64,000 nt of DNA from Salinicola avicenniae (lineage in GTDB: Bacteria; Pseudomonadota; Gammaproteobacteria; Pseudomonadales; Halomonadaceae): positions 434,001 through 498,000 of the forward strand of contig NZ_JAKQZC010000004.1 of NCBI RefSeq assembly GCF_023736115.1, written 5' to 3'. Positions 1 to 64,000 of this stretch are shown in pieces (the first letter of the stretch is position 1; each line of letters starts with the position of its first letter). A program made the position numbers and the translations under genes. The notes under the pieces were generated by a model. The model ran no database searches, was not told the origin of the DNA, and worked only from the letters and a program-made list of their open reading frames with translations.

Positions 1-680
1 ATCGCATGCGCGGTTCCTGGGCCGGCGCGATGGGGCATACCCAGTTCATTCCCAGCAGCTTTCTTGCCTACGCGGTCGACGAGGACGGTGACGGACGGCG
101 TGATATCTGGGGCAGCATCCCTGATGTGATGGCCTCGACCGCCAACTATCTGGACGCCTCTGGCTGGCAAGCCGGCAAGCCCTGGGGTGTCGAGGTGACG
201 CTGCCGGCCAATTTCGACTATTCGCAGACCGAGCTTTCCGTGCGTCGCGATACGGCGGCCTGGCGTGGACAGGGGGTCGCGGCCGTCGGCGGCCAGGCGC
301 TACCGGACTTCACGCAGGCATCCGTGATCGCGCCGGCCGGCGCCAAGGGGCCGGCGTTTCTAGTCGGCCACAATTTCCGCGTGATCATGCGCTACAACGC
401 CTCGACCAGCTATGCGCTGGCGGTGGCCACGCTCGCCGATCGTATCGCCGGCCGGCCGGGTATCCAGGGCGACTGGCCACGCTCGGAACCGGCGCTTTCG
501 CGAGAGCAGATTCGTCGGCTGCAGCAGGGCCTCAACGCTCGCGGTTTCGAGGTGGGCACGCCCGACGGTCTTGTCGGTCCCAATACGCGCGCCGGATTGC
601 GGGCCTATCAGCGCAGCATCGGCGTCACGCCGGATGGCTATCCCACCCAGGCGCTGATCTCCCGACTGAGCGAAACCTGA
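1..680 (+). CDS. Lytic murein transglycosylase, MltB/SltB type (5' truncated by window edge)
   Basis: The window opens inside this gene; the frame is open from base 3. The first visible residues (RGSWAGAMGHTQFIPSS) match the conserved catalytic-domain block of family 103 (MltB-like) lytic transglycosylases, which cleave the MurNAc-GlcNAc bond of peptidoglycan to leave 1,6-anhydromuramic acid. The catalytic glutamate would lie upstream and is not visible. Roughly the last 60 residues (from ALSREQIRRLQ) form a PG_binding_1 domain that anchors the enzyme to the wall. The signal peptide or lipobox cannot be judged. The next gene, flhF, starts about 200 bases downstream. Confidence 0.85.
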   Translation, partial: RMRGSWAGAMGHTQFIPSSFLAYAVDEDGDGRRDIWGSIPDVMASTANYLDASGWQAGKPWGVEVTLPANFDYSQTELSVRRDTAAWRGQGVAAVGGQALPDFTQASVIAPAGAKGPAFLVGHNFRVIMRYNASTSYALAVATLADRIAGRPGIQGDWPRSEPALSREQIRRLQQGLNARGFEVGTPDGLVGPNTRAGLRAYQRSIGVTPDGYPTQALISRLSET

Positions 681-877
681 GCGCTCGACGAACGGTTCGG
701 CGGGAGGGCCGCCGAAGTCTCGCTCCCGGCCGGCGAACGTGTGACCGGCGGAAATGGCGTGCCTTTTGCGGCCATTCCCGGCCATCGTGACCGGGAGGGC
801 GATGGCACACTGTGGCGCGACTCCCCCCTGTGCCGAACCGAATGACGATCGGTTCGTCGCGCCACGCTGAGGAAGCC

Positions 878-3151
878 ATGGGCGTACAACGTTTCATTGC
901 CGGCAACAGTCGTGAGGCCATGCGTCAGGTACGCCTGGCGCTCGGTGACGACGTGCTCATCCTGTCCAACCGCACTGTCGAAGGCGGGGTGGAGATCGTT
1001 GCCATGGCGGAGCAGGAGCACGAGCAGACGCTCTCGAGCGTTCAGCCTGCCGCGGCGGATCTCGCGTCCGGGGCCGGCGAATCCGAAGCGCCAGTGAGCG
1101 AGACGCCGATGGTGGAGACGCTGCAGGCGCTCAATCGTCAGCTGCTCGACGACGTGCGCGAGATGCTGCAGTCGAACCGCTCCGAGGGCGCGCGCGGGGA
1201 AAGCCAGTCCGTCTCGCCGAGACGTGGACTGCGTCAGCAGCTGATCCAGGCCGGATTCAGTGCCGCGTTGGCCGACGAACTGCTGCAGGATCTACCCGAT
1301 GAGCTGCGCGATGCCGCGGCCGACAGCGCGCCGGCGCAGGCCTGGCTGCGACGCCAGCTGCTGGCACGCCTGCCGCGGCTCGAGGACGAAGAGGCGCTCT
1401 TCGCCGAGGGCGGCGTTTTTGCGCTGGTCGGGCCGACGGGTGTCGGCAAGACCACCACCACCGCCAAGCTCGCCTCACGCTACGTCATGCGCCACGGCCC
1501 GCGCGATGTCGCCCTGGTCACGACCGACAGCTATCGTATCGGCGCCGCCGAGCAGCTGCGCATCTACGCGCGGCTGCTCGGCACCGAGGTCCATGCGCTG
1601 GAGGAGAAGGGCGATCTTGGCGATCTGCTGACCCGCCTGACTCAGCCGCGCCGCTCGTTGCTGTCGCGTGGGGGCGGCAAGCGGCTCACCGTGATCGATA
1701 CCGTTGGCATGAGCCAGCGCGATCAGCGGCTGGTGGGCGAGATCGAACGGCTGGCGGCCGGACCGGCGCCGGCCCGCCGCGTACTGGTGCTCAATGCGGC
1801 CAGCCATGGTGATACGCTGGCCCAGGTGATCGATGCCTGGCAGCGCGCCTCGGTGGAGGCCGGGGAGCCGCTCTGGGGCTGTGTGCTGACCAAGCTGGAT
1901 GAGGCGGCGCGTCTCGGCAACGTGCTCGATGTCGTCATGCGTCATCGACTGCGTCTCTGCTACGTGTCCCGCGGGCAGCGGGTGCCGGAGGATCTGGCGC
2001 TCGTCGATGCCGAAGCGCTGCTGGACGAGGCGCTCTCGCTGGCGGACGAGTCCCCGTTCGTCGCCGCCGAGACGCGCGAGTTGCCCGCGCAGCAGGCGCG
2101 CCAGCAGGCACTGTCACGCGGCATTCTGCGCCAGGGTGACGCGTTGTCGACGACCCTCGAAACGCTGCGTCAGCACAATCTGGGCATGACGCTGCTCGAG
2201 CAAGCCTGGCGTCGCGCGGATCAGACTGCCGGCGATTTCGGTCGTCTGATGGCGGACAAGACGCAGCAGGGGCTGCTCGCCTCGGCCGAGACCGCGCACG
2301 CGCTCTACTGGTCGCGTGATGCCAGTGTCAGCGGCGCCGATCAGGCGATGCCGCTGGTGTCGCTGGATCATCACGGCATGCCGCAGCCGCTGGTTTGGCC
2401 ACGCCACCGCCTGCCGGCGGGCGAACCGGCGCGACTGGCCTGGGCCGAGGAGCTGGACGTCGGCTGGCATCTGCTGACCCAGTTGCCGGCCGTCGACGTG
2501 CTGGCTGGACTCGATGCCCGCGGGCGCGGCTGGTTGGCAACGACGAGCGGTAGCCGGCGCGTTCGTCACGCCGGCGAATGGTTGCCGCTGTCGCAGGCGG
2601 TGACGCTGGGCGAACGTCTCGAGACGCTGACCGTGCGTTATCAGGGGCGGCGCGCGGCGTTACAGCTGACGCGACTCGATACCGGGCTGAGCCAGCGTCG
2701 TCAGGACGCCCATAGCTTGCCGGTGGTGGCCTGGTATGGCGAGATCGTGGATCACGACGACGGTCGCCGTCTGGCGCGCCGCTACTGGATCAGCAGCAGT
2801 CAGGCCGGTCTCGATGTGCCGTCGCGACTGCCGCAGGTTCTGCTGGTCGAGGGATTGCCCACGCTGACACGCCAGGCCGACACGCTGCTCGCCGAACGCG
2901 GCCTGGTCACCCAGGATCGCGCGCTGCGCTGGCAGCTGGCGGCGACGTTGGCGGCGCTGGCGCTACGTCTCGGTGGCGAAGATGCCGCCTGGGCCATGGA
3001 TGTCAGGGCGCGGCTCTCCGGCATCGCCCAGCGGCGCTGCGGGCGACGCCCCAAGGCGCTGCTGTCGGCGCTGATGGACACGCTGAGCGCGCACGACGCA
3101 CTGGCGCGTGCCGGCGTGACGACGACCGTGGATCCGGCGGTCGCGGCGTGA
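878..3151 (+). CDS. flhF: Flagellar biosynthesis GTPase FlhF with a large extra C-terminal region
   Basis: FlhF is an SRP-type GTPase that helps place polar flagella. I start it at the ATG preceded by GAGGAAG (protein MGVQRFIAGNSREAMRQVR), which matches the FlhF N-terminus; an in-frame start 66 bases upstream lacks this support. The order is a short N-domain, a variable linker, then the NG GTPase: P-loop GPTGVGKTT near residue 185, TTDSYRIGAAEQ, DTVGMSQRD and TKLDEAA, with the typical ending YVSRGQRVPEDL. The GTPase ends near residue 390. About 360 further residues follow that I do not recognise, whereas most FlhF proteins total 400-500 residues. No flhA, fleN or fliA is adjacent. The FlhF assignment is firm; the tail is of unknown function. 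Confidence 0.88.
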   Translation: MGVQRFIAGNSREAMRQVRLALGDDVLILSNRTVEGGVEIVAMAEQEHEQTLSSVQPAAADLASGAGESEAPVSETPMVETLQALNRQLLDDVREMLQSNRSEGARGESQSVSPRRGLRQQLIQAGFSAALADELLQDLPDELRDAAADSAPAQAWLRRQLLARLPRLEDEEALFAEGGVFALVGPTGVGKTTTTAKLASRYVMRHGPRDVALVTTDSYRIGAAEQLRIYARLLGTEVHALEEKGDLGDLLTRLTQPRRSLLSRGGGKRLTVIDTVGMSQRDQRLVGEIERLAAGPAPARRVLVLNAASHGDTLAQVIDAWQRASVEAGEPLWGCVLTKLDEAARLGNVLDVVMRHRLRLCYVSRGQRVPEDLALVDAEALLDEALSLADESPFVAAETRELPAQQARQQALSRGILRQGDALSTTLETLRQHNLGMTLLEQAWRRADQTAGDFGRLMADKTQQGLLASAETAHALYWSRDASVSGADQAMPLVSLDHHGMPQPLVWPRHRLPAGEPARLAWAEELDVGWHLLTQLPAVDVLAGLDARGRGWLATTSGSRRVRHAGEWLPLSQAVTLGERLETLTVRYQGRRAALQLTRLDTGLSQRRQDAHSLPVVAWYGEIVDHDDGRRLARRYWISSSQAGLDVPSRLPQVLLVEGLPTLTRQADTLLAERGLVTQDRALRWQLAATLAALALRLGGEDAAWAMDVRARLSGIAQRRCGRRPKALLSALMDTLSAHDALARAGVTTTVDPAVAA

Positions 3152-3612
3152 GCGACCAGGCTGCCGGGCTACGTGCGCGGCTGTCGCCGGATGCCGTGCC
3201 GCTGCGAGTTATCGGCGAGCCCGGAGACGACGCCCTCATGCAGGCGCTGGCCATGATGCCAACACGCGCAAGTCACGGCTGGCGCGTACTGCGCCAGGGG
3301 GAGCGGACCGCCGGTAAGGTGGCCTGGTTGGCCTGGCTCGATGCCGAGCAGCTCGACGTCCCCGATCTCTATCGCCGGCTCAAGCTGGCACAGGCAGAGC
3401 AGGGCCCGGCCGGCCCTGTATTGCTATGGCTCTACGACGGACGTCGCCAGGGGCTTCCGCAATCGGCGGATGCCGCCACTGATCGTCTGATCGACAACCT
3501 CGGCGTTACCGTCGAGCGCTTTCTGGGATTTGCCCTGACCCGCGATGTCGGCCGCTGGTATCGCGGAGTCACCGCCACTCGTTGCCAACTCTCCTCAGCC
3601 GTCGGCCAATAG
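3148..3612 (+). CDS. Hypothetical protein translationally coupled to flhF
   Basis: This is a 154-residue protein with a GTG start that overlaps the flhF stop (GTGA), so it is probably translated by coupling from the same transcript. I do not recognise the family. It has no signal peptide or membrane segment, is rich in Arg, Ala and Leu, and contains [20 protein letters not shown] and a C-terminal [11 protein letters not shown]. The coupling suggests it works with FlhF or its long C-terminal region, but that is inference. Its 3' end overlaps the convergent chemoreceptor gene by 18 bases. Confidence 0.6.
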
Positions 3613-4938
3613 GGCCGGGGCGCGGGACGACGCACGGCTCGTTTCGCGCTCGTCCTGCTCCAGCGTCGAGGTCAGGCGGCCGATCGCGGCCACGACCTCG
3701 CTGGCATGACGATGCACCTGCTGGATGATCTCGCCGGTATCCCCGACCAGCGAGACGCCCTGATCGACGTGCGAGAGGCACTCCTGCATATCGTCGTTGG
3801 CGAGTGTGGTGAGTCCCTGAAAACCGCTGATCACACCGCTGATATCCTGCGTGGCCTGCGCGGCGCGCTCGGCCAATTGGCGCACTTCGTGGGAAACGAC
3901 GGCGAATCCGCGGCCGTGCTCGCCGGCGCGGGCCGCTTCGATCGCGGCGTTCAGCGCCAGTAGGTTGGTCTGCTCGGCGACCCGGCGGATGGCGCCCAGG
4001 TGGGTATCGATCTCGTCGGATTGCTGACGCAGGGTCGAGAGGTGCGTCGAGATCGACTCGATGGTCTCTGCCATGCGGCGAATCTCGCGCATGGCCTCCT
4101 CCAGCAGTTGGGCTCCGCGCTGGGAGATCTCTTTCGTCTGTGCCGAGATATCGTAGGCCATGCCCGCACTCTGCGACTCCGCCTGCTGCTGCTGGACGCG
4201 TGCGGTGATATCGCTGGCGAACTTGACCACGCGCACCAGGTTGCCGCGCTCGTCGCGAATCGGGTTGTAGGTGGCTTCCAGCCACAGCTCCTCGCCGTTG
4301 GCGCGCACGCGCTCGAACTGGCCGGTAAAGAACTGCCCTTGGTTGAGCTGGCGCCAGAAATCGCGGTACGCGTCGCTGGTTGCGTAGGTCTCCGTGCACA
4401 GGCGACGGTGGTTGCTGCCGATCAACTGGTCACGGCGGTAGCCGGTCACTGCGAGGAAATTGTCGTTTGCCTCGAGAATGGTGCCCTGGAGGTCGAATTC
4501 GATGCTCGCCATCGAGCGATTGATGGCCGACATGCGGCGTTCGTCATCCGCCGCACGGCGCGCACGTGGTGTGGCGTCGTTGGCCAGCTTGGCAATGCGC
4601 GTCACCCGGCCGTGTCGGTCCTTGACCGGGTTGTAGCTGGCCTCGAGCCAGAGGGTTTCGCCGGTACAAGTCCGGCGTTCGAAACGCCCGCGCACATACT
4701 CCCCACGCTGTAACTGGTCCCGAAACCGGGCATAGGCCTCGCTGTTGGCGTAGGCGTCGCTGCATAGCAGCCGATGTGGCTTACCGATTAGCGCGTCGCG
4801 GGAGTAACCCGTCAGGGCCAGAAAGTTGTCGTTGGCTGCGATGACATTCATGTCGGTATCGAACTCGACGATCAGCGACGAGCGGTCAAGCGCTTCGAGA
4901 AAGGCGTCGGGCGAGGAGCCCCTGAGGCGTTTCAGCAT
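3595..4938 (-). CDS. Soluble methyl-accepting chemotaxis protein with two PAS domains (BdlA-like)
   Basis: The 447-residue protein carries two PAS domains in tandem (about residues 15-125 and 135-250), each with the repeated core 'NDNFLA(L/V)TGY' and followed by a PAC-like 'LWLEA(S/T)YNP(V/I)' strand. A short MCP signalling hairpin follows, with the conserved tip [19 protein letters not shown]. No transmembrane segment or HAMP domain is present, so it is cytoplasmic. The layout matches Pseudomonas BdlA, a receptor linked to biofilm dispersal, although energy or redox sensing of the Aer type is equally possible. The ATG follows a GGGAG ribosome site. It stands as a single-gene unit with a long AT-rich leader. 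Confidence 0.88.
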
Positions 4939-5309
4939 GCTGAACTCCCTTTTTGCGTGAGTCGGGATCGCACTCCTTGCGAATCGCCGGCGAGGTTGAC
5001 TACCCCATCAAGATAACGGCACTAAGTAAAGTTTTGTTATTCATTTTTTTCAAATAATTTCTATTCTTGCAAATGTTTGCAATTCGGCCGGGCGTGAACG
5101 TCGATAGGCGCCGGCGGCTAAACCTTTCTTCTGGCGTGGTTTTTTGAGGTCGCCGCCGCCAGACGGCATCAGCCGGCGCGGTTGGTCGCTGGTGTGTGTG
5201 TGAGCCCATCTGCCGGGGTGTCGGCTTTGATGAGAAAATCAGGAGAGAAACCGGGCATGGTGAGCGCGTGTGCTGTCGAGTCTTTGGCACACGCGGTCTA
5301 GGGAATCGA
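4939..5309. other. Intergenic region, AT-rich promoter zone of the chemoreceptor gene
   Basis: These 371 bases carry no convincing gene. Positions 5020-5085 are markedly AT-rich compared with the surroundings, which fits a promoter for the minus-strand chemoreceptor, though I cannot pick out clear -35 and -10 boxes. A minus-strand reading frame of 200 codons covering this stretch has no ribosome site and shadows the 3' end of rsmE in another frame, so I do not call it. Confidence 0.5.
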
Positions 5310-6023
5310 CTAGAAGAGGCGAGCCAGCAGGGCGGTGACGGCCGTTTCCACACGCAGAATGCGCTCGCCGAGATGCACGCCTTCGAAGCCCATGGCCAGC
5401 AGGCGCTCCACCTCATAGTCGACGAAGCCCCCCTCGGGGCCGATGGCGAGCAGCGTCGGCGTCGCGATGGCGCGTGGGCAGGTCTGAGCCATGCCGGGGT
5501 GTGCCAGCAGGCCACGCCGTCCTGCCAGCAGCGCGGGTAGGCGGTCTTCCACGAAAGGTTTGAAGCGGGGTTCGAGGCGAACGTCAGGTAGTCGGGTGTC
5601 ACGTGCCTGCTCGAGCCCCAGCAGTAGATGCTGACGGATCTTTTCCGGCTTCAGTTCGGGAGATTGCCAGTAGCTCTTTTCGACGCGGCGCGTGTGCAGT
5701 AGCGTCAACTGCTTGACCCCGAGCGCAGCGATATGTTCCAGCGAGCGTGCCAGCATGCGCGGTCGGGGCAGGGCCAGGAGCAGGTGGACGGGCAGCGGGG
5801 CCGGCGGATCGCGATCCAGCGTGTCGATGCGAAAGCGTGCCGCCGACGTCGTCAGCTCGACCAGTTCCCCGCGGCCGAGCTTGCCATCGAGAGCGCCGAG
5901 GGTAAGGCGGTCGCCGACGGCAGCCCGGTGGACATCGGTCAGATGGCGTAGGCGGCGCGGGTCGCGCACGCAGGCGTGGTGTTCGTCCAGCCACTCGTCG
6001 GGCTGCAACAGGATCAGGTTCAT
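5310..6023 (-). CDS. rsmE: 16S rRNA (uracil1498-N3)-methyltransferase RsmE
   Basis: RsmE methylates N3 of U1498 in 16S rRNA using S-adenosylmethionine. The 237-residue product has the N-terminal PUA-like part (from MNLILLQPDEW) and the SPOUT knot at the C-terminus: LLAIGPEGGF near residue 190 and LGERILRVETAVTALLA at the end, the hallmark RsmE motifs. Length is normal for the family (E. coli about 243). I chose the ATG giving MNLILLQ because the longer open frame lacks homology. The gene is divergent from purD; in many genomes it sits near gshB, which is not seen here. Confidence 0.93.
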   Translation of the reverse strand: MNLILLQPDEWLDEHHACVRDPRRLRHLTDVHRAAVGDRLTLGALDGKLGRGELVELTTSAARFRIDTLDRDPPAPLPVHLLLALPRPRMLARSLEHIAALGVKQLTLLHTRRVEKSYWQSPELKPEKIRQHLLLGLEQARDTRLPDVRLEPRFKPFVEDRLPALLAGRRGLLAHPGMAQTCPRAIATPTLLAIGPEGGFVDYEVERLLAMGFEGVHLGERILRVETAVTALLARLF

Positions 6024-6202
6024 GGCGACGGCAGTGCGGTTGCGAATGCGGGTGGCGTTTCGGGCGGTTATTGTGCCTGAAGGCGGCGGCGTGCGGCACG
6101 CCTTTCTGACATAATGGCGGTCCTGTTTGTCTCTCATTTTCATAGGCGGGCCGTCACTTCTTGATCGGCGGGCCGCCACGGCTCGGCAGAAGAAGGTTAG
6201 CG

Positions 6203-7498
6203 ATGAAGGTTCTGATCATTGGGGGTGGCGGGCGTGAGCATGCGCTGGCCTGGAAAGCGGCGCAGTCGGCGCAGGTCGAAACCGTCTTCGTGGCACCCGG
6301 CAACGCCGGCACCGCGCGGGAGCCGAAACTGACCAACGTCGCCATCGATGCCATGGATATCGACGGGCTGATCGCCTTTGCCCGGGACAATGCGGTTGCG
6401 CTGACCATCGTCGGTCCGGAGGCGCCGCTGGTGGCCGGTGTGGTCGACGCCTTCACGCAGGCGGGCCTGGCGATCTTCGGACCGACGGCCGGGGCGGCGC
6501 AGCTGGAAGGCTCGAAGGCGTTCACCAAGGATTTCCTGGCGCGCCATGCCATTCCAACGGCGGCTTATCAGACGTTCGGTGCGGTATCGCCCGCGCTGGC
6601 GTATCTGGCCGAACAGGGCGCGCCGATCGTGATCAAGGCCGATGGTCTCGCTGCCGGCAAGGGCGTCGTGGTGGCGATGACCGAGGCGGAAGCGGAAGCG
6701 GCGATTCGCGATATGCTCGAGGACAACGCCTTCGGTGACGCCGGTGCGCGGGTCGTGATCGAGGAGTATCTCGAAGGCGAGGAGGCGAGCTTCATTGTCA
6801 TGGTCGACGGCGAGCACGTGCTGCCGATGGCGACCAGTCAGGACCACAAGCGAGCGGGCGACGGCGATACCGGCCCGAATACCGGCGGCATGGGAGCCTA
6901 CTCGCCGGCACCGGTGGTCACGCCCGAGGTGGACCGTCGTATCATGGACGAAGTCATCCGGCCGACGGTCGCCGGCATGGCGACAGAGGGGCATCCCTAT
7001 ACCGGTTTCCTCTATGCAGGGTTGATGATCGATGCCGACGGCGCGCCGAAGGTGATCGAATACAATTGCCGTTTCGGTGATCCGGAAACACAGCCGATCC
7101 TGATGCGTCTGCAGTCGGATCTGGTGACGCTTTGTCAGGCGGCGCTGGCGCAGCGGCTCGATCAGGTCGAGTGTGCGTGGGATCCGCGCGCGGCAGTTGG
7201 CGTGGTGCTCGCTGCCGAGGGGTATCCGGGCAGCTATCGCAAGGGTGACGAAATCACCGGGCTGGATGTTGCCGAGACCGCCGGCTGCAAGGTTTTCCAT
7301 GCCGGCACGCAGACCGACGACGATGGTCGCGTCGTCACCAGCGGCGGGCGTGTGCTATGTGTGACCGCTCTCGGCGAGACGGTCGGTGCCGCCGCCGCGC
7401 AGGCCTACGTCGGTGTCGAAGCGGTGCGCTGGGCTGGCGCCGGCTATCGGCGCGACATTGCCCATCGCGCGATCGCTCGCGAGCGTCGCGACGACTGA
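6203..7498 (+). CDS. purD: Phosphoribosylamine-glycine ligase PurD
   Basis: PurD joins glycine to 5-phosphoribosylamine with ATP in de novo purine synthesis. The 431-residue protein begins MKVLIIGGGGREHAL, the typical N-terminal nucleotide-fold motif, has the ATP-grasp block IKADGLAAGKGVVVA around residue 145 and GGMGAYSPAP near residue 230, and a complete C-terminal domain. The ATG follows AGAAGG at good spacing. In many gammaproteobacteria purD follows purH; here it stands alone, downstream of the divergent rsmE. Confidence 0.96.
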   Translation: MKVLIIGGGGREHALAWKAAQSAQVETVFVAPGNAGTAREPKLTNVAIDAMDIDGLIAFARDNAVALTIVGPEAPLVAGVVDAFTQAGLAIFGPTAGAAQLEGSKAFTKDFLARHAIPTAAYQTFGAVSPALAYLAEQGAPIVIKADGLAAGKGVVVAMTEAEAEAAIRDMLEDNAFGDAGARVVIEEYLEGEEASFIVMVDGEHVLPMATSQDHKRAGDGDTGPNTGGMGAYSPAPVVTPEVDRRIMDEVIRPTVAGMATEGHPYTGFLYAGLMIDADGAPKVIEYNCRFGDPETQPILMRLQSDLVTLCQAALAQRLDQVECAWDPRAAVGVVLAAEGYPGSYRKGDEITGLDVAETAGCKVFHAGTQTDDDGRVVTSGGRVLCVTALGETVGAAAAQAYVGVEAVRWAGAGYRRDIAHRAIARERRDD

Positions 7499-7629
7499 GC
7501 GGCCGCGCCGGCGCGGACTTTAACGACAAGGAACTGCCGCCATGCAGCGAATGACGCCATACGCAGGGGCGCCGAGGCCCGTCTTTTTCAGGAAAGGCAC
7601 GCCGGCAAGTGACGACGGGGAGACGCGAC

Positions 7630-8502
7630 ATGTCGCGTGAGTACCCGATCATCGCGGTGACGGGGTCGTCGGGGGCCGGCACGACCACGGTCAAGCGCAC
7701 CTTCGAGCGCATGTTCGCCCGCGAGGACGTGCACGCGGCGTTCATCGACGGCGACGCTTTTCACCGCTATTCGCGTGCCGAGCTGGCGCAGATTCTGCAG
7801 ACGGAGCCGGAGCGCAAGGCCGCGCTGTCGCATTTTTCGGTCGATGCCAACCAGCTCGACCGCCTCGATACCTTGTTCCAGGAGTACGGTGAGAGCGGCA
7901 AGGGGACCTACCGCCACTACATTCATGCCGAGGACAAACGCATGATCGAGGCGGGCTGGCAGGTCGGGACCTTCACCGACTGGCAGCCGATTCCCAGTGG
8001 CACGGATCTGATGCTCTATGAGGGCCTGCATGGCGGGCTGGTGACGCACGAGGTGGATATCGCCCGCCACGTCGACATGCTGATCGGCGTGGCGCCGACC
8101 ATCAATCTGGAATGGCTGCAGAAGATCGATCGCGACACCAAGCTGCGCGGCTACTCCCAGGAGGCGGTGATCGACACCATCCTGGGGCGCATGCAGGACT
8201 ACGTGCGCTATATCCAGCCGCAACTCTCGCGCACTCATATCAACTTTCAGCGCGTGCCGACAGTGGATACGTCGAACCCGTTCGAGCTGCAGGACGTGCC
8301 CAACGACGGGGAGTCGTTCGTCGTGATCCGCTTCCGTGATCCGGGGGCGGTCGACTTTCCCTCTCTCGTGACGATGATCCATGATGCCTTCATGAGCCGG
8401 CCCAACACCCTGGTCGTCCCCGGCGCGCGACTGTCGCTGGCGATGGATCTGATCCTGGCACCGCAGGTGCGGCAGCTACTCGCTCAGCGACGATTTCGCT
8501 GA
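7630..8502 (+). CDS. Phosphoribulokinase-family protein (PrkB type, non-Calvin)
   Basis: The 290-residue protein has the P-loop GSSGAGTTT near residue 10 and the phosphoribulokinase/uridine kinase fold blocks ([45 protein letters not shown]). Size and motifs match E. coli PrkB (289 residues). No RuBisCO or other Calvin-cycle gene is nearby, so carbon fixation is unlikely; the true role of this heterotroph family is not settled. I chose the ATG after GGGGAGACGCGAC over an upstream start 21 bases earlier. Confidence 0.85.
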
Positions 8503-8507
8503 CGCTT

Positions 8508-8526
8508 GCCCGTTCGGGCGCTTTTT
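8508..8526 (+). terminator. Putative rho-independent terminator after the phosphoribulokinase gene
   Basis: A short stem, GCCCG paired with CGGGC over a two-base apex, is followed by GC and five T residues immediately after the stop codon. The stem is short, so strength is uncertain. Confidence 0.45.
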
Positions 8527-8582
8527 ACCGTTCGACGCGCGTGGCCGGGCGCCACGCGCGCACCCCATCGAGGAGGGACCCC

Positions 8583-8927
8583 ATGGAACCGACGCTGTTC
8601 AGCAAGATCATCGATCGCGAGATCCCCGCCGATATCGTCTACGAGGACGACCAGGTCCTGGCGTTCAACGACATTAACCCGCAGGCGCCCACCCACATCC
8701 TGATCATCCCGAAAAAGCCGATTGCCACCCTGAACGATATCGAGGAAGCCGATCTCGCGCTGATCGGGCGGCTGCAGTACACCGCGGCCCGCCTGGCCAA
8801 GGAGCTGGGATTCGCCGATGACGGCTACCGCGTGGTGATGAACTGCAACGAACAGGGGGGGCAGACGGTCTATCATATCCACATGCACCTGCTCGGCGGG
8901 CGGGCCATGCAGTGGCCGCCGGGCTGA
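8583..8927 (+). CDS. hinT: HIT-family purine nucleoside phosphoramidase HinT
   Basis: HinT hydrolyses adenosine 5'-monophosphoramidates. The 114-residue product has the N-terminal [15 protein letters not shown] block and the C-terminal histidine triad [11 protein letters not shown], the defining motif, with the central His as the nucleophile. Length is typical. A strong GAGGAGGGA ribosome site precedes the ATG. It is followed 44 bases later by coq7 on the same strand. Confidence 0.93.
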
Positions 8928-8971
8928 CACGCCCCGCGACCGATCCTTCACGCCGTTGCCAGGAGGCCTTC

Positions 8972-9613
8972 ATGGACCGCAGGATGACCCACGCCGACAA
9001 CCTGATCCATCAGTTCGACACCGTGCTGCGCACGCTCGTGCCCAAGGCGGCGCAGCCAAGCCGGCCCTCGCCCGCCAATGCGCAGCCCGAGGGGGCGATG
9101 GATGAAGAGCAGCGCCGCCACGTGGCGGGCCTGATGCGCATCAATCATACCGGCGAGGTGTGCGCCCAGGCGCTCTACCAAGGCCAGGGCATGGCCGCCA
9201 AGCTGACCGAAACGCGAGCCAAGATGGAAGAGGCGGCGGCCGAGGAGATCGATCACCTGGCGTGGTGCGATCAGCGCCTGCAGGAGCTCGACGACCGCAC
9301 CAGCTACCTCAACCCGATGTTCTATGCCGCGTCCTTCGGTCTCGGCGCGCTCGCCGGTGCCGTCGGTGACCGTGTCAGCCTCGGCTTCGTGGCCGCGACC
9401 GAGGAGCAGGTCGGCCATCATCTGGACGCCCATCTGAAGAAGCTGCCTATCGATGACAAACGCTCGCGCGCCGTGCTGGAGCAGATGCGCATCGACGAAG
9501 CGCAGCATGAGCAGTGGGCGCTGGAGTCCGGCGGTCAGCGCTTTCCGCTGCCGGTGAAATGGGGCATGCGTCTGGTCTCGAAGGTGATGACCAAGAGCGT
9601 CTATCGGCTCTGA
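8972..9613 (+). CDS. coq7: Coq7-type 2-polyprenyl-3-methyl-6-methoxy-1,4-benzoquinone monooxygenase
   Basis: This is a di-iron hydroxylase for a late ring-hydroxylation step in ubiquinone synthesis. The 213-residue protein shows the ferritin-like four-helix ligand pattern: E in [32 protein letters not shown] and [10 protein letters not shown]. Two short hydrophobic stretches fit the monotopic membrane association known for the family. The ATG follows AGGAGG. It takes the place of the flavin enzyme UbiF used by E. coli and is common in Pseudomonas and Halomonas relatives. Confidence 0.93.
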
Positions 9614-9645
9614 GCATCGCGCTCGAGTGTTCGTGGTGTATACGC

Positions 9646-9683
9646 AAAACGCCAGCGATGCAGGTCCGCATCGCTGGCGTTTT
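9646..9683. terminator. Bidirectional terminator between coq7 and the OsmC-family gene
   Basis: A perfect 15-base inverted repeat, AAAACGCCAGCGATG with CATCGCTGGCGTTTT, encloses an 8-base loop. The A and T runs at the ends supply a T-tract on both strands, as expected between two convergent genes. Confidence 0.9.
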
Positions 9684-9729
9684 ACCTTGGCATCTCACGC
9701 TGGCATCCCGGTTACCCCGGGGCAGGAGA

Positions 9730-10149
9730 TCAGGCCTCGACGATCTCGTAGTCGTGCGTGATCTCGACGCCGCCATTGGCGAGCATCAGCGAGGCGCTGC
9801 AGTACTTCTCGGCGGAGAGGTCGACGGCGCGTTTCACTTGCGCGTCCTTGAGTCCCTTGCCGGTGACGGTGAAGTGAACGTGGATCTTGGTGAAGACGCT
9901 GGGCGTGGTGTCGGCGCGCTCGGCTTCCAGCGTGGCGACGCAGTCGGTGACGTTGGCGCGAGCCTTCTCGAGAATCTGGATCACGTCGTAGGAGGTGCAG
10001 CCGCCCAGGCCCATCAACACCATTTCCATCGGGCGCGGGCCAGTATTTCGGCCGCCGTTATCCGGATTGCCGTCGATCACGACACTGTGGCCGCTGCCGG
10101 ACTCCGTCACGAACTGGCGACCGTCGGTCCATTTGACTGTAGCTTTCAT
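9730..10149 (-). CDS. OsmC/Ohr-family protein (YhfA type)
   Basis: The 139-residue protein has the OsmC fold with the two redox cysteines in MGLGGCTSYDVIQIL and AEKYCSASLML. The family includes thiol-dependent peroxidases; this subgroup resembles E. coli YhfA, whose substrate is not well defined. I start at MKATVKW because AAGGA lies nine bases upstream of it, whereas an ATG nine bases earlier abuts the ribosome site directly. The gene is convergent with coq7 and shares the terminator between them. Confidence 0.88.
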   Translation of the reverse strand: MKATVKWTDGRQFVTESGSGHSVVIDGNPDNGGRNTGPRPMEMVLMGLGGCTSYDVIQILEKARANVTDCVATLEAERADTTPSVFTKIHVHFTVTGKGLKDAQVKRAVDLSAEKYCSASLMLANGGVEITHDYEIVEA

Positions 10150-10212
10150 GAGAGACATTCCTTAGTAAACGGGTGGGGATCGATGGCGCAAGGATAACAT
10201 CGCCGTCGCCAC

Positions 10213-10881
10213 CTACGCCTGTGTCAGCCGCGTTTCCAGCTCCGCCAGTCGTGCCGGCGTGCCAACATCGACCCACTCCCCTCGGTGGTGATAGCCGCCG
10301 ACGCGCCCGGCCTGCATTGCCTCGACCAGCAGCGGCGCCAGCTTGACCGGTTCGCCGTCCGGCAGCGGGGCGATCAGCGCGGGGTGGATCACGCCGAGCC
10401 CGGCATAGATCAATCGCGGTTCGCCGTCGGCGTGCAGGCGCCCGGCCCGATCCAGATGAAAGTCCCCCCGGCGATGGAAGTCGGCGGTATCGACCATGAC
10501 GAGCGAGGCGAGATCGCCATCTGCGAGGGCCAGTCGCGAGAGCGGAAAATCGGTCCAGACATCGCCGTTGACTAGCGCGAAGGGGCTGTCGCCGAGCTGA
10601 TCGAGCGCGTGGCGCAGGCCGCCGGCGGTTTCCAGCGGGGTTTCCTCGAGGCTGAAGGTCAGCGAGACGCCGTAGCGACCGCCGTCGCCCAGCGCCTCGA
10701 TGATCTGCTCGGCGCGGTAGCTTACGTTGATGACGATGTCGCGGAAGCCGGCGGCGGCCAGGCGTTCCAGGTGGTGAACGATCAGCGGCTTGCCCGCGAC
10801 GGGCAGCAGCGGCTTGGGGCAGTGGTCGGTGAGCGGGCGCATACGCGTGCCGAGTCCGGCGGCCAGAATCATCGCTTTCAT
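10213..10881 (-). CDS. murU: N-acetylmuramate alpha-1-phosphate uridylyltransferase MurU
   Basis: MurU converts MurNAc-1-phosphate and UTP to UDP-MurNAc in the peptidoglycan recycling bypass that confers intrinsic fosfomycin tolerance in pseudomonads. The 222-residue nucleotidyltransferase begins with the sugar-nucleotidyltransferase signature AAGLGTRMRPLT followed by PKPLLPV; GDVWTDF carries the metal-binding aspartate. Its ATG overlaps the amgK stop (ATGA), so the two are translationally coupled in the order amgK-murU, as known in Pseudomonas. Its ribosome site lies within a short tandem repeat at the amgK 3' end. Confidence 0.93.
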   Translation of the reverse strand: MKAMILAAGLGTRMRPLTDHCPKPLLPVAGKPLIVHHLERLAAAGFRDIVINVSYRAEQIIEALGDGGRYGVSLTFSLEETPLETAGGLRHALDQLGDSPFALVNGDVWTDFPLSRLALADGDLASLVMVDTADFHRRGDFHLDRAGRLHADGEPRLIYAGLGVIHPALIAPLPDGEPVKLAPLLVEAMQAGRVGGYHHRGEWVDVGTPARLAELETRLTQA

Positions 10882-11954
10882 GAGGCGGTCCCTGGTGCGT
10901 CGTCTGAGGCGGTCCCCGGCGCGTCGTCTGAGGCGGGCCCCGGCGCCTCGTCAGTAGCGCTGGCCAGGCGGGCCTCCATCGCCGGGCGATAGACCGTCTG
11001 CAGCCACTGGCGGAATTCGGCGAGAGCCGGCAGCGCGGCGAGTCCTTCGTCGAGGTGTTGATAAAAGTGCGGCAGGCGCTCGAGGTAGCCGGACTTGCCA
11101 TCGCGCAGGCACAGCCGGCAGAACTGGCCGAGTATCTTGAGCTGGCGCTGGGCCCCGATTGCCTCGACGGCGGCGCGAAAGCGCTCGCTGTCCAGGCTGG
11201 GCGAGAGCGCGCCGGAGGCCACGCTGCGCTGGCGAAACGCTTCGATCCATCCTGCCATTTCCGCCGGCGTCCAGCGGTGATAGCGGCCGCGCAGCAGCGA
11301 GACGAGGTCGTAGCCGAGCGGCCCGGCCAGCGCACCCTGGAAGTCGATGATCCAGAGCGCGTCGTCATGGATCATCAGGTTCATGGCGTCGAAATCGCGA
11401 TGTACCGTGACGCTCGGCAGCTCGGCGATCCTTGCGAGCAGGTGCTGTTTGACCCGGGGCCAGCTCTCGGGCGTCTCGATGCCTAGCCAGCGGGTCAGTC
11501 CCCAGTCGGGAAAACGCTCCATCTCTTCGTCGAGAAAGGCGGACGTGTAGGGCGGCAGCCTGTGCGTCGGCGCCCGACACTGGATGTCGTCGAGCAGTGC
11601 CAGGGCGCGGGCGGTGCCATCGTGGGCGCCGCTGTCGCTGTCGAAGTGATGGTGCAGGCTGTCGTCTCCCAGGTCGTCGAGCTCCAGGAAGCCCTGGTCC
11701 AGATCGACGGCGTGGATCGCCGGCACGGGAAGGCCGGCGTCGTGCCACGCCTGCCCGATCTCGACGAAGGGTCGGCTCTCCTCGAGTGCCGGCGGCGCGT
11801 CCATGAGGATGCGTGTGGTGCCGTCGGGGAACGCGACACGCCAGTAGCTGCGCAGGCTGGCATCGCCGGCAACGCTTTGCAGTCGACACGCTTCGGGGGA
11901 CAGGCGATGGTGCCCGGCAATCCAGGCGCGCAGGGTTTCGAGACGCGAATTCAT
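10878..11954 (-). CDS. amgK: N-acetylmuramate/N-acetylglucosamine 1-kinase AmgK
   Basis: AmgK phosphorylates the anomeric carbon of MurNAc, feeding MurU. The 358-residue protein belongs to the aminoglycoside phosphotransferase fold: VAGDASLRSYWRV near the start, the Brenner motif VHRDFDAMNLMI with the catalytic Asp, and IIDFQGALAGPLGYD for metal binding. I start at MNSRLETLRAWI; the frame upstream lacks similarity and overlaps the divergent lptD leader. The C-terminus ends in three copies of an eight-residue acidic repeat (DDAPGTAS-like) that is not part of the usual enzyme. Confidence 0.92.
   Translation of the reverse strand: MNSRLETLRAWIAGHHRLSPEACRLQSVAGDASLRSYWRVAFPDGTTRILMDAPPALEESRPFVEIGQAWHDAGLPVPAIHAVDLDQGFLELDDLGDDSLHHHFDSDSGAHDGTARALALLDDIQCRAPTHRLPPYTSAFLDEEMERFPDWGLTRWLGIETPESWPRVKQHLLARIAELPSVTVHRDFDAMNLMIHDDALWIIDFQGALAGPLGYDLVSLLRGRYHRWTPAEMAGWIEAFRQRSVASGALSPSLDSERFRAAVEAIGAQRQLKILGQFCRLCLRDGKSGYLERLPHFYQHLDEGLAALPALAEFRQWLQTVYRPAMEARLASATDEAPGPASDDAPGTASDDAPGTAS
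10881..10952. repeat. Three 24-base tandem repeats at the amgK 3' end, overlapping the murU start
   Basis: Three adjacent 24-base units (10881-10904, 10905-10928, 10929-10952) differ by a few bases. Read on the minus strand they encode the C-terminal octapeptides DEAPGPAS, DDAPGTAS and DDAPGTAS of AmgK. The unit nearest murU carries its probable ribosome site AGGGA; the middle unit reads GGGGA at the same place. Confidence 0.9.
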
Positions 11955-12196
11955 GCAGCCTTCCGTTTGCTTTCGAGGAGTCTTAAGGCGAGTTGACGGG
12001 CCGGACATGGCACCGCATGCTGGAGCCCTCCAGAAGCGCGCCACGTCGTGCGTCGGTGCAGCGCGGCAGATGAATCGAGACCCGCGCGCCGCCGGCGTCA
12101 GTGTGTCGCGTTTGCCCGGCGGCGCCAAATCGTGGCGTCGACGATGGCAGGCGAACGAACAGGGAACGACCTCGCGGCAAGCCACGGCGAGGTCTG

Positions 12197-12202
12197 TATA
12201 AT
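12197..12202 (+). promoter_or_regulatory. Candidate -10 box for lptD
   Basis: TATAAT lies 32 bases before the lptD start codon in the amgK/lptD divergent gap. I see no good -35 element at the right distance, so the call is tentative. Confidence 0.35.
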
Positions 12203-12233
12203 ACCGACTTCACTCGGCAAGGACATTGAGGAC

Positions 12234-14702
12234 ATGGGCAAGCGACTGGTCTGGACTGCCCTGACTGGCCTGATCTCATCGACGGCTCAGGCGGCACCGC
12301 CAGCGCCGCTCCCCCCGGATCAGCTCGATTGGGTTCCCTGGGGTGACGCGGCGCCTTCCGGCGCGCTGTGCGGCGGCCGCTACATCGAGCCGGGCTATCG
12401 GCTCCCCGCCGGGCAGACACCGGAAGAGGTGCTGTCCAACTCGGCCTCCGCGGAATATGGCGACAACGGCGAAACGATTCTCGGCGGCGAGGTAGTGCTG
12501 CGGCGTGGCGATGGCCAGCTCGAGGCGCCGCGCGTCCGCGTCAATGCGGCCCGCGATACCGCTTTCGCCGACGGCCCGGTCACGATCCGTTATCCGGGCA
12601 TGCTGGTGCGCGGTGGCGACGGCCAGGTCTCGCTCGACAGCGATGCCGCGCGGATCGACGATGCGCACTACGTGATCCACGGCCAGCACGTCCGTGGCGA
12701 TGCTCAGGCGATGCAGCGGCTCGATGACGGCCGCTACCGCATGACCGAGGCGAGCTTCTCGACCTGTGCCCCGAACAGTCGCCTGTGGCAACTGGTCGGC
12801 AATGACGTCACCATCGATCGGGAACAGGGCTACGGCACGGCCACCAACGCGCGCCTCGAGATGGGCGACGTACCGGTCTTCTACTGGCCGTGGGTGCGCT
12901 TCCCGATCGACGACCGGCGTCAGAGTGGTTTCCTGTGGCCGACGGTCGGTATTTCCAGCGATGGGCTCGACTACTCCCAGCCTTACTATCTCAATCTGGC
13001 GCCCAACTACGACGCCACGATCACGCCGCGCACGATTTCCGAACACGGTTTCATGCTGGGCGGCGAATTCCGCTATCTGTTCGGCAGCGATCAGGGTTCC
13101 ATCGAGGGCGCCTATCTGCCCAACGACAACGGTAGCGATAGCGAGAACCCCAACGATCCCGACAACGCCTTCGACGGCGAGGATCGCTGGTACGTCGACT
13201 ACGAGCACTACGGTTACGTCAACGACCGGGTGGATTATGCCCTTGAGTATGGCGCCGCCAGCGATGGCCGCTACTTCGATGACTTCGGGCGCGACTTCAC
13301 CGAGAAGGATACCGAGTACCTCAGCCGGCTCGCGCGCCTGAGCTTTCGGGATTCCACTTGGTACCTGGACGCTCGCGCCCAGGGTTACCAGCGCATGGAC
13401 TATCCGCTCGACGAGGACGATCGCCCCTATTATCGCCTGCCGAGTTTGACCGCCAACGGGCGCTGGCAGCAGGACAGCGGTTTCTATCAGGAGTGGAATT
13501 CCAACGCGACCTACTTCTGGCGCGATCTGCACGGTGTCGATAGCCAGGGGCGCTGGTACGACGAAGAGGACGAGCGTTTCCGCACGATTCGCGAGCGCGA
13601 GGCGGCCAACGGCTCGCGCGTCAACCTGACGCCGGCGATCGGCTGGCGGGCGCAGCCTAGCTGGGGCTTCCTCGAGCCGCGCTTCCAGCTGTGGCAGACC
13701 AATTACAACCTGGATTACGACAATCGCGAGACCGACCGTGACGAGACGCTGTCGCGCACGGTGCCGGTCTACTCGGTCGACTCCGGGCTGATCTTCGAAC
13801 GCGACATGGCCGCCTTCGGCAGCGACTGGCGTCAGACCTTCGAGCCGCGTCTCTACTATGCCTACGTGCCGGAACGCGACCAGTCGGAGTTTCCTGACTT
13901 CGACACCGACGAACGGGCGATCTCCTGGAACCAGCTCTGGTCCCCCTATCGGTTTACCGGCTCCGATCGCGTCGGTGACGTCAACAAGGTCTCCTATGGT
14001 GCGTCGACGCGTTTTCTCGAGGACGACACCGGTCGCGAGCGACTGTCGCTGTCGGTCGGCCAGAGCGCCTATTTCGAGGATCGCAATATCGACATGAACG
14101 GCGACCCCGATACGCTGCCGAGCAAGGAGAACAACTACGCCGACTGGTATCGTGCCACGCGGGACCGCTCGCCGGTGATCACGCAGCTCGAATGGCGAAT
14201 CAACGACAGCTGGCGTACGCGCTACGAGTGGTTCTACGACGAGCAGGAGTCGCGTACCGAAAAAGTCTCCGCCTACGCCCAGTATCAGAGCACGGCAGGG
14301 CATGTGTTGAACCTCGGCTACCGTTGGCAACTCGAAGGGTTCGATCCCTCCGGGGATGATGTCGAGGATCGCCTCGGCTACAACCGCGAGGATTTCGACG
14401 TGTCGTTTGCCTACAAGGCGACACCGTCGCTGGATCTGATCGGCCGCTATCTCTACGACAACACCAACAAGCGCGATCTGGAAAATCTGGCCGGGGTGCA
14501 GTTCAACAGCTGCTGTAGCGCGGTGCAGGTCGTCTGGCGCGAGTGGGTCAAGGATAACGATACGGCCAATACCATCGACGATGACTACACCGATCGCGGG
14601 ATCTTCCTGCGCTTCGTGTTCAAGGGGCTGGGCGGTGTCGGCCAGGAAGCTGACAGCTACTTCGCCACGGCCGTGCCCGGCTACCGCGCGACCGAGTTCT
14701 GA
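12234..14702 (+). CDS. lptD: LPS-assembly protein LptD
   Basis: LptD is the outer-membrane beta-barrel that inserts lipopolysaccharide with LptE. I start at MGKRLVWTALTGL, which gives a signal peptide ending near AQA and an 822-residue protein; the open frame reaches further upstream but without a signal peptide. The N-terminal OstA-like jellyroll is followed by the barrel from about residue 200. The four cysteines needed for disulfide maturation are present at residues 46, 178, 760 and 761, matching the E. coli pattern with its adjacent CC pair. It heads the conserved lptD-surA-pdxA-rsmA-apaG-apaH series, with a 4-copy repeat before surA. Confidence 0.95.
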   Translation: MGKRLVWTALTGLISSTAQAAPPAPLPPDQLDWVPWGDAAPSGALCGGRYIEPGYRLPAGQTPEEVLSNSASAEYGDNGETILGGEVVLRRGDGQLEAPRVRVNAARDTAFADGPVTIRYPGMLVRGGDGQVSLDSDAARIDDAHYVIHGQHVRGDAQAMQRLDDGRYRMTEASFSTCAPNSRLWQLVGNDVTIDREQGYGTATNARLEMGDVPVFYWPWVRFPIDDRRQSGFLWPTVGISSDGLDYSQPYYLNLAPNYDATITPRTISEHGFMLGGEFRYLFGSDQGSIEGAYLPNDNGSDSENPNDPDNAFDGEDRWYVDYEHYGYVNDRVDYALEYGAASDGRYFDDFGRDFTEKDTEYLSRLARLSFRDSTWYLDARAQGYQRMDYPLDEDDRPYYRLPSLTANGRWQQDSGFYQEWNSNATYFWRDLHGVDSQGRWYDEEDERFRTIREREAANGSRVNLTPAIGWRAQPSWGFLEPRFQLWQTNYNLDYDNRETDRDETLSRTVPVYSVDSGLIFERDMAAFGSDWRQTFEPRLYYAYVPERDQSEFPDFDTDERAISWNQLWSPYRFTGSDRVGDVNKVSYGASTRFLEDDTGRERLSLSVGQSAYFEDRNIDMNGDPDTLPSKENNYADWYRATRDRSPVITQLEWRINDSWRTRYEWFYDEQESRTEKVSAYAQYQSTAGHVLNLGYRWQLEGFDPSGDDVEDRLGYNREDFDVSFAYKATPSLDLIGRYLYDNTNKRDLENLAGVQFNSCCSAVQVVWREWVKDNDTANTIDDDYTDRGIFLRFVFKGLGGVGQEADSYFATAVPGYRATEF

Positions 14703-14736
14703 TCGCGTTCCCGGCCGCGTGCCTCGGTGCGCGGCC

Positions 14737-14788
14737 ATAGCCAGTCGATATAGCCAGTCGATATAGCCAGTCGATATAGCCAGTCAAT
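14737..14788. repeat. Four tandem copies of a 13-base unit between lptD and surA
   Basis: The unit ATAGCCAGTCGAT is repeated three times exactly and once with one change (ATAGCCAGTCAAT). It lies 35 bases after the lptD stop and 57 before the surA start, in a non-coding gap, with no spacers. Confidence 0.95.
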
Positions 14789-14844
14789 CAAGCAGGGGGC
14801 GTGGCCATGACGGTACGCCCGACGAGCAAGCAAGAGAGGTAGGC

Positions 14845-15810
14845 ATGCGTCTTAGAATGTGGATTCCCCTGGCGCTGGTGATGTTGCTGTCGCCGCTGTC
14901 GGCCATGGCGGAAGTGGTGCCGCTGGACCGGATCGTCGCCGTGGTCAACGACGACGCGATCATGCAGAGCCAGCTGCGTTCACGCGTCACCCAGGCGCGC
15001 GGCCAGCTGCAGAGCAACGACATCGCGATGCCTTCCGAGGCGGCGCTGCAGCGTCAGGTGCTGGATCGCATGATCGTCGAGCAGATCGAGCTGCAGATGG
15101 CCGAAGATGCCAACCTGAGCGTCGACGAAACCCAGCTCAACACGGCCATGCGTGGCATCGCCCAGGGCAACGGGCTCGATCTCGACCAGTTTGCCGATCG
15201 TCTGGAGCAGCAGGGCCAGACGCTGGCCGAGGTGCGCGAGCAGGTGCGTCGCGAACTGCTGATTCGTCAGGTCCAGCAGAGTCAGGTCGCTAGCCGCGTG
15301 ACGGTCTCCGACCGCGAGGTCGACCGGTTCCTCGAACAGCGCAGCGAGAACAGTGACGTTGCCTATCATCTGGCCCAGATTCTGGTCGCCGTGCCTCAGT
15401 CGCCGACGCCGGAGCAGGTCACGCAGGCCCAGGCCGAAGCGCAGGACCTCTATCGTCAGCTGCAGCAGGGCGCGGACTTCCAGCAGCTCGCCGTGGCCGA
15501 GTCCGACGGCGCGCAGGCGCTGCAGGGCGGTGACCTTGGCTGGCGGCCGGCGACCCAGATCCCGACGATTTTCGCCGACGTGATCCCGGCGCTCGCCGAT
15601 GGCGAGGTGAGCGAGCCCATTCGCAGCCCGAGCGGTTTCCACCTGGTCCAGCGTCTGGGGACCCGAGGCGGCGACGGCGGTCAGCTGACGCGCGAGCAGG
15701 CGAGCCAGGCGATTTTCCAGCGCAAGGTCAGCGACGAGCTCGAAGCCTGGACCCAGGAGATTCGGGCCAGCGCCTACGTCGACAATCGTCTCGACGACGA
15801 CAACGGCTGA
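14845..15810 (+). CDS. surA: Periplasmic chaperone SurA, single-parvulin form
   Basis: SurA escorts unfolded outer-membrane proteins to the BAM complex. The product has a signal peptide (residues 1-22, ending AMA), the SurA N-terminal chaperone domain (about 23-165), one parvulin domain (about 172-272) and the C-terminal helix ending RASAYVDNR. E. coli SurA is 428 residues with two parvulin domains; this one is 321. The retained domain resembles E. coli P1 (SPTPEQV, ALQGGDLGW, EPIRSPSGFHLV), while the catalytically active P2 equivalent is absent. Gene order with lptD upstream and pdxA downstream supports the identity. The start follows AGAGAGG. Confidence 0.92.
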   Translation: MRLRMWIPLALVMLLSPLSAMAEVVPLDRIVAVVNDDAIMQSQLRSRVTQARGQLQSNDIAMPSEAALQRQVLDRMIVEQIELQMAEDANLSVDETQLNTAMRGIAQGNGLDLDQFADRLEQQGQTLAEVREQVRRELLIRQVQQSQVASRVTVSDREVDRFLEQRSENSDVAYHLAQILVAVPQSPTPEQVTQAQAEAQDLYRQLQQGADFQQLAVAESDGAQALQGGDLGWRPATQIPTIFADVIPALADGEVSEPIRSPSGFHLVQRLGTRGGDGGQLTREQASQAIFQRKVSDELEAWTQEIRASAYVDNRLDDDNG

Positions 15811-15836
15811 CGCCGCGCACCACCGGGAGAGGGCCG

Positions 15837-16892
15837 ATGACGCAGCCCGCAAACGCGCCTGAAGACGCCGCACCGCGGCCCCGAAAGGGGAACCCGGTGT
15901 TGGCGTTGACCACCGGCGAGCCGGCCGGCATCGGCCCGGAGCTGGCGCTTGCCGTCGCACGCGATTGGCAGGGCTTGAGTGTCCCCGTGGTGGCGGTGGG
16001 AGACCCGGAGCTGCTTGCGGCGCGGGCCGAACGGCTCGGCTGGTCGATTCGCCTGCCGGTACTGCGGGCAGGCGAGCCGGTGCCGGCGCCGGTCGATGGC
16101 TGCCTGCCTGTCTGGCCGGTCGCGCTGAATGCGCCGGCCACCGCGGGGCGCCTGGATCCCGCCAATGCCCGCTATGTGCTGCGAACGCTCGATTTGGCCA
16201 TTGCCGCGTGTCGTGAAGGTCGCGCTGGAGGCATGGTCACGGCACCCCTGCACAAAGGGGCGATCATCGACGGCGGGCATCCCGGCTTTACCGGGCATAC
16301 CGAGTATCTGCGCGATGCGTGCGGCGTCGAGGACGTTGTCATGATGCTGGCGACGACGCGCACGGCACGGCCGCTGCGGGTGGCGCTGGCGACGACGCAT
16401 CTGCCCCTGGCACGGGTGGCAGAGGCCATCACGCAGGCCGGCCTGTCGCGTATCGTTCGCGTGCTCGATGCCGAGCTGCGCCACGCGTTCGGCATCGAGC
16501 GTCCGCGTATTCTGGTGGCCGGCCTCAACCCGCATGCCGGCGAGGAGGGGCACCTCGGCCGCGAGGAGATCGAGACGATCACGCCGGCGCTGGAAAGCCT
16601 GCGCGAGGCGGGTATCGACGTCGTGGGGCCGCTACCCGCGGACACGCTGTTTACGCCACACCATCTCGACCGCGCCGATGCGGTTCTCGCCATGTATCAT
16701 GACCAGGGGCTGCCGGTGCTCAAGTACGCCGGTTTCGGTCAGGCAGCCAATATCACTCTCGGCCTCGGCATGGTCCGCACCTCCGTCGATCACGGCACGG
16801 CGCTGGACCTTGCCGGCAGCGGCCGTGCCGATGCGGGCAGCCTGCGGGTGGCGCTCGACGTCGCCCGGCAGATGTCGGCCCGCGCTCATTGA
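15837..16892 (+). CDS. pdxA: 4-hydroxythreonine-4-phosphate dehydrogenase PdxA
   Basis: PdxA oxidises 4-phosphohydroxy-L-threonine in the DXP-dependent pyridoxal phosphate pathway. The 351-residue protein has TGEPAGIGPEL near residue 27, HKGAIIDGGHPGFTGHTEYL around residue 140, LNPHAGEEGHLG near residue 225 and MYHDQGLPVLKYAGF near residue 285; the metal-binding histidines of the family fall in these blocks. An N-terminal extension of about 20 residues precedes the usual start region. It lies between surA and rsmA with short gaps, as in E. coli. Confidence 0.95.
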   Translation: MTQPANAPEDAAPRPRKGNPVLALTTGEPAGIGPELALAVARDWQGLSVPVVAVGDPELLAARAERLGWSIRLPVLRAGEPVPAPVDGCLPVWPVALNAPATAGRLDPANARYVLRTLDLAIAACREGRAGGMVTAPLHKGAIIDGGHPGFTGHTEYLRDACGVEDVVMMLATTRTARPLRVALATTHLPLARVAEAITQAGLSRIVRVLDAELRHAFGIERPRILVAGLNPHAGEEGHLGREEIETITPALESLREAGIDVVGPLPADTLFTPHHLDRADAVLAMYHDQGLPVLKYAGFGQAANITLGLGMVRTSVDHGTALDLAGSGRADAGSLRVALDVARQMSARAH

Positions 16893-16907
16893 AGGAAAGC
16901 CAGTTTC

Positions 16908-17714
16908 ATGTCCACTCGACCCCCGATGCCTCGGGCGCGCAAGCGTTTCGGCCAGAACTTCCTCCGCGACACGGGCGTGATTCTGCGCATCGTTCGCGCG
17001 ATCGCGCCGCGCCCGGGAGATCGCCTGATCGAGATCGGCCCGGGCCAGGGCGCGCTGACCGCACCGCTGATCGAAGCCGCCGGCGCGCTCGAGGTGATCG
17101 AGCTGGACCGGGACTTGATTCCCGGTCTGCGCGTGCAGTTCTTCGACTATCCGCAGTTCGTGATTCACGAGGGGGATGCGCTCAAGTTCGATTTTCAGGC
17201 GCTGGCCGCGCAGGATGGCCGACCGCTGCGGGTCGCCGGTAACCTGCCCTACAATATCTCCACGCCGATCATCTTCCATCTGCTGGCGGCGCGCGGTGCG
17301 ATCGCCGATATGCACTTCATGCTGCAGAAGGAAGTGGTGGAGCGTCTTGCGGCCGAGCCGGGCGGACCGGACTGGGGGCGGTTGTCGGTCATGACCCAGT
17401 ACTACTGCCAGGTCGAATCCCTGTTCGTGGTGCCGCCCGAGGCCTTCGTGCCCCGGCCCAAGGTCGATTCGGCCATCGTGCGCTTGACGCCGCATGCCGA
17501 ACTGCCCGCGCCAGCACACGACGAGGTGCGTTTTGCCGAAGTGGTCAAGGCCGCCTTCGGCCAGCGCCGCAAGACGCTGCGCAATAACTTCAAGGGCATC
17601 ATCGATGCCGAGGCGCTGACAGCGCTTGGCATCGATCCGGCGCGTCGGCCACAGACCCTGCGCGTGGCCGAGCTGGTCGCGATCAGCAACCATCTGACGG
17701 AGAGCGCTTCATGA
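16908..17714 (+). CDS. rsmA: 16S rRNA (adenine1518-N6/adenine1519-N6)-dimethyltransferase RsmA
   Basis: RsmA (KsgA) dimethylates A1518 and A1519 during small-subunit maturation. The 268-residue protein has the family N-terminus RKRFGQNFL, the SAM-binding motif EIGPGQGALT near residue 45 and the catalytic GNLPYNIS near residue 115, plus the C-terminal helical domain with QRRKTLRNN. The stop overlaps the apaG start (ATGA), implying coupling. Confidence 0.96.
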   Translation: MSTRPPMPRARKRFGQNFLRDTGVILRIVRAIAPRPGDRLIEIGPGQGALTAPLIEAAGALEVIELDRDLIPGLRVQFFDYPQFVIHEGDALKFDFQALAAQDGRPLRVAGNLPYNISTPIIFHLLAARGAIADMHFMLQKEVVERLAAEPGGPDWGRLSVMTQYYCQVESLFVVPPEAFVPRPKVDSAIVRLTPHAELPAPAHDEVRFAEVVKAAFGQRRKTLRNNFKGIIDAEALTALGIDPARRPQTLRVAELVAISNHLTESAS

Positions 17715-18094
17715 ACGAGATGGCCGAGGCCATCACGGTCGACGTCGAACCGACGTTTCGTGAAGAGGAGTCGTCCACCGACGACAAGCGTTACGTCTTC
17801 AGCTATACGATCACCGTGCACAACCACTCCGAGCGCAGCGTGCAACTGCTGTCACGCTACTGGAAGATCACCCAGGGCCATGGCAAGGTTCAGGAGGTGC
17901 GCGGTAACGGCGTGGTCGGCAAGCAGCCGACGATCACCGCCGGCCACAGCTTCCGCTACACCAGCCGAGCGGTGCTCGAGTGTCCTGTCGGCGTCATGCA
18001 GGGCAGCTACACCTGCGTCGACCTTGGCACCCAGCAGTCATTCGACGTCGCCATTGCACCGTTCCGCCTGGCTTCCCCCAATCAGGTTCACTGA
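17711..18094 (+). CDS. apaG: Co2+/Mg2+ efflux-associated protein ApaG
   Basis: The 127-residue ApaG is a single fibronectin-like domain. Family hallmarks are SYTITVHNHSERSVQLLSRYW, VVGKQPTI and the GVMQGSYTC block near residue 95. The biochemical role is unclear; it is conserved beside rsmA and apaH and was linked to divalent-cation resistance in enteric bacteria. Its start overlaps the rsmA stop by four bases. Confidence 0.95.
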   Translation: MNEMAEAITVDVEPTFREEESSTDDKRYVFSYTITVHNHSERSVQLLSRYWKITQGHGKVQEVRGNGVVGKQPTITAGHSFRYTSRAVLECPVGVMQGSYTCVDLGTQQSFDVAIAPFRLASPNQVH

Positions 18095-18169
18095 CACGGT
18101 CGGCGCTGCCTGGCACCGGCGGTGACACCCTAGACACTTTCATCCGCACCAGGAGCAGACGCGAGCGAT

Positions 18170-18991
18170 ATGGCCACCTACGCAATCGGCGACCTGCAGG
18201 GCTGCTACGCTGAGTTTCAGGCACTACTCGAGCGGCTGGATTTCTCCGCCTCGCGGGATCATCTGTGGCTGGCCGGCGATCTGGTCAACCGTGGGCCCGA
18301 CTCGCTGGGCTGTCTGCGACGCTGCGTGGCACTCGACGGCGCCGCGAGCGTGGTGCTGGGCAATCATGACCTGCACTTGCTGGCGGTGGCGAGAGGGCAT
18401 GGCCGGTTGAAGCGCCATGACACCCTGATGGATATTCTCGAGGCCGCGGATCGCGAGCCCATGCTCGAGTGGCTGCGCCAACAGCCGCTGCTGGTCGCCG
18501 ACGCTGAACGCGGTATGGTGATGACCCATGCGGGGCTGCCGCCGCAGTGGTCGCTCGAGGAGGCGCGCGCGCGGGCGACGGAGGCGGAAGCGGTGCTGCG
18601 CGGCGACGCGGTGGATGACTTTCTTGCCCAGATGTACGGTAACGTGCCGGCTCGCTGGGACGCCGCTCTGGCCGGTATCGACCGCCTGCGAGCCATCGTC
18701 AACGTCTTCACGCGGATGCGCTTCATCGACGCCGAGGGCACGCTCGATTTCGCCGCCAAGGAGGGGCTAGACAGCGCCCCGGCGGGGTTTGCGCCCTGGT
18801 TCACTTACCCGCGCGCCGATGAGCTGACGCTGCTGTTCGGCCACTGGGCCGCCCTGGAGGGGCGGACACCGGGTGCACGGGTGGACGCCCGCGCGCTCGA
18901 CACCGGTTGCGTCTGGGGGCGCGAACTGACCGCGTTGAACCTGGAGAGCGGAGAGCTGATCGCCGAGCCGGCGCGTCGGACCCCATCCTAA
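18170..18991 (+). CDS. apaH: Bis(5'-nucleosyl)-tetraphosphatase, symmetrical ApaH
   Basis: ApaH cleaves Ap4A to two ADP and also removes Np4 caps from RNA. The 273-residue protein shows the metallophosphatase metal motifs GDLQGC, GDLVNRGPDS and GNHDLHLL in the first 70 residues and the family block MTHAGLPPQW near residue 120. It closes the lptD-to-apaH series, 75 bases after apaG. Confidence 0.95.
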   Translation: MATYAIGDLQGCYAEFQALLERLDFSASRDHLWLAGDLVNRGPDSLGCLRRCVALDGAASVVLGNHDLHLLAVARGHGRLKRHDTLMDILEAADREPMLEWLRQQPLLVADAERGMVMTHAGLPPQWSLEEARARATEAEAVLRGDAVDDFLAQMYGNVPARWDAALAGIDRLRAIVNVFTRMRFIDAEGTLDFAAKEGLDSAPAGFAPWFTYPRADELTLLFGHWAALEGRTPGARVDARALDTGCVWGRELTALNLESGELIAEPARRTPS

Positions 18992-19070
18992 GCCGCTCGT
19001 CGGTCGCCAGCCGTACATGCGCCTGATAGCCAACGCCTCAGGGCCGAACAGGCCGATGCCGACTCGACCT

Positions 19071-19163
19071 ATCGCTATCCCGGCGATTGAGATCCGGCCG
19101 ATTGAGATCCGGGGCATCGATACCCGGGCTATCGGCACCCAGCAGACTATCGACACCCAGACC
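19071..19163. repeat. Six degenerate 15-base tandem repeats upstream of glpE
   Basis: Units start at 19071, 19086, 19101, 19116 and 19131 in exact 15-base register, and a sixth at 19149 after a 3-base shift. The consensus is roughly ATYGANAYCCGGNNN; units two and three share 12 of 15 bases exactly. Both strands read open through it as five-residue repeats (for example AIEIR PIEIR GIDTR), but no ribosome site supports translation. Confidence 0.85.
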
Positions 19164-19185
19164 CATGAACACCGACAGGGAGCGC

Positions 19186-19518
19186 ATGATGCCGCCATCC
19201 TACGAACATCTCGACTCCGCGACGCTGGCCCACTGGCTGGGGGAAGCGCGCGCGCTCACGCTGGTCGATATCCGTGATCCGCTCAGCTACTCCCAGGGCC
19301 ATATTCCCGGCAGTCGCCACCTCGATAACTCCAACGTTGCCGAGCTGGTCGAGAAGACCGCGAGCGATACGCCGCTGGTGGTGGTGTGCTACCACGGCCA
19401 CTCCAGCCAGCAGGCCGCGGCCTGGCTGTCGGCGCAGGGCTTCGACGAGGTCTACAGCCTGGACGGCGGCTTTGTCGATTGGGCCCACCGTCATCCCGAC
19501 CGCGTCGAGCAGCCCTGA
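19186..19518 (+). CDS. glpE: Thiosulfate sulfurtransferase GlpE (single-domain rhodanese)
   Basis: GlpE moves sulfane sulfur from thiosulfate to acceptors such as cyanide or thioredoxin. The 110-residue protein is a single rhodanese domain with VDIRDPLSYSQGHIPGS and the active-site loop CYHGHSSQ, near-identical to the E. coli GlpE loop. Two adjacent ATG codons at 19186 and 19189 follow the GGGAG site; the second has the better spacing. A further ATG at 19165 is possible but lies at the edge of the repeat and lacks a ribosome site. Confidence 0.88.
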   Translation: MMPPSYEHLDSATLAHWLGEARALTLVDIRDPLSYSQGHIPGSRHLDNSNVAELVEKTASDTPLVVVCYHGHSSQQAAAWLSAQGFDEVYSLDGGFVDWAHRHPDRVEQP

Positions 19519-19542
19519 GCCAGCTCACCTGAGGAGTACGCC

Positions 19543-20682
19543 ATGAATGCCAGTAGCGATGCCCTGCTCGCGGGGCTCGATGTCTATCTGGTCGGCGGAG
19601 CGGTACGCGATGCGCGTCTTGGCTGGCCGGTCGGCGATCGTGACTGGGTTGTCGTCGGCAGCACACCCGAAGAGATGCGCCGTCGCGGTTTCCGTCCGGT
19701 CGGTCGCGATTTTCCGGTTTTCCTGCATCCGCAGACCCAGGAGGAGTACGCGCTGGCGCGAACCGAGCGCAAGCAGGGGCATGGCTACACCGGCTTCGAA
19801 GTGCATGCCAGCCCAGACGTGACGCTGGAAGCGGATCTGGCACGGCGGGACTTCACCATCAACGCCATGGCAGAGACCCCGACGGGCGAGCTGGTCGATC
19901 CTTATGGCGGCCTTCGGGATCTCGAAGCTCGGCGCTTGCGCCACGTCTCGCCGGCCTTTGTCGAGGATCCGCTACGCGTGCTGCGGGCGGCCAGATTCCT
20001 GGCACGCTATCGTGGGCTGGGCTTCGAGATTGCGCCGGATACGCTCGCGCTCATGCGTCAACTGGCGGCGAGCGGTGAGGTGGCTCATCTGGTGGCCGAG
20101 CGGGTCTGGACCGAGACGCAAAAGGCGCTGTCGGAGGTCGATCCTGCGGCCTATTTCGAAACGTTGGCTGCGTGCGGTGCGCTGGCCGTGCTGATGCCGC
20201 CGCTGGCGACCTCCGAGCTGCCCGCGGGGCTGATCCGCCTGCAGCAGGTAGCCGAGGATGATGACCAGGCACAGTGGCGTTGGGCGCGGTTGGGCGAAGC
20301 GCTCGACGACGAGAACATCGACATGCTCAACGATGGCGTGAAGGCGCCGAATGGCTTTCGCGAGGCGATGCAGCTGGCAGCGCGCTCGCGACGGCTGCGG
20401 CTTCGTATCGGTGGCGCTGCCCGCCATGAGGCGGAAGTGCGCGCGGCCGCCATCATGGCGTGGCTCGACGCCATCGATGCCTGGCGGCGACCGGAGCGCG
20501 TTCCGCCGCTGCTGGCGCTGATCGCTCACGACGATGGCCCACTGGCGGACGATCTCGCGCTGGCCTGGCGTCTCGCCGCCCAAGTGCTGCCGCGCGCGCT
20601 GCTCGATGAGGGGTTTCGTGGGCCAGCGCTGGGCGAGGAGTTGGTGCGTCGGCGCGAGCAGACCATTCGCGAGGCGCTGTAA
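19543..20682 (+). CDS. cca: CCA tRNA nucleotidyltransferase
   Basis: This enzyme adds or repairs the 3'-CCA end of tRNA. The 379-residue class II protein has [16 protein letters not shown] with the catalytic aspartates, [10 protein letters not shown] and [12 protein letters not shown], all in the first 155 residues. E. coli Cca (412 residues) carries a C-terminal HD phosphohydrolase domain; here the C-terminal 150 residues lack an HD-type metal motif. The ATG follows GAGGAG. Confidence 0.93.
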
Positions 20683-20754
20683 CCGGAGCCGTGAGGCGTG
20701 AAAGCGCCGACGACGGCCACCTTGAGACGGCGTTCGGCAGATGGCGAACGCCAG

Positions 20755-20786
20755 AACGCCCGCTGTGGTCTCCCACGGCGGGCGTT
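20755..20786. terminator. Hairpin terminator between cca and gntP
   Basis: Arms AACGCCCGCTGTGG and CCACGGCGGGCGTT form a 14-base stem with one mismatch and a 4-base loop, between two convergent genes. The flanking T-tract is weak on the plus strand. Confidence 0.65.
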
Positions 20787-20853
20787 CCGGTTTCAGGGGC
20801 GGCAGCAAGAGTGTCTGCCGGTGTCGGGCCCCTGGCTCGGCCCAACGGACGGG

Positions 20854-22236
20854 TTAGACGAACAGGCCGATCAGTAGTGCCATGGCCAGCCCGGTCAGGC
20901 CGATGAGCGTCTCCATCACTGTCCAGCTCTTGAGCGTCTGGGCTTCGGTCAGCCCGAAGTAGCGATTGACCAGCCAGAAGCCGGAGTCGTTGACGTGGCT
21001 CAGTACCGTCGCGCCGGAGGCGATCGAGATCACGATCAGGCCGAGTACCGGGCCTTCCAGGTTGAGTGTGGAGATCACCGGCGCCATCAGACCGGCGGCG
21101 GTGATCATGGCCACGGTGGCCGAGCCCTGGATCACGCGCACGGCGGTGGAGATCAGGAAGGCCAGCAGGATCGGCGGCAGGGCACTATTGGCCATGATGT
21201 CGCCCATGACATCGCCGACGCCCGAGTCGATCAGCACCTGCTTGAACACGCCACCGGCGCCGGTGACCAGGATGATGATGCCGGCCGGCTCCAGCGCCTT
21301 GGTGGCGACCTCCATCACCTTTTCCTTGGCCATGCCCCGGCGAATGCCGAGGCAGTAGAACGCCAGCACCGTGGCCAGAATCAGCGCCACGAACGGATGA
21401 CCGAGGAAGCCGAGCACGGCAGTGACTTGGCTGTCCGCCGGCAGCACGGCGCCGGAGACCGTATTCAGCACGATCAGCAGCAGCGGCAACAGGGTGATCG
21501 AGACGATCAGCGTGAAGCTGGGCTGGTTGGTAGTGTCCGTGGTGGCTTCCGGCAGCTCCATGTACTCGGGGATCTGGGCATCGATACGCTGACTGATCCA
21601 ACGCCCGAACAGCGGGCCGGCGATGATCATCGCTGGCAGACCCGTGAGCGCGCCGAACAGGATGACATATCCGAGATCCGCGCCGACCAACTCGGCGACC
21701 GCGATCGGGCCGGGGGTCGGCGGAATGAACGAGTGAGTGACGGCGAGGCCGGCCAGCAGCGGAATGCCGTAGTAGAGCAGCGAGCGACCGGTACGCCGGG
21801 TCAGGGCGTAGATCAGCGGCACCAGGATAATGAAGGCGACGTCGAGAAATACCGGGATGGCGACCAAGAAGCCGGTCAGGCCCATGGCCCACTGCGAGCG
21901 GTCCTCGCCGAAGCGCGACAGCAGGGTGTTGGCCAGCCGGTCCACGCCCCCGGAGACTTCCAGCATCTTGCCGAACATGGCGCCGAGACCCACCACCGTG
22001 GCCACGAAACCGAGCGTGCCGCCCATGCCTTTTTCGACGGTATCCAGCAACGTATCGACGCTCATGCCGGCGCCGAGGCCGGCCAGCAGACTGACGACCA
22101 GCAGGGAAACGAAAGCGTGCAGGCGCAGCACGAGGACAAGCAGGAGCAGCAGCACGATGCTGAACGCGGCGACCGCGATCAGCCGGTAGGTGGGGTCGCT
22201 CCATAGGCTCTGCAGGGGGGCGAGAAGGCTATCCAT
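20854..22236 (-). CDS. gntP: Gluconate permease, GntP family
   Basis: This is an inner-membrane proton symporter for gluconate or a related sugar acid. The 460-residue product is almost entirely hydrophobic with about 12 membrane segments; family blocks include SFIPPTPGPIAVAELVGADLG and SHVNDSGFWLVNRYFGL near the C-terminus, strongly typical of GntP/GntT. I start at MDSLLAPLQSLW. It is divergent from gntK, with a palindromic operator between them, which points to control by the nearby GntR-like repressor. Confidence 0.93.
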   Translation of the reverse strand: MDSLLAPLQSLWSDPTYRLIAVAAFSIVLLLLLVLVLRLHAFVSLLVVSLLAGLGAGMSVDTLLDTVEKGMGGTLGFVATVVGLGAMFGKMLEVSGGVDRLANTLLSRFGEDRSQWAMGLTGFLVAIPVFLDVAFIILVPLIYALTRRTGRSLLYYGIPLLAGLAVTHSFIPPTPGPIAVAELVGADLGYVILFGALTGLPAMIIAGPLFGRWISQRIDAQIPEYMELPEATTDTTNQPSFTLIVSITLLPLLLIVLNTVSGAVLPADSQVTAVLGFLGHPFVALILATVLAFYCLGIRRGMAKEKVMEVATKALEPAGIIILVTGAGGVFKQVLIDSGVGDVMGDIMANSALPPILLAFLISTAVRVIQGSATVAMITAAGLMAPVISTLNLEGPVLGLIVISIASGATVLSHVNDSGFWLVNRYFGLTEAQTLKSWTVMETLIGLTGLAMALLIGLFV

Positions 22237-22377
22237 GACGGCTCGAAATCCTTTGTCGGGGTTCGCCAGGTTGGGCGGTAAGGCCAGCCGGTGCATCGCG
22301 GCCTTCGGCCGGGCATTGGCTTGCCGGTACTTAGCCTTTAGTGGCGTTGTGCTTCGCATTGGCTATGGCGACAATGA

Positions 22378-22391
22378 TGTTACCGGTAACA
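22378..22391. promoter_or_regulatory. Palindromic GntR-type operator between gntP and gntK
   Basis: The exact 14-base palindrome TGTTACCGGTAACA lies in the divergent gntP/gntK gap. It closely matches the operator known for the E. coli gluconate repressor GntR, and its 12-base core recurs upstream of the local gntR gene. Confidence 0.85.
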
Positions 22392-22498
22392 GATTGCGGC
22401 CAACAATGCGCCTAAAGGTGTAGAGACAAGCACGAGTCGATTGTCTAGGCCGTGGTCAGATGACTGTTCAGACCTGATCGGGGAGCGAGAAGTAACTC

Positions 22499-23035
22499 AT
22501 GAGTGCAAAAAGCGGACGACGCATCGTCGTGATGGGCGTGTCGAGCTGTGGCAAGACCGAGGTGGGCAAGCGCCTGGCGCAGGCGCTGGGCGGTCGCTTT
22601 CTCGATGGTGATGACTTCCACTCGGCCGAGAGCGTGGCCAAGATGTCGCGCGGCGAACCCTTGAACGATGAGGATCGTGCCGGCTGGCTGACGCGACTGG
22701 CGGGCTTCCTGAGTGAGTCGCGGGCCCAGGGCGAGACGCTGGTGATCGGTTGCTCGGCGCTCAAGCGGCGCTACCGGGACACGTTGCGCAAGGGCGATCC
22801 GGCGCTCGCCTTCGTCTATCTTTCCGGCGCTCGCGAGCTGCTGCTGAAACGTATCGAGGCGCGTCAGGATCACTTCTTCAAGGGCGAGGCGATGCTCGAC
22901 AGCCAATTGGCGACGCTCGAGGTGCCGGGCGACGACGAGGCGGTCACGGTCGACATTGCCGGCACGCTGGACGAAGTCGTGACCACGGCGCGATCCGAGC
23001 TGGAGACCCGCGAGCGGCGTCTGTCGGCGGTGTAA
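22499..23035 (+). CDS. gntK: Gluconokinase GntK
   Basis: GntK phosphorylates D-gluconate to 6-phosphogluconate, the entry to the Entner-Doudoroff or pentose phosphate routes. The 178-residue protein has the P-loop GVSSCGKTEVG near residue 13 (GVSGSGKS in E. coli), FLDGDDFHSAESVAKMSRGEPLND and CSALKRRYRDTLR, all typical of the family. The start lies 107 bases from the shared operator. No edd/eda genes are in the window. Confidence 0.94.
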   Translation: MSAKSGRRIVVMGVSSCGKTEVGKRLAQALGGRFLDGDDFHSAESVAKMSRGEPLNDEDRAGWLTRLAGFLSESRAQGETLVIGCSALKRRYRDTLRKGDPALAFVYLSGARELLLKRIEARQDHFFKGEAMLDSQLATLEVPGDDEAVTVDIAGTLDEVVTTARSELETRERRLSAV

Positions 23036-23102
23036 CGCGTGGCACTCGGTGGTGATGATCGGCGAGAGGCGGGTGGCGCGGGCATCCGCGGGATCACGCT
23101 CG

Positions 23103-24110
23103 TTATAGACTGCCGCGATGCAGCACCTCGAAGCCGACATCCTCGCGACAGGGCTCGCGGGGCCCGCCCTGCAACCGTGTCAGCAAGCGTGCCGCGATGC
23201 GGTCGCCGATGCGCCGTCGCGGCGTCATCACGGTGGCCAGGGCGGGGGCCGTCGCCTCGGTAATATCCAGGCCGTTGAAGCCGGCCAGCGCCAGCTGAGC
23301 GGGAACTGCCAGGCGTTGCCGCTGACACTCGAACAGGGCGCCGGCAGCCAGATCGTCGTTGCCGCAGAAGATACCCTCGAGATCCGGCCAGCGCTCCAGC
23401 ATCGACGCCAGCATCTCGCCACCGAGCCGGTACGACGAGGGATGCGGTGTGGTCAGGCAGCGTTCGGTGGAGAGCCCTGCCTGGGTCAGCGCTGCCTCCC
23501 AGCCCGCCATACGCAGCTGCGCCCGATGGTCCATGCGGGCGCCCAGAAAACCGATCCGTCGTTGTCCCCGGTCGAGGAACGCCTGCGTCATGGCGGCGCC
23601 GGCCGCGTGCTGGTCCAGGCCGACGTTGATGTCGAGCGGCGTGTCGGTCAGCTCCAATGTCTCCACGACCGGCAGCCGCGCGCGTTCGATCAGCGCCAGG
23701 GCATGTGCCGTGTGGCGCGTTCCCGGCAGAATCAGGGCATCGACACCGTAGCTCAGGTAGGTGTCGATCAGGCGTTCCTCCTCCAGCAGTGAGTAGCCGG
23801 TATGCCCGATCAGCACCTGATACCCGGCCGTGCTCAGGCCCTCCTCGATGCCGCGCTGGATCTCCGAGAAGACCGCGTTGGAGAGCGATGGGATCAGCAG
23901 TGCCACGCTGTGGCTGCGGCCGCTGGCGAGTGCGCCGGCATGGCGATTGGGGATATAGCCGAGTGCCGCGATCGCTTCCTCGATGCGCAGGCGCAGATCG
24001 GTGGAAACGCGCTGAGGCTCGCGTAGGGCGCGCGATACGGTGATCTTGGTGACGCCGACCCGGTCGGCGATATCCTGAAGGGTGACACGTCCGGAGGATC
24101 GACGCGGCAT
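23103..24110 (-). CDS. gntR: LacI-family gluconate repressor GntR
   Basis: The 335-residue regulator begins with the LacI helix-turn-helix VTLQDIADRVGVTKITVSRAL, followed by the hinge helix (about residues 48-60) and a periplasmic-binding-protein-like effector domain. Location beside gntK and the presence of the same palindrome upstream of itself and in the gntP/gntK gap support gluconate-responsive repression with autoregulation. The name gntR here refers to the gluconate repressor, not to the GntR winged-helix superfamily. Confidence 0.9.
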   Translation of the reverse strand: MPRRSSGRVTLQDIADRVGVTKITVSRALREPQRVSTDLRLRIEEAIAALGYIPNRHAGALASGRSHSVALLIPSLSNAVFSEIQRGIEEGLSTAGYQVLIGHTGYSLLEEERLIDTYLSYGVDALILPGTRHTAHALALIERARLPVVETLELTDTPLDINVGLDQHAAGAAMTQAFLDRGQRRIGFLGARMDHRAQLRMAGWEAALTQAGLSTERCLTTPHPSSYRLGGEMLASMLERWPDLEGIFCGNDDLAAGALFECQRQRLAVPAQLALAGFNGLDITEATAPALATVMTPRRRIGDRIAARLLTRLQGGPREPCREDVGFEVLHRGSL

Positions 24111-24202
24111 GACATTCCCTTGACGCTGTTGTTCTGGTTGGCCAGAGAGTCTGGTGGCTGCCGGAGAGCCCGTTGCGACGGGGCGCGTCGAACGCGACGC
24201 AG

Positions 24203-24214
24203 GTTACCGGTAAC
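24203..24214. promoter_or_regulatory. Second gluconate-repressor operator, upstream of gntR
   Basis: The exact 12-base palindrome GTTACCGGTAAC lies 93 bases upstream of the gntR start codon and repeats the core of the gntP/gntK operator. Confidence 0.75.
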
Positions 24215-24309
24215 TTCGATAAGCCTATCATGGCCGTCAGGCCATCACCGTAGTGCGAAGGTCGCAGAGGTGGTCGTCGTGCGCCCGCGGTGCACGACGG
24301 CGGACGCGC

Positions 24310-25239
24310 TTAGAACGAGAGCAGCAGCAGGGTGAGCGGCGGGGAGAGCAGTGAGAGCAGAAACCCGCTGACGATAGCGAGAGGTACCACGGTGATACCG
24401 CCGTATTGCTGGATGACCGGCAGCGTCACGTCCATCGCCGTTGCGCCGCTGTAGCCCACGGCAAGCGGCGGCTGCCGCCGGATGAACAGCGGAATCAGCA
24501 GGAAGGCCAGCAGTTCACGAGCGAGGTCGTTGAAGAAGGCCGCGCCGCCCAGCACCGGCCCGAGCTGGTCGCCGATCAGAATGCCGGAGAGCGAGTACCA
24601 GCCGAAGCCGGCCGCCATGGCCATGCCCTCGTTCCAGGGCAGCGACAGCAGCGGCGCGGCGATCAAGCCGGCGAGCATGGAACTGACGAAGAGCGTCAGC
24701 GCGGTGGCCAATCCCAGCCGGTTGAGCAGAATCTGGCGCAGACCCAGGCCGGAGTTGCGCAGCTGACAGCCGATCAACCCAAGTAGCAGATAGAGCGTCC
24801 AGGTGGCGAGCGTATCCGCGCCGGCGGCGATCGGCCTGTCGAATTGCAGGGCCAGCGCGCCGATCGCCATGCCCAGCGCGACCACGCCGGCGAGCTTCAA
24901 CGACCCGAACAGCGCCTGCAGCTTGCCGGCGGCGGGGCCGTCGTGCGCCTGTTCGGTCAGCTCGAGCGGCCGACCCGGCGGACGTCGGCAGAGCCAGGCC
25001 AACGCCATCAAGTTGAGCGGCGTAATCACCGCAAATAGCGTGATCGCCGTGGTGCCGATCCGCGATAGCTGCCCCGCCAGATTCTCCAGCCCACCCAGGC
25101 CGACGCCCATCAGCAGCAATATCACGTAGACCGAAGCGTTGACGCCCCGATCGATGGCACGCTTGAGACCTTCGTGACGGAGAGGAATCAGATATCCCAC
25201 GATGAGTGGCAGCAGGATCCACAGCAGGCCGAGCAGCAT
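24310..25239 (-). CDS. Lysine exporter LysO family protein (YbjE type)
   Basis: The 309-residue membrane protein has about eight to ten hydrophobic segments and the family blocks GFGWYSLSGILIGDQLGP and SGATAMDVTLPVIQQYGG, characteristic of LysO (YbjE), which exports lysine and thialysine in E. coli. The substrate here is assumed from the family. It lies upstream of gntR on the same strand, but a 199-base gap with an operator argues for separate transcription. Confidence 0.88.
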   Translation of the reverse strand: MLLGLLWILLPLIVGYLIPLRHEGLKRAIDRGVNASVYVILLLMGVGLGGLENLAGQLSRIGTTAITLFAVITPLNLMALAWLCRRPPGRPLELTEQAHDGPAAGKLQALFGSLKLAGVVALGMAIGALALQFDRPIAAGADTLATWTLYLLLGLIGCQLRNSGLGLRQILLNRLGLATALTLFVSSMLAGLIAAPLLSLPWNEGMAMAAGFGWYSLSGILIGDQLGPVLGGAAFFNDLARELLAFLLIPLFIRRQPPLAVGYSGATAMDVTLPVIQQYGGITVVPLAIVSGFLLSLLSPPLTLLLLSF

Positions 25240-25274
25240 GGCGGTCTCTTTTCAGCGAGGTATCGAAACGCAAA

Positions 25275-25302
25275 AACGGACGCCGATGTTTCGGCGTCCG
25301 TT
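25275..25302 (-). terminator. Rho-independent terminator after the DUF3108-type gene
   Basis: A perfect 12-base stem, AACGGACGCCGA with TCGGCGTCCGTT, encloses a 4-base loop. Read on the minus strand the stem runs into a T-tract, so it ends transcription of the upstream minus-strand gene before the LysO-type gene. Confidence 0.88.
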
Positions 25303-25355
25303 GCAGCAGGAAACGCTAGAATAACTGCCGTCGGCAGGGAAGACTACGTCAGAGG

Positions 25356-26066
25356 TTACGGTGCGTCGGTGCTTTCCTCTCGCTGTAGCCGGGTCAGGTC
25401 CAGGTGACTCTTCTCTTCGCCGTCGCGCACGTAGCGCAGCTTCAGCAGCAGCCCCGGTATCTCGCGGTGGAACGAGAAGTAGAGATGGCGATCGCGCTTC
25501 TCCGGATCCCAGGTATCGACGGTCACGCCGGGAAAGTCGCCGGCCGGCGTGGCAATCGTTGCCTGCGATTCCACACGGTAGTAGAGCGTTTCTTCCTCCC
25601 CCTTGTGGTTCTGATACTGCAGTTCGCAGGGCGAGACCTGCGAACTGGCGCAGCGGGCATCCGGTGCCTGTCGCGAGAGCGCGAAGAGTGCGGTTTGGCG
25701 ATCCGGCAGCGCCGCTAGTTGTTCGCGATCGCGGTGGTACTCATCACCGATACCGGCCAGCGAGTAGGTGCTGCGATAGTCCAGCGCCTGTACGGTGTCG
25801 CCTTCCAGGCGAAACCGTCCGCGTTCCTCGCCGCTGGCGATCGCGATGCTGGCCTGCATCTCGCTCTCCCACACGTCACCATCGTGGCTGAGCCTATGCG
25901 TGATGGTGGCATCCGGCCAGCCGCTGATGTCGAGATGGTATTGCGCCGCGAACGGCGCGGGGCGCTCGGCAGCCTGCGCGAGCGGCATCATCAGGCCGAT
26001 GAGCAGCGCCAGGCTACCCGATAGCCAGGTACGGGGAATCTGTCGACGTGCCAGCCACTCCGGCAT
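25356..26066 (-). CDS. Exported DUF3108-type protein
   Basis: The 236-residue protein has a signal peptide (hydrophobic LALLIGLMMPLAQA, cleavage near residue 32) and a mature domain rich in beta strands with AQYHLDISGWPDATITHRL, VQALDYRSTYSLAGIGDE and PGVTVDTWDPEKRDRHLYFS. This pattern fits DUF3108, a periplasmic family of unknown role often found near purine-synthesis genes. Two cysteines (CASSQVSPC) could form a disulfide. It stands as a single gene with its own terminator. Confidence 0.8.
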   Translation of the reverse strand: MPEWLARRQIPRTWLSGSLALLIGLMMPLAQAAERPAPFAAQYHLDISGWPDATITHRLSHDGDVWESEMQASIAIASGEERGRFRLEGDTVQALDYRSTYSLAGIGDEYHRDREQLAALPDRQTALFALSRQAPDARCASSQVSPCELQYQNHKGEEETLYYRVESQATIATPAGDFPGVTVDTWDPEKRDRHLYFSFHREIPGLLLKLRYVRDGEEKSHLDLTRLQREESTDAP

Positions 26067-26149
26067 CGCTTACCTCCTGGTCGGATCGCTTTTCCGGATT
26101 GACGCGTGATACCGCTGAAGGTTCCCGAAACGCCGCTCATGCTTGGCGA

Positions 26150-27085
26150 TCAATATCCCGCTTCGGGATCGATGGTCGCGATGGGCTTGCCCATGGAGAG
26201 AGCGTCCAGCGCGTCGGCGACCTGGTCGGCGGCGGCGCCAAGTGGCGTCGGGCCGGCCATGTGCGGGGTGATCAGAATTCGCGGATGGCGCCAGAGCGGG
26301 CTCTCCGCCGCCAGCGGCTCCGTGGGGAAGGCGTCGAGCAGGGCGCCGCGCAAGCGACCCGAGGTCTCGTCGTCGCCACTGCCGAGTGCCTCGAGCAGAG
26401 CGGTCTCGTCGATCAGCGTGCCGCGGCCGGGGTTGATCAGGCTCGCACCCGCCGGGAGCTTGGCCAGGGTCTCACGATCGATAAGGTATCGCGTCGCCGG
26501 CGTGTCGGGTAGCAGCGTGACCAGGGTCATCACCTGGCCGAGCAGGGTGTCGAGCCCCGCGTCGCCATGATGACAGCTGATGCCCTCGATCTGCTTGGGG
26601 GATCGGCTCCAGCCGTGAACCGGGTATCCATCGGCGGCCAGCATCTGCGCGACACGCGTGCCGATGGCGCCGAGGCCCAGCACGCCGACCCCCCAGTCGG
26701 GCTTGTCGATCAGCGGCTGCTCGCGCCATTCGCGGTTGGCCTGCTGGCGCCGGTAGCAGTCGAAATCGCGCTGAAAGTGCATGACGCCGTAGCGCGCGTA
26801 GTCGCCGATCAGCTCGCCCATGCCGGCATCGCGCAGCTTGACGATGGGGATGTCGCGTGGCAGCGAGGGGTTCTGCAGCAGCGCGTCGACGCCGGCGCCG
26901 AGATTGACGATGCCCTGGAGCGTGCGCTGCTCGTCGAAGATGTTGGCGGGCGGTTTCCACGCGACCAGATAGTCGGCCTGCGGATTGTCTCGCTCGGCAG
27001 CGACGATGAATTCCGCCTCGGGCAGACGCTCGGAGAGAATCCGGCGCCAGTTGTCGGCATCTTGATGATAGATAAGAACGCGCAT
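26150..27085 (-). CDS. ghrA: Glyoxylate/hydroxypyruvate reductase A
   Basis: GhrA reduces glyoxylate to glycolate and hydroxypyruvate to glycerate with NADPH. The 311-residue D-2-hydroxyacid dehydrogenase has the Rossmann motif GVGVLGLGAIGTRVAQML near residue 140, with WSRSPK after strand two suiting NADPH, the catalytic Arg in INPGRGTLID and the catalytic His in ILITPHMAGPT. I start at MRVLIYHQD, preceded by GGAG. Length equals E. coli GhrA (312). Confidence 0.9.
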   Translation of the reverse strand: MRVLIYHQDADNWRRILSERLPEAEFIVAAERDNPQADYLVAWKPPANIFDEQRTLQGIVNLGAGVDALLQNPSLPRDIPIVKLRDAGMGELIGDYARYGVMHFQRDFDCYRRQQANREWREQPLIDKPDWGVGVLGLGAIGTRVAQMLAADGYPVHGWSRSPKQIEGISCHHGDAGLDTLLGQVMTLVTLLPDTPATRYLIDRETLAKLPAGASLINPGRGTLIDETALLEALGSGDDETSGRLRGALLDAFPTEPLAAESPLWRHPRILITPHMAGPTPLGAAADQVADALDALSMGKPIATIDPEAGY

Positions 27086-27188
27086 GGGGGCTCCGTCTCG
27101 GTATTGGTCTTGTTGATGGCCTGGAAGGGGCCGGTAGCGACATGATCGCAGCTCGTGCGGCGCGAGAGAAATCGCGGGACGCTCCCGC

Positions 27189-28595
27189 CTAGTAGACGAT
27201 CTGCAGCATCGGCGGCGGGGGTTCCTGCAGCAGGCGTGCCAGAATCTCCAGCCCGTTCTCCAGGCGCTCGAGATCGCTTTCGGCGCCGAGACTGATGCGC
27301 ACGCGGCGCGGCGGGGTGGCGTGCTCGACCACGAAGGCCTGGGCGGTGGTGATGGCAACGCCCTCTTGCAGAGCCTGCTGCTGCAACTCCTCGGCGCGCC
27401 AGCGCTCGGGCAGACTCAGCCACAGATGCAGGCTGCTCGGACGCGCCTCGATCCCGTGGCCGGCGAACTTGCGGGCGGCCAGCGACTGACGTTCGGCCAG
27501 GAGCTGGCGCTGCTCGTGGGCAAGCGTATCGACCATGCCGCTGGCCAGCCAGTAGTCGGCCAGCTCGAAGACCAGCGGTGTGGCCATCCAACTGGTCGCG
27601 CGCAGCCGTGGCAGGGCGTGATGCATCTGGCCGCGCGGCACGCTGAGATAGCCGGCGCGCAGGCCGGGAACCGTCGACTTGGTCAAGCTGGTGACGTGAA
27701 AGGCCTGCTCTGGCAGACGCGCGGCGAGCGGCGTCAGCCCTTCGGGTTCGAGCAGGGCGTGGACGTCATCCTCGATCAGCCAGACATCGTGGCGAGCGAG
27801 AATCTCGGCGATGCGGTCGCGGCGAGCATTCTCCATGGTCGCGCCGGTCGGGTTGAGCTGCGTCGGCGTCAGGCAGACCGCCCGCGGGCGGAAACGTCGA
27901 ATGGCGGCTTCGAGCGCTTCCGGTATCACGCCCTGACCGTCGATCGCCACGCCGCGCAGTTGAAAGCCGAGAGTGCGGGACAGCGAGATCAGCCCGTGGT
28001 CGGTCAGCGTCTCGGTCAGCACCACGTCGCCGTGCTGCACGACGGTGGCGATCGCCAGCATCAGCCCGTGGGCGGCGCCGTTGCAGAGCAGGCGATCCTC
28101 GACGTCGCCGGGCACCTTGAGACGCTCGCGCAGCCAGGCATCGGCGCGCTCCCGCTGATGGGGCAGGCCGGCGATCGGGCGACAGGCGGCGATGATATCG
28201 GCATGAGCGCTCTCCGCGAGTTCCGCCAACGCGCGGCGGAAGCGCAGGTGATGGGAGGGCGGACAGACCGGGTGGGCGATGGAGAGATCGATCAGGGTGT
28301 CGTCGGCCAGTGTCGACGGTGCGCGCAGATACTCGTTTTCCGATTCGCTGCCGGTATCCCGGATCCAGGTACCGCTGCCGACTCGGGCCTGTAGCAGCCC
28401 GTGTTTCTCGGCCTGGTCGTAGGCACGGGAGACCGTCTGCACGCTGACCCCGAGACGCTCCGCCAGGTCACGGTGGGTAGGCAGGCGCGTGCCTGGCGCC
28501 AGGGCGCCCAGGCGCACGGCCTCGGTCAGGGCGCGGGCGATCGCGAGGTACTTCGGGCCCCGGCTGTCGAGGTAGGGCGTCAGGTCGATTGTCAT
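27189..28595 (-). CDS. enuR: MocR-type PLP-dependent regulator of ectoine catabolism (EnuR-like)
   Basis: The 468-residue protein joins a GntR winged helix-turn-helix (residues 10-77, RDLAERLGVSVQTVSRAYDQ) to a fold-type I aminotransferase domain. The Schiff-base lysine is K306 in VTSLTKSTVPGLRAGY, matching the essential PLP lysine described for EnuR of Ruegeria pomeroyi. EnuR represses ectoine catabolic genes and is relieved by pathway intermediates such as N-alpha-acetyl-diaminobutyrate and diaminobutyrate. The gene is divergent from doeA, the expected position. An unlinked MocR regulator would look similar, but the context strongly favours EnuR. Confidence 0.87.
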   Translation of the reverse strand: MTIDLTPYLDSRGPKYLAIARALTEAVRLGALAPGTRLPTHRDLAERLGVSVQTVSRAYDQAEKHGLLQARVGSGTWIRDTGSESENEYLRAPSTLADDTLIDLSIAHPVCPPSHHLRFRRALAELAESAHADIIAACRPIAGLPHQRERADAWLRERLKVPGDVEDRLLCNGAAHGLMLAIATVVQHGDVVLTETLTDHGLISLSRTLGFQLRGVAIDGQGVIPEALEAAIRRFRPRAVCLTPTQLNPTGATMENARRDRIAEILARHDVWLIEDDVHALLEPEGLTPLAARLPEQAFHVTSLTKSTVPGLRAGYLSVPRGQMHHALPRLRATSWMATPLVFELADYWLASGMVDTLAHEQRQLLAERQSLAARKFAGHGIEARPSSLHLWLSLPERWRAEELQQQALQEGVAITTAQAFVVEHATPPRRVRISLGAESDLERLENGLEILARLLQEPPPPMLQIVY

Positions 28596-28700
28596 GATTC
28601 AATAAAGCCTTTGACGGCGCGCTGCGCGACGATGCTACTATCGTATCGATGCATTGACCGATAATTGTCATGGTTTCAGAGTGAATAAATCATGACAATT
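28588..28700. promoter_or_regulatory. Three ATTGTCATG boxes in the enuR/doeA divergent gap
   Basis: AATTGTCATG at 28663-28672 and its exact reverse complement CATGACAATT at 28691-28700 form a 10-base inverted repeat with an 18-base spacer. A third copy, ATTGTCATG at 28588-28596, overlaps the enuR start codon. The arrangement suits a dimeric regulator binding both promoters; EnuR or DoeX are the candidates. Confidence 0.65.
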
Positions 28701-28791
28701 TCACACCCGGTCGGCAAGCGGCAGGTCACCGTCCCGTTCCTTCCCTCGGACGCCGGTGCCCTACAATTCGGTTCCGTAAGTCGAGTGGCCC

Positions 28792-29991
28792 ATGTTTCAG
28801 GTTTCCCTGCCTTTTACACGTGAAGAGTATGCCAGCCGTCTGCACAAGGTGCGGGTGTCGATGGCGAGTCGTGGTCTCGATGTGCTGGTCGTCAGCGACC
28901 CTTCCAATATGGCCTGGCTGACCGGCTACGATGGCTGGTCGTTCTATGTACACCAGTGCGTACTGGTGGGGCTGGAGGGAGAGCCGGTCTGGTACGGTCG
29001 TCGACAGGACGCCAACGGCGCCTGGCGGACCTGCTGGATGGACGCCGAACGGGTGCGCTACTACCCGGATCACTATGTCCAGAACCCGGAAATGCATCCG
29101 ATGGAGTATCTCGCGCAGTCGGTACTGCCGGAGTATGGCTGGCACACCGGCAGTGTCGGGCTCGAGATGGACAACTACTACTTCTCGGCCAAGGCTTACA
29201 TGAGCCTGGTCAAGGAGCTGCCGCATGCCTCGCTCTCCGATGCCACGGCGCTGGTCAACTGGTGCCGGGCGATCAAGTCGCCGCAGGAGATCGCCTACAT
29301 GCGCACCGCGGCGCGTATCGTCGAGGGCATGCACACGCGGATCATCGAAATGATCGAGCCGGGTCTGGCCAAGAGCAAGCTGGTCTCGGAGATCTACCGG
29401 GTCGGTACCGAGGGCTGGAGCGATGGAGAAGGCAAGGTGCACGGCGGTGACTATCCGGCGATCGTGCCGCTGTTGCCGACCGGCAGCGACGCCGCCGCGC
29501 CGCACCTGACCTGGGACGACACGCCGTTCCGCGAAGGGGAAGGGACTTTTTTCGAGATCGCCGGCTGCTACAAGCGCTATCACGCCCCGCTGTCGCGCAC
29601 GGTCTTTCTGGGCAAGCCGCCTCAGGACTTCATTCGCGGAGAATCGGCGCTGCTCGAAGGCATCGATAACGGCCTCGCCGTGGCCAAGCCGGGCAATCGC
29701 TGCGCCGATATTGCCCTGGCACTCGGCGCGGCGATGGACAAGTACGGCTTCGACCGCGGCGGTGCTCGCTGCGGCTATCCGATCGGCATTAGTTACCCGC
29801 CGGACTGGGGCGAGCGCACCATGAGTCTGCGTCCCTCTGATGAGACGATTCTCGAGCCCGGGATGACCTTTCACTTCATGCCCGGCATGTGGATGGACGA
29901 CTGGGGCCTCGAAATCACGGAGAGCATATTGATCACCGAGAATGGTGCCGAGCCGTTGTGCAATTTTCCGCGCCAGCTGTTCGTCAAGTAG
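28792..29991 (+). CDS. doeA: Ectoine hydrolase DoeA
   Basis: DoeA opens the ectoine ring to N-alpha-acetyl-L-2,4-diaminobutyrate, the first catabolic step. The 399-residue protein has the M24 'pita-bread' fold with a creatinase-like N-terminal domain (SNMAWLTGYDGWSFYVHQ), but the metal-binding residues of true aminopeptidases are not all conserved, as known for DoeA/EutD. Length equals the Halomonas elongata enzyme. It begins the doeA-doeB-doeX operon opposite enuR. Confidence 0.95.
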   Translation: MFQVSLPFTREEYASRLHKVRVSMASRGLDVLVVSDPSNMAWLTGYDGWSFYVHQCVLVGLEGEPVWYGRRQDANGAWRTCWMDAERVRYYPDHYVQNPEMHPMEYLAQSVLPEYGWHTGSVGLEMDNYYFSAKAYMSLVKELPHASLSDATALVNWCRAIKSPQEIAYMRTAARIVEGMHTRIIEMIEPGLAKSKLVSEIYRVGTEGWSDGEGKVHGGDYPAIVPLLPTGSDAAAPHLTWDDTPFREGEGTFFEIAGCYKRYHAPLSRTVFLGKPPQDFIRGESALLEGIDNGLAVAKPGNRCADIALALGAAMDKYGFDRGGARCGYPIGISYPPDWGERTMSLRPSDETILEPGMTFHFMPGMWMDDWGLEITESILITENGAEPLCNFPRQLFVK

Positions 29992-30111
29992 CGGGGGGGA
30001 GCGGGCCGGGCGCTAACGTGTCTCCCGCGCCCCGACCTCCAGTTGTAAACGATTTCCTATCGTCGGCCGCTATCACCGACGTCTTCACCGACTGTGCCAG
30101 GAGAGATCATC

Positions 30112-31146
30112 ATGTCCGCCGCTCTGCGTCCCAGCCCGATCAGCGCCACCGTCGACTTCGACGCCCAGGGCGTGCAGCACGGTTTTCTCAAGCTGCCGAT
30201 CTCCATCGATACGTCTGCCTGGGGTGCCGTGATGATTCCGATCACGGTGGTCGCCAACGGCGAGGGCCCAACGGCGCTCTTGACCGGCGGCAATCATGGT
30301 GACGAGTACGAAGGCATCACGTCGTTGATGAAGCTGGCCAGCACGCTGGAGGCGAAAGACGTGCGCGGCCGCGTGATCATCGTGCCGATGATGAACACGC
30401 CGGCGGCCGAAGCCGGCAAGCGAACCTCGTCGCTGGATGGCGGCAATCTCAATCGCAGCTTTCCCGGCGATCCCGACGGTGGCCCCACCAGCCAGATCGC
30501 CGACTATTTCAGTCGTGTGCTGGTACCGATGTGCGATGTCGCGCTTGACCTGCACTCCGGCGGGCGCACGCTGGATATCGTGCCGTTTGCCGCCGCGCAC
30601 CGGCTCGATGACCTGGATCAGGAGGGGGCGAGTCTCGCCGGCGCGGTGGCTTTCGGGGCACCTTACGCCATGATGATGTTCGAGCTCGACGCGACCAAGC
30701 TCTATGACACCGCCGTCGAATCCCAGGGCAAGACCTTCGTGACCACCGAGCTGGGCGGCGGTGGCACCTCGACGCCGCAGAGTCTGGCCATCACCGACCG
30801 CGGCGTGCGCAATTTCCTGATTCACTACGGCCTGATCGAGGGTGAGCTTGAACTGCCCGACCAGCCGCTGATCAACGTCGATATGCCGGATGCCAGCTGT
30901 TACGTGCAGAGCGAGCACACGGGCCTGCTGGAGCTGACGGTGTCGTTGGGCGAGATGGTCGAGGTGGGCGACGTGCTGGCGCGCGTCTACGACATGACGC
31001 GTACCGGTGTGCCGCCGGTCGAGTATCGTGCCGAGCGCGACGGTGTCGTGATCGCCCGGCGCTTCCCGGCCAAGGTCGGTATGGGGGACACCATCGCCGT
31101 GGTGGCCGAGGTGGTCGAGTCGCTGGAACGTGATCCCGCCCGATGA
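30112..31146 (+). CDS. doeB: N-alpha-acetyl-L-2,4-diaminobutyrate deacetylase DoeB
   Basis: DoeB removes the acetyl group from the DoeA product to give L-2,4-diaminobutyrate and acetate. The 344-residue zinc enzyme of the succinylglutamate desuccinylase/aspartoacylase family shows the metal motifs GGNHGDEYEG near residue 60 and LDLHSGG near residue 145. The start is the ATG after AGGAGAG; a GTG 18 bases upstream would sit over that ribosome site. The stop overlaps doeX by four bases (ATGA). Confidence 0.95.
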   Translation: MSAALRPSPISATVDFDAQGVQHGFLKLPISIDTSAWGAVMIPITVVANGEGPTALLTGGNHGDEYEGITSLMKLASTLEAKDVRGRVIIVPMMNTPAAEAGKRTSSLDGGNLNRSFPGDPDGGPTSQIADYFSRVLVPMCDVALDLHSGGRTLDIVPFAAAHRLDDLDQEGASLAGAVAFGAPYAMMMFELDATKLYDTAVESQGKTFVTTELGGGGTSTPQSLAITDRGVRNFLIHYGLIEGELELPDQPLINVDMPDASCYVQSEHTGLLELTVSLGEMVEVGDVLARVYDMTRTGVPPVEYRAERDGVVIARRFPAKVGMGDTIAVVAEVVESLERDPAR

Positions 31147-31616
31147 AGCTCGACCGCTACGACCTGAAGATCCTCGAGATACTGAGTCGCGATGGCCGGA
31201 TTACCAAGTCGCGGCTGGCGGAGGCGATCAGCCTCTCCGTCAGCCCGTGCTGGGAACGGGTCAAGCGGCTCGAGAAAGCGGGGGTGATCGAAGGTTACAG
31301 CGCGCGACTCAACCCGGAGGCGCTGGTCAAGCGCACGCCGGTCTGGGTCCAGGTCGAACTCAAGCAGCATAACGCCGAAAGTCTGGCGCGGTTCGAACAG
31401 CGTGTGAACGAGACGCCGGAAGTCGTCGAGTGCTTCGCCATTGGTGGCGGCATGGATTATCTCGTCAAGACCGAAGCCGACTCCATCGATGCCTATCAAC
31501 GCCTGATCGACGCCTGGCTGGTGTCGGATCTCGGTATCGAACGCTACTTCACCTATATCGTCACCAAGGCCGTCAAGCGGCAGGGACCGCCGGCGCTGCC
31601 GACGGTAGATGACTAG
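31143..31616 (+). CDS. doeX: Lrp/AsnC-family regulator DoeX
   Basis: The 157-residue protein has an N-terminal helix-turn-helix (DLKILEILSRDGRITKSRLAEAISLSV, in two parts around residues 5-45) and a C-terminal RAM domain (from about residue 65, with ECFAIGGGMDYL). DoeX is reported to bind DNA upstream of doeA in Halomonas elongata. It overlaps doeB by four bases, so it is made from the same message, which would give feedback control. Its presence together with EnuR means two regulators serve one pathway. Confidence 0.92.
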   Translation: MKLDRYDLKILEILSRDGRITKSRLAEAISLSVSPCWERVKRLEKAGVIEGYSARLNPEALVKRTPVWVQVELKQHNAESLARFEQRVNETPEVVECFAIGGGMDYLVKTEADSIDAYQRLIDAWLVSDLGIERYFTYIVTKAVKRQGPPALPTVDD

Positions 31617-31645
31617 CGGTTGCTCGCCATGACCTGACCACACCC

Positions 31646-31675
31646 GACCCCACCCGGCCCTGGCCGGGTGGGGTC
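31646..31675. terminator. Terminator after doeX
   Basis: A perfect 14-base stem, GACCCCACCCGGCC with GGCCGGGTGGGGTC, lies between doeX and the convergent aldo/keto reductase gene. The plus strand continues GTTCTT, a weak T-tract. Confidence 0.8.
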
Positions 31676-31704
31676 GTTCTTGGCGGGCCATTGGCGACCA
31701 GCGT

Positions 31705-32655
31705 TCAGCCGCGACTGGCGTCATCCAGTGTCTGGAGCGCATCGGCGTCCAGCTTGAGATCGCATGCCACCTTCAGCGCATCGAGATGATGCGGCTTGCT
31801 CGCGCTGGCGATCGGTGCGGTCACCGCCGGCTGCGCCAGCAGCCACGCCAGCGAGACGGCCGCGGGCTGGGTGTCGTAGCGCTTGGAGACCGTGTCGAGC
31901 GCCTCGAGAATGCGCATGCCCTTGTCGTCGAAGTACTTGTCGACGAAGTCGGCGCGGGCCTGGCCCTTGGCATCTTCCCGCGAGCGGTATTTGCCGGTGA
32001 GAAAGCCGCTGGCGAGCGAGAAGTAGGGCACCACGGCGATGTCGTGCTCGCGACAGACCGGGGCCAGATCGCGCTCGAAATCCTCGCGGTCGTAGAGATT
32101 GTAGAAAGGTTGCAGACAGCGGTAGGCGGGCAGGTTCTTCGCCTTGCTGACCTCGAGCGCTTTGGCCAGACGGCCGCCGGTGTAGTTGGAGGCAGCGATC
32201 ATGCGGATCTTGCCCTGTTCGATGAGCCGGTCGTAGGCCTCGAGCGTCTCCTCCAGCGGTGTTTCCTGGTCGTCCTGGTGAGAGAAATAGACATCCAGGT
32301 AGTCCGTCTGCAGCCGGGTCAGTGACGCCTCGATCGCCTGCATGATGTAGGCCTTCGATAGACCGACCTTGCCGTCGCCAAGATCCATGCCGACCTTGCT
32401 GGTCAGCACCACCTCGTCGCGACGACCGCTCTGCTTGAACCACTTGCCCAGCACTGTCTCGGATTCGCCGCCCTGGTTGCCTTCCGCCCAGCGTGAATAG
32501 ACGTCGGCGGTATCGATGGCATTGAAACCGGCATCCAGCCAGGCGTCGATCATGGAGAAAGACTGCTTGTCGTCGAGTGTCCAGCCGAAGACATTGCCAC
32601 CGAAGACGATCGGAGCGGTCTGAATATCCGGGTGGCCCAATGAACGCATCTGCAT
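31705..32655 (-). CDS. Aldo/keto reductase
   Basis: The 316-residue NAD(P)H-dependent oxidoreductase has the TIM-barrel family tetrad: Asp and Tyr in AIDTADVYSRW, Lys in VLTSKVG and His in VYFSHQDD. The motif GKIRMIAASNYTGGRLAKAL is typical of the YajO/Tas-like group. The substrate is unknown. It sits on the opposite strand between doeABX and doeCD, so it interrupts the ectoine cluster rather than belonging to its operons, although a shared control region with doeC is possible. Confidence 0.9.
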   Translation of the reverse strand: MQMRSLGHPDIQTAPIVFGGNVFGWTLDDKQSFSMIDAWLDAGFNAIDTADVYSRWAEGNQGGESETVLGKWFKQSGRRDEVVLTSKVGMDLGDGKVGLSKAYIMQAIEASLTRLQTDYLDVYFSHQDDQETPLEETLEAYDRLIEQGKIRMIAASNYTGGRLAKALEVSKAKNLPAYRCLQPFYNLYDREDFERDLAPVCREHDIAVVPYFSLASGFLTGKYRSREDAKGQARADFVDKYFDDKGMRILEALDTVSKRYDTQPAAVSLAWLLAQPAVTAPIASASKPHHLDALKVACDLKLDADALQTLDDASRG

Positions 32656-33047
32656 AATTCACTCCTTCCGTGGGAATTGCCAATACCGGGGATCGGATCG
32701 GTGCCTGGTCGGTCGCTCGAGCCGAGTGCCGCGATGACGCGGCGATCCTCCGGTGATGGAGAACGCGTCTAAAAATCGTAGCGACCGGTAGCGGTGTCAA
32801 ACGAATCGGGCTTTCGACGGTGTCGTACAGCGCGCCGCTCGCGTCTGATGCAGCTGCCAAAAAAAACCTCACTCCCGCGGCGGCATTCCAAAAAAAACGC
32901 ACCCTTTTCCGCATGGGACAAAAAATCTCGGCGCGGGGATCGGCGTAGTCTGGAGGCAGTCGACGGGGCCAAGTGCCTCGTCGTTTCTTTTCCGGCAATG
33001 GCCTCGTTCCGCCGAGCGTCCTGTCCCGCTGAAACCGAGGAGGCGAC
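32656..33047. promoter_or_regulatory. Divergent control region with three spaced A-tracts, upstream of doeC
   Basis: No gene is convincing in these 392 bases. Three runs of A (32859-32866, 32890-32897, 32920-32925) stand at about 30-base spacing, close to three helical turns, in otherwise GC-rich DNA; two share the context CCAAAAAAAAC. Such spacing can bend DNA and could hold Lrp-type (DoeX) binding. The region serves the doeC promoter and, divergently, the aldo/keto reductase gene. Confidence 0.55.
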
Positions 33048-34511
33048 ATGAAACTCAATGATCCGCGCTTGTTCCGCCAGTACGCCTACATCGATGGCAA
33101 ATGGACCCACGGCAGCGAAGGCCGCGAGGAGGCCGTCGTCGATCCGGCCACCCAGGAGACGATCGGCCACTGTGCGCTGCTCGAGGCGTCGCAGATCACC
33201 GAGGCGGTCACCGCGGCCGAGAACGCCTTCGCCGAGTGGCGGGCGATCAACGTTCACGAACGTGCCGAAACGCTCAATGCCTGGTATCGCCTGCTGCACG
33301 AGCACAAGGAAGACCTCGCCTATCTGATGACGCGCGAGCAGGGCAAGCCGCTCCAGGATGCGCGTGGCGAGGTCGACTATGGTGCGAGCTTTATTCAGTG
33401 GTTCGCCGAAGAGGCCAAACGCGCCTATGGCATGACCATTCCCAGCCATATCCCGAACGCTGCCCTGGGCACGATCAAGGAACCGGTCGGGGTGGCGGCA
33501 ATGTTCACGCCGTGGAACTTCCCGCTGGCGATGATCACGCGCAAGGCGGGTGCGGCGCTGGCCGCCGGTTGCCCGGTGATCGTCAAACCGGCCAACGAAA
33601 CGCCTTACTCCGCGCTGGCGCTGGCGGAACTGGCCGAGCGGGCCGGCATTCCGGCCGGTGTGTTCAACGTGGTCACCGGCGACCCGGCGACCGTGTCCGA
33701 AGTGCTCTGCAGCGATAGCCGTATCCGCAATATCTCTTTCACCGGCTCGACCCGCGTCGGCAAGCTGCTGATGCGCCAGAGCTCGTCGAGCGTCAAGCGA
33801 ATGTCGCTGGAGCTCGGCGGCAATGCGCCATTCATCGTCTGCGACGACATGGATCCCGATGCTGCCGCGAAGGAAGCGGTCGCGGCCAAGTTCCAGACCG
33901 CGGGGCAGGATTGTCTCGCCGCCAACCGCATCTTCGTCCAGCGCGGCATCTATGACGCCTTCGTCGAGCGCTTCGTCGCGCATATGGAGGCGCTCACCGT
34001 GGGCAACGGCCTGGAAAACAACGATATTGGCCCGCTGATCCATCAGCGCGCGGTAGAGTCAGCCCAGGGCATCGTCGAGGACGGCGTCGCCAAGGGGGCG
34101 CGTCAGTTCGGTGGCGAGCGCCAGGCGCCGGGAGCGAACTTCTTCGTGCCGACATTGCTGGCCGACATTACCCCGGAGATGCGCGTCTTCCGCGAGGAGA
34201 CCTTTTCGCCGGTAGCGGGTATCGGTGTCTTCGACAGCGACGATGAAGTGATCCGGCTCGCCAACGATACCGAGTACGGCCTTGCCGCCTATGTCTACAC
34301 CAATGATCTGCGGCGAACCTGGAAGCTGATGCGCGGACTCGAATACGGCATGGTCAGCGTCAATAGCGTGAAGATGACCGGTGCGCCGATCCCGTTCGGT
34401 GGCATCAAGCAGTCCGGGCTTGGCCGCGAGGGCGGCGCGGCGGGGCTCGAGGAGTATCTCGATACCAAGTATTACTGCCTCGGCAATATGCCTTCTGCCT
34501 CGAACTCTTGA
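33048..34511 (+). CDS. doeC: Aspartate-semialdehyde dehydrogenase DoeC
   Basis: DoeC oxidises L-aspartate-4-semialdehyde to aspartate at the end of ectoine breakdown. The 487-residue aldehyde dehydrogenase has TPWNFPLAMITRK for cofactor binding, FTGSTRVGKLL, the general base Glu in SLELGGNAPFIV and the nucleophile Cys in TAGQDCLAANRIFV. By sequence alone it resembles succinate-semialdehyde dehydrogenase GabD; the position directly before doeD fixes the assignment. Start after GAGGAGGCGAC. Confidence 0.92.
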   Translation: MKLNDPRLFRQYAYIDGKWTHGSEGREEAVVDPATQETIGHCALLEASQITEAVTAAENAFAEWRAINVHERAETLNAWYRLLHEHKEDLAYLMTREQGKPLQDARGEVDYGASFIQWFAEEAKRAYGMTIPSHIPNAALGTIKEPVGVAAMFTPWNFPLAMITRKAGAALAAGCPVIVKPANETPYSALALAELAERAGIPAGVFNVVTGDPATVSEVLCSDSRIRNISFTGSTRVGKLLMRQSSSSVKRMSLELGGNAPFIVCDDMDPDAAAKEAVAAKFQTAGQDCLAANRIFVQRGIYDAFVERFVAHMEALTVGNGLENNDIGPLIHQRAVESAQGIVEDGVAKGARQFGGERQAPGANFFVPTLLADITPEMRVFREETFSPVAGIGVFDSDDEVIRLANDTEYGLAAYVYTNDLRRTWKLMRGLEYGMVSVNSVKMTGAPIPFGGIKQSGLGREGGAAGLEEYLDTKYYCLGNMPSASNS

Positions 34512-34636
34512 GGGGCGAGGCTTCTCATGCGGGTATTTACCAAGGGTCATCCTGACCGCTGCGCCCGCAACGGATCGCCGCCGGACACTCTGATTGTTAT
34601 CCAAGGCGGCGTTTCTCTTTGGTTAAGGAAAACGGT

Positions 34637-36031
34637 ATGACCGATACGCGCTCTCTGATCGATAACGATCGCCAGCATGTGTTTCACGCTTCCACGCATC
34701 TGCGCGACTACGCTCAGGGCGATGCGCCGGGCCGCATCATCACCGGCGGCAAGGGGATCTCCATCGTCGATCGCGACGGTCGCGAAATGATCGATGCCTT
34801 CGCCGGGCTCTACTGCGTCAACATCGGCTACGGACGCACCGAGATCGCCGAGGCGATCTACGCCCAGGCGAAGGAACTCGCCTACTACCACACCTACGTC
34901 GGCCACTCGAACGAGCCGTTGATCGCGCTCTCCGAGCGGATCGCCGGGCTCGCCGGCAACGGGCTGAGCAAGGTCTATTACGGTCTCTCCGGCAGCGACG
35001 CCAACGAGACCCAGATCAAGCTGGTGCGTTACTACCACAACGTCACCGGCCAGCCGCAGAAGAAAAAGATCATCGCGCGTCAGCGCGGCTACCACGGCTC
35101 CAGCATCGCCGCCGGTTCGCTCACCGGTCTGCCGGCGTTCCATCAGCATTTCGATCTGCCGATCGACGGCATCCTGCACACCGAGGCGCCCTACTATTAC
35201 AGAAGGGAGCGCGGTGAGATGAACGAGCACGAGTTCTCGGCCTACTGCGCCGAGCAGCTCGAAGCCTTGATCCAGCGCGAAGGGCCCGAAACCATCGGTG
35301 CCTTCATCGGCGAGCCGGTACTCGGCACCGGCGGCATCATCCCGCCGCCCGAGGGCTACTGGGAGGCGATCCAGGCGGTACTCAAGCGCCACGAGATCCT
35401 GCTGATTGCCGACGAGGTCGTCAGCGGCTTTGGCCGGCTCGGTAGCCAGTTCGGTTTCCAGCATTACGGCATCGAGCCAGACCTGGTCACCATCGCCAAG
35501 GGACTGACCAGTGCCTATCAGCCGCTCTCCGGCGTTATCGTCGGCGAGCGCGTGTGGAAAGCACTCGAAGCCGGTACCGGCGAATACGGCCCGATCGGTC
35601 ACGGCTGGACCTATTCCGGCCACCCACTCGGCGCCGCTGCCGCGATGGCGAACCTGGACATCATCGAACGTGAGAACCTGGTGGGTAACGCTGCCGAAAC
35701 CGGCGCCTACTTCAATGCGCAGTTGAAGAAGGCCTTCGGCGAGCATCCGCTGGTCGGCGACGTGCGCGGCGAAGGGCTGATGGCGGCGCTAGAGTTTGCC
35801 CCGGAGAAGGGCGAGTACACGCCGTTCGACCCCGCGCTCAAGGTCGGCGCTCGGGTCGCCGCGGCGGCGATGGAAGAGAATCTGATTGCCCGCGCAATGC
35901 CCAACGGCGACATCCTCGGCTTTGCGCCGCCGCTGGTCATCGACCGGGGCCAGGTGGACGAGGTGATCGCGCGCGCCAAGCGCGCCATCGACCGCGTCAC
36001 CGACGAGCTGACACGAGAACAGGCGCTATAG
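34637..36031 (+). CDS. doeD: L-2,4-diaminobutyrate transaminase DoeD
   Basis: DoeD transfers the 4-amino group of diaminobutyrate to give aspartate semialdehyde. The 464-residue class III aminotransferase shows GLSGSDANETQIKLVRYY, RQRGYHGSS, IADEVVSGFGRLG and the PLP lysine in TIAKGLTSAYQPLSG. I start at MTDTRSLID after AAGGA; an alternative start 18 bases upstream lacks a ribosome site. It lies between doeC and eutB on the same strand. Confidence 0.93.
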   Translation: MTDTRSLIDNDRQHVFHASTHLRDYAQGDAPGRIITGGKGISIVDRDGREMIDAFAGLYCVNIGYGRTEIAEAIYAQAKELAYYHTYVGHSNEPLIALSERIAGLAGNGLSKVYYGLSGSDANETQIKLVRYYHNVTGQPQKKKIIARQRGYHGSSIAAGSLTGLPAFHQHFDLPIDGILHTEAPYYYRRERGEMNEHEFSAYCAEQLEALIQREGPETIGAFIGEPVLGTGGIIPPPEGYWEAIQAVLKRHEILLIADEVVSGFGRLGSQFGFQHYGIEPDLVTIAKGLTSAYQPLSGVIVGERVWKALEAGTGEYGPIGHGWTYSGHPLGAAAAMANLDIIERENLVGNAAETGAYFNAQLKKAFGEHPLVGDVRGEGLMAALEFAPEKGEYTPFDPALKVGARVAAAAMEENLIARAMPNGDILGFAPPLVIDRGQVDEVIARAKRAIDRVTDELTREQAL

Positions 36032-36150
36032 CCGCGAGCGATGCCTGTTGGCGGCATTGGCTTGGTGCGACCGCGCGGGTTTGATGCGACCGTGCGCCTG
36101 CGGCAGGGTGAAAACCCTGCCGTTGTCTTTTGACCGATCCGGGAGTCTGC

Positions 36151-37137
36151 ATGTCGGAACCCGTCACGCTTCACGATATCTATCTGGCCCGAGAGCGCAT
36201 CGCCGGTCAGGCGGCGCGTACGCCACTGATCCTCTCTCAGAGTCTGTCGGCACGCTTCGATGCCGAGGTCTATCTCAAACTCGAGACGCTGCAGCCGAGC
36301 GGCGCATTCAAGTTACGCGGGGCGCTCAACAAGATAGCCTCGCTATCGCCCGAGCAGCTCGAACGCGGTGTGACCACTGCCTCCACCGGCAACCATGGTC
36401 GCGCGGTGGCGTGGGCGGCGAAGCGGCTCGGCGCGCGAGCGATCATCTGCTTATCCGAGCTGGTGCCGGCCAACAAGGTGGCGGCCATCGAGACACTGGG
36501 AGCGGACGCGCGCGTGATCGGCCGCTCCCAGGACGATGCCTTCGTCGAGGCGCGCCGGCTGGTGAGTGACGAGGGCATGGCGCTGATCGAGCCCTTCGAC
36601 GACCCGCTGATCGTCGCCGGGCAGGGCACCATCGGTCTCGAATTGATGGAGGATCTGCCTGGCCTCGACCGCGTGCTGGTCGGTCTCTCCGGCGGCGGGC
36701 TGCTCGGCGGTATCGGTCGCGGTGTGAAAGGCATCAACCCGGCCGTCCGCGTCACTGGGGTCAGCATGGAGGCGGGCGCGGCGATGATCGCCAGTCTCGA
36801 CGCCGGCCATCCCGTCGAGGTCGAGGAGGTCGAGACCTTGGCCGATTCGCTCGGTGGCGGCATCGGGCTTGATAACCGCTGCACGTTCGAACTGGTGCGC
36901 GAGGTAATGGACGATCACCATCAGGTCGCCGAGGCTGCGATCGCCCGCGCCATGTGGGACTTCTTCGAACACGAGAAGATGCTGGTCGAGGGCGCGGCCG
37001 CGGTCGGGCTGGCCGCCCTCGAGGCACACCAGATCGACATCCGCGGCGAGAAAGTCGCGTTGATTGTCTCCGGCAACGGGGTTGATGCCGGCACGCTCGC
37101 CAGGGCCAAGACGTTGCTGGATTATCCGTCGCGCTGA
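36151..37137 (+). CDS. eutB: Hydroxyectoine utilisation dehydratase EutB
   Basis: EutB is a PLP-dependent threonine-dehydratase-like enzyme thought to act on hydroxylated diaminobutyrate from hydroxyectoine. The 328-residue protein has the PLP lysine in QPSGAFKLRGALNK, the phosphate-binding loop SGGGLLGGIGRG and TASTGNHGRAVAWAA. A biosynthetic IlvA would carry a C-terminal regulatory domain, which is absent. Start chosen at MSEPVTLHD after GGGAG. Its position between doeD and eutC supports the name. Confidence 0.88.
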   Translation: MSEPVTLHDIYLARERIAGQAARTPLILSQSLSARFDAEVYLKLETLQPSGAFKLRGALNKIASLSPEQLERGVTTASTGNHGRAVAWAAKRLGARAIICLSELVPANKVAAIETLGADARVIGRSQDDAFVEARRLVSDEGMALIEPFDDPLIVAGQGTIGLELMEDLPGLDRVLVGLSGGGLLGGIGRGVKGINPAVRVTGVSMEAGAAMIASLDAGHPVEVEEVETLADSLGGGIGLDNRCTFELVREVMDDHHQVAEAAIARAMWDFFEHEKMLVEGAAAVGLAALEAHQIDIRGEKVALIVSGNGVDAGTLARAKTLLDYPSR

Positions 37138-37205
37138 AGCGCGCGATTCGAACCGCTTCGCCCCGTCGTCGGCAAACCGCAAACGAAAGGACGCAGGAGT
37201 CGCTC

Positions 37206-38159
37206 ATGGAGCTCTATCACCGCGAACAGATTCAGAACGTCGTCACGCTCGATCATGCCGCGCTGGCGGCCGTCGAGTCCGGCTTCCGGGCGCTGGGCGA
37301 AGGTCAAGTCGTGCAGCCGCCGATACTGTCGATGGCGATCGAGGAGGCCAACGGCGAGGTCGATGTGAAGACCGCCCATATTCAGGGCAACGCACGTTTC
37401 GCGATCAAGGTCAGCCCGGGCTTCTTCGACAATCCGAAGCTCGGCCTGCCCAGTCTTAATGGACTGATGATTGTCTTCTCGGCCAAGACGGGGCTGGTGG
37501 AGGCGGTGCTGTTCGACGAAGGCTATCTCACCGATATCCGCACCGCGCTGGCCGGCGCAATTGCCGCCAAGCACCTCTCGCGAACCGACAGCAAACGCGT
37601 CACCGTGCTCGGCGCCGGGTTGCAGGCCGAGCTGCAGATCGCCGCGCTCAAGCTGGTGCGAAACATCGATACACTTGACGTCTGGGCGCGGGATGTCGCC
37701 AAGGCCGAGGCCTACGCCGCCCGAATGCAGGAACAGTACGGCCTGACCGTCGCGGTACACACGGATATCGCTTCCGCCTGCGCGGGGGCGGACATCATTG
37801 TCACCACCACGCCGTCGCGAGCGCCGTTATTGAGCGGAGAGCATCTTCGCGAGGGCGTACACGTCACGGCGATGGGCTCGGACAGCCCGGAGAAACGCGA
37901 ACTCGATACGTCGGTGATGGAACGGGCCGATCACTTCGTTGCCGATACCCGCGCCCAGAGCGAAAACAACGGTGAATTGAAGGCCTACGCCGCGCACGAG
38001 CCGCCGTTCACGGTCAACGAGCTGGGCACGGTGATCGCCGGCGATGAGCCATTGCGCCGGCGTGACAGCGACATCACGGTTTGCGATCTGACCGGTACCG
38101 GCGTGCAGGACACCGCCATTGCCGGCTTCGCACTGGGGCGGCTGACAGGGGAGCGTTAG
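37206..38159 (+). CDS. eutC: Ectoine utilisation protein EutC (ornithine cyclodeaminase family)
   Basis: The 317-residue protein belongs to the ornithine cyclodeaminase/mu-crystallin family with the Rossmann motif VLGAGLQAELQIAAL near residue 135 and the conserved GSDSPEKRELD. EutC is proposed to work with EutB in converting the hydroxyectoine-derived intermediate to aspartate semialdehyde. A strong CAGGAG site precedes the ATG. It ends the doeC-doeD-eutB-eutC run and overlaps zwf by four bases at the 3' ends. EutA, found in many other clusters, is not present. Confidence 0.9.
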   Translation: MELYHREQIQNVVTLDHAALAAVESGFRALGEGQVVQPPILSMAIEEANGEVDVKTAHIQGNARFAIKVSPGFFDNPKLGLPSLNGLMIVFSAKTGLVEAVLFDEGYLTDIRTALAGAIAAKHLSRTDSKRVTVLGAGLQAELQIAALKLVRNIDTLDVWARDVAKAEAYAARMQEQYGLTVAVHTDIASACAGADIIVTTTPSRAPLLSGEHLREGVHVTAMGSDSPEKRELDTSVMERADHFVADTRAQSENNGELKAYAAHEPPFTVNELGTVIAGDEPLRRRDSDITVCDLTGTGVQDTAIAGFALGRLTGER

Positions 38160-39748
38160 CCCTCGCCCTTCTGACGTTTACCGTTCATCGGCACTGGCGC
38201 GATGCCGGGGCCGGTGGCGGAGCCGACCTGATGCCACTGGCGGCCGTCGCGTTCGATTAGCTCGAAAGCGCCGCGCGGGCCGTCTTCGCCCGCCGCATAG
38301 CCCTCGATCTCGGGGGACGCATCCCAGGCATCGAGAAACGGCTGCACCGCACGCCAGCCGTTCTCGATGGTATCGGCACGCTGGAACAACATCTGATCGC
38401 CGGTCAGGCAGTCGTAGATCAGCGTCTCGTAGCCGGTGACGGCAGAAAGATCGAAAAAGTCCTGGTAGGCGAAGCCCATCTTGACCGTATCCATCTCCAG
38501 CTCCGGCCCCGGCCGCTTGGCCTGGAAGTCGAACCACATGCCTTCATTGGGCTGGATCTGGATGATCAGCCAGTTCGATGCCATGCGATCCACTTCGGTA
38601 TCGCGGAACTGGGCGTACGGTGCGGGCTTGAAGCAGATGGCGATTTCCGTATCGCGGGCGCTCATGCGCTTGCCGGTTCGCAGATAGAACGGCACGCCGA
38701 TCCAGCGCCAGTTATCGACCATTACTTTCATGGCGACGAAGGTTTCGGTCTGGCTCTCGGGGGCGACGCCTGTCTCGTCGAGATAGCCTGGTACGGGCTG
38801 GTCCGCCATCCGCCCCGCTTCGTAGCGCCCGCGGGCCGAGTTGGCCGCGGCTTCCTCGACACGCCAGGGCCGAATGGCGTCCAGAACCTTGGCCTTCTCG
38901 GTACGCAGCGCGTCGGCGCCGAACGCCGCCGGCGGTTCGATTGCGACCATTGCCAGCAGTTGAAACAGGTGGTTGGGCACCATATCGCGCATGGCGCCGG
39001 CGGTATCGTAGAAGGCTGCGCGCTTCTCCACGCCGACGGTTTCGGCTGCGGTGATCTGGATATGATCGATGTAGTGATTGTTCCAGAAAGGCTCGAACAG
39101 CACATTGGCAAAGCGCGAGACGAGGATGTTCTGCACCGTCTCCTTTCCCAGGAAATGGTCGATCCGATAGATCTGGCTCTCCTTCATGACCGAAAGCAAC
39201 TGGGCGTTGAGCGCTTTGGCCGATTCGAGGTCGTGCCCGAACGGTTTCTCCACCACCAGACGGCGATAGGCCCCTTCGGGCTCGGTCATGAGTTCGGCAC
39301 GGCCGAGCTGGCGCGCGATCTCGCCGAAGAAACGAGATCCGGTGGCGCAGTAGAACAGCGCACTGTCACTGCCGCTGTCGCGGATGATCTCGCCGATACG
39401 GTGATAGATATCGGTATCGGTAAAGTCGCCTTGGATGTAATGCAGTCGTGTCTCGAGCTGCTGCCACTGTGTCTCGTCCAGTTCGCTGTCACGCCCCTCG
39501 GCATGGGCACGCGCGGCCTTGTCGGCGATAAACGCCTTGAGGTGTCGGCGAAAGCTCGCATTGTCATGGTCGGCAATATCGATCCCCACGATCTGCATCT
39601 CGCGGGCGAGCAGGCCGTCTCGGTCGAGATTGTAGAGTGACGGCACCAGCAGGCGTTTCACCAGGTCCCCACTGGCGCCGAAAATAAACAACGTGGTGGC
39701 ACCGGCGGCCGGCGTGGCGATGGGACAAGACGCGTGCGTATCGGGCAT
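38156..39748 (-). CDS. zwf: Glucose-6-phosphate 1-dehydrogenase
   Basis: Zwf oxidises glucose-6-phosphate to 6-phosphogluconolactone, making NADPH. The 530-residue protein has IFGASGDLVKRLLVPSLY near residue 25, the active-site block YRIDHFLGKETVQNI near residue 200 and VEKPFGHDLESAKALN. It is about 40 residues longer than E. coli Zwf, part of it a N-terminal extension before GASGDL. In pseudomonads zwf clusters with pgl and edd; here it is alone and convergent with eutC. Confidence 0.94.
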   Translation of the reverse strand: MPDTHASCPIATPAAGATTLFIFGASGDLVKRLLVPSLYNLDRDGLLAREMQIVGIDIADHDNASFRRHLKAFIADKAARAHAEGRDSELDETQWQQLETRLHYIQGDFTDTDIYHRIGEIIRDSGSDSALFYCATGSRFFGEIARQLGRAELMTEPEGAYRRLVVEKPFGHDLESAKALNAQLLSVMKESQIYRIDHFLGKETVQNILVSRFANVLFEPFWNNHYIDHIQITAAETVGVEKRAAFYDTAGAMRDMVPNHLFQLLAMVAIEPPAAFGADALRTEKAKVLDAIRPWRVEEAAANSARGRYEAGRMADQPVPGYLDETGVAPESQTETFVAMKVMVDNWRWIGVPFYLRTGKRMSARDTEIAICFKPAPYAQFRDTEVDRMASNWLIIQIQPNEGMWFDFQAKRPGPELEMDTVKMGFAYQDFFDLSAVTGYETLIYDCLTGDQMLFQRADTIENGWRAVQPFLDAWDASPEIEGYAAGEDGPRGAFELIERDGRQWHQVGSATGPGIAPVPMNGKRQKGEG

Positions 39749-39944
39749 GAGCGCTGAACTCCGGGCGAAGGTGAGGGGCGGTATCGGCAGACAACAGATG
39801 GATAACGCTGGTTGAAGCGTAGACAAGGCGGCGCGGCATCGCCGGCCCGACGCCATGGCGCGATGTCTTCTACAGTCTGAGTCGATGTCCTCGCCACGGC
39901 GGCGACGTCGTGAACGACGGCAACGAGAACGGGAGACGAACACC

Positions 39945-40250
39945 ATGCGAGACATGACACAACGACAGGCAACGAACCCACGCGAACTGACGCTGCACAT
40001 CGGCCATGACGAGCTGGTGATCCGCCAGCGCTATGAAGTGTTGAGTATTGCCAACGATATTCTGATCGGCCTCTGGTTCGTCATTGGCAGTGCGCTCTTC
40101 TTTCAGGAATCCACCACCTACGCCGGTACCTGGCTCTTCCTCATCGGCAGCATCGAGATGCTGATTCGCCCGCTTATCCGTCTGGTGCGCCGTGTCCACC
40201 TGCAGCGTCTCAATCCGGGTTCGGCGGCGGCGGCGGGACATGATTTCTGA
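39945..40250 (+). CDS. YrhK-domain membrane protein
   Basis: The 101-residue protein carries a YrhK-like domain: LVIRQRYEVLSIANDILIG, then two hydrophobic segments (about residues 37-57 and 63-80) around FFQESTTYAGTWLF. The function of the family is unknown. I start at MRDMTQRQA, after GGGAGACGAACACC; the frame is open upstream but Arg-rich and unsupported. It is divergent from zwf and lies just before the amidase gene. Confidence 0.8.
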   Translation: MRDMTQRQATNPRELTLHIGHDELVIRQRYEVLSIANDILIGLWFVIGSALFFQESTTYAGTWLFLIGSIEMLIRPLIRLVRRVHLQRLNPGSAAAAGHDF

Positions 40251-40338
40251 GACAGGCATCACCGGTAACGTTGCGTACGCCTCATCCCTGACTAGGCTTT
40301 CCAGCAGGAACCCGAGAATCACAGGATGTGGAGGTCTC

Positions 40339-41754
40339 TTGAGCGATACCGATCTGGGCACGCTGGACGCCGGACGTCTGGCAGCTCTCTATCAGGCCGG
40401 CGAGGCGTCGCCGCTGGAAGCGACGCGCGCCGCGCTGTCACGCATCGAGCGCTTCAATGATGCCGTGAACGCCTACGTTTATGTCGATCATGAAGGCGCG
40501 GAACAGGCGGCCAAGGCTTCGGCACGACGCTGGGGGCAGGGCAAGCCCTTGAGTGCCATCGATGGCATTCCCGTGTCGATGAAGGACCTTGCCGAGGTGG
40601 CCGGGATGCCGGCGCGCGACGGCTCGCTGACCACCTCGGATGCGATCTGCGAAACCGACTGCCCGCCGGCACGCATGTTGCGCGAGGCGGGGGCGGTGAT
40701 CCTCGGCAAGACGAATACGCCGGAGTTCGGCTGGAAGGCCGTGACCGACAACCGCGTCTTCGGCGCCAGTTACAACCCCTGGGATACGCGCCTGACGCCT
40801 GGCGGCTCCTCCGGCGGGGCGGCCGCTGCCGCCGCGCTTAACATGGGCGTGCTGCATCAGGGCGGCGATTCCGGCGGCTCGATCCGCATTCCGGCGGCCT
40901 TCTGCGGCGTCTTCGGCTTCAAGCCCACCTACGGCTGGACCCCGCAGTGGCCGCCGGCGACCGAGCCGTCGTTGTCCCACATCGGGCCGATTACCCGGAG
41001 CGTCGAAGACGCCGTGCGCATGCTCAATGTGATCGGCCGCTACGACTATCGCGACCCTTACGCCACGCGCGGCCAGCCGGAGGATTGGGGCGCGGATGTC
41101 GGGCAGGATCTGCGTGGCCTGCGTATCGCCTTCTCGCCGACACTGGGGTACGCGGAGGTCGACGACCAGATCGCGGCCCGCGTGCGCGAGGCCGCCGAGA
41201 ACCTGGAGAAGCTGGGCGCCGAGGTCGAGGAGATCAATCCGGGCTTCGACTCGCCGATCGATATCTTCCAGAAACTCTGGTTTACCGCCTCGCTGGACTT
41301 CTGGTCGAAGTGTAACGACAAGCAGCGCGAGCAGCTCGACCCCGGGCTGGTCGCCAACGCGCGCACCGCCGAGCAGTGGAGCGCGCTCGAGCTGTTCCAG
41401 GCGCTGGGACAGCGCGCCAACTTCACCGAGTGTCTCGAGCGTTTCAATCAGCGTTATAACCTGCTGATGACACCGAGCGTGCCGATCGCGCCCTTCGAGG
41501 CCGGCCATGAGGTGCCGCCGGGCAGTGGCATGCGCGATTGGGAAGAGTGGGCGCCGTTCTCTTACCCGTTCAACCTGAGCCAGCAGCCGGCCGCCTCCGT
41601 CCCGTGCGGCTTCACCGAGCGCGGACTGCCGGTCGGTTTCCAGCTGGCCGGCGGCAAGCACGATGACGTGCGCGTGCTGCGCGCCTGTCACGCCTATATG
41701 CAGGCGCATCCGCCGCGTTATCCGCGTGTGCCGGATCCGGCGGAACTGGCCTAG
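40339..41754 (+). CDS. Amidase (amidase-signature family)
   Basis: The 471-residue hydrolase has the Ser-cisSer-Lys triad: Lys in IPVSMKDLAEV, the glycine/serine-rich TPGGSSGGAAAAAAL, and the nucleophile in GGDSGGSIRIPAAFCGVFG. The start is a TTG after TGGAGG at five bases (protein LSDTDLGTLDAG); the open frame before it overlaps the previous gene. It is not GatA of the tRNA amidotransferase, because no gatB or gatC is adjacent. The amide or ester substrate cannot be read from sequence. Confidence 0.88.
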   Translation: MSDTDLGTLDAGRLAALYQAGEASPLEATRAALSRIERFNDAVNAYVYVDHEGAEQAAKASARRWGQGKPLSAIDGIPVSMKDLAEVAGMPARDGSLTTSDAICETDCPPARMLREAGAVILGKTNTPEFGWKAVTDNRVFGASYNPWDTRLTPGGSSGGAAAAAALNMGVLHQGGDSGGSIRIPAAFCGVFGFKPTYGWTPQWPPATEPSLSHIGPITRSVEDAVRMLNVIGRYDYRDPYATRGQPEDWGADVGQDLRGLRIAFSPTLGYAEVDDQIAARVREAAENLEKLGAEVEEINPGFDSPIDIFQKLWFTASLDFWSKCNDKQREQLDPGLVANARTAEQWSALELFQALGQRANFTECLERFNQRYNLLMTPSVPIAPFEAGHEVPPGSGMRDWEEWAPFSYPFNLSQQPAASVPCGFTERGLPVGFQLAGGKHDDVRVLRACHAYMQAHPPRYPRVPDPAELA

Positions 41755-41908
41755 GGGCTTGCGATAGGCTCGGGCGTTCGGACCCGAGCGTTGTCTCTCA
41801 TGAGCGTGCCGGTGCCGTGCGCTGAACGCGAGGCATCGGCTGCTTTGTCATCGCCCGTTCGACGGGCTTTACCGGCCGCCTTGGCGGCCCTGCGGAAGGA
41901 GTCGCAGC

Positions 41909-43618
41909 ATGAGCCAGAACGTTGCCGAAATTCTTGTCGAGACCTTTGCTCAGGCCGGCGCCAAGCGCTGCTACGGCGTGGTCGGCGATACCATCAACCA
42001 CTTTACCGATGCGATCCGTCGCAGCGACATGGACTGGGTTCACGTGCGCCATGAGGAAGTCGGCGGTTTCGCCGCCGGCGGCGAAGCTTACCTGACCCGC
42101 GAGCTGACACTCTGTGCCGGGACCTGTGGCCCCGGAACGCTGCACTTCGTCAATGGCCTGTTCGAAGCGCACCGCAGCGGCGCGCCGGTGGTGTTGATCG
42201 CCTCACAGGTGGCGACGGCAGAGACAGGTGTCGGTTTCCCGCAGGATGTCGACCCGCGGCCGATCTACGAGCAGTACAGTGTCTTCTGCGAGGCGGTGAT
42301 CAATCCCGACCAGGCGCGTCGAATGGCGGCCCTGGCCGCCCAGGCGGCACTGGCGAAGAACGGAGTGGCGGTGCTGATCGTGCATGGCGATCTGTTCACC
42401 CAGACGCCCAGTCAGGATCTGCCCTATCGGGCGCACCGCTTCGAGTCGGTGGTCAGGCCGAGCGCCGAGGCGCTGGCCGAGGCCGCACGGCGTCTCAACG
42501 CCGGCGGCAAGATCTCGATCTATGCCGGATTCGGCTGCGAGCACGCCCGGGAAGAGGTGTTGGCGCTGGCGACCAAGCTCAATGCGCCGATTGCCTGGAC
42601 GTCGCGGGCCAAGGATTTCATCGAGCCCGATAACCCGTTCGAGGTCGGCATGACCGGGGTTTTCGGTCTGGCCGGGGGCTATCACGCGGTGGCCGACTGC
42701 GACACCCTGCTGCTGCTGGGTTGCAGCTTTGCCTGGAGTCAGTTCTACCCGGAGAAGGCGACCATCATTCAGGTCGATATCGATCCGATGCAGATCGGCA
42801 AGCGTCACCCGGTCGATGTCGGCCTCGTCGGCAGCGTGCGTGATACCTGTGCGGCGCTGGCGATGGTGGTCGATGCGCAGGAGGACCGTCAGTGGCTGGA
42901 ACGCTGCCGCGAGCAGTATCACAAGGCGTTGCACCAGGACGAACACGAGTCGCGCGATGATGACCTGATTCACCCCCAGGCGCTGACGCTGGCGCTGAAT
43001 GCCGCCGCCCGTGATGATGCCGCGTTCACCGCCGATGCCGGCAGTCCGATGGTCTGGATGCTGCGCCATATTCATGCGCATGGCGAGCGGCGCACCTTGT
43101 CGAGCCTCGTTCACGGCACCATGGCCAACGCCTACCCGCAGGCGATCGGAATCCAGAAGGCGTTCCCCGGACGTCAGGTGATCGCGATGTGCGGCGACGG
43201 CGGCATGACGATGCTGATGGGTGACCTGCTGACGCTGAAGCAGGAGCAGGTGCCGGTTAAGATCGTGGTGTTCAACAATAGCGCCCTCGGTTTTGTCGAG
43301 ATCGAGCAGAAGGTGGAAGGGCTGCTCGACAGCTACACCGATCTCGATAACCCGGATTTCGGCCTGCTGGCGCAGTCGATCGGCCTGTGGGGGCGCCGCG
43401 TGGAACAGGGCCATGAGCTGGATCACGCGATCGCCGAATGGCTGGCGCACCCCGGGCCGGCGGTTCTCGACGTCAAGGTCGATCGCATGGAGTTGGTGAT
43501 GCCGCCCAAGGTCGAGGCGGGGCAGGTCGCCTCGACGGCACTCTATTCCGGCAAGGCGGTGCTAGACGGCCGTATGAGCGACGTGGTGGACCTGGTCAAG
43601 AACAACTTCCTGAAGTAA
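41909..43618 (+). CDS. poxB: Pyruvate dehydrogenase (quinone) PoxB-like, thiamine diphosphate-dependent
   Basis: PoxB decarboxylates pyruvate to acetate and CO2 and passes electrons to ubiquinone. The 569-residue protein has the N-terminal PYR domain (GVVGDTINHFTDAIR, HEEVGGFAAGGEA), a central FAD domain and the PP domain with the diphosphate motif CGDGGMTMLMGDL ending in NN. Length nearly equals E. coli PoxB (572), and the last residues (SDVVDLVKNNFLK) resemble its lipid-binding tail. Other TPP enzymes such as acetolactate synthase are less likely for that reason. Confidence 0.87.
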   Translation: MSQNVAEILVETFAQAGAKRCYGVVGDTINHFTDAIRRSDMDWVHVRHEEVGGFAAGGEAYLTRELTLCAGTCGPGTLHFVNGLFEAHRSGAPVVLIASQVATAETGVGFPQDVDPRPIYEQYSVFCEAVINPDQARRMAALAAQAALAKNGVAVLIVHGDLFTQTPSQDLPYRAHRFESVVRPSAEALAEAARRLNAGGKISIYAGFGCEHAREEVLALATKLNAPIAWTSRAKDFIEPDNPFEVGMTGVFGLAGGYHAVADCDTLLLLGCSFAWSQFYPEKATIIQVDIDPMQIGKRHPVDVGLVGSVRDTCAALAMVVDAQEDRQWLERCREQYHKALHQDEHESRDDDLIHPQALTLALNAAARDDAAFTADAGSPMVWMLRHIHAHGERRTLSSLVHGTMANAYPQAIGIQKAFPGRQVIAMCGDGGMTMLMGDLLTLKQEQVPVKIVVFNNSALGFVEIEQKVEGLLDSYTDLDNPDFGLLAQSIGLWGRRVEQGHELDHAIAEWLAHPGPAVLDVKVDRMELVMPPKVEAGQVASTALYSGKAVLDGRMSDVVDLVKNNFLK

Positions 43619-43763
43619 ACCTGGCTGAAGTGAGCCGTGCCTGATGCGAAGCGCCTTCAGCGCTCATGGCACGAGGCCGACGCGGGCGGATCGCAGGAAG
43701 ACGCTCAGGCCCGGCGCTGCCGCGGCAGCGCCGGGCAAGCACTTGGACCGAGGAGGAGGGAGC

Positions 43764-44685
43764 ATGCCGACCCCTGATGAGGGCCGCCCGACGCTGCGTA
43801 GCATGCGGCGCCTGACCGACGTATCGCCGGCCACTGCACGACCTGTTACCGCGCGGGAAGGCGCCGACCTGCTGACGGATCGTGTCGGCTTCGCCGAGCG
43901 TTTCCTGCGCGGCGCTGTCGTGCCGTTGCCGGTGCCGACCGGCGAGCGGACCGCAGACGTGACACCGATACCGGGGCGCGACGATGGCCGGCTCGACTAC
44001 ACCCATTTCTCGTTGGTCATGTCACGCTCGCGCCGGCTGGCGATGTTTACCGCGCTCAACCTGGACGGCAGTGCCCTGGTCGGCGTGCCGCGAGATGACA
44101 ACTGGCGTCTCGACCCACGGCTGGCGCCGGCGCAACAGATCGACAACGCACTCTACGCCCACAATCCGCTGGATCGCGGGCACCTGGTACGGCGCACTGC
44201 CGTCAACTGGGGAGCGGAAGCCGAACAGGCCAACGCCGACACCTTTCACTTTACCAACTGCACCCCGCAGATGGCCGGGTTCAATCAGCAGACCTTGGCT
44301 CGGGCTCGAGGACTACCTGCTCGGGCACGCCCGCGCCGATGCCCAGCGCCTGTGCATTTTTACCGGTCCGGTGTTCCGGGAGGGCGACCGTCGTTATCGC
44401 GGTGTCCAGATCCCCGAGGCTTACTGGAAGGTGGTGGCGTTCATGGCCGAGAGCGGGCGACTCTCGGCCACGGCCTACATGATCGAACAGACCGATGACC
44501 TCGATGCGCTGGGCTTCATGTTCGGTCAGTACAAGACCTATCAGCGCAGCGTCGCCCGGATCGAAGCGTTGACGCAGCTCGATTTCGGCGATTTGGCCGA
44601 GTTCGATGGATTTTCCAACGAGGAGCGCGAAACCGGCACGCGAATCGAAGCCGAGATTCGTGGTCCTGCGGATATTCGCGTGTAG
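43764..44685 (+). pseudogene. DNA/RNA non-specific endonuclease, frameshifted
   Basis: This is a NUC1-type nuclease with the active-site DRGH motif in HNPLDRGHLVRR and the metal-ligand Asn region FTNCTPQM. Reading runs from the ATG after GAGGAGGG to codon ACC at 44292-44294; one extra T at 44295/44296 then shifts the frame. Removing it restores TWLGLEDYLL and continues to the stop at 44685, about 306 residues in all. As it stands the product would lose its last third. The site is not a homopolymer run, so either a real mutation or a sequence error is possible. No signal peptide is evident. Confidence 0.82.
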
Positions 44686-44826
44686 CCGGCACATCGCGGC
44701 GGCGCCTCGTCGGCTGTTCGATATCGACGAGTGCGGCAATGCGTCTCCCGTCGACAGTGGCATCGTTCAGCGACCGAGCTAGCTTGAGAGGGGGCGTTCC
44801 CCACTCTGTGCTTTCGGGAGGTCGAG

Positions 44827-45627
44827 ATGCGAAGTAACGGTTTCCTCTGCGCCACCTGCGGTATCCAGTATCCACCGAGCGAGACGCCGCCAGCGCACTG
44901 CGCGGTCTGCGAGGACGAGCGCCAGTTCGTGCCGGTCGAGGGGCAGCGCTGGACCACGCCGGGCGAGCTGGCGGCGGGGCACTGCAATGCCTTTCGCCAT
45001 ATGAGCGAGGGGTTGATGGCCCTCTCGACCGTGCCGCGCTTCGCTATTGGCCAGCGTGCCTTTCTGCTGCGCACGGCACACGGCAATCTGCTGTGGGACT
45101 GCCTGTCGCTGCTGGACGAGGCGACGCTGGAGATTGTCGAGGGGTTGGGTGGCATCGACGCTATCGTACTGTCGCACCCACACTACTTCGCCACCATGGC
45201 GGCGTGGGGAGAGGCCTTCGACTGCCCGATCTACGTCCATGCCGCGGACCGCGACTGGGTGGCCGTCGAAAGTCAGCACATCATCTTCTGGGAAGGCGAT
45301 CAGTTCACTCCGCTTGCCGGGCTCGATGTCTATCGTGTGGGCGGCCACTTCCCGGGGGCTTGCGTGCTGCACTGGCCCGAGCACGGCACGCTGCTGACGG
45401 GCGATACGTTGCTTGTCACGCCGGATCGCATGGCCTCGTTCATGTGGTCCTATCCCAACAATATTCCTCTCGGTGCCCGAGAGGTGGAGCATATCGGCGC
45501 GTGCCTGCGCCGGCTGCAGATAGAGCGGGCATATTCGGCCTTTGCCGGTCGCGAGATCCTGCTCGAGGCTGGCCGGGTGATCGAGGAATCGGTCCAGCGC
45601 CACTGCCGGGCCATTACCCAAAGCTGA
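44827..45627 (+). CDS. Metallo-beta-lactamase-fold hydrolase with N-terminal zinc-finger-like segment
   Basis: The 266-residue protein opens with CATC and CAVC cysteine pairs (residues 8-29), a likely structural zinc site, then an MBL domain: VLSHPHYFATM in place of HxHxDH, GGHFPG, and TGDTLLV. The aspartate of the second metal site is replaced, so metal content may be unusual. A later block MWSYPNNIPL is conserved in this subfamily. Substrate unknown. It follows the broken endonuclease on the same strand with its own ribosome site (GGGAGG). Confidence 0.8.
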   Translation: MRSNGFLCATCGIQYPPSETPPAHCAVCEDERQFVPVEGQRWTTPGELAAGHCNAFRHMSEGLMALSTVPRFAIGQRAFLLRTAHGNLLWDCLSLLDEATLEIVEGLGGIDAIVLSHPHYFATMAAWGEAFDCPIYVHAADRDWVAVESQHIIFWEGDQFTPLAGLDVYRVGGHFPGACVLHWPEHGTLLTGDTLLVTPDRMASFMWSYPNNIPLGAREVEHIGACLRRLQIERAYSAFAGREILLEAGRVIEESVQRHCRAITQS

Positions 45628-45699
45628 CGCCTGTGTGGCACCGGTCACGTCGTCCCGGCAACCGATATCAGGTCATGAAATTCCTGGCGACCAACGCCA

Positions 45700-45721
45700 A
45701 CGCCCCTCGAGAGAGGGGCGT
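45700..45721. terminator. Hairpin between the MBL-fold gene and the sugar permease gene
   Basis: ACGCCCCTC and GAGGGGCGT form a perfect nine-base stem with a four-base loop, between convergent genes. There is no T-tract on either side, so intrinsic termination is uncertain. Confidence 0.5.
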
Positions 45722-45779
45722 CGGTGCGGCACTTGAAGGTATGGTACCTGACAAAAGTGCGCTATCTGGCGAAGCCGGG

Positions 45780-47078
45780 TCAGGCGTGCGCCTGGGCACC
45801 TTCCTCGCTGGCCGGGTGGGGGTTGATCACCCGCGAACCGCGGAAGCCGTAGAAGGCTATGAAGAGATAGCAGAGCAGCGGCAGCACGAAGGCGTGATGG
45901 ATGCCGACGGTATCCGCGATCGCGCCCTGAGCGACGGGCAGGATGGCGCCGCCGACGATCGCCATGATCAGCAGGCTCGAGGCCTTGCTGGTCAGCGGCC
46001 CCAGCTTGGCGATGCCGAGCGTGAAGATGGTCGGGAACATGATCGAGTTGAACAGGCCGATGGCAACGATGCTCCACATCGCGAGATGACCGGAGGTCAG
46101 CATCGTGGTCAGCACCAGCAGCGCCGCGACGATCGCGAACAGCCCCAGCAGCAGGCTGGGTCGGATCTTCTGCATCAGCGCGGAGCCGATGAAGCGACCG
46201 ATCATCGCACCGCCCCAGTAGTAGGCGACGTAGCTCGCGGCCGTGCTCTCGCTCATGCCGCCGATCTCCGGCAGCGAGAGGTAGTTGATCATGAAGCTGC
46301 CGATGGAGACCTCGGCGCCGACGTAACAGAAGATGCCGATCACGCCGAACAGTACATGGGGGTGGCGCAGGGCCTCCATCGCGGAAACCGTCTCGGCCGG
46401 GGTGTCGTCACCTGCCTGGTCCTTGAAGTTGGGCAGGTTACACAGGTAGATCACGATCGCGAGAATGGCGAGGACACCGGCCAGCAGCAGATAAGGCATC
46501 TGCACGCTTTGGGCCTGTTCGATGCGGTAGGCCAGGCGGTCGCCCTGGGAGAGTTCGGCAAGCTCGCTTGCGCCCAGCACGGTCGCGCCGAGAATCAGCA
46601 TGCCGCCGAAATAGGGGGCCACCGTGGTCCCCAGCGAGTTGAACGCCTGCGCCAGATTGAGCCGACTGGAGGCAGAGTCCTCCGCCCCGAGCAGGCTGAC
46701 ATACGGATTGGCGGCGACCTGCAGCATCGTCACGCCGCTGGCGAGGACGAACAGGGCGCTAAGGAAGAGCGGATAGGACGGCGCCTTGGCGGCCGGATAG
46801 AACATCACTGCGCCGACCGCAGCGATCAGAAGCCCCAGGCTGATCGCATTCTTGTAGCCCACCTTGGCCAGCAGCTTGCCCATCGGCAGCGACATGATGA
46901 AGTAGGCACCGAAGAAGGTGAACTGAATCAGCATGGTCTGGGTGTAGTTGAGCGAGAACACCGCTTTCAGGTGCGGAATCAAGATGTCATTGAGACAGGT
47001 GATGAATCCCCACATGAAGAAGATCGTCGTGACGACGACCAGCGCACTACGATAGTTGGGCCGTTGCGTGCCTGTCAT
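45780..47078 (-). CDS. Sugar:proton symporter, FHS family (FucP/GluP type)
   Basis: The 432-residue major facilitator protein has about 12 membrane segments and the FHS hallmarks: FFMWGFITCLNDILIPHLK at the start, QVAANPYVSLLG and LAQAFNSLGTTVAPYFGG in the middle. The family takes up L-fucose, glucose, galactose or N-acetylglucosamine. The substrate cannot be fixed because no catabolic genes adjoin it. I start at MTGTQRPNYRS; upstream residues in frame lack similarity. Confidence 0.88.
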   Translation of the reverse strand: MTGTQRPNYRSALVVVTTIFFMWGFITCLNDILIPHLKAVFSLNYTQTMLIQFTFFGAYFIMSLPMGKLLAKVGYKNAISLGLLIAAVGAVMFYPAAKAPSYPLFLSALFVLASGVTMLQVAANPYVSLLGAEDSASSRLNLAQAFNSLGTTVAPYFGGMLILGATVLGASELAELSQGDRLAYRIEQAQSVQMPYLLLAGVLAILAIVIYLCNLPNFKDQAGDDTPAETVSAMEALRHPHVLFGVIGIFCYVGAEVSIGSFMINYLSLPEIGGMSESTAASYVAYYWGGAMIGRFIGSALMQKIRPSLLLGLFAIVAALLVLTTMLTSGHLAMWSIVAIGLFNSIMFPTIFTLGIAKLGPLTSKASSLLIMAIVGGAILPVAQGAIADTVGIHHAFVLPLLCYLFIAFYGFRGSRVINPHPASEEGAQAHA

Positions 47079-47619
47079 GGTCAAAATCCTGTTGAATGTG
47101 CGTCCGTCGAGGCCCTGCATCAGGGCGGTTCGTTATCCGTGGTTCAGCCTTCGTTGCCGCGAGATTAATCGTGTCAGCGCCAAGATTGGCGCCGATGATG
47201 CCCGAAGGGAGCCTGCTTATAAAGCGTTCCAGTAATAGTTAGAACGATAAACGAATCGACGCCAGTCGGCGGTTGGGCCTTGGTGGTATTGACGATCTCG
47301 AAGCGGCGTGTGCGTTTATTCGTCAACTTTCATAAATAGCGGAAGTGAGAGAAGAGAAAATTTGTAATGGGCGCTTTATGAAGTCTTTTTATTTGTAAAT
47401 TTACGACGTGAAGCAGTGGCATCTTTCCCGACGGCGCACGGCGAATTTGTCAAAATCCGACGCTACTATCCTGATTGATAGCGTCGTGAGGTCGGTGCAG
47501 AAACGCCCTCAGGATCGCCAAACCGTTGTCCAGGACATCGCTTGTCGGCTGCGCGGACGCCTCCTATACCTGTTTCAGCGACAGTCACCAACTCAGGGAA
47601 AGAGAAGGAGAAGTTCGCC
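47079..47619. other. Intergenic region without a recognisable gene
   Basis: These 541 bases separate the sugar permease from the DUF4396 gene. Positions 47210-47250 and 47315-47405 are AT-rich and probably hold the two divergent promoters, but no clear boxes stand out. A hairpin with a three-base bulge lies at 47458-47486 (CGACGCTA-CTA-TC with GATAGCGTCG), possibly an operator or leader stem. I see no RNA gene. Confidence 0.5.
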
Positions 47620-48417
47620 ATGCTGACGTTACTGTCATGGTTGTTTGTACTGTTGGGTATCGGCACGGCCATCTCGATTGCGCTGGACGTGAGGCGCTGT
47701 CCGCAGCCTATGGCCATCATGAATCTGACCTGGCCGATCACCGGGCTCTACATGCCGGTGATCGGCTGGTGGGCCTACCGGCAGATGGGACGTACTTCGC
47801 GCTCAGCCCCGCAGCATCAGGGCCATGCCAGTCATGGCGACGAGGCACCCGATCAGGCGTCGCACGACGACGCGCACGCTCATCGGGGGCACGCGGATCA
47901 GGCTCGCTCGCCCCAGGCAGACTCGCACCAGGCCCATCACGGCGAGGCGCATGCCCATCATCACGGCACCGACAAGCCCAAGTGGCAGGGTGTGTTCGTT
48001 TCCGCCACTCACTGCGGTGGCGGTTGTACCCTGGGCGATGTCGTCACGGCGCCGCTAGCCACGGCCACCGGTTTTGCGCTGTTCGGTTCGACCACGGCCG
48101 GTCATTTCCTGCTGGCCTTCATCGGTGCCTATCTGTTCGGTGTGCTGTTTCAGTATCTGCCGATCCGGGCGATGAGCGGTGCCGGTCCGCTGCAGGCGTT
48201 CAAGGACGCGATCAAGGCCGATACGCTGTCGTTGATCGCGTTCCAGATCGGCATGTACGTGTGGATGCTGATCGCCCTGAACGCCTGGCTGGGAGAAATG
48301 AACGCGTTCAACATCCACTTCTGGTTCATGATGCAGATAGCCATGCTGATCGGCTTTGCGACCTCCTATCCTGCCAATTGGCTGCTGATCGATCGTGGCA
48401 TCAAGCACGCCATGTAG
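47620..48417 (+). CDS. DUF4396 membrane protein with His-rich loop
   Basis: The 265-residue protein starts with two membrane segments (about 1-22 and 31-52), then a hydrophilic loop (residues 60-120) with 14 histidines between residues 65 and 116, followed by WQGVFVSATHCGGGCTLGD and three or so further membrane segments (about 145-170, 160-182, 205-250). The core fits DUF4396, whose role is unknown. The His-rich loop and the CGGGC motif suggest binding of a metal such as copper, zinc or nickel, but that is inference. The ATG follows AAGGAG. Confidence 0.8.
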   Translation: MLTLLSWLFVLLGIGTAISIALDVRRCPQPMAIMNLTWPITGLYMPVIGWWAYRQMGRTSRSAPQHQGHASHGDEAPDQASHDDAHAHRGHADQARSPQADSHQAHHGEAHAHHHGTDKPKWQGVFVSATHCGGGCTLGDVVTAPLATATGFALFGSTTAGHFLLAFIGAYLFGVLFQYLPIRAMSGAGPLQAFKDAIKADTLSLIAFQIGMYVWMLIALNAWLGEMNAFNIHFWFMMQIAMLIGFATSYPANWLLIDRGIKHAM

Positions 48418-48474
48418 GGTGGAAGGCGGCGGCAGGCAAGGCCGTGGCCGATATCGGCATCGCAGGAGGTACTC

Positions 48475-48978
48475 ATGACCGCTCCCGACACCCAGGTATT
48501 CGAGGTCGACGAGACGGCCGGTTATCCCAATTCGTCGCTGCCAGTGCTGATCTACCGTCGTATTTTCGAACCCTCGTCATCAGCGCTGGCCGAGCGTTTC
48601 GAGACCCTGTTTGCTGCTCACGGCTGGGTGCCCGAGTGGCGTTATGGCCTGTTCGCGTTCGACCATTTCCACTCGACCGCCCACGAGGCGCTGGGCGTTT
48701 TTCGTGGTTCGGCGCGAGTTCGGCTCGGAGGCCCGGCGGGAGGGATGTTCTTGATCGAAGCCGGCGATGCCCTGGTGTTGCCGGCGGGTGTCGCGCATGC
48801 GGGCGTCGAGGTAGAAAGCGACTTCTCCATGGTGGGGGCTTATCCGCCTGGGCAGACATGGGCGGTGGAACGGGGCGACCCTGGCGGGCTGGCGGCAGTA
48901 CAGGCTCGCGTCGCGGCGGTCAGTCGACCGCCGGATGATCCGGTCGGTGGATCGCTGAACGTGCTTTGGCTGCTTTGA
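48475..48978 (+). CDS. Cupin-domain protein (YjlB-like)
   Basis: The 167-residue protein has a single cupin barrel: FDHFHSTAHEALGVFRGSARVRLGG holds the first cupin motif and DALVLPAGVAHAGV the second, with His and Glu positioned to bind a metal. It resembles B. subtilis YjlB, of unknown function. The start follows GGAGGTACTC. It lies 57 bases after the DUF4396 gene and may be co-transcribed with it. Confidence 0.8.
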   Translation: MTAPDTQVFEVDETAGYPNSSLPVLIYRRIFEPSSSALAERFETLFAAHGWVPEWRYGLFAFDHFHSTAHEALGVFRGSARVRLGGPAGGMFLIEAGDALVLPAGVAHAGVEVESDFSMVGAYPPGQTWAVERGDPGGLAAVQARVAAVSRPPDDPVGGSLNVLWLL

Positions 48979-49035
48979 GGCGAACGGCATGATCAGCGTA
49001 CCAGTTTGCGACTTTAGACGAAGGCATGGGTTGGC

Positions 49036-49053
49036 TATAGTTAGGAGACTATA
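49036..49053. promoter_or_regulatory. Inverted repeat before the beta-hydroxyacid dehydrogenase gene
   Basis: TATAGT and ACTATA form a perfect six-base inverted repeat around TAGGAG, 21 bases before the start codon. Its place suggests an operator; the nearest regulator genes are many kilobases away. Confidence 0.5.
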
Positions 49054-49074
49054 TTTCTAGCCGGAGTGATACCG

Positions 49075-49956
49075 ATGTCCGATTCTCGTCATGTTGCCGT
49101 GCTGGGCTTGGGAGCCATGGGGCATGCCTTTGCCGCCAATCTGGTGAAGTCAGGCTTCAACGTCAGCGTCTGGAACCGCTCGTCCGGCAAGGCCGATGAG
49201 CTTGTCGCCCAGGGGGCTCGAGAAGCTGCTTCACCGGCGGAAGCGGTCCATGAGGCGGCTGCCGTGATCGCGATGTTGCCGGATCTGGCCGTGACGCGCG
49301 AGGTTCTGCTGGGCGGTGGCGCTGCGCTGGCCGCCATGGCGCCGGAAAGCGTATTGATTCAGATGGGAACGCTCGGGGTGACCGAGACGGACCGTTTGAT
49401 ACACGAAGTGGCCGAAGTGCGCGATGACGTGACTTTTATCGATGCCCCGGTCTCCGGCACCAAGGCGCCGGCGGAGCAGGGCACGGTGGCGATTCTTGCC
49501 AGCGGTGATCGCGCTGCCGCGACGGTGGTCGACCCGATCTTCGAGGTTCTCGGCAAGAAGACGCACTGGTTGGGCGAGGCAGGCCAGGGCGCGCGCATGA
49601 AGATCGTGGTCAACGCCTGGCTGGTGGCGATGATGCAAGGCATCGCCGAAACGACACAGTTGGCCGAGACACTGGGTTTTTCTTCCGACGATCTGTGGCA
49701 GGTGCTCGATGGCGGGCCCCTGGCGAGCCCTTACGTGAAGGTGAAGCTGGATATGATTGCCAGCGGCGACTTCGATCCGCAGATGGCGCTGCAGTGGGGC
49801 CTGAAAGACGCTGGGCTGGCGCTGGAGGCGGGCGGGGAACGCGGCTTGCCCTCGCTGGCACAGATCCGCAATCTCTGGGCCGATGCGGTCAGCGACGGGC
49901 GTGGCGAGGAGGATATCGCGGCGATCTACGACTATCTCAAGGCCAAGCGAGGCTAG
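49075..49956 (+). CDS. NAD(P)-dependent beta-hydroxyacid dehydrogenase family protein
   Basis: The 293-residue protein has the Rossmann motif VLGLGAMGHAFAANL at the N-terminus, the substrate-binding FIDAPVSGTKAPAEQGTVAI near residue 125 and the catalytic Lys region GQGARMKIVVNAW near residue 175, with a C-terminal helical domain. This is the 3-hydroxyisobutyrate dehydrogenase/GLYR family. The substrate is unclear. I start at the ATG 8 bases after CCGGAG; an earlier in-frame start overlaps that site. Confidence 0.87.
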   Translation: MSDSRHVAVLGLGAMGHAFAANLVKSGFNVSVWNRSSGKADELVAQGAREAASPAEAVHEAAAVIAMLPDLAVTREVLLGGGAALAAMAPESVLIQMGTLGVTETDRLIHEVAEVRDDVTFIDAPVSGTKAPAEQGTVAILASGDRAAATVVDPIFEVLGKKTHWLGEAGQGARMKIVVNAWLVAMMQGIAETTQLAETLGFSSDDLWQVLDGGPLASPYVKVKLDMIASGDFDPQMALQWGLKDAGLALEAGGERGLPSLAQIRNLWADAVSDGRGEEDIAAIYDYLKAKRG

Positions 49957-49992
49957 CTCAGAGACAGCGAGCGAGTATGGGCTCGCGCCAAC

Positions 49993-50025
49993 CGACGGCG
50001 CCCGGCGAAAAACCGGGCGCCGTCG
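49993..50025. terminator. Hairpin terminator after the beta-hydroxyacid dehydrogenase gene
   Basis: CGACGGCGCCCGG pairs with CCGGGCGCCGTCG, a perfect 13-base stem around a 7-base A-rich loop. No T-tract follows, so termination may depend on other factors. Confidence 0.6.
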
Positions 50026-50080
50026 CGCGTTGACCGTCTCGGAGGGGGTATCTCGAAGAGGTCGTCTCTAGGCGGGCATC

Positions 50081-50126
50081 GCGAAGCGCTTGTCTCGGGG
50101 CGCTTGTCTTGGGACAAGCGCTTCGC
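50081..50126. repeat. Inverted repeat with a competing internal arm, before argC 3' end
   Basis: GCGAAGCGCTTGTC (50081-50094) and GACAAGCGCTTCGC (50113-50126) are exact complements. A second copy of CGCTTGTC at 50101-50108 can pair with the same right arm, giving a shorter alternative hairpin. The element lies between convergent genes. Confidence 0.8.
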
Positions 50127-50141
50127 GCGTCAGGCCTGGGT

Positions 50142-51101
50142 TCAGATGGTGAGACCGGTGGTCTCGTCCAGCCCCAGATGAACGTTCATGTTCTGCACGG
50201 CGGCGCCTGCCGCGCCTTTGCCCAGGTTGTCCATCCGCGAGACCAGCGTCACGCGCTCGGCGTTGCCGAAGACGAATAGATCGACCCGGTTCGTGTCGTT
50301 ACATGCCTGCACATCGAAGAAGCCGCCCTGTAGATTGCCCTCATCCTCGAACGGCATTACACGGACAAACGGCTCGTCGGCGTAATGTGCCCGATAGATA
50401 TCGAGCAGACGTTGCGGCGAGGGGGCGCGGGGCAGGTCGGTGAGGTGCAGCGGCACGCTCACCGAGAGCCCCTTGAGGAAGGGGCCGACGATCGGCGAGA
50501 ACAGCGGTTCCCTGGCGAGCCGCGCGTGCTGGCGCATTTCCGGTAGATGCTTGTGATGCTGGCTCATGGCATAGGGGCGCGGTGCCAGCCGCTGGCCGTT
50601 CGAGTTCGCTTCATAGTCGGCGATCATCTGCTTGCCGCCACCGCTATAGCCGGTCAGCGAGGTCGCTGTCAGCGGATGGTCCGCCGGCAGCACCCCGGCA
50701 TCCACCAGCGGACGCACCAGCAGAATGAAGGCACTGGCGTGGCAGCCGACATTGGCGATGCGTTTGCTCGCGCGGATGCGTTCACGCTGCGCATCGTCCA
50801 GCTCCGGCAGGCCATAGACCCAGTCGTCTGCCGTGCGGAAGGCGGTGCTGGCATCGATCAGGCAGGTGTCGGGATTCTCGACCATGGCCGCTGCTTCGCG
50901 CGAGGCGGCATCTGGCAGACACAGAAAGGCGATGTCGGCGGCATTCAGCAGACGCGCACGCTCGGCCGTATCGCGACGCTTGTCGCTGTCGATGCGCAAA
51001 AGCTCGATGTCGTCGCGTGCGCCGAGATATTCGAACAGGCGCAGGCCGGTCGTACCTTCCTGCCCATCGACGTAGACTTTGAATGTGTCCTGCGTTGCCA
51101 T
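50142..51101 (-). CDS. argC: N-acetyl-gamma-glutamyl-phosphate reductase, short (class 2) form
   Basis: ArgC reduces N-acetylglutamyl phosphate to the semialdehyde in arginine synthesis with NADPH. The 319-residue protein has the N-terminal cofactor motif [16 protein letters not shown], the nucleophile Cys in [11 protein letters not shown] near residue 120 and the C-terminal [21 protein letters not shown], all typical of the short ArgC class. Other arg genes are absent nearby. It lies 49 bases downstream of an aminotransferase gene on the same strand, which may form an operon with it. Confidence 0.93.
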
Positions 51102-51150
51102 GCCCTGATTTCCTGCCGGTTGACGATCACCCTATTGTGCGGATTTCGCA

Positions 51151-52371
51151 TCAGCTTGTCATGCCGCCGGGGCGCGGCTGCGCGATCGCGTGGCGTGCCT
51201 GCAAGGCTGCTGCGCAATGGGTCAGGCGCCGGCAGGCCTCCTGCAGCCGGCTGGCCTCCACGGTCAGGCTGAGCCGGACGAAACCGGCCGCCGAGGCGCC
51301 GAAGGCATCGCCGGCAAGGACCGAAACGCCATAGGCGTCGAGCAGGTGGTCGGCGAAGGCCTCGGCGCTGAGTCCGGTGGCACGGATATCGACCATCATG
51401 AACATGCCGGCGGCGGGCGACAGCGCTGTCACCACGTCGCTGTCGGCCAGGGCGTCCAGGACCGTATCCCGTCGCTGACGATAGGTGTCGAGCATGTTGT
51501 CCAGGACCGCGGGGGGCTCGCGAAGGGCGGCGATGGCCGCATCCTGGATGAAGCCGGGGCTGCCGTAGAGCATGCAGAGCGCGAGATTGACGAGATGTGC
51601 GGCTAGCGCCGTCGGGCCGACCACCCAGCCCAGTCGCCAGCCGGTCATGGCGTGAGACTTCGACAGGCTGCTGACGATCACGGTGCGCTCGCGCATGCCG
51701 GGCAGCGCATCCGGGCTCCGATGCTCGCCATCGAAGATCAGGTCGGCATAGACGGCATCGACGATCAGCCAGAGGTCGTGTGTGCGGCAGAGCGCGGCGA
51801 TCGCTTCCCAGGTAGCCGGGGACAGACACTGCCCGGTTGGATTGTGCGGGCTGTTGAGCAAAATCGCCCGTGTCCGCGGTGTGATCGCTGCGGCGAGTCT
51901 CTCGGCCTCCGGCTGAAAGTCGGCCTCGGCGGCAAGCGGTACCCAGACCGGCTCGGCACCGGTTGCTCGGATCACGGCATCATAGGTGACGTAGGCCGGC
52001 TCGGGCACGATCACTTCGTCGCCGGTCTCGAGCAGGCACTGTGCCGTGGCATAGAGGCCGCACTGGGCGCCGGCCGTGACCATGATCTGCTCGGCGTCGG
52101 TCTCTGCATGGCCGCCGCGTTCTCGGTGGTGGCGGGCGATCGCTTCGCGCAGTAGCGGCTTGCCCTGCACTTCCGCGTAGTGCGTGGCGCCACCGCGCAG
52201 GCTGGCGATAGCGGTCTCGACGATCGGAGCTGGCGTCTCGAAATCCGGATCGCCTACCGAGAGAAGGATCACGTCGTCGCCTCGTGCCAAGCGCTCGCGG
52301 GCACGGAAGTGGATGTTCCAGGCGCTGGCGCCTTTGCCGGCGATTCGCTGCGTCAGTGACGAGTAGTGCAT
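51151..52371 (-). CDS. Class I/II pyridoxal phosphate-dependent aminotransferase
   Basis: The 406-residue fold-type I enzyme has SVGDPDFETPAPI at the N-terminus, NSPHNPTGQCLSPA near residue 175, the aspartate in WLIVDAVYADL and the PLP lysine in VSSLSKSHAMTGWRLGW. This matches the aspartate/alanine-type aminotransferase subgroup; the substrate is not decided. Position directly before argC might suggest a link to arginine or glutamate metabolism, but this is weak. Start at MHYSSLTQRI after GGAG. Confidence 0.87.
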   Translation of the reverse strand: MHYSSLTQRIAGKGASAWNIHFRARERLARGDDVILLSVGDPDFETPAPIVETAIASLRGGATHYAEVQGKPLLREAIARHHRERGGHAETDAEQIMVTAGAQCGLYATAQCLLETGDEVIVPEPAYVTYDAVIRATGAEPVWVPLAAEADFQPEAERLAAAITPRTRAILLNSPHNPTGQCLSPATWEAIAALCRTHDLWLIVDAVYADLIFDGEHRSPDALPGMRERTVIVSSLSKSHAMTGWRLGWVVGPTALAAHLVNLALCMLYGSPGFIQDAAIAALREPPAVLDNMLDTYRQRRDTVLDALADSDVVTALSPAAGMFMMVDIRATGLSAEAFADHLLDAYGVSVLAGDAFGASAAGFVRLSLTVEASRLQEACRRLTHCAAALQARHAIAQPRPGGMTS

Positions 52372-52510
52372 GAGGACTCCGGTCGTGATCGGCGAATAAG
52401 AGAAGGCGGTAAACGGCACCGACAGGCTATCGCGCCCTTGCCGTTGGCAACAGCGCAAGGGGGCTCTGAGTCGCCAATGGCGATGGCGCGTGACGCGATC
52501 CGCGGGGTCT

Positions 52511-52545
52511 CCTTAAACTCAAGCCTTAAACTAAAGTTTTATAGT
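52511..52545 (+). promoter_or_regulatory. AT-rich repeats before the CoA-transferase gene
   Basis: CCTTAAACT occurs twice (52511-52519 and 52524-52532), 13 bases apart, followed by TTTTATAGTT. In this GC-rich setting it probably marks the promoter or a regulator site; boxes cannot be assigned. Confidence 0.35.
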
Positions 52546-52619
52546 TGAAGGCTCGAGATCGTCGGAGGATGGATTCGACAAACGTCGATGTGTCGCGACG
52601 TAAGAGCGATGAGGAATTC

Positions 52620-54167
52620 ATGAACGAGGTTGCACAGCAGCGCTGCCAGCTGCCGGACTGGCGCGAGCGGCTGATGAGCGCAGACGAAGCGGCGGCATTG
52701 ATCGAAGACGGCATGGTCGTCGGCATGAGCGGATTCACGCGCGCTGGCGAAGCCAAGGATGTACCGCTGGCGTTGGCGCGTCGCGCCGAGCGTGACCCGC
52801 TCCAGATCACGCTGATGACCGGCGCTTCGCTGGGCAACGATATCGATGGCATTCTGAGCGACGCCCATGTGCTGGCGAGGCGCATGCCGTTTCAGGTCGA
52901 CCGCCACCTGCGCGCTGCGATCAATCGCGGCGAAGTGATGTTCATTGACCAGCATCTTTCCGAAACGGTGGAGCTGTTGCGCAACAAGCAGCTTGGCAAG
53001 CTCGATGTCGCGGTGATCGAGGCTGCTGCCATCACGGCCGAGGGGGGCATCGTGCCGACGGCCTCGGTGGGCAACTCGACCAGCTTTGCGATTCTCGCCG
53101 ACAAGGTGATCGTGGAGCTCAACCTCGCGTCGCCGGAAGCGCTGATCGGACTGCACGATATCTACGTGCCGGGCATGCGCCCCGACCGCCAGCCGATCCC
53201 GGTGACGGCGCCGGATTCGCGCATCGGCACGCCCTATATTCCGGTCGACCCGGACAAGATCGCGGCAATCGTGTTGACCCACGGTCACGACAGCCCCTCC
53301 ACGGTGACGCCGCCCAACGAGGCGACGCGGGATATCGCCCGGCATCTGATCGGTTTCTTCGAGCACGAGGTCGAGCAGGGGCGGCTGACGTCGTCGCTGC
53401 TGCCGCTGCAGGCCGGGATCGGCAGCATGGCCAACGCGGTCATGCATGGGCTGATGGAGGGCCCGTTCGAGAATCTGACGATGTACTCCGAGGTGCTGCA
53501 GGACAGTACCTTCGATCTACTCGACAGCGGCAAGATGATCTTCGCCTCGGGCAGCTCGATCACGCTCTCGTCGAGCTGTGGTCAGCGCGTCTGGAACCAT
53601 TTGGAGCGCTACCGCGACCGCGTGGTGCTGCGACCGCAAGAGCTCTCCAACCAGCCCGGCATTGTCCGCCGGCTGGGCGTCATCGCGATCAATACCGCAC
53701 TGGAGTTCGATATCTACGGCAACGTCAACTCCACGCATGTCAACGGCACGCACATGATGAACGGTATCGGTGGCTCGGGGGATTTCGCTCGCAACGGCCA
53801 GCTGTCGGTCTTTATTACCACCGCCACGGCGAAGGCGGGCGATCTCTCCAGCGTGGTGCCGTTTGTCAGCCATGTCGATCACAGCGAACACGACGTCGAT
53901 ATTCTGGTCACCGAGCACGGCCTGGCCGATCTGCGTGGCTTGGCGCCCAGGGAACGAGCGCGGCGGATCATCGATTGCTGTGCCGATCCCTACTACCGGC
54001 CGGCGCTGGCGGCATACTTCGAGGCCGCCAGCGAGCGCGGCGGCCACACCCCGCACTGTCTGGAACAGGCGCTCTCCTGGCATATCACCGCCCGTCGCGA
54101 CGGTTCGATGCGCAGCGTCGTCGAGGCGACGCCGACGCCAGCGCCCGTGGCGGACGACCACGTCTGA
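52620..54167 (+). CDS. Acetyl-CoA hydrolase/transferase family protein
   Basis: The 515-residue protein belongs to the family of succinyl-CoA:acetate CoA-transferases and related enzymes. It has SGFTRAGEAKDVPLAL near the start, GGIVPTASVGNSTSF, and the catalytic Glu in INTALEFDIYGNVNSTHVNG near residue 360. Acetate released by DoeB and PoxB could be activated by such an enzyme, but that is inference. I prefer the ATG at 52620 (GAGG seven bases upstream); an upstream ATG at 52569 overlaps its own ribosome site and would add 17 residues. Confidence 0.85.
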   Translation: MNEVAQQRCQLPDWRERLMSADEAAALIEDGMVVGMSGFTRAGEAKDVPLALARRAERDPLQITLMTGASLGNDIDGILSDAHVLARRMPFQVDRHLRAAINRGEVMFIDQHLSETVELLRNKQLGKLDVAVIEAAAITAEGGIVPTASVGNSTSFAILADKVIVELNLASPEALIGLHDIYVPGMRPDRQPIPVTAPDSRIGTPYIPVDPDKIAAIVLTHGHDSPSTVTPPNEATRDIARHLIGFFEHEVEQGRLTSSLLPLQAGIGSMANAVMHGLMEGPFENLTMYSEVLQDSTFDLLDSGKMIFASGSSITLSSSCGQRVWNHLERYRDRVVLRPQELSNQPGIVRRLGVIAINTALEFDIYGNVNSTHVNGTHMMNGIGGSGDFARNGQLSVFITTATAKAGDLSSVVPFVSHVDHSEHDVDILVTEHGLADLRGLAPRERARRIIDCCADPYYRPALAAYFEAASERGGHTPHCLEQALSWHITARRDGSMRSVVEATPTPAPVADDHV

Positions 54168-54188
54168 GCGATTAGCCGCTGTGGCCAA

Positions 54189-54226
54189 CGACAAGGGCCC
54201 CGTCCAACTGGACGGGGCCCTTGTCG
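54189..54226. terminator. Strong hairpin between the CoA-transferase and binding-protein genes
   Basis: CGACAAGGGCCCCGTCC and GGACGGGGCCCTTGTCG form a perfect 17-base stem with a four-base AACT loop, between convergent genes. A T-tract is lacking on both sides. Confidence 0.75.
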
Positions 54227-54270
54227 TCGACAGGCGGCCTCGGTCAACCGTGGCCGCTGGCGTCGGGACG

Positions 54271-55227
54271 CTACTCTTCGAGACTGGATTCGACGGCGGC
54301 CAGGCCGGGTTCGCCGTCGCGGGTGGTGATGCCCTCGAGGAAGGTCGCGACACGCTCGGGATGGTTCTGCAGCCACTCCCGTGCGACCTCGTCGGCGTCG
54401 CGCTCCTGGCGGCTGTAGCCGTCGATGAACGCGCTCTGCTCGTCGGCGGTCAGCACGAACTGATCCAGTAGCTGGCGCAGGTTCGGGTTGGCGTCGGCGA
54501 AGGCCTTGTTGACGATGGTGCGCACGTCGCTGGCCCCGTTGTCCGGACCGTAGACCGCCTCGGGGTCGTCGAGAATGCGCATGTCGTAGGCCGGTGCCAT
54601 CCAGTGCGGTGTCCAGCCGTACCAGACGATCCAGCGCTCGGCGTCAAAGGCAGCATTGACTTCGGACAGCATGCCCGGGGTCGAGGATTCGAGAATTTGC
54701 CAGTCGCCCAGGCCGTAGGTGTCGTTGTCGTGAGCGTCGTTGATGAACTCGCTGACGGTGGCGCCGGATTCGATCGAGTAGAAGCGTCCACCGAACTGGT
54801 CGCGGTGCGCATCGAGGTCCTCTGCACTGTGTATGCCGGCATCATAGACGTAGCCGGGTACGGCGAAGCCCATCTGCGCGCCGGTGACGTTGTTGCCGAG
54901 ATCCACGACCTTGCCGCTGCTGACGGCCTGGTCGTAGCTCTCCTGCTGGGCCGGCATCCAGCCGCCGAGGAAAATATCGCTATCGCCGGTCTGCAGGGTC
55001 TGGTAGCCCACGGTGCTGCTCAGTTCCTGCACCTCGCTCGAGTAGCCGAGCGCGTCGAGCATCTGGCTGAAGAGTTCGGTCTTGACGGTCACGCCCGGCC
55101 AGGGGGGCACGATGAAGTTGGCGCTGTCCGCTTCGTCCTGTGGTTGGGACTGAGCCTGGACAGCGATCGGGGCAGCGATGGTCAGGGGCAGCAGGGTCGC
55201 TGCCAGGAGCGCTTTGCGCAGTGTCAT
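54271..55227 (-). CDS. Periplasmic substrate-binding protein for quaternary amines (OpuAC family)
   Basis: The 318-residue protein has a signal peptide ending near VQAQS and the OpuAC/ProX fold used for glycine betaine, choline and carnitine. Tryptophans that would cage a trimethylammonium group are visible in PPWPGV, GGWMPAQ and IVWYGWTPHWM. No ABC permease or ATPase gene is adjacent, so it must use a transporter encoded elsewhere, as known for the Pseudomonas CbcWV system with its separate binding proteins CaiX, BetX and CbcX. It is the third gene of the minus-strand operon after tmpA and tmpB, 40 bases downstream. Carnitine and trimethylammonioethylphosphonate are both plausible ligands. 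Confidence 0.87.
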   Translation of the reverse strand: MTLRKALLAATLLPLTIAAPIAVQAQSQPQDEADSANFIVPPWPGVTVKTELFSQMLDALGYSSEVQELSSTVGYQTLQTGDSDIFLGGWMPAQQESYDQAVSSGKVVDLGNNVTGAQMGFAVPGYVYDAGIHSAEDLDAHRDQFGGRFYSIESGATVSEFINDAHDNDTYGLGDWQILESSTPGMLSEVNAAFDAERWIVWYGWTPHWMAPAYDMRILDDPEAVYGPDNGASDVRTIVNKAFADANPNLRQLLDQFVLTADEQSAFIDGYSRQERDADEVAREWLQNHPERVATFLEGITTRDGEPGLAAVESSLEE

Positions 55228-55267
55228 GGAGACTCCTTCTCTTATTGTCGGCGTTCGGGGCGTGATA

Positions 55268-55846
55268 TCAGGCTCCCTGAACGCTGGGCAGCCCGGCGCC
55301 ATCGAAGGGCGGGCGTGCGAGTACCCGCTCGAGCATGGGCATGAAGTGCTCGAGCGGCTGGGTATCGTAGTCGGGATCGAACGAGACCTGGTCCCATTCG
55401 TCGCAGAAACGCACGGTGCGCGCGTACGCGGGATGATCGCGATACGCCTCCCGGGCGTGGCGATCCAGGCCGTAGAAGTGGCGGTAATGATAGCCCTGAA
55501 ACAGCTCGTGATGTCGCACCATCCACAGATTCAGTGGATCGACGAAAGGTTCGAGGATCGCGGCGGCTATCTCGGCGTGATTGTCCGGTGCCAGATCGTC
55601 GCCGATATCGTGCAGCAGGGCGCAGACGATGGTTTCCTCGTCGGCGCCGGCGCGTTCGGCGCGGGTCGCGGTCTGCAGGCAGTGCGTGTAGCGGTCTACA
55701 GGGTAGCCGTGGGTATCGCCTTCGAGCCGTTTGAGGTGATTGACCACGCGAGGGACGACGCCCTCGCGATAGTCGCGGAAGTGGCCGTCGATTTCTCGCC
55801 AGTCGTCGGACGTGCTGTGATCGAAGCGGGTGAAGGTGGCGCTCAT
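55268..55846 (-). CDS. tmpB: HD-domain diiron oxygenase, TmpB-like
   Basis: The 192-residue HD-fold protein carries the six-ligand pattern of mixed-valent diiron oxygenases (MIOX, PhnZ, TmpB): H55 in DRYTHCLQTA, H79-D80 in LLHDIGDD, H90, H112 or H113 in VRHHELFQGYHY, and an Asp in CDEWDQVSFD. TmpB splits the C-P bond of (1-hydroxy-2-trimethylammonio)ethylphosphonate to glycine betaine and phosphate. Its start overlaps the stop of the dioxygenase gene upstream (ATGA), so the two are coupled, as in the described tmpAB pair. A plain nucleotide phosphohydrolase is the alternative, but the partner gene argues against it. Confidence 0.72.
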   Translation of the reverse strand: MSATFTRFDHSTSDDWREIDGHFRDYREGVVPRVVNHLKRLEGDTHGYPVDRYTHCLQTATRAERAGADEETIVCALLHDIGDDLAPDNHAEIAAAILEPFVDPLNLWMVRHHELFQGYHYRHFYGLDRHAREAYRDHPAYARTVRFCDEWDQVSFDPDYDTQPLEHFMPMLERVLARPPFDGAGLPSVQGA

Positions 55847-56964
55847 GCGAAAGCCTCCTGCCGGGCGGTAGTGGAACGGCGCAGCACCTCGCGGCGGCTG
55901 GCAGTCGTATCACGGTCAACGTAGCCCTGGCGCAGATGGCGCACGCCCTGGGTCAGGTGGAACGCCGTGCGCCCATGCAGCAGCCGGTAGTTGTCCATGA
56001 TCAGCATCTCGCCCGGCGCGAGCTTGGGCGTCAGTGTCAGCGCCGGCGACGTGATCAGCGCAAAGAACTGCTGCCGCGCGGCGTAGTAGCGCTCCAGGCT
56101 TTCGGGTGGCAGGGCCGGGATGCGTTCAGTGCGATTGTTGTAGCGAACGCGTACCACATTACCGGCGCTGTCGAGCTCGATCAGCGGCCCCTCGCTCTCC
56201 AGATGGGCGCTGTCGTCAACGTAGCGGAAGCGGGTCGGCGTGCGGGTCAGGCAGTCGAAGGCCGCCGGGTCTTGCTGGCGTAGCCGCTCGGCAGCCATGA
56301 AACCGTCGGCGAGGGTACTGTCGCCGCCGCTGTCGGCGTTGCTTAGGCAGTGCAGCCAGATATAGCCGGGGATCGGGTCGCGGTAAGGGTTGTCGGTATG
56401 CGGTTCCAGCCCGCGCTGGGTCATGGTCAGGTCGAACGCCTCGGCGATCGACTTGACGTCGGCAATGCCGCCCCAGTTGGTGCGTCGCAGCGGCCCCAGA
56501 CGGCTGACCAGCGGCAGCATGCCTTCCTCCTCGAGCGGCACGCCACGTACCTTGACAAAGCCGTAGCGCTCGAGCGATTCCAGCATGTCTCGCAGTGCCT
56601 CGTCGTCAGCGACGGCGGCCTCGAAGTCGGCTTCCGGCAGGGTCTCGAGCGAGGCATCCCAGTGCTGGTGCGCGGGTGTCGATTCCGCGGTGATCTCCAG
56701 CGCCTCCAGCGTAAAGCGCGCCTCGTGCCCATCGCTGAACGTTACCGCCAGATGGTGGCCGTCGCAGCCGGCGTCGAGAAGGTGCAAATCCAGGGGTAGC
56801 GCGGCCGCTTCGATCAGGCGCTGCCCCGTGCGTGGATCCAGGGTTTCCGGGTCCGGGGCGCGTTCCCGCAGCCACAGGGCCTGCAGGTGGTGTTCTCGGT
56901 TGTCGTGGACCAGGCGCAGCTGGCGGCCTTCGGTACCGGGGATAATCTCGACGAACGTGTCCAT
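55843..56964 (-). CDS. tmpA: Fe(II)/2-oxoglutarate dioxygenase, TmpA-like (2-trimethylammonioethylphosphonate dioxygenase)
   Basis: The 373-residue enzyme is of the gamma-butyrobetaine hydroxylase family: an N-terminal DUF971-like domain (to about residue 95) and a TauD-like jellyroll with iron ligands H189 and D191 (PHTDNPY) and H330 (YRLLHGRTAF). TmpA hydroxylates 2-(trimethylammonio)ethylphosphonate next to the phosphonate. The call TmpA rather than gamma-butyrobetaine hydroxylase rests on the coupled HD-oxygenase gene and on a second, separate family member at 60794-62047 inside the carnitine genes. The N-terminal zinc-binding cysteines of mammalian BBOX are absent. It starts the operon and is divergent from the GlxA-type regulator. 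Confidence 0.68.
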   Translation of the reverse strand: MDTFVEIIPGTEGRQLRLVHDNREHHLQALWLRERAPDPETLDPRTGQRLIEAAALPLDLHLLDAGCDGHHLAVTFSDGHEARFTLEALEITAESTPAHQHWDASLETLPEADFEAAVADDEALRDMLESLERYGFVKVRGVPLEEEGMLPLVSRLGPLRRTNWGGIADVKSIAEAFDLTMTQRGLEPHTDNPYRDPIPGYIWLHCLSNADSGGDSTLADGFMAAERLRQQDPAAFDCLTRTPTRFRYVDDSAHLESEGPLIELDSAGNVVRVRYNNRTERIPALPPESLERYYAARQQFFALITSPALTLTPKLAPGEMLIMDNYRLLHGRTAFHLTQGVRHLRQGYVDRDTTASRREVLRRSTTARQEAFA

Positions 56965-57059
56965 GGCGGCTCTCTCGAACTCTCGGGTCTGGCACTACAC
57001 TAGGCGGCTTCATCGGTTATAATTTGATTATTCTGGCCGTATTTGTGATGTTATTCGCC

Positions 57060-58064
57060 ATGACCGATCAGCCGACGCCGCAATGGCTCTATCCCCGACC
57101 CGATCTACCGCCGATCCTGTCGCCCACCGAAGCGGATGTCACGGTGAATTTGTGGCTGCTGCCCAAGTTCTCGATGCTTTCGCTTTACGGGCTGCTCGAA
57201 CCGCTGCGGGTGGCCAACCGCTTCGGGCGGCCGCTGTTTGCCTGGCGTCTCTGCTCTGCCGACGGTAATGCGGTCACGGCGAGCAATGGTGTCACCGTGG
57301 ATGTCGACGCAGCGCTGGGCGATGCTGCGATCTTCGACAATCTCTTCGTCATCGCCTCCTACGAGGCCGAGGCGACGGTCGCCGCACCGCAGTGGGCAAT
57401 GTTGCGCCAGGTTGCGGCCCATGGCGGGCTGCTTGCCGCCCTCGATACCGGTGCCTTTATCCTGGCCCGTGCCGGACTGCTCGAAGGGTACGAGGTCGCG
57501 CTGCACTGGGAGAGTCTGCCGGCGTTCGCCGAGGAGTTTCCCGCGCTCAGCGTCAGCGACGCGCGCTACTGCTTTGATCGCCAGCGGCTGACCGGCGGCG
57601 GCGGCGCCTCGAGCCTTGATCTGATGATGGCCTTCATCGAGCGCGAGTACGGGGCGAGCCTGGTCGCGGCGCTGAGCCGGCAGCTCGTGCATGCCCGACG
57701 CGAGGCAGAGGCCGACATCGCCGCACCCGATTACCGCCCCCGTAGCGTGCGGCGCGCCGAATCGATCATGGACGCCAACTTGGCGCAGCCGCTGCCGATT
57801 CCGGAAATCTGTGCGCGGATCGGTCAGTCCCAGCGCCAGCTCAATCGACTGTTTCAGCGCTACTGCGGCGAGACGGCCAAGGGGCGATACCTGTCGCTGC
57901 GTCTCGACCGGGCGCAACAGCTCCTCGCCGACAGCCGGACCAGCGTGACACAGGCGGCGCTGGCGACTGGCTTTCCCCATCTGGCCCACTTTTCCCGTGC
58001 CTATCGAACGCGTTTCGGCGAGACACCTAGCGTCACGGCCAAGCGCGGGCGCATGCCGACCTGA
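57060..58064 (+). CDS. GlxA-type AraC-family regulator (CdhR-like)
   Basis: The 334-residue protein joins a DJ-1/PfpI-like class I amidotransferase domain without catalytic role (residues about 25-190, with LLPKFSMLSLYGLLEPLRVANR) to a C-terminal AraC double helix-turn-helix (about 235-330, ICARIGQSQRQLNRLFQRY and QAALATGFPHLAHFSRAYR). The layout matches CdhR and GbdR, which control carnitine and glycine betaine genes in Pseudomonas. It lies between the divergent tmpA and the carnitine genes and could control either. The ATG giving MTDQPTPQW is preferred over ATGs upstream; TATAAT at 57018-57023 is a candidate -10 box. Confidence 0.87.
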   Translation: MTDQPTPQWLYPRPDLPPILSPTEADVTVNLWLLPKFSMLSLYGLLEPLRVANRFGRPLFAWRLCSADGNAVTASNGVTVDVDAALGDAAIFDNLFVIASYEAEATVAAPQWAMLRQVAAHGGLLAALDTGAFILARAGLLEGYEVALHWESLPAFAEEFPALSVSDARYCFDRQRLTGGGGASSLDLMMAFIEREYGASLVAALSRQLVHARREAEADIAAPDYRPRSVRRAESIMDANLAQPLPIPEICARIGQSQRQLNRLFQRYCGETAKGRYLSLRLDRAQQLLADSRTSVTQAALATGFPHLAHFSRAYRTRFGETPSVTAKRGRMPT

Positions 58065-58119
58065 GAGACGAGCCCGGGATCGCTAGGGGATCACCCTCGA
58101 TATTGAGTGAGCGCTAAAC

Positions 58120-58151
58120 GTCAATTTGGTGGCGTTTAATGTCAACTTTGG
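58120..58151 (+). promoter_or_regulatory. Direct repeat upstream of the BKACE gene, candidate AraC-type site
   Basis: GTCAATTTGG at 58120-58129 and GTCAACTTTGG at 58141-58151 begin exactly 21 bases apart, two helical turns, the spacing commonly found in AraC-type activator sites. The element lies about 100 bases before the BKACE start. Confidence 0.55.
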
Positions 58152-58252
58152 CGATCCGTCACTCCCCACAATGAGGCCATCGTCACGTCCCGAGCGGACG
58201 TGTTCCCCTGTCGCTCGTCGTGCAGTCGGCGAGCTCGGATAGAGAGAGCCTC

Positions 58253-59134
58253 ATGAATCGCGACGTCATTCTGACCTGCGCCGTCACTGGTGCCGGCGAT
58301 ACCGCCGGCAAGCACCCGGATTTGCCGATCACGCCTCAGCAGATTGCCGAGAGCGCCCTCGATGCCGCCCGCGCTGGTGCCAGCATCGTTCACCTGCACG
58401 TACGCGATCCGGAGACCGGTGGCATCAGTCACTCGACGGATCATTTCCGTGAAGTCGTCGAACGCATTCGTGAATCTGACGTGGATGCCGTGATCAACAT
58501 CACCGCCGGCGGCGGCGGTGACCTGTTCCCGGAAATCCGTGACGGCGTGATTCACGGTCTGGAAGGCACCGATCTACAGACGGCCGCCGAGCGCCACCAC
58601 CCCGTGGGCGAGCTCTTGCCGGAGCTCTGCACGCTGGATTGCGGCAGCCTCAACTTCGGCGACATGGTCTATCTGAACACCGCGGACTGGCTGCGCGAGC
58701 ATGCACGTTTGATCCAGCAGGCCGGGGTCAAGCCGGAGCTCGAGTGCTTCGATCTGGGGCATGTCTGGTTCGCGCGTCAGCTGGTCGAAGAGGGGCTGAT
58801 CGACGGCGATCCGCTGTTCCAGCTCTGCCTGGGCATTCCGTGGGGCGCTGAAGCCGACACCGAAACCATGCTGGCGATGCGCAACAAGCTGCCGGCCAAC
58901 GCCCTCTGGTCGGCGTTCGGCATCGGCCGTCAGCAATTCCCGATGGCCGCTCAGTCGATGATCCTGGGCGGGCACATGCGTGTGGGCCTGGAGGATAACC
59001 TCTATCTGAGCAAGGGCGTGTTCGCGACCAACGCGCAGCTGGTTGAGCGTGCCGTGACCATCGCCGAGAACCTCGGCGGCAAGGTGCAGACCCCGCAGCA
59101 GACCCGGGAAACCCTCAAGCTGCGTCAGCCCTGA
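58253..59134 (+). CDS. cdhC: Beta-keto acid cleavage enzyme (BKACE), 3-dehydrocarnitine type
   Basis: BKACE enzymes react a beta-keto acid with acetyl-CoA to give acetoacetate and a new CoA ester; with dehydrocarnitine the products are acetoacetate and betainyl-CoA. The 293-residue TIM barrel shows the zinc-binding HLHVRDPETG near residue 47, INITAGGGGDLF, TLDCGSLNFGD and CFDLGHVWFA. Its neighbours, carnitine dehydrogenase and a small thioesterase in the same direction, fit the caiX-cdhCAB type of carnitine operon. Start after AGAGAGAG. Confidence 0.88.
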   Translation: MNRDVILTCAVTGAGDTAGKHPDLPITPQQIAESALDAARAGASIVHLHVRDPETGGISHSTDHFREVVERIRESDVDAVINITAGGGGDLFPEIRDGVIHGLEGTDLQTAAERHHPVGELLPELCTLDCGSLNFGDMVYLNTADWLREHARLIQQAGVKPELECFDLGHVWFARQLVEEGLIDGDPLFQLCLGIPWGAEADTETMLAMRNKLPANALWSAFGIGRQQFPMAAQSMILGGHMRVGLEDNLYLSKGVFATNAQLVERAVTIAENLGGKVQTPQQTRETLKLRQP

Positions 59135-59232
59135 CAGGGCACAAGAACGCCCCCGCGACGCCTGAAACGGCGTCGCCGTGAGGCGTGCCGCCATCTCGAA
59201 CTCCCCCTTTTCTAACGTTTACCGAGGTCTCG

Positions 59233-60204
59233 ATGAGTACCCCCCAACTTCCCCGCCGGATCGCCGTCATCGGCACTGGCGTCATCGGTAATGGCTGGAT
59301 TGCCCGCGCCCTGGCGGCCGGCTGTCGAGTCACCGCTTTCGACCCCGATCCGCAGGCGCCTGCGCGCACCCGCGCCTTCGTTGAGCGTGCCTGGCCGGCG
59401 CTTGAGCGTCTGGGCCTGGCCGAAGGTGCCGATCCCAGCGCGATCACCTTTGTCGACTCGCTGGCCGCCGCGGTCGAGGGTGCCGAGCTGATCCAGGAGA
59501 ACGTGCCCGAGCGCCTCGAGATCAAGCACGCAACGCTGGCCGAGCTAGATGCGCTGGCCGCGCCGGAGGTGGTAATCGGCTCATCGACCTCCGGGATCAA
59601 GCCGAGCGATCTGCAGCGCGTCTGCAAGACTGCGCCGGGCCGCGTGATCGTGGCGCACCCGTTCAACCCGGTCTATCTGCTGCCGCTGGTGGAGCTGGTC
59701 GGCGGTGAGCACAGCGCCCCCGAGACGCTCGAACGCGCGCGCGGGCAGTATGCGGCGCTGGGCATGCGCCCGCTGGTGGTGCGGCGCGAGATCGAGGGTC
59801 ATGTGGCGGATCGTCTGATGGAAGCGCTATGGCGTGAGGCGCTGCACCTGGTCAATGACGGCGTGGCGACTACCGAAGAGGTCGATGCCGCCGTGGTCTA
59901 CGGCGCCGGTCTGCGCTGGTCGCTGATGGGGACTTTTCTGACGTTCCATCTCGCCGGTGGCGATGGCGGCATGCGCCACATGCTGCATCAGTTCGGCCCG
60001 GCGCTGAAGCTGCCGTGGACCAAACTGGAAGCGCCGGAGCTGACCGACGAGTTGATCGATCGTGTCGCCGATGGCTGTGAGTACCAGGCGGCCGGCCGCA
60101 GCGTCGCCGAGCTGGAGACGCGCCGAGACGCGTTCCTTACCGAGCTGCTCGAACTGACCCAGAAGTACTGGCCGGAAGCCGAAGGGCTCGACGGGCGGAT
60201 TTGA
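59233..60204 (+). CDS. cdhA: L-carnitine 3-dehydrogenase
   Basis: This NAD-dependent enzyme oxidises carnitine to 3-dehydrocarnitine. The 323-residue protein of the 3-hydroxyacyl-CoA dehydrogenase family has the Rossmann motif VIGTGVIGNGWIARAL, the catalytic His in VIVAHPFNPVYLLPLVE near residue 145 and GHVADRLMEALWREALHLV. Size agrees with Pseudomonas CdhA (321). The start chosen, MSTPQLPRR, follows CCGAGG. It sits between BKACE and the thioesterase. Confidence 0.92.
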   Translation: MSTPQLPRRIAVIGTGVIGNGWIARALAAGCRVTAFDPDPQAPARTRAFVERAWPALERLGLAEGADPSAITFVDSLAAAVEGAELIQENVPERLEIKHATLAELDALAAPEVVIGSSTSGIKPSDLQRVCKTAPGRVIVAHPFNPVYLLPLVELVGGEHSAPETLERARGQYAALGMRPLVVRREIEGHVADRLMEALWREALHLVNDGVATTEEVDAAVVYGAGLRWSLMGTFLTFHLAGGDGGMRHMLHQFGPALKLPWTKLEAPELTDELIDRVADGCEYQAAGRSVAELETRRDAFLTELLELTQKYWPEAEGLDGRI

Positions 60205-60221
60205 ACAAAGGAACGGATCTG

Positions 60222-60680
60222 ATGACAGCAACGATGCTGACCACCGAGGTCGCCGAAGCGTGGGTCGATTACAACGGTCATATGAACGATGCCGAGTACG
60301 CTCGCGTCTTCTCGCTGGCGGTCGAGGCGCTGATGGATCGCCTCGGTCTCGACGAGGCGGGGCGCACCGCGCACGGCTACACGATCTACACCCTGGAGAC
60401 GCATCTCTGCTATCGCCAGGAGGCGCATCGCGGCGAACAGCTCGACGTGACGTGCCTGCTCCTCGACAGCGATGCCAAGCGGCTGCATGTGCTCTTCACC
60501 CTGTGCAACGCTGCCGGCGAGGTGCTCGCGACCAGCGAGCAGATGCTGATGGGTATCGATGTCGAGAGCGGCCGGCCGGCGCCGTTTCCTGCCCCGGTCG
60601 TCACCGGTATCGAGGTGTTGCCTCGGGCCGGTGACGAGTGGCCTTCAGCGGCCGGTCGCCGGATCGGCATTCGGCGCTGA
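60222..60680 (+). CDS. cdhB: Hot-dog thioesterase of carnitine degradation (betainyl-CoA thioesterase)
   Basis: The 152-residue protein has the 4HBT-type motif VDYNGHMNDAEYARVFS with the catalytic Asp region and a typical hot-dog fold length. In carnitine operons this gene releases glycine betaine from betainyl-CoA. In some bacteria it is fused to the dehydrogenase; here it is separate, 17 bases after it. I start at MTATMLTTEV after AAAGGA; a TTG 21 bases upstream overlaps the previous stop and is less likely. Confidence 0.88.
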   Translation: MTATMLTTEVAEAWVDYNGHMNDAEYARVFSLAVEALMDRLGLDEAGRTAHGYTIYTLETHLCYRQEAHRGEQLDVTCLLLDSDAKRLHVLFTLCNAAGEVLATSEQMLMGIDVESGRPAPFPAPVVTGIEVLPRAGDEWPSAAGRRIGIRR

Positions 60681-60735
60681 GGGGCCGTCAACTCGGAAGA
60701 TTATCCGCTGCGGCCGCCAGCGGATGATCGACGAC

Positions 60736-60775
60736 AACCCAATCGCCCCGCCGAACTCGGCGGGGCGATTGGGTT
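60736..60775. terminator. Hairpin terminator between the thioesterase and hydroxylase genes
   Basis: AACCCAATCGCCCCGCCG and CGGCGGGGCGATTGGGTT form a perfect 18-base stem with loop AACT, between convergent genes. It has the same loop and build as the hairpin at 54189-54226. Confidence 0.85.
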
Positions 60776-60793
60776 CTGACGCTTCAGCCCGGC

Positions 60794-62047
60794 TCAGGAC
60801 GAGAGCGTCGCCCGGCGCTTGGCGCGCCATAGCATACGTAGCCGCGATCGGGCTTCGTCGCGCTCCAGATAGCAACCCTGGAGCCAGCGGCTGCCGCCCT
60901 GGCTGACGTCGAAGGCATCGCGGGCGTGCAGCAGGCGCCGGTTGTCGAAGATCACCATATCGCCCGGCGCATAGCTGAACCTAAGTGCGAATTCGGGCTC
61001 GCGCAGCAGCCGCTGCAGCGCCATCAGTGCCGCGTAGGCCGGCTCGATATCGTCGAACGGCGCCATCAGCGGTCCGCGCAGGAAGTCGGCGATGCGTACC
61101 TCATTGAAATCACCGTTGGCGTCCAGCTTGATCATCGGATCGAACCAGACATGGTCACTGGTACGCGAGGTATTGGCGTAGCACCAGTGTACGCGGGTGA
61201 GCGTCGCGAAATGCGTGGGGTGGCGTTCGCGCAGCGCAGCGGCCACGGCAAACCCGTCCATCATCACGGCGTCGCCGCCAACCGTGTCGTTCTCCAGGCA
61301 GTGAAGCAGTTGCAGGCCCGGCTGATACTCTCGTGTCGGCAGGTCGACGTGGGGTGGCAGCGCGATCGAGGTGTAGGCGTTGGAGTCCGGATCGGGCTTG
61401 GCGCGCACGTCGAACAGGTGGCCAAAATTGGTCGGTCGCGGCGGTCCGATCCGCCGCGCGATGTTATCGAGACTGCCGGGCTGGGTCGGGAGACCGCGCA
61501 GGCGGACCAGGCCGTCGCGGAAGAGCGTCTCCAGCGCCTGTTCCAGCAGCGGGTCGACATCGGCGACATCGCTCTCTTTGTCCATCCAGCCGGCGGCATC
61601 GAGCGTGGCGGGTTCCTGGCGATCAGCGCCATGCCAAATTTGGGGCGCGACCAGCGGTGCATCGTGAACGGGCGAGTTGTCGTAGTCGTGTGCGCGCAGC
61701 CAGCCGGGATGGAACGAGAGCGTGCGGTTCTCCGGTGCAAACGTCAGCGTCACTGCGCCGTTGGTCTCAAGTCGTGCGTCGGTCAGCGTCGGCCAGTCGG
61801 CGAGGCACGACAGGTCGAGGATTCGCTCGCGGGTCGCCGGGTTGACGGTCGTGTCGTCCGCGGCGTTCTCGCGCAGCCACACGCTGTGGTAGCGGCTGAT
61901 GCGGCCATCCTGCCAGGTCAGCGTCAATTGATGCCGGTCATGACGCACGTCGGCGATGTCGACGTCGACCGGCCAGGCATCGTAGTCCGGCGTCGCGGGC
62001 AGGTCGGCCGCGTCGCGTTCGAGGCGGGCGGTGGAGGGGGCGTTCAT
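60794..62047 (-). CDS. Gamma-butyrobetaine hydroxylase (Fe(II)/2-oxoglutarate dioxygenase)
   Basis: The enzyme makes L-carnitine from gamma-butyrobetaine. The 417-residue protein has the N-terminal DUF971-like domain and the jellyroll with iron ligands H233 and D235 (PPHVDLPTRE) and H374 (RRLLHARDAF). The block LPTREYQPGLQLLHCLEN is closer to bacterial gamma-butyrobetaine hydroxylases than that of the TmpA-like paralogue. It is convergent with the carnitine genes and followed upstream by a second GlxA-type regulator, so it can feed them. The start MNAPSTARLER follows CAGGAG. Confidence 0.85.
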   Translation of the reverse strand: MNAPSTARLERDAADLPATPDYDAWPVDVDIADVRHDRHQLTLTWQDGRISRYHSVWLRENAADDTTVNPATRERILDLSCLADWPTLTDARLETNGAVTLTFAPENRTLSFHPGWLRAHDYDNSPVHDAPLVAPQIWHGADRQEPATLDAAGWMDKESDVADVDPLLEQALETLFRDGLVRLRGLPTQPGSLDNIARRIGPPRPTNFGHLFDVRAKPDPDSNAYTSIALPPHVDLPTREYQPGLQLLHCLENDTVGGDAVMMDGFAVAAALRERHPTHFATLTRVHWCYANTSRTSDHVWFDPMIKLDANGDFNEVRIADFLRGPLMAPFDDIEPAYAALMALQRLLREPEFALRFSYAPGDMVIFDNRRLLHARDAFDVSQGGSRWLQGCYLERDEARSRLRMLWRAKRRATLSS

Positions 62048-62140
62048 GCGGAGCTCCTGGCTGACGGATATCGAAAAGGTGATGTCAGCGTGGCTCAAGC
62101 CCGAGCTGGAGATTTGATACCAATCGACGGATTGTTGCGT

Positions 62141-63127
62141 TTATTGGCCATCGATCGGTCGTGCCGACAGGCGGCGCGCGGCGCTAGGCGAGTGGCCGAA
62201 GTGCTGGCGATAGGCACGCGAGAAGCTGGAGGCGGAGGTAAAGCCGCAGCCGAGCCCGATGCTGAGCACGTCGCGGTCGGTCTCTTCTAGCAGGTGACGG
62301 GCGCGATCCAGGCGCAGTTCGAGATAATGATCGCGCGGACGCTTGCCCAGTTCCTGCAGGAAGAGACGCTGCAGCTGGCGCGGTGACAGGCCGATGCGTG
62401 CGGCCAGCGTGGCCATGCTGAGGGGCTGTTCGAGGTGTTGCTCCATCAGGGCGACGGCGTCGACCAGCGGGCGGTGGTGCGTGCCCAGGCGCCGCGTCAG
62501 TGGCAGGCGCTGCGGGTCCTGGCGTGGGCGAAGCCGAGCGTGGATAAGCTGTTCGGCTACATCGTCGGCCAGCGCCTGGCCATGGCGCTGGGCGATCAGG
62601 CTGAGCGTCATCTCCATGGCCGCGGCGCCGCCGGCACAGGTGAAGCGACGCGTGTCGATCTCGAACAGCGACTCGACCGCGTCCAGATCGGGAAAGCGTT
62701 CGCGAAAGGCGGGCAGACTTTCCCAGTGCAGTGTCAGACGGTGGCCGGCGAGCAGGCCGGCCTCGGCCAGCAGCAGCGGGCCGGTGTCGATACCGCCGAG
62801 GAGGCAACCGGCGCTTGCCTGACGATGAAGCCACTGCGTCAGCCGGCGCGAGAGCTCGCGGGGCGGTTCGAATCCGGCGCAGACCGCGACGGTGGGCAGG
62901 TTGGGGGCATCGGCCAGGCCGCAGTCGACCAGTAACGTCATGTCGTTACTGGCCGTGACCGGTTGCCCATCTACGCTGATCAAGGTCCAGCGATAGAGCG
63001 CCTGCCCTGCCAGCCGGTTGGCGATACGCAACGGCTCCACGGCGGAGAAGAACGCCATCATCGAGAAGCGCGGTACGAGCAGAAAACCCACGGGCTCCGG
63101 CAGCGGACTGGTGTAATCGACACGCAT
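62141..63127 (-). CDS. Second GlxA-type AraC-family regulator
   Basis: The 328-residue protein has the same layout as the regulator at 57060-58064: a DJ-1/PfpI-like N-terminal domain (FLLVPRFSMMAFFSAVEPLRIANR) and a C-terminal AraC domain (LAARIGLSPRQLQRLFLQEL, LGCGFTSASSFSRAYRQHFG). It lies directly upstream of the hydroxylase gene on the same strand and is divergent from the haloacid dehalogenase-like gene, so either may be its target. Effectors of such regulators are usually quaternary amines or amino acids. Confidence 0.86.
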   Translation of the reverse strand: MRVDYTSPLPEPVGFLLVPRFSMMAFFSAVEPLRIANRLAGQALYRWTLISVDGQPVTASNDMTLLVDCGLADAPNLPTVAVCAGFEPPRELSRRLTQWLHRQASAGCLLGGIDTGPLLLAEAGLLAGHRLTLHWESLPAFRERFPDLDAVESLFEIDTRRFTCAGGAAAMEMTLSLIAQRHGQALADDVAEQLIHARLRPRQDPQRLPLTRRLGTHHRPLVDAVALMEQHLEQPLSMATLAARIGLSPRQLQRLFLQELGKRPRDHYLELRLDRARHLLEETDRDVLSIGLGCGFTSASSFSRAYRQHFGHSPSAARRLSARPIDGQ

Positions 63128-63128
63128 G

Positions 63129-63208
63129 TTTTGTCACCCCGGTTTTACAAAACAACACAATGATTTGTCTCGGAATTTTTCCGGTTTCATGCGCTCATAG
63201 TGACAAAA
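63129..63208. promoter_or_regulatory. TTTTGTCAC inverted repeat in the regulator/HAD divergent gap
   Basis: TTTTGTCAC (63129-63137) and GTGACAAAA (63200-63208) are exact complements flanking an AT-rich stretch; TTTGTCTC near 63164 is a partial third copy. They lie between two divergent start codons and could be operator sites for the adjacent GlxA-type regulator. Confidence 0.5.
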
Positions 63209-63245
63209 AAAGCACGCTGAAACACTTGGACTAAGGATCTCACAC

Positions 63246-63950
63246 ATGCAAACACCGGTACTCGCCTTTGACGTGTACGGGACGCTGGTCGATACGCAAG
63301 GCGTCACCGTCACGCTGAGCGCACGGATCGGCCAGGACGCGACGGCTTTCGCCGAGCGCTGGCGCGACAAACAGCTCGAATTCGCCTTTCGGCGCGGCCT
63401 GATGGGGGCGTATGCCGACTTCGCCCAGTGCAAGCGCGAGGCGCTCGATCTGGTCGACCAGGAGCGCGGCACGCGTTTCAGCGAGGATTTCAAGCAGAGC
63501 TTGATGGCCGCCTATCGCCGTCTGCCCGCCTTCGATGACGTGCCACAGGCGCTGGAGCGTATTCGCGCGCTCGGCGTGCGCTGCGTGGCCTTCTCCAACG
63601 GCAGTCGCCAGAGCGTCGAGATGCTGTTCGACAACGCCGGCCTGCGGGCCCTGTTCGACGATATCGTCAGTGTCGAGGAGGTCAGGCGCTTCAAGCCGGA
63701 CGCGGTCGTCTACTCGCACCTGCGCCGGCGCACCCACAGCCGCCCCGACAATACCTGGCTTGTCTCCAGCAACCCCTTCGACATTATCGGCGCTCGCTAT
63801 GCCGGTCTGCGCGCTGCCTGGATCCAGCGCAATCCCAAGCAGCCGTTCGAGCCCTGGGGCGACCCGCCCGACATGATGGCGCCAGACCTGGGAGCACTGG
63901 CCGAGCAGTTCCAGGTGCAATTGAAGCGCGAGGGACATCTGGCGGGCTAG
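63246..63950 (+). CDS. Haloacid dehalogenase type II-like HAD hydrolase
   Basis: The 234-residue HAD-superfamily protein has the nucleophile Asp in LAFDVYGTLVDTQG, Ser in VAFSNGSRQSVEML, the Lys in EVRRFKPDAVVY and the acidic loop SSNPFDIIGARYAG. The order and the FDVYGTL motif match (S)-2-haloacid dehalogenases, but related phosphatases share it. It is divergent from the second GlxA-type regulator. A link to quaternary-amine metabolism is possible from position only. Confidence 0.82.
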   Translation: MQTPVLAFDVYGTLVDTQGVTVTLSARIGQDATAFAERWRDKQLEFAFRRGLMGAYADFAQCKREALDLVDQERGTRFSEDFKQSLMAAYRRLPAFDDVPQALERIRALGVRCVAFSNGSRQSVEMLFDNAGLRALFDDIVSVEEVRRFKPDAVVYSHLRRRTHSRPDNTWLVSSNPFDIIGARYAGLRAAWIQRNPKQPFEPWGDPPDMMAPDLGALAEQFQVQLKREGHLAG

Positions 63951-64000
63951 GACGCAGGGTAAGCGGCCAAGCGTTCGGGTCTGGAGCTGGCGCGTTGAGG

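Follow-up and report, generated by a model that had tools for sequence, protein, structure and literature searches.

The enzymes TmpA and TmpB convert 2-(trimethylammonio)ethylphosphonate to glycine betaine and phosphate, and the arginine transaminase route (AruH/AruI type) combines an aminotransferase, a TPP 2-oxo-acid decarboxylase and an aldehyde dehydrogenase. MIOX, PhnZ and TmpB are HD oxygenases with a mixed-valent Fe(II)/Fe(III) cofactor and cleave C-X bonds with O2. They are the HD oxygenases named in the relevant part of a 2020 review (PMC8177086), to which the corresponding part of a 2023 review adds a PhnZ from Gimesia and PhoF, a fungal fusion (PMC10574752), and all of those named in these parts, with the exception of MIOX, act on phosphonates.

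The window analyzed here, a 64,000-nucleotide stretch of the Salinicola avicenniae genome (contig NZ_JAKQZC010000004.1), contains a gene pair, P0002 and P0001, that resembles TmpA/TmpB (Leisingera caerulea; PDB 6npb, 6npa) in its overlapping or adjoining dioxygenase and HD oxygenase genes, in the placement of P0002 in the sister clade of TmpA, and in the HD fold and ligand set of P0001. On the other hand, P0001 belongs to another clade and lacks the YxxE Glu, the pocket Lys and the LQGG segment, P0002 presents N187D and an altered cation cage, and the pair is surrounded by genes of carnitine and amino-acid catabolism. With PhnY/PhnZ (PDB 4mlm, 4n71), the locus shares the HD fold (TM 0.64-0.67 for P0001), the six ligands, the HxLQ motif and, for part of the new family, a PhyH-type partner, although P0001 is without the pocket residues and is 18-21% identical when aligned by structure. 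As an HD diiron oxygenase, MIOX (myo-inositol oxygenase) cleaves a C-C bond, as is proposed here for P0001, but its structural match to P0001 is weak (Foldseek E 0.1) and it was not found by sequence searches with P0001.

Gene content of the locus

As the preliminary description had stated, the dioxygenase and HD genes overlap as ATGA, the TGA stop of P0002 sharing four bases with the ATG start of P0001 (Table 1). The order dioxygenase-HD-binding protein is identical in 10/10 fetched Salinicola loci (L002-L011), so the three-gene arrangement is not due to chance.

Table 1. Genes of the pair and its surroundings, in window coordinates; scores are in bits, with model cut-offs.
Feature	Coordinates	Strand	Evidence and remarks
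Class I aminotransferase (labeled AspAT in the scripts)	51151..52458	-	Operon member in relatives; ORF start TTG, ATG at 52371, start not fixed
P0004, OpuAC/ChoX-type periplasmic binding protein	54271..55227	-	Choline ABC binding protein (ChoX) model TIGR03414 267.2, below cut-off 379.05; OpuAC Pfam family 197.8
P0001, HD-domain protein, separate clade of PhnZ/TmpB-type HD proteins	55268..55846	-	Profiles, alignment, AF2, Foldseek
P0002, Fe/2-oxoglutarate dioxygenase, sister clade of TmpA	55843..56964	-	NF049936 431.8, cut-off 400; alignments, trees
GbdR/CdhR-type AraC regulator, divergent from P0002	57024..58064	+	GbdR model 226, below cut-off 480; likely start ATG 57060
BKACE, probable 3-dehydrocarnitine cleavage enzyme	58220..59134	+	PF05853 337.6; probable substrate assigned from context
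L-carnitine dehydrogenase	59185..60204	+	NF005471 412, just under cut-off 414; ORF start GTG, ATG at 59233
Thioesterase, probable betainyl-CoA thioesterase	60201..60680	+	Profile searches
P0003, second GBBH-type dioxygenase	60794..62098	-	TIGR02409 302.8, below cut-off 414.75
Second GbdR/CdhR-type AraC regulator	62141..63127	-	321.8, below cut-off 480

The aminotransferase reached no cut-off among the best 25 of the 50 families listed in the profile search. The binding protein P0004, whose translation probably begins at 55227 (an ATG preceded by AGAAGGAG) and not at 55302, is of the quaternary-ammonium, OpuAC type, as claimed from the outset, and no permease gene for it was found among the neighboring genes scanned. 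In this, the locus is similar to the caiX-cdhCAB-hocS operon of P. aeruginosa with its regulator CdhR (PMC5806209), which, in the part of that account drawn on here, also has a binding protein with the permease encoded elsewhere, a divergent AraC regulator and carnitine-to-glycine-betaine genes, but for which no dioxygenase/HD pair is mentioned.

The preliminary description inferred that the substrate enters through the betaine-type binding protein in place of a PhnD-type one, a pairing that would link phosphorus scavenging to osmoprotectant supply. The case for the protein as the mark of a special variant was weakened by a genuine TmpA/TmpB locus (L194), near which ProV, a permease and a binding protein of the choline/betaine type are also encoded, and no support was found for the phosphorus-scavenging link. 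At the thresholds used, PhnC/D/E/J/F were found in 0/81 loci of the new HD clade and in 0/17 TmpB-type loci; as the latter also lack PhnCDE, this absence is uninformative, and the argument that it speaks against a phosphonate role was dropped.

The HD protein

The ligands H55, H79-D80, H90, H113 and D152 of P0001 are invariant in a 33-row alignment, and the set H...HD...H...H...D is kept in 81-83 of the 83 rows at each position of a larger alignment of the new clade. Of the six ligands proposed originally, H55, H79-D80, H90 and the late Asp thus stand, while the choice between H112 and H113 falls to the latter. P0001 also has Q58 of the HxLQ motif, as in PhnZ. The structural comparison with TmpB and PhnZ recommended at that stage was run with an AF2 model (mean pLDDT 92.1), and it returned the same fold and six ligands, with these two proteins as the nearest solved relatives, since all 10 PDB matches at E<=0.001 in Foldseek were PhnZ or TmpB. 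We infer that P0001 is an HD oxygenase of a new clade, with predicted diiron oxygenase activity.

The differences are concentrated in the pocket. P0001 scores 47.2 bits against the curated TmpB model NF049941 (cut-off 300), and in a quick HD tree, with SH-aLRT supports only and flagged long branches, including L107/L127 against the TmpB-type rows, it falls in a clade of 83 rows (SH-aLRT 100) separate from PhnZ plus TmpB. The Lys that PhnZ and all TmpB-type rows (22/22) have four residues past the fifth ligand His is replaced by Gln in 80/83 rows of the new clade (Q117 in P0001), and the S..S/LQGG segment, fixed in the 22 TmpB-type rows, has its LQGG column as a gap in 83/83; both features presumably take part in phosphonate binding in TmpB and PhnZ. 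The YxxE motif, described as their substrate-gating loop in the part of the 2020 review concerned (PMC8177086), is not present in P0001, which has THGY at that place. Its Glu occurs in 22/22 TmpB-type rows and in PhnZ, and its Tyr in 20/22, whereas 76/83 rows of the new clade have Tyr or Phe in the Glu column.

The two dioxygenases

The description of the first gene as a gamma-butyrobetaine-hydroxylase-like dioxygenase with HTD...H ligands was borne out: P0002 scores 163.6 bits with the Pfam TauD family, and its metal ligands, counted off the alignment, are H189, D191 and H330. It exceeds the cut-off of the curated TmpA model, which was passed by 16 matches in 398 genomes, 14 of them with a TmpB-type neighbor and the remaining two, from the window genome and from a congener, with the new HD gene, and as members of both kinds pass, this cut-off does not part the two clades.

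The phosphonate contacts of TmpA are N187, N287 and R288, according to the portion of PMC9296572 used here. P0002 has D, N and R at these places, which leaves the set incomplete (D178 corresponds to N187 and R278 to R288). Position 187 is Asp in 21/21 members of the P0002 clade and Asn in 19/19 TmpB partners, and the equivalent of R288 is kept in 40/40 rows; an Asp at this position would not obviously favor an acid group. Residues W164/A168/M181/F335 of P0002 correspond to Y177/W181/Y194/Y366 of hBBOX, and given this altered cation cage (W/A/M), a trimethylammonium head group is not certain for its substrate.

The recommended phylogeny of both dioxygenases was built from 80 rows, with a 23-name skip list of loci left out as duplicates, and repeated with bootstraps on 59 rows, with 21 near-duplicates left out. 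In the latter, P0002 does not lie inside the TmpB-partnered TmpA clade (97/85), but in its sister (100/98), the two being joined at 99/99. The expected affinity to TmpA thus holds at the level of sister clades, with no grouping with gamma-butyrobetaine hydroxylases, and P0003 is placed in a clade with order-level relatives. Neither protein reaches the cut-off of the curated gamma-butyrobetaine dioxygenase model TIGR02409, P0002 scoring 271.9.

Distribution and genomic neighborhood

The new HD clade is present in 59/398 genomes drawn from the phylum. In 81 loci, the dioxygenases adjoining the HD gene were of the TauD/GBBH (28), PhyH (9) and IPNS (2) types, and CDH or BKACE lay near 18 (12 of the 18 in Halomonadaceae), against 0/17 TmpB-type loci. 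A match to carnitine dehydrogenase was found in 80/81 genomes with an HD copy of >=71%, versus 56/120 others, in counts that ignore relatedness. Among 35 HD loci picked across genera from an even draw (L100-L134), three have CDH/BKACE and six an adjacent dioxygenase of the kinds queried; the idea of a constant dioxygenase/HD pair was weakened by the other 29. A 22-row HD subclade has no adjacent dioxygenase, and no TPP enzyme or aminotransferase homologue was found beside HD-PhyH in the SAR324 loci at the scores used. In L121, the match of the dehydrogenase to the fused model is limited to 1-345 of 495, which suggested that the HD protein replaces the thioesterase; this was rejected as a general rule, given that the thioesterase is encoded separately in Salinicola and that a thioesterase homologue adjoins the HD gene in L014.

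The operon is longer in related genera, where it goes on to encode a 2-oxo-acid decarboxylase, an aminotransferase, a transporter for basic amino acids and, in many cases, an aldehyde dehydrogenase. In Halomonadaceae outside the genus of the window, the HD gene is immediately followed by a gene of the TPP decarboxylase type at no fewer than 56 of 74 places, with the aminotransferase and a LAO/His-type ABC transporter coming next in all seven such loci read, four of which have the aldehyde dehydrogenase while two others end at the locus edge. Another copy of the TPP gene (63-65% in three loci) is accompanied by an aldehyde dehydrogenase and also, in the scanned locus, by a gene of the agmatinase family. 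The operon follows the aminotransferase/TPP/aldehyde dehydrogenase logic of the AruH/AruI-type route, with a paralogous TPP enzyme, but its genes are joined to those of quaternary-ammonium uptake, the dioxygenase and the HD protein. In the genus of the window, no TPP gene lies beside the pair (0/11), with no match in L168-L177 and none above 31% in the genome itself, although a strong TPP match exists somewhere in the genomes of four congeners, two of which carry the HD gene. The LAO transporter is likewise absent from the window.

Proposed function and alternative readings

The pair probably (at a probability of around 0.6) performs C-C rather than C-P cleavage in quaternary-ammonium catabolism, P0001 cutting the bond beside the hydroxylated carbon and the group lost being, most likely, a carboxylate and not a phosphonate. 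The lack of a phosphonate grip in P0001, together with the carnitine-breakdown and aminotransferase neighbors, makes the carbon-trimming of a trimethylated compound more probable than a phosphonate role. P0002 would hydroxylate the carbon that bears the acid group of a trimethylammonio (or similarly cationic) acid. P0001 would then detach the acid group from this carbon by a PhnZ/TmpB-like reaction, the carboxylate being lost as CO2 (net: R-CH(OH)-COO- + O2 -> R-COO- + CO2 + H2O). We know of no HD oxygenase with oxidative decarboxylation of an alpha-hydroxy acid, and we infer both the C-C cleavage by P0001 and every substrate of the pathway.

A more specific version, which is put forward tentatively, is that Halomonadaceae possess a trimethyllysine-carnitine-glycine betaine pathway unrelated to the eukaryotic one, in which a new and widespread HD clade oxidatively decarboxylates an alpha-hydroxy acid. 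Trimethyllysine would undergo transamination, decarboxylation by the TPP enzyme and oxidation to delta-valerobetaine, which P0002 and P0001 would shorten by one carbon to gamma-butyrobetaine; P0003 would then form L-carnitine, and the dehydrogenase, BKACE and thioesterase would lead to glycine betaine. At the window locus this route is incomplete, as the TPP gene does not adjoin the pair and the LAO transporter is not in the window.

The adjacent carnitine genes could also indicate that the pair acts on carnitine itself, P0002 producing 2-hydroxycarnitine and the HD enzyme, MIOX-like on the vicinal diol, releasing glycine betaine and glyoxylate, as a bypass of the dehydrogenase or a D-carnitine route. 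The Asp at position 187 could bind a hydroxyl, and in L121 and L129 the HD gene is flanked by BKACE and carnitine dehydrogenase; nevertheless, none of the dioxygenase kinds queried adjoins it in these two loci, and this reading, which is held to be improbable, gives no reason for an aminotransferase, a 2-oxo-acid decarboxylase, a LAO transporter and an aldehyde dehydrogenase in the operon of relatives.

The conversion first proposed for the locus, of trimethylammonioethylphosphonate to glycine betaine and phosphate as by TmpA and TmpB, would agree with the TmpA-model score of P0002, its retained Arg288 and Asn287 equivalents, and TmpA and TmpB as the closest PDB matches. It did not survive the comparison well and is now quite unlikely, given the TmpB-model score of P0001 far under the cut-off, its missing YxxE Glu, Lys and LQGG segment, the N187D change in P0002, a TmpA cut-off that passes both clades, and a genome (G678) in which a genuine TmpA/TmpB pair coexists with the new one.

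Equally little credence is given to a guanidino acid from arginine (e.g., 4-guanidinobutyrate) being shortened by the pair, with incidental quaternary-ammonium neighbors, even though two of the TPP enzymes score 798.9 (L192) and 772.4 (L190) with the 5-guanidino-2-oxopentanoate decarboxylase model, above its cut-off of 500, the relatives' operon has the LAO-type transporter, and the cation cage of P0002 is altered. The same clusters contain the OpuAC binding protein, GbdR/CdhR-type regulators, the GBBH-type P0003 and carnitine genes, and the arginine-route neighbors belong to the separate TPP copy.

Finally, that P0001 is a nucleotidase-like phosphohydrolase beside the dioxygenase by chance is very improbable, in spite of most known HD proteins being phosphohydrolases (PMC8177086, in the part cited) and of the many family members with no adjacent dioxygenase, as its sole structural matches at E<=0.001 are PhnZ and TmpB, its dinuclear ligand set and HxLQ are complete, and the family pairs with three dioxygenase families.

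Significance

Because its dioxygenase scores above the cut-off of the curated TmpA model, the pair would at present receive a phosphonate-degradation annotation, when a role in carbon metabolism is more likely. A further HD clade that pairs with three dioxygenase families would broaden the chemistry of the HD fold. In 2021, carnitine biosynthesis was stated not to have been observed in prokaryotes (PMC8085414, in the passage concerned), and gut bacteria are described, in part of another report, as making delta-valerobetaine from trimethyllysine (PMC11773067). If the trimethyllysine version is true, bacteria could have their own route from trimethyllysine to carnitine, which would also give a fate for delta-valerobetaine.

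Organization of the locus

The three-gene layout of the preliminary description, in which a dioxygenase gene is followed by an HD-domain gene and by a gene for an OpuAC-type binding protein, was borne out, and the first two genes overlap as ATGA. A divergent GbdR/CdhR-type regulator separates the dioxygenase side from genes for BKACE, an L-carnitine dehydrogenase (412, narrowly below the cut-off of 414 of its profile model) and a thioesterase, beyond which lie a second GBBH-type dioxygenase (P0003) and then a second regulator, and this looks like a gene set for the conversion of carnitine to glycine betaine. All ten fetched Salinicola loci keep P0002-P0001-P0004 together with the BKACE, dehydrogenase and thioesterase genes, and argC (10/10) and an aminotransferase (9/10) are found 3' of the binding protein. 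In the window and in locus L002, the only two among eleven Salinicola-type loci compared, a succinyl-CoA:acetate CoA-transferase gene (ScpC-type) intervenes between the binding protein and the aminotransferase. The window's genome has nine OpuAC matches, and a third GBBH-type dioxygenase outside the window (loci L095 and L197), with an NN motif like that of human BBOX, adjoins another OpuAC binding protein.

Coordinates of the features at and related to the locus (window positions unless a contig is named)
Feature	Coordinates	Strand	Location	Basis
P0002, TauD/GBBH-type dioxygenase	56964-55843	-		profile search
P0001, HD protein	55846-55268	-		profile search
P0004, OpuAC protein	likely start 55227		3' of P0001	profile search
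P0003, second GBBH-type dioxygenase	60794-62098
ScpC-type CoA-transferase	52545-54167	opposite
Third GBBH-type dioxygenase	G000:C6:286456-288510		window's genome

The HD protein

The preliminary description had read P0002 and P0001 as TmpA and TmpB, converting a phosphonate to glycine betaine and phosphate. For P0001 this assignment did not stand, given a score of 47.2 bits against the TmpB cut-off of 300, its place in a separate clade and the changes at residues that are fixed in TmpB. The AlphaFold model of P0001 (mean pLDDT 92.1, from a 33-row alignment) matched only PhnZ or TmpB among PDB structures at E<=0.001 (10/10), with MIOX next at E 0.1, and all 33 rows share the ligands H55, H79, D80, H90, H113 and D152 and the HxLQ Gln. 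In a larger set of 106 rows (83 of the new clade, 22 TmpB-type, and PhnZ), a quick tree separated the new clade with an SH-aLRT of 100, and each metal ligand is kept in 81-83 of its 83 rows, the remainder being gaps or single changes.

The Glu of YxxE, a motif described as the substrate gate in PMC8177086, the His of HDxGH and the Lys of HVAAK are present in all 22 TmpB-type rows and in PhnZ, and are replaced in the new clade by Tyr or Phe (76/83), Asp (73/83) and Gln (80/83), respectively. The S..S/LQGG segment, which is likewise fixed in the TmpB-type rows and PhnZ, falls in a gap in the new clade (LQGG in 83/83, the two Ser columns in 82/83 and 83/83). In PhnZ, this Lys and these Ser residues reportedly hold the phosphonate. 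P0001 would be a new variant within the HD diiron oxygenases, with a predicted oxygenase activity, and it is not filed as TmpB. A literature search on the HD family, TmpA/TmpB and carnitine found no published work plainly on this family.

The dioxygenase

P0002 passes the NCBIfam TmpA model (431.8, cut-off 400) and fails the GBBH model (271.9, cut-off 414.75). The TmpA cut-off is passed by 16 matches in 398 genomes of the phylum, with a TmpB-type gene as the neighbor in 14 cases and the new HD type in two, the window's genome and a congener. In an 80-row tree, the TmpB-partnered dioxygenases form one clade and the HTDNPYR-type dioxygenases, partnered with the new HD, form its sister, while eight HNDF-type dioxygenases adjoining new-clade HD genes are placed elsewhere; in a 59-row tree, the bootstrap/SH-aLRT values were 97/85 for the TmpB-partnered clade, 100/98 for its sister and 99/99 for both joined. 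A single member of the sister clade, L153 from G574 (a genome of a different family), lacks an HD gene within 700 bp and adjoins BKACE, carnitine dehydrogenase, thioesterase and GbdR genes (L189); G574 carries an HD gene at another place.

The positions of Tyr177, Trp181 and Tyr194, the cation cage of human BBOX, hold Trp, Ala and Met in 16/16 rows of the P0002 subclade and Phe, Phe and Tyr in a second subclade of four rows. Among the TmpA phosphonate contacts named in PMC9296572 (N187, N287 and R288), R288 is kept in 40/40 rows of both clades, and the N187 position holds Asn in 19/19 TmpB-partnered rows and Asp in 21/21 sister-clade rows. The pocket of P0002 is read as still accommodating an acid group next to the carbon that is hydroxylated, and as being longer or shaped for another cation. 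P0002 probably works like TmpA, though it falls outside the TmpB-partnered clade. The two kinds of pair coexist in the Halomonadaceae genome G678, with the P0002/P0001 type at L190 and genuine TmpA/TmpB at L191.

In the P0003 clade, the N191 and N292 positions of human BBOX hold Ser and Ala in 18/18 rows, so its acid contacts differ from those of the human enzyme. At locus L194, a genuine TmpA/TmpB pair is accompanied by ProV, a permease, a betaine-type binding protein and, close by, an MTTB gene.

Genomic partners of the HD family

Among 81 loci, the same-strand dioxygenase beside the new HD gene was TauD/GBBH-type in 28, PhyH-type in nine and IPNS-type in two, counts biased upward by five loci chosen for a P0002 homologue and by near-duplicates (e.g., L128 and L006), and an adjacent dioxygenase was present in 6/35 loci picked across genera from 62 matches in genomes sampled evenly over the phylum; all these figures cover only the kinds resembling the queries used. 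Mapped onto the HD tree, the partner types require two changes for TmpA-like, four for PhyH, two for HNDF-type and one for IPNS, and this recurrent pairing with different Fe/2-oxoglutarate families is as expected of a hydroxylate-then-cleave module. No dioxygenase of the kinds queried adjoins the HD gene in a 22-row subclade of this tree, so the role of the family may be wider.

Carnitine dehydrogenase or BKACE genes occur near 18/81 new-HD loci (12 of these 18 in Halomonadaceae) versus 0/17 TmpB-type loci, and MTTB, RACo or sarcosine-oxidase genes near 7/81 versus 1/17. In L121 (about 6900-9600) and L129 (about 6850-9600), the HD gene stands within a carnitine operon, in the order BKACE-HD-dehydrogenase; the L121 dehydrogenase matches the fused model over positions 1-345 of 495 only, and the next genes resemble an acyl-CoA dehydrogenase and a CoA ligase. 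In L016, L027, L029, L030 and L042, a new-clade HD gene lies near genes for a RACo-type corrinoid activase and/or for an MTTB methyltransferase and sarcosine oxidase. Glycine betaine demethylation in marine bacteria is reportedly the topic of a 2025 study (PMC12478193). A class II aldolase/adducin gene adjoins the HD gene, or lies about one gene away, in L014, L015, L017, L018, L019, L038, L101, L106, L120 and L132.

A predicted decarboxylase operon in Halomonadaceae

Close HD copies (>=71%) were found at 85 places in 81 of the 201 genomes of the family. A TPP enzyme of the 2-oxo-acid decarboxylase type lies directly 3' of the HD gene at at least 56 of 74 places outside the window's genus, a count that rests on a selection among the matches listed and scores a split copy in G676 as absent; its scores in L192 and L190 (798.9 and 772.4) exceed the cut-off of 500 of the 5-guanidino-2-oxopentanoate decarboxylase model. 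Within the genus, the pair has no TPP match beside it at any of 11 places (L168-L177, L002-L011), the best match in the window's own genome is 31%, and four congeners have a strong match whose place is not among the matches listed.

In all seven loci read in detail (L190, L192, L193, L230, L231 and the near-identical L012 and L013), the operon continues with an aminotransferase and a His/LAO-type ABC transporter. An OpuAC protein is present in four of them, as is an aldehyde dehydrogenase, the place of which lies beyond the end of L192 and L193 and is without it in L230. In L190, L230 and L231, the cluster also includes P0003 and the carnitine genes. A carnitine dehydrogenase match occurs in 80/81 genomes with a close HD copy versus 56/120 others, the 120 including seven with an HD copy of only 46-51% (Fisher p 2e-17, kinship ignored), and it lies within 20 kb of the HD gene in 42/81. 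A second TPP copy (63-65% in L227-L229) is located at another site, accompanied by an aldehyde dehydrogenase gene and, in the one such locus scanned (L227), by an agmatinase-family gene. This is the layout of an arginine transaminase route.

Proposed pathway

From this gene content we infer a pathway in which the basic-amino-acid transporter, transaminase, 2-oxo-acid decarboxylase and aldehyde dehydrogenase would together convert a basic amino acid to the omega-cationic acid with one carbon fewer. With carnitine genes and a binding protein for quaternary ammonium compounds alongside, the amino acid would most simply be trimethyllysine, and the acid delta-valerobetaine. PMC11773067 describes another bacterial route from trimethyllysine to delta-valerobetaine, via DavB/DavA, and a literature search on trimethyllysine and valerobetaine found no bacterial pathway of the proposed kind in titles and abstract openings. 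As the Salinicola locus has no decarboxylase, either an enzyme encoded elsewhere serves there or the pair has a related but different substrate. In the proposed pathway, P0002 would hydroxylate delta-valerobetaine at the alpha carbon and P0001 would cleave the product oxidatively, the loss of one carbon giving gamma-butyrobetaine, and P0003 and the carnitine genes would perform the final steps to glycine betaine.
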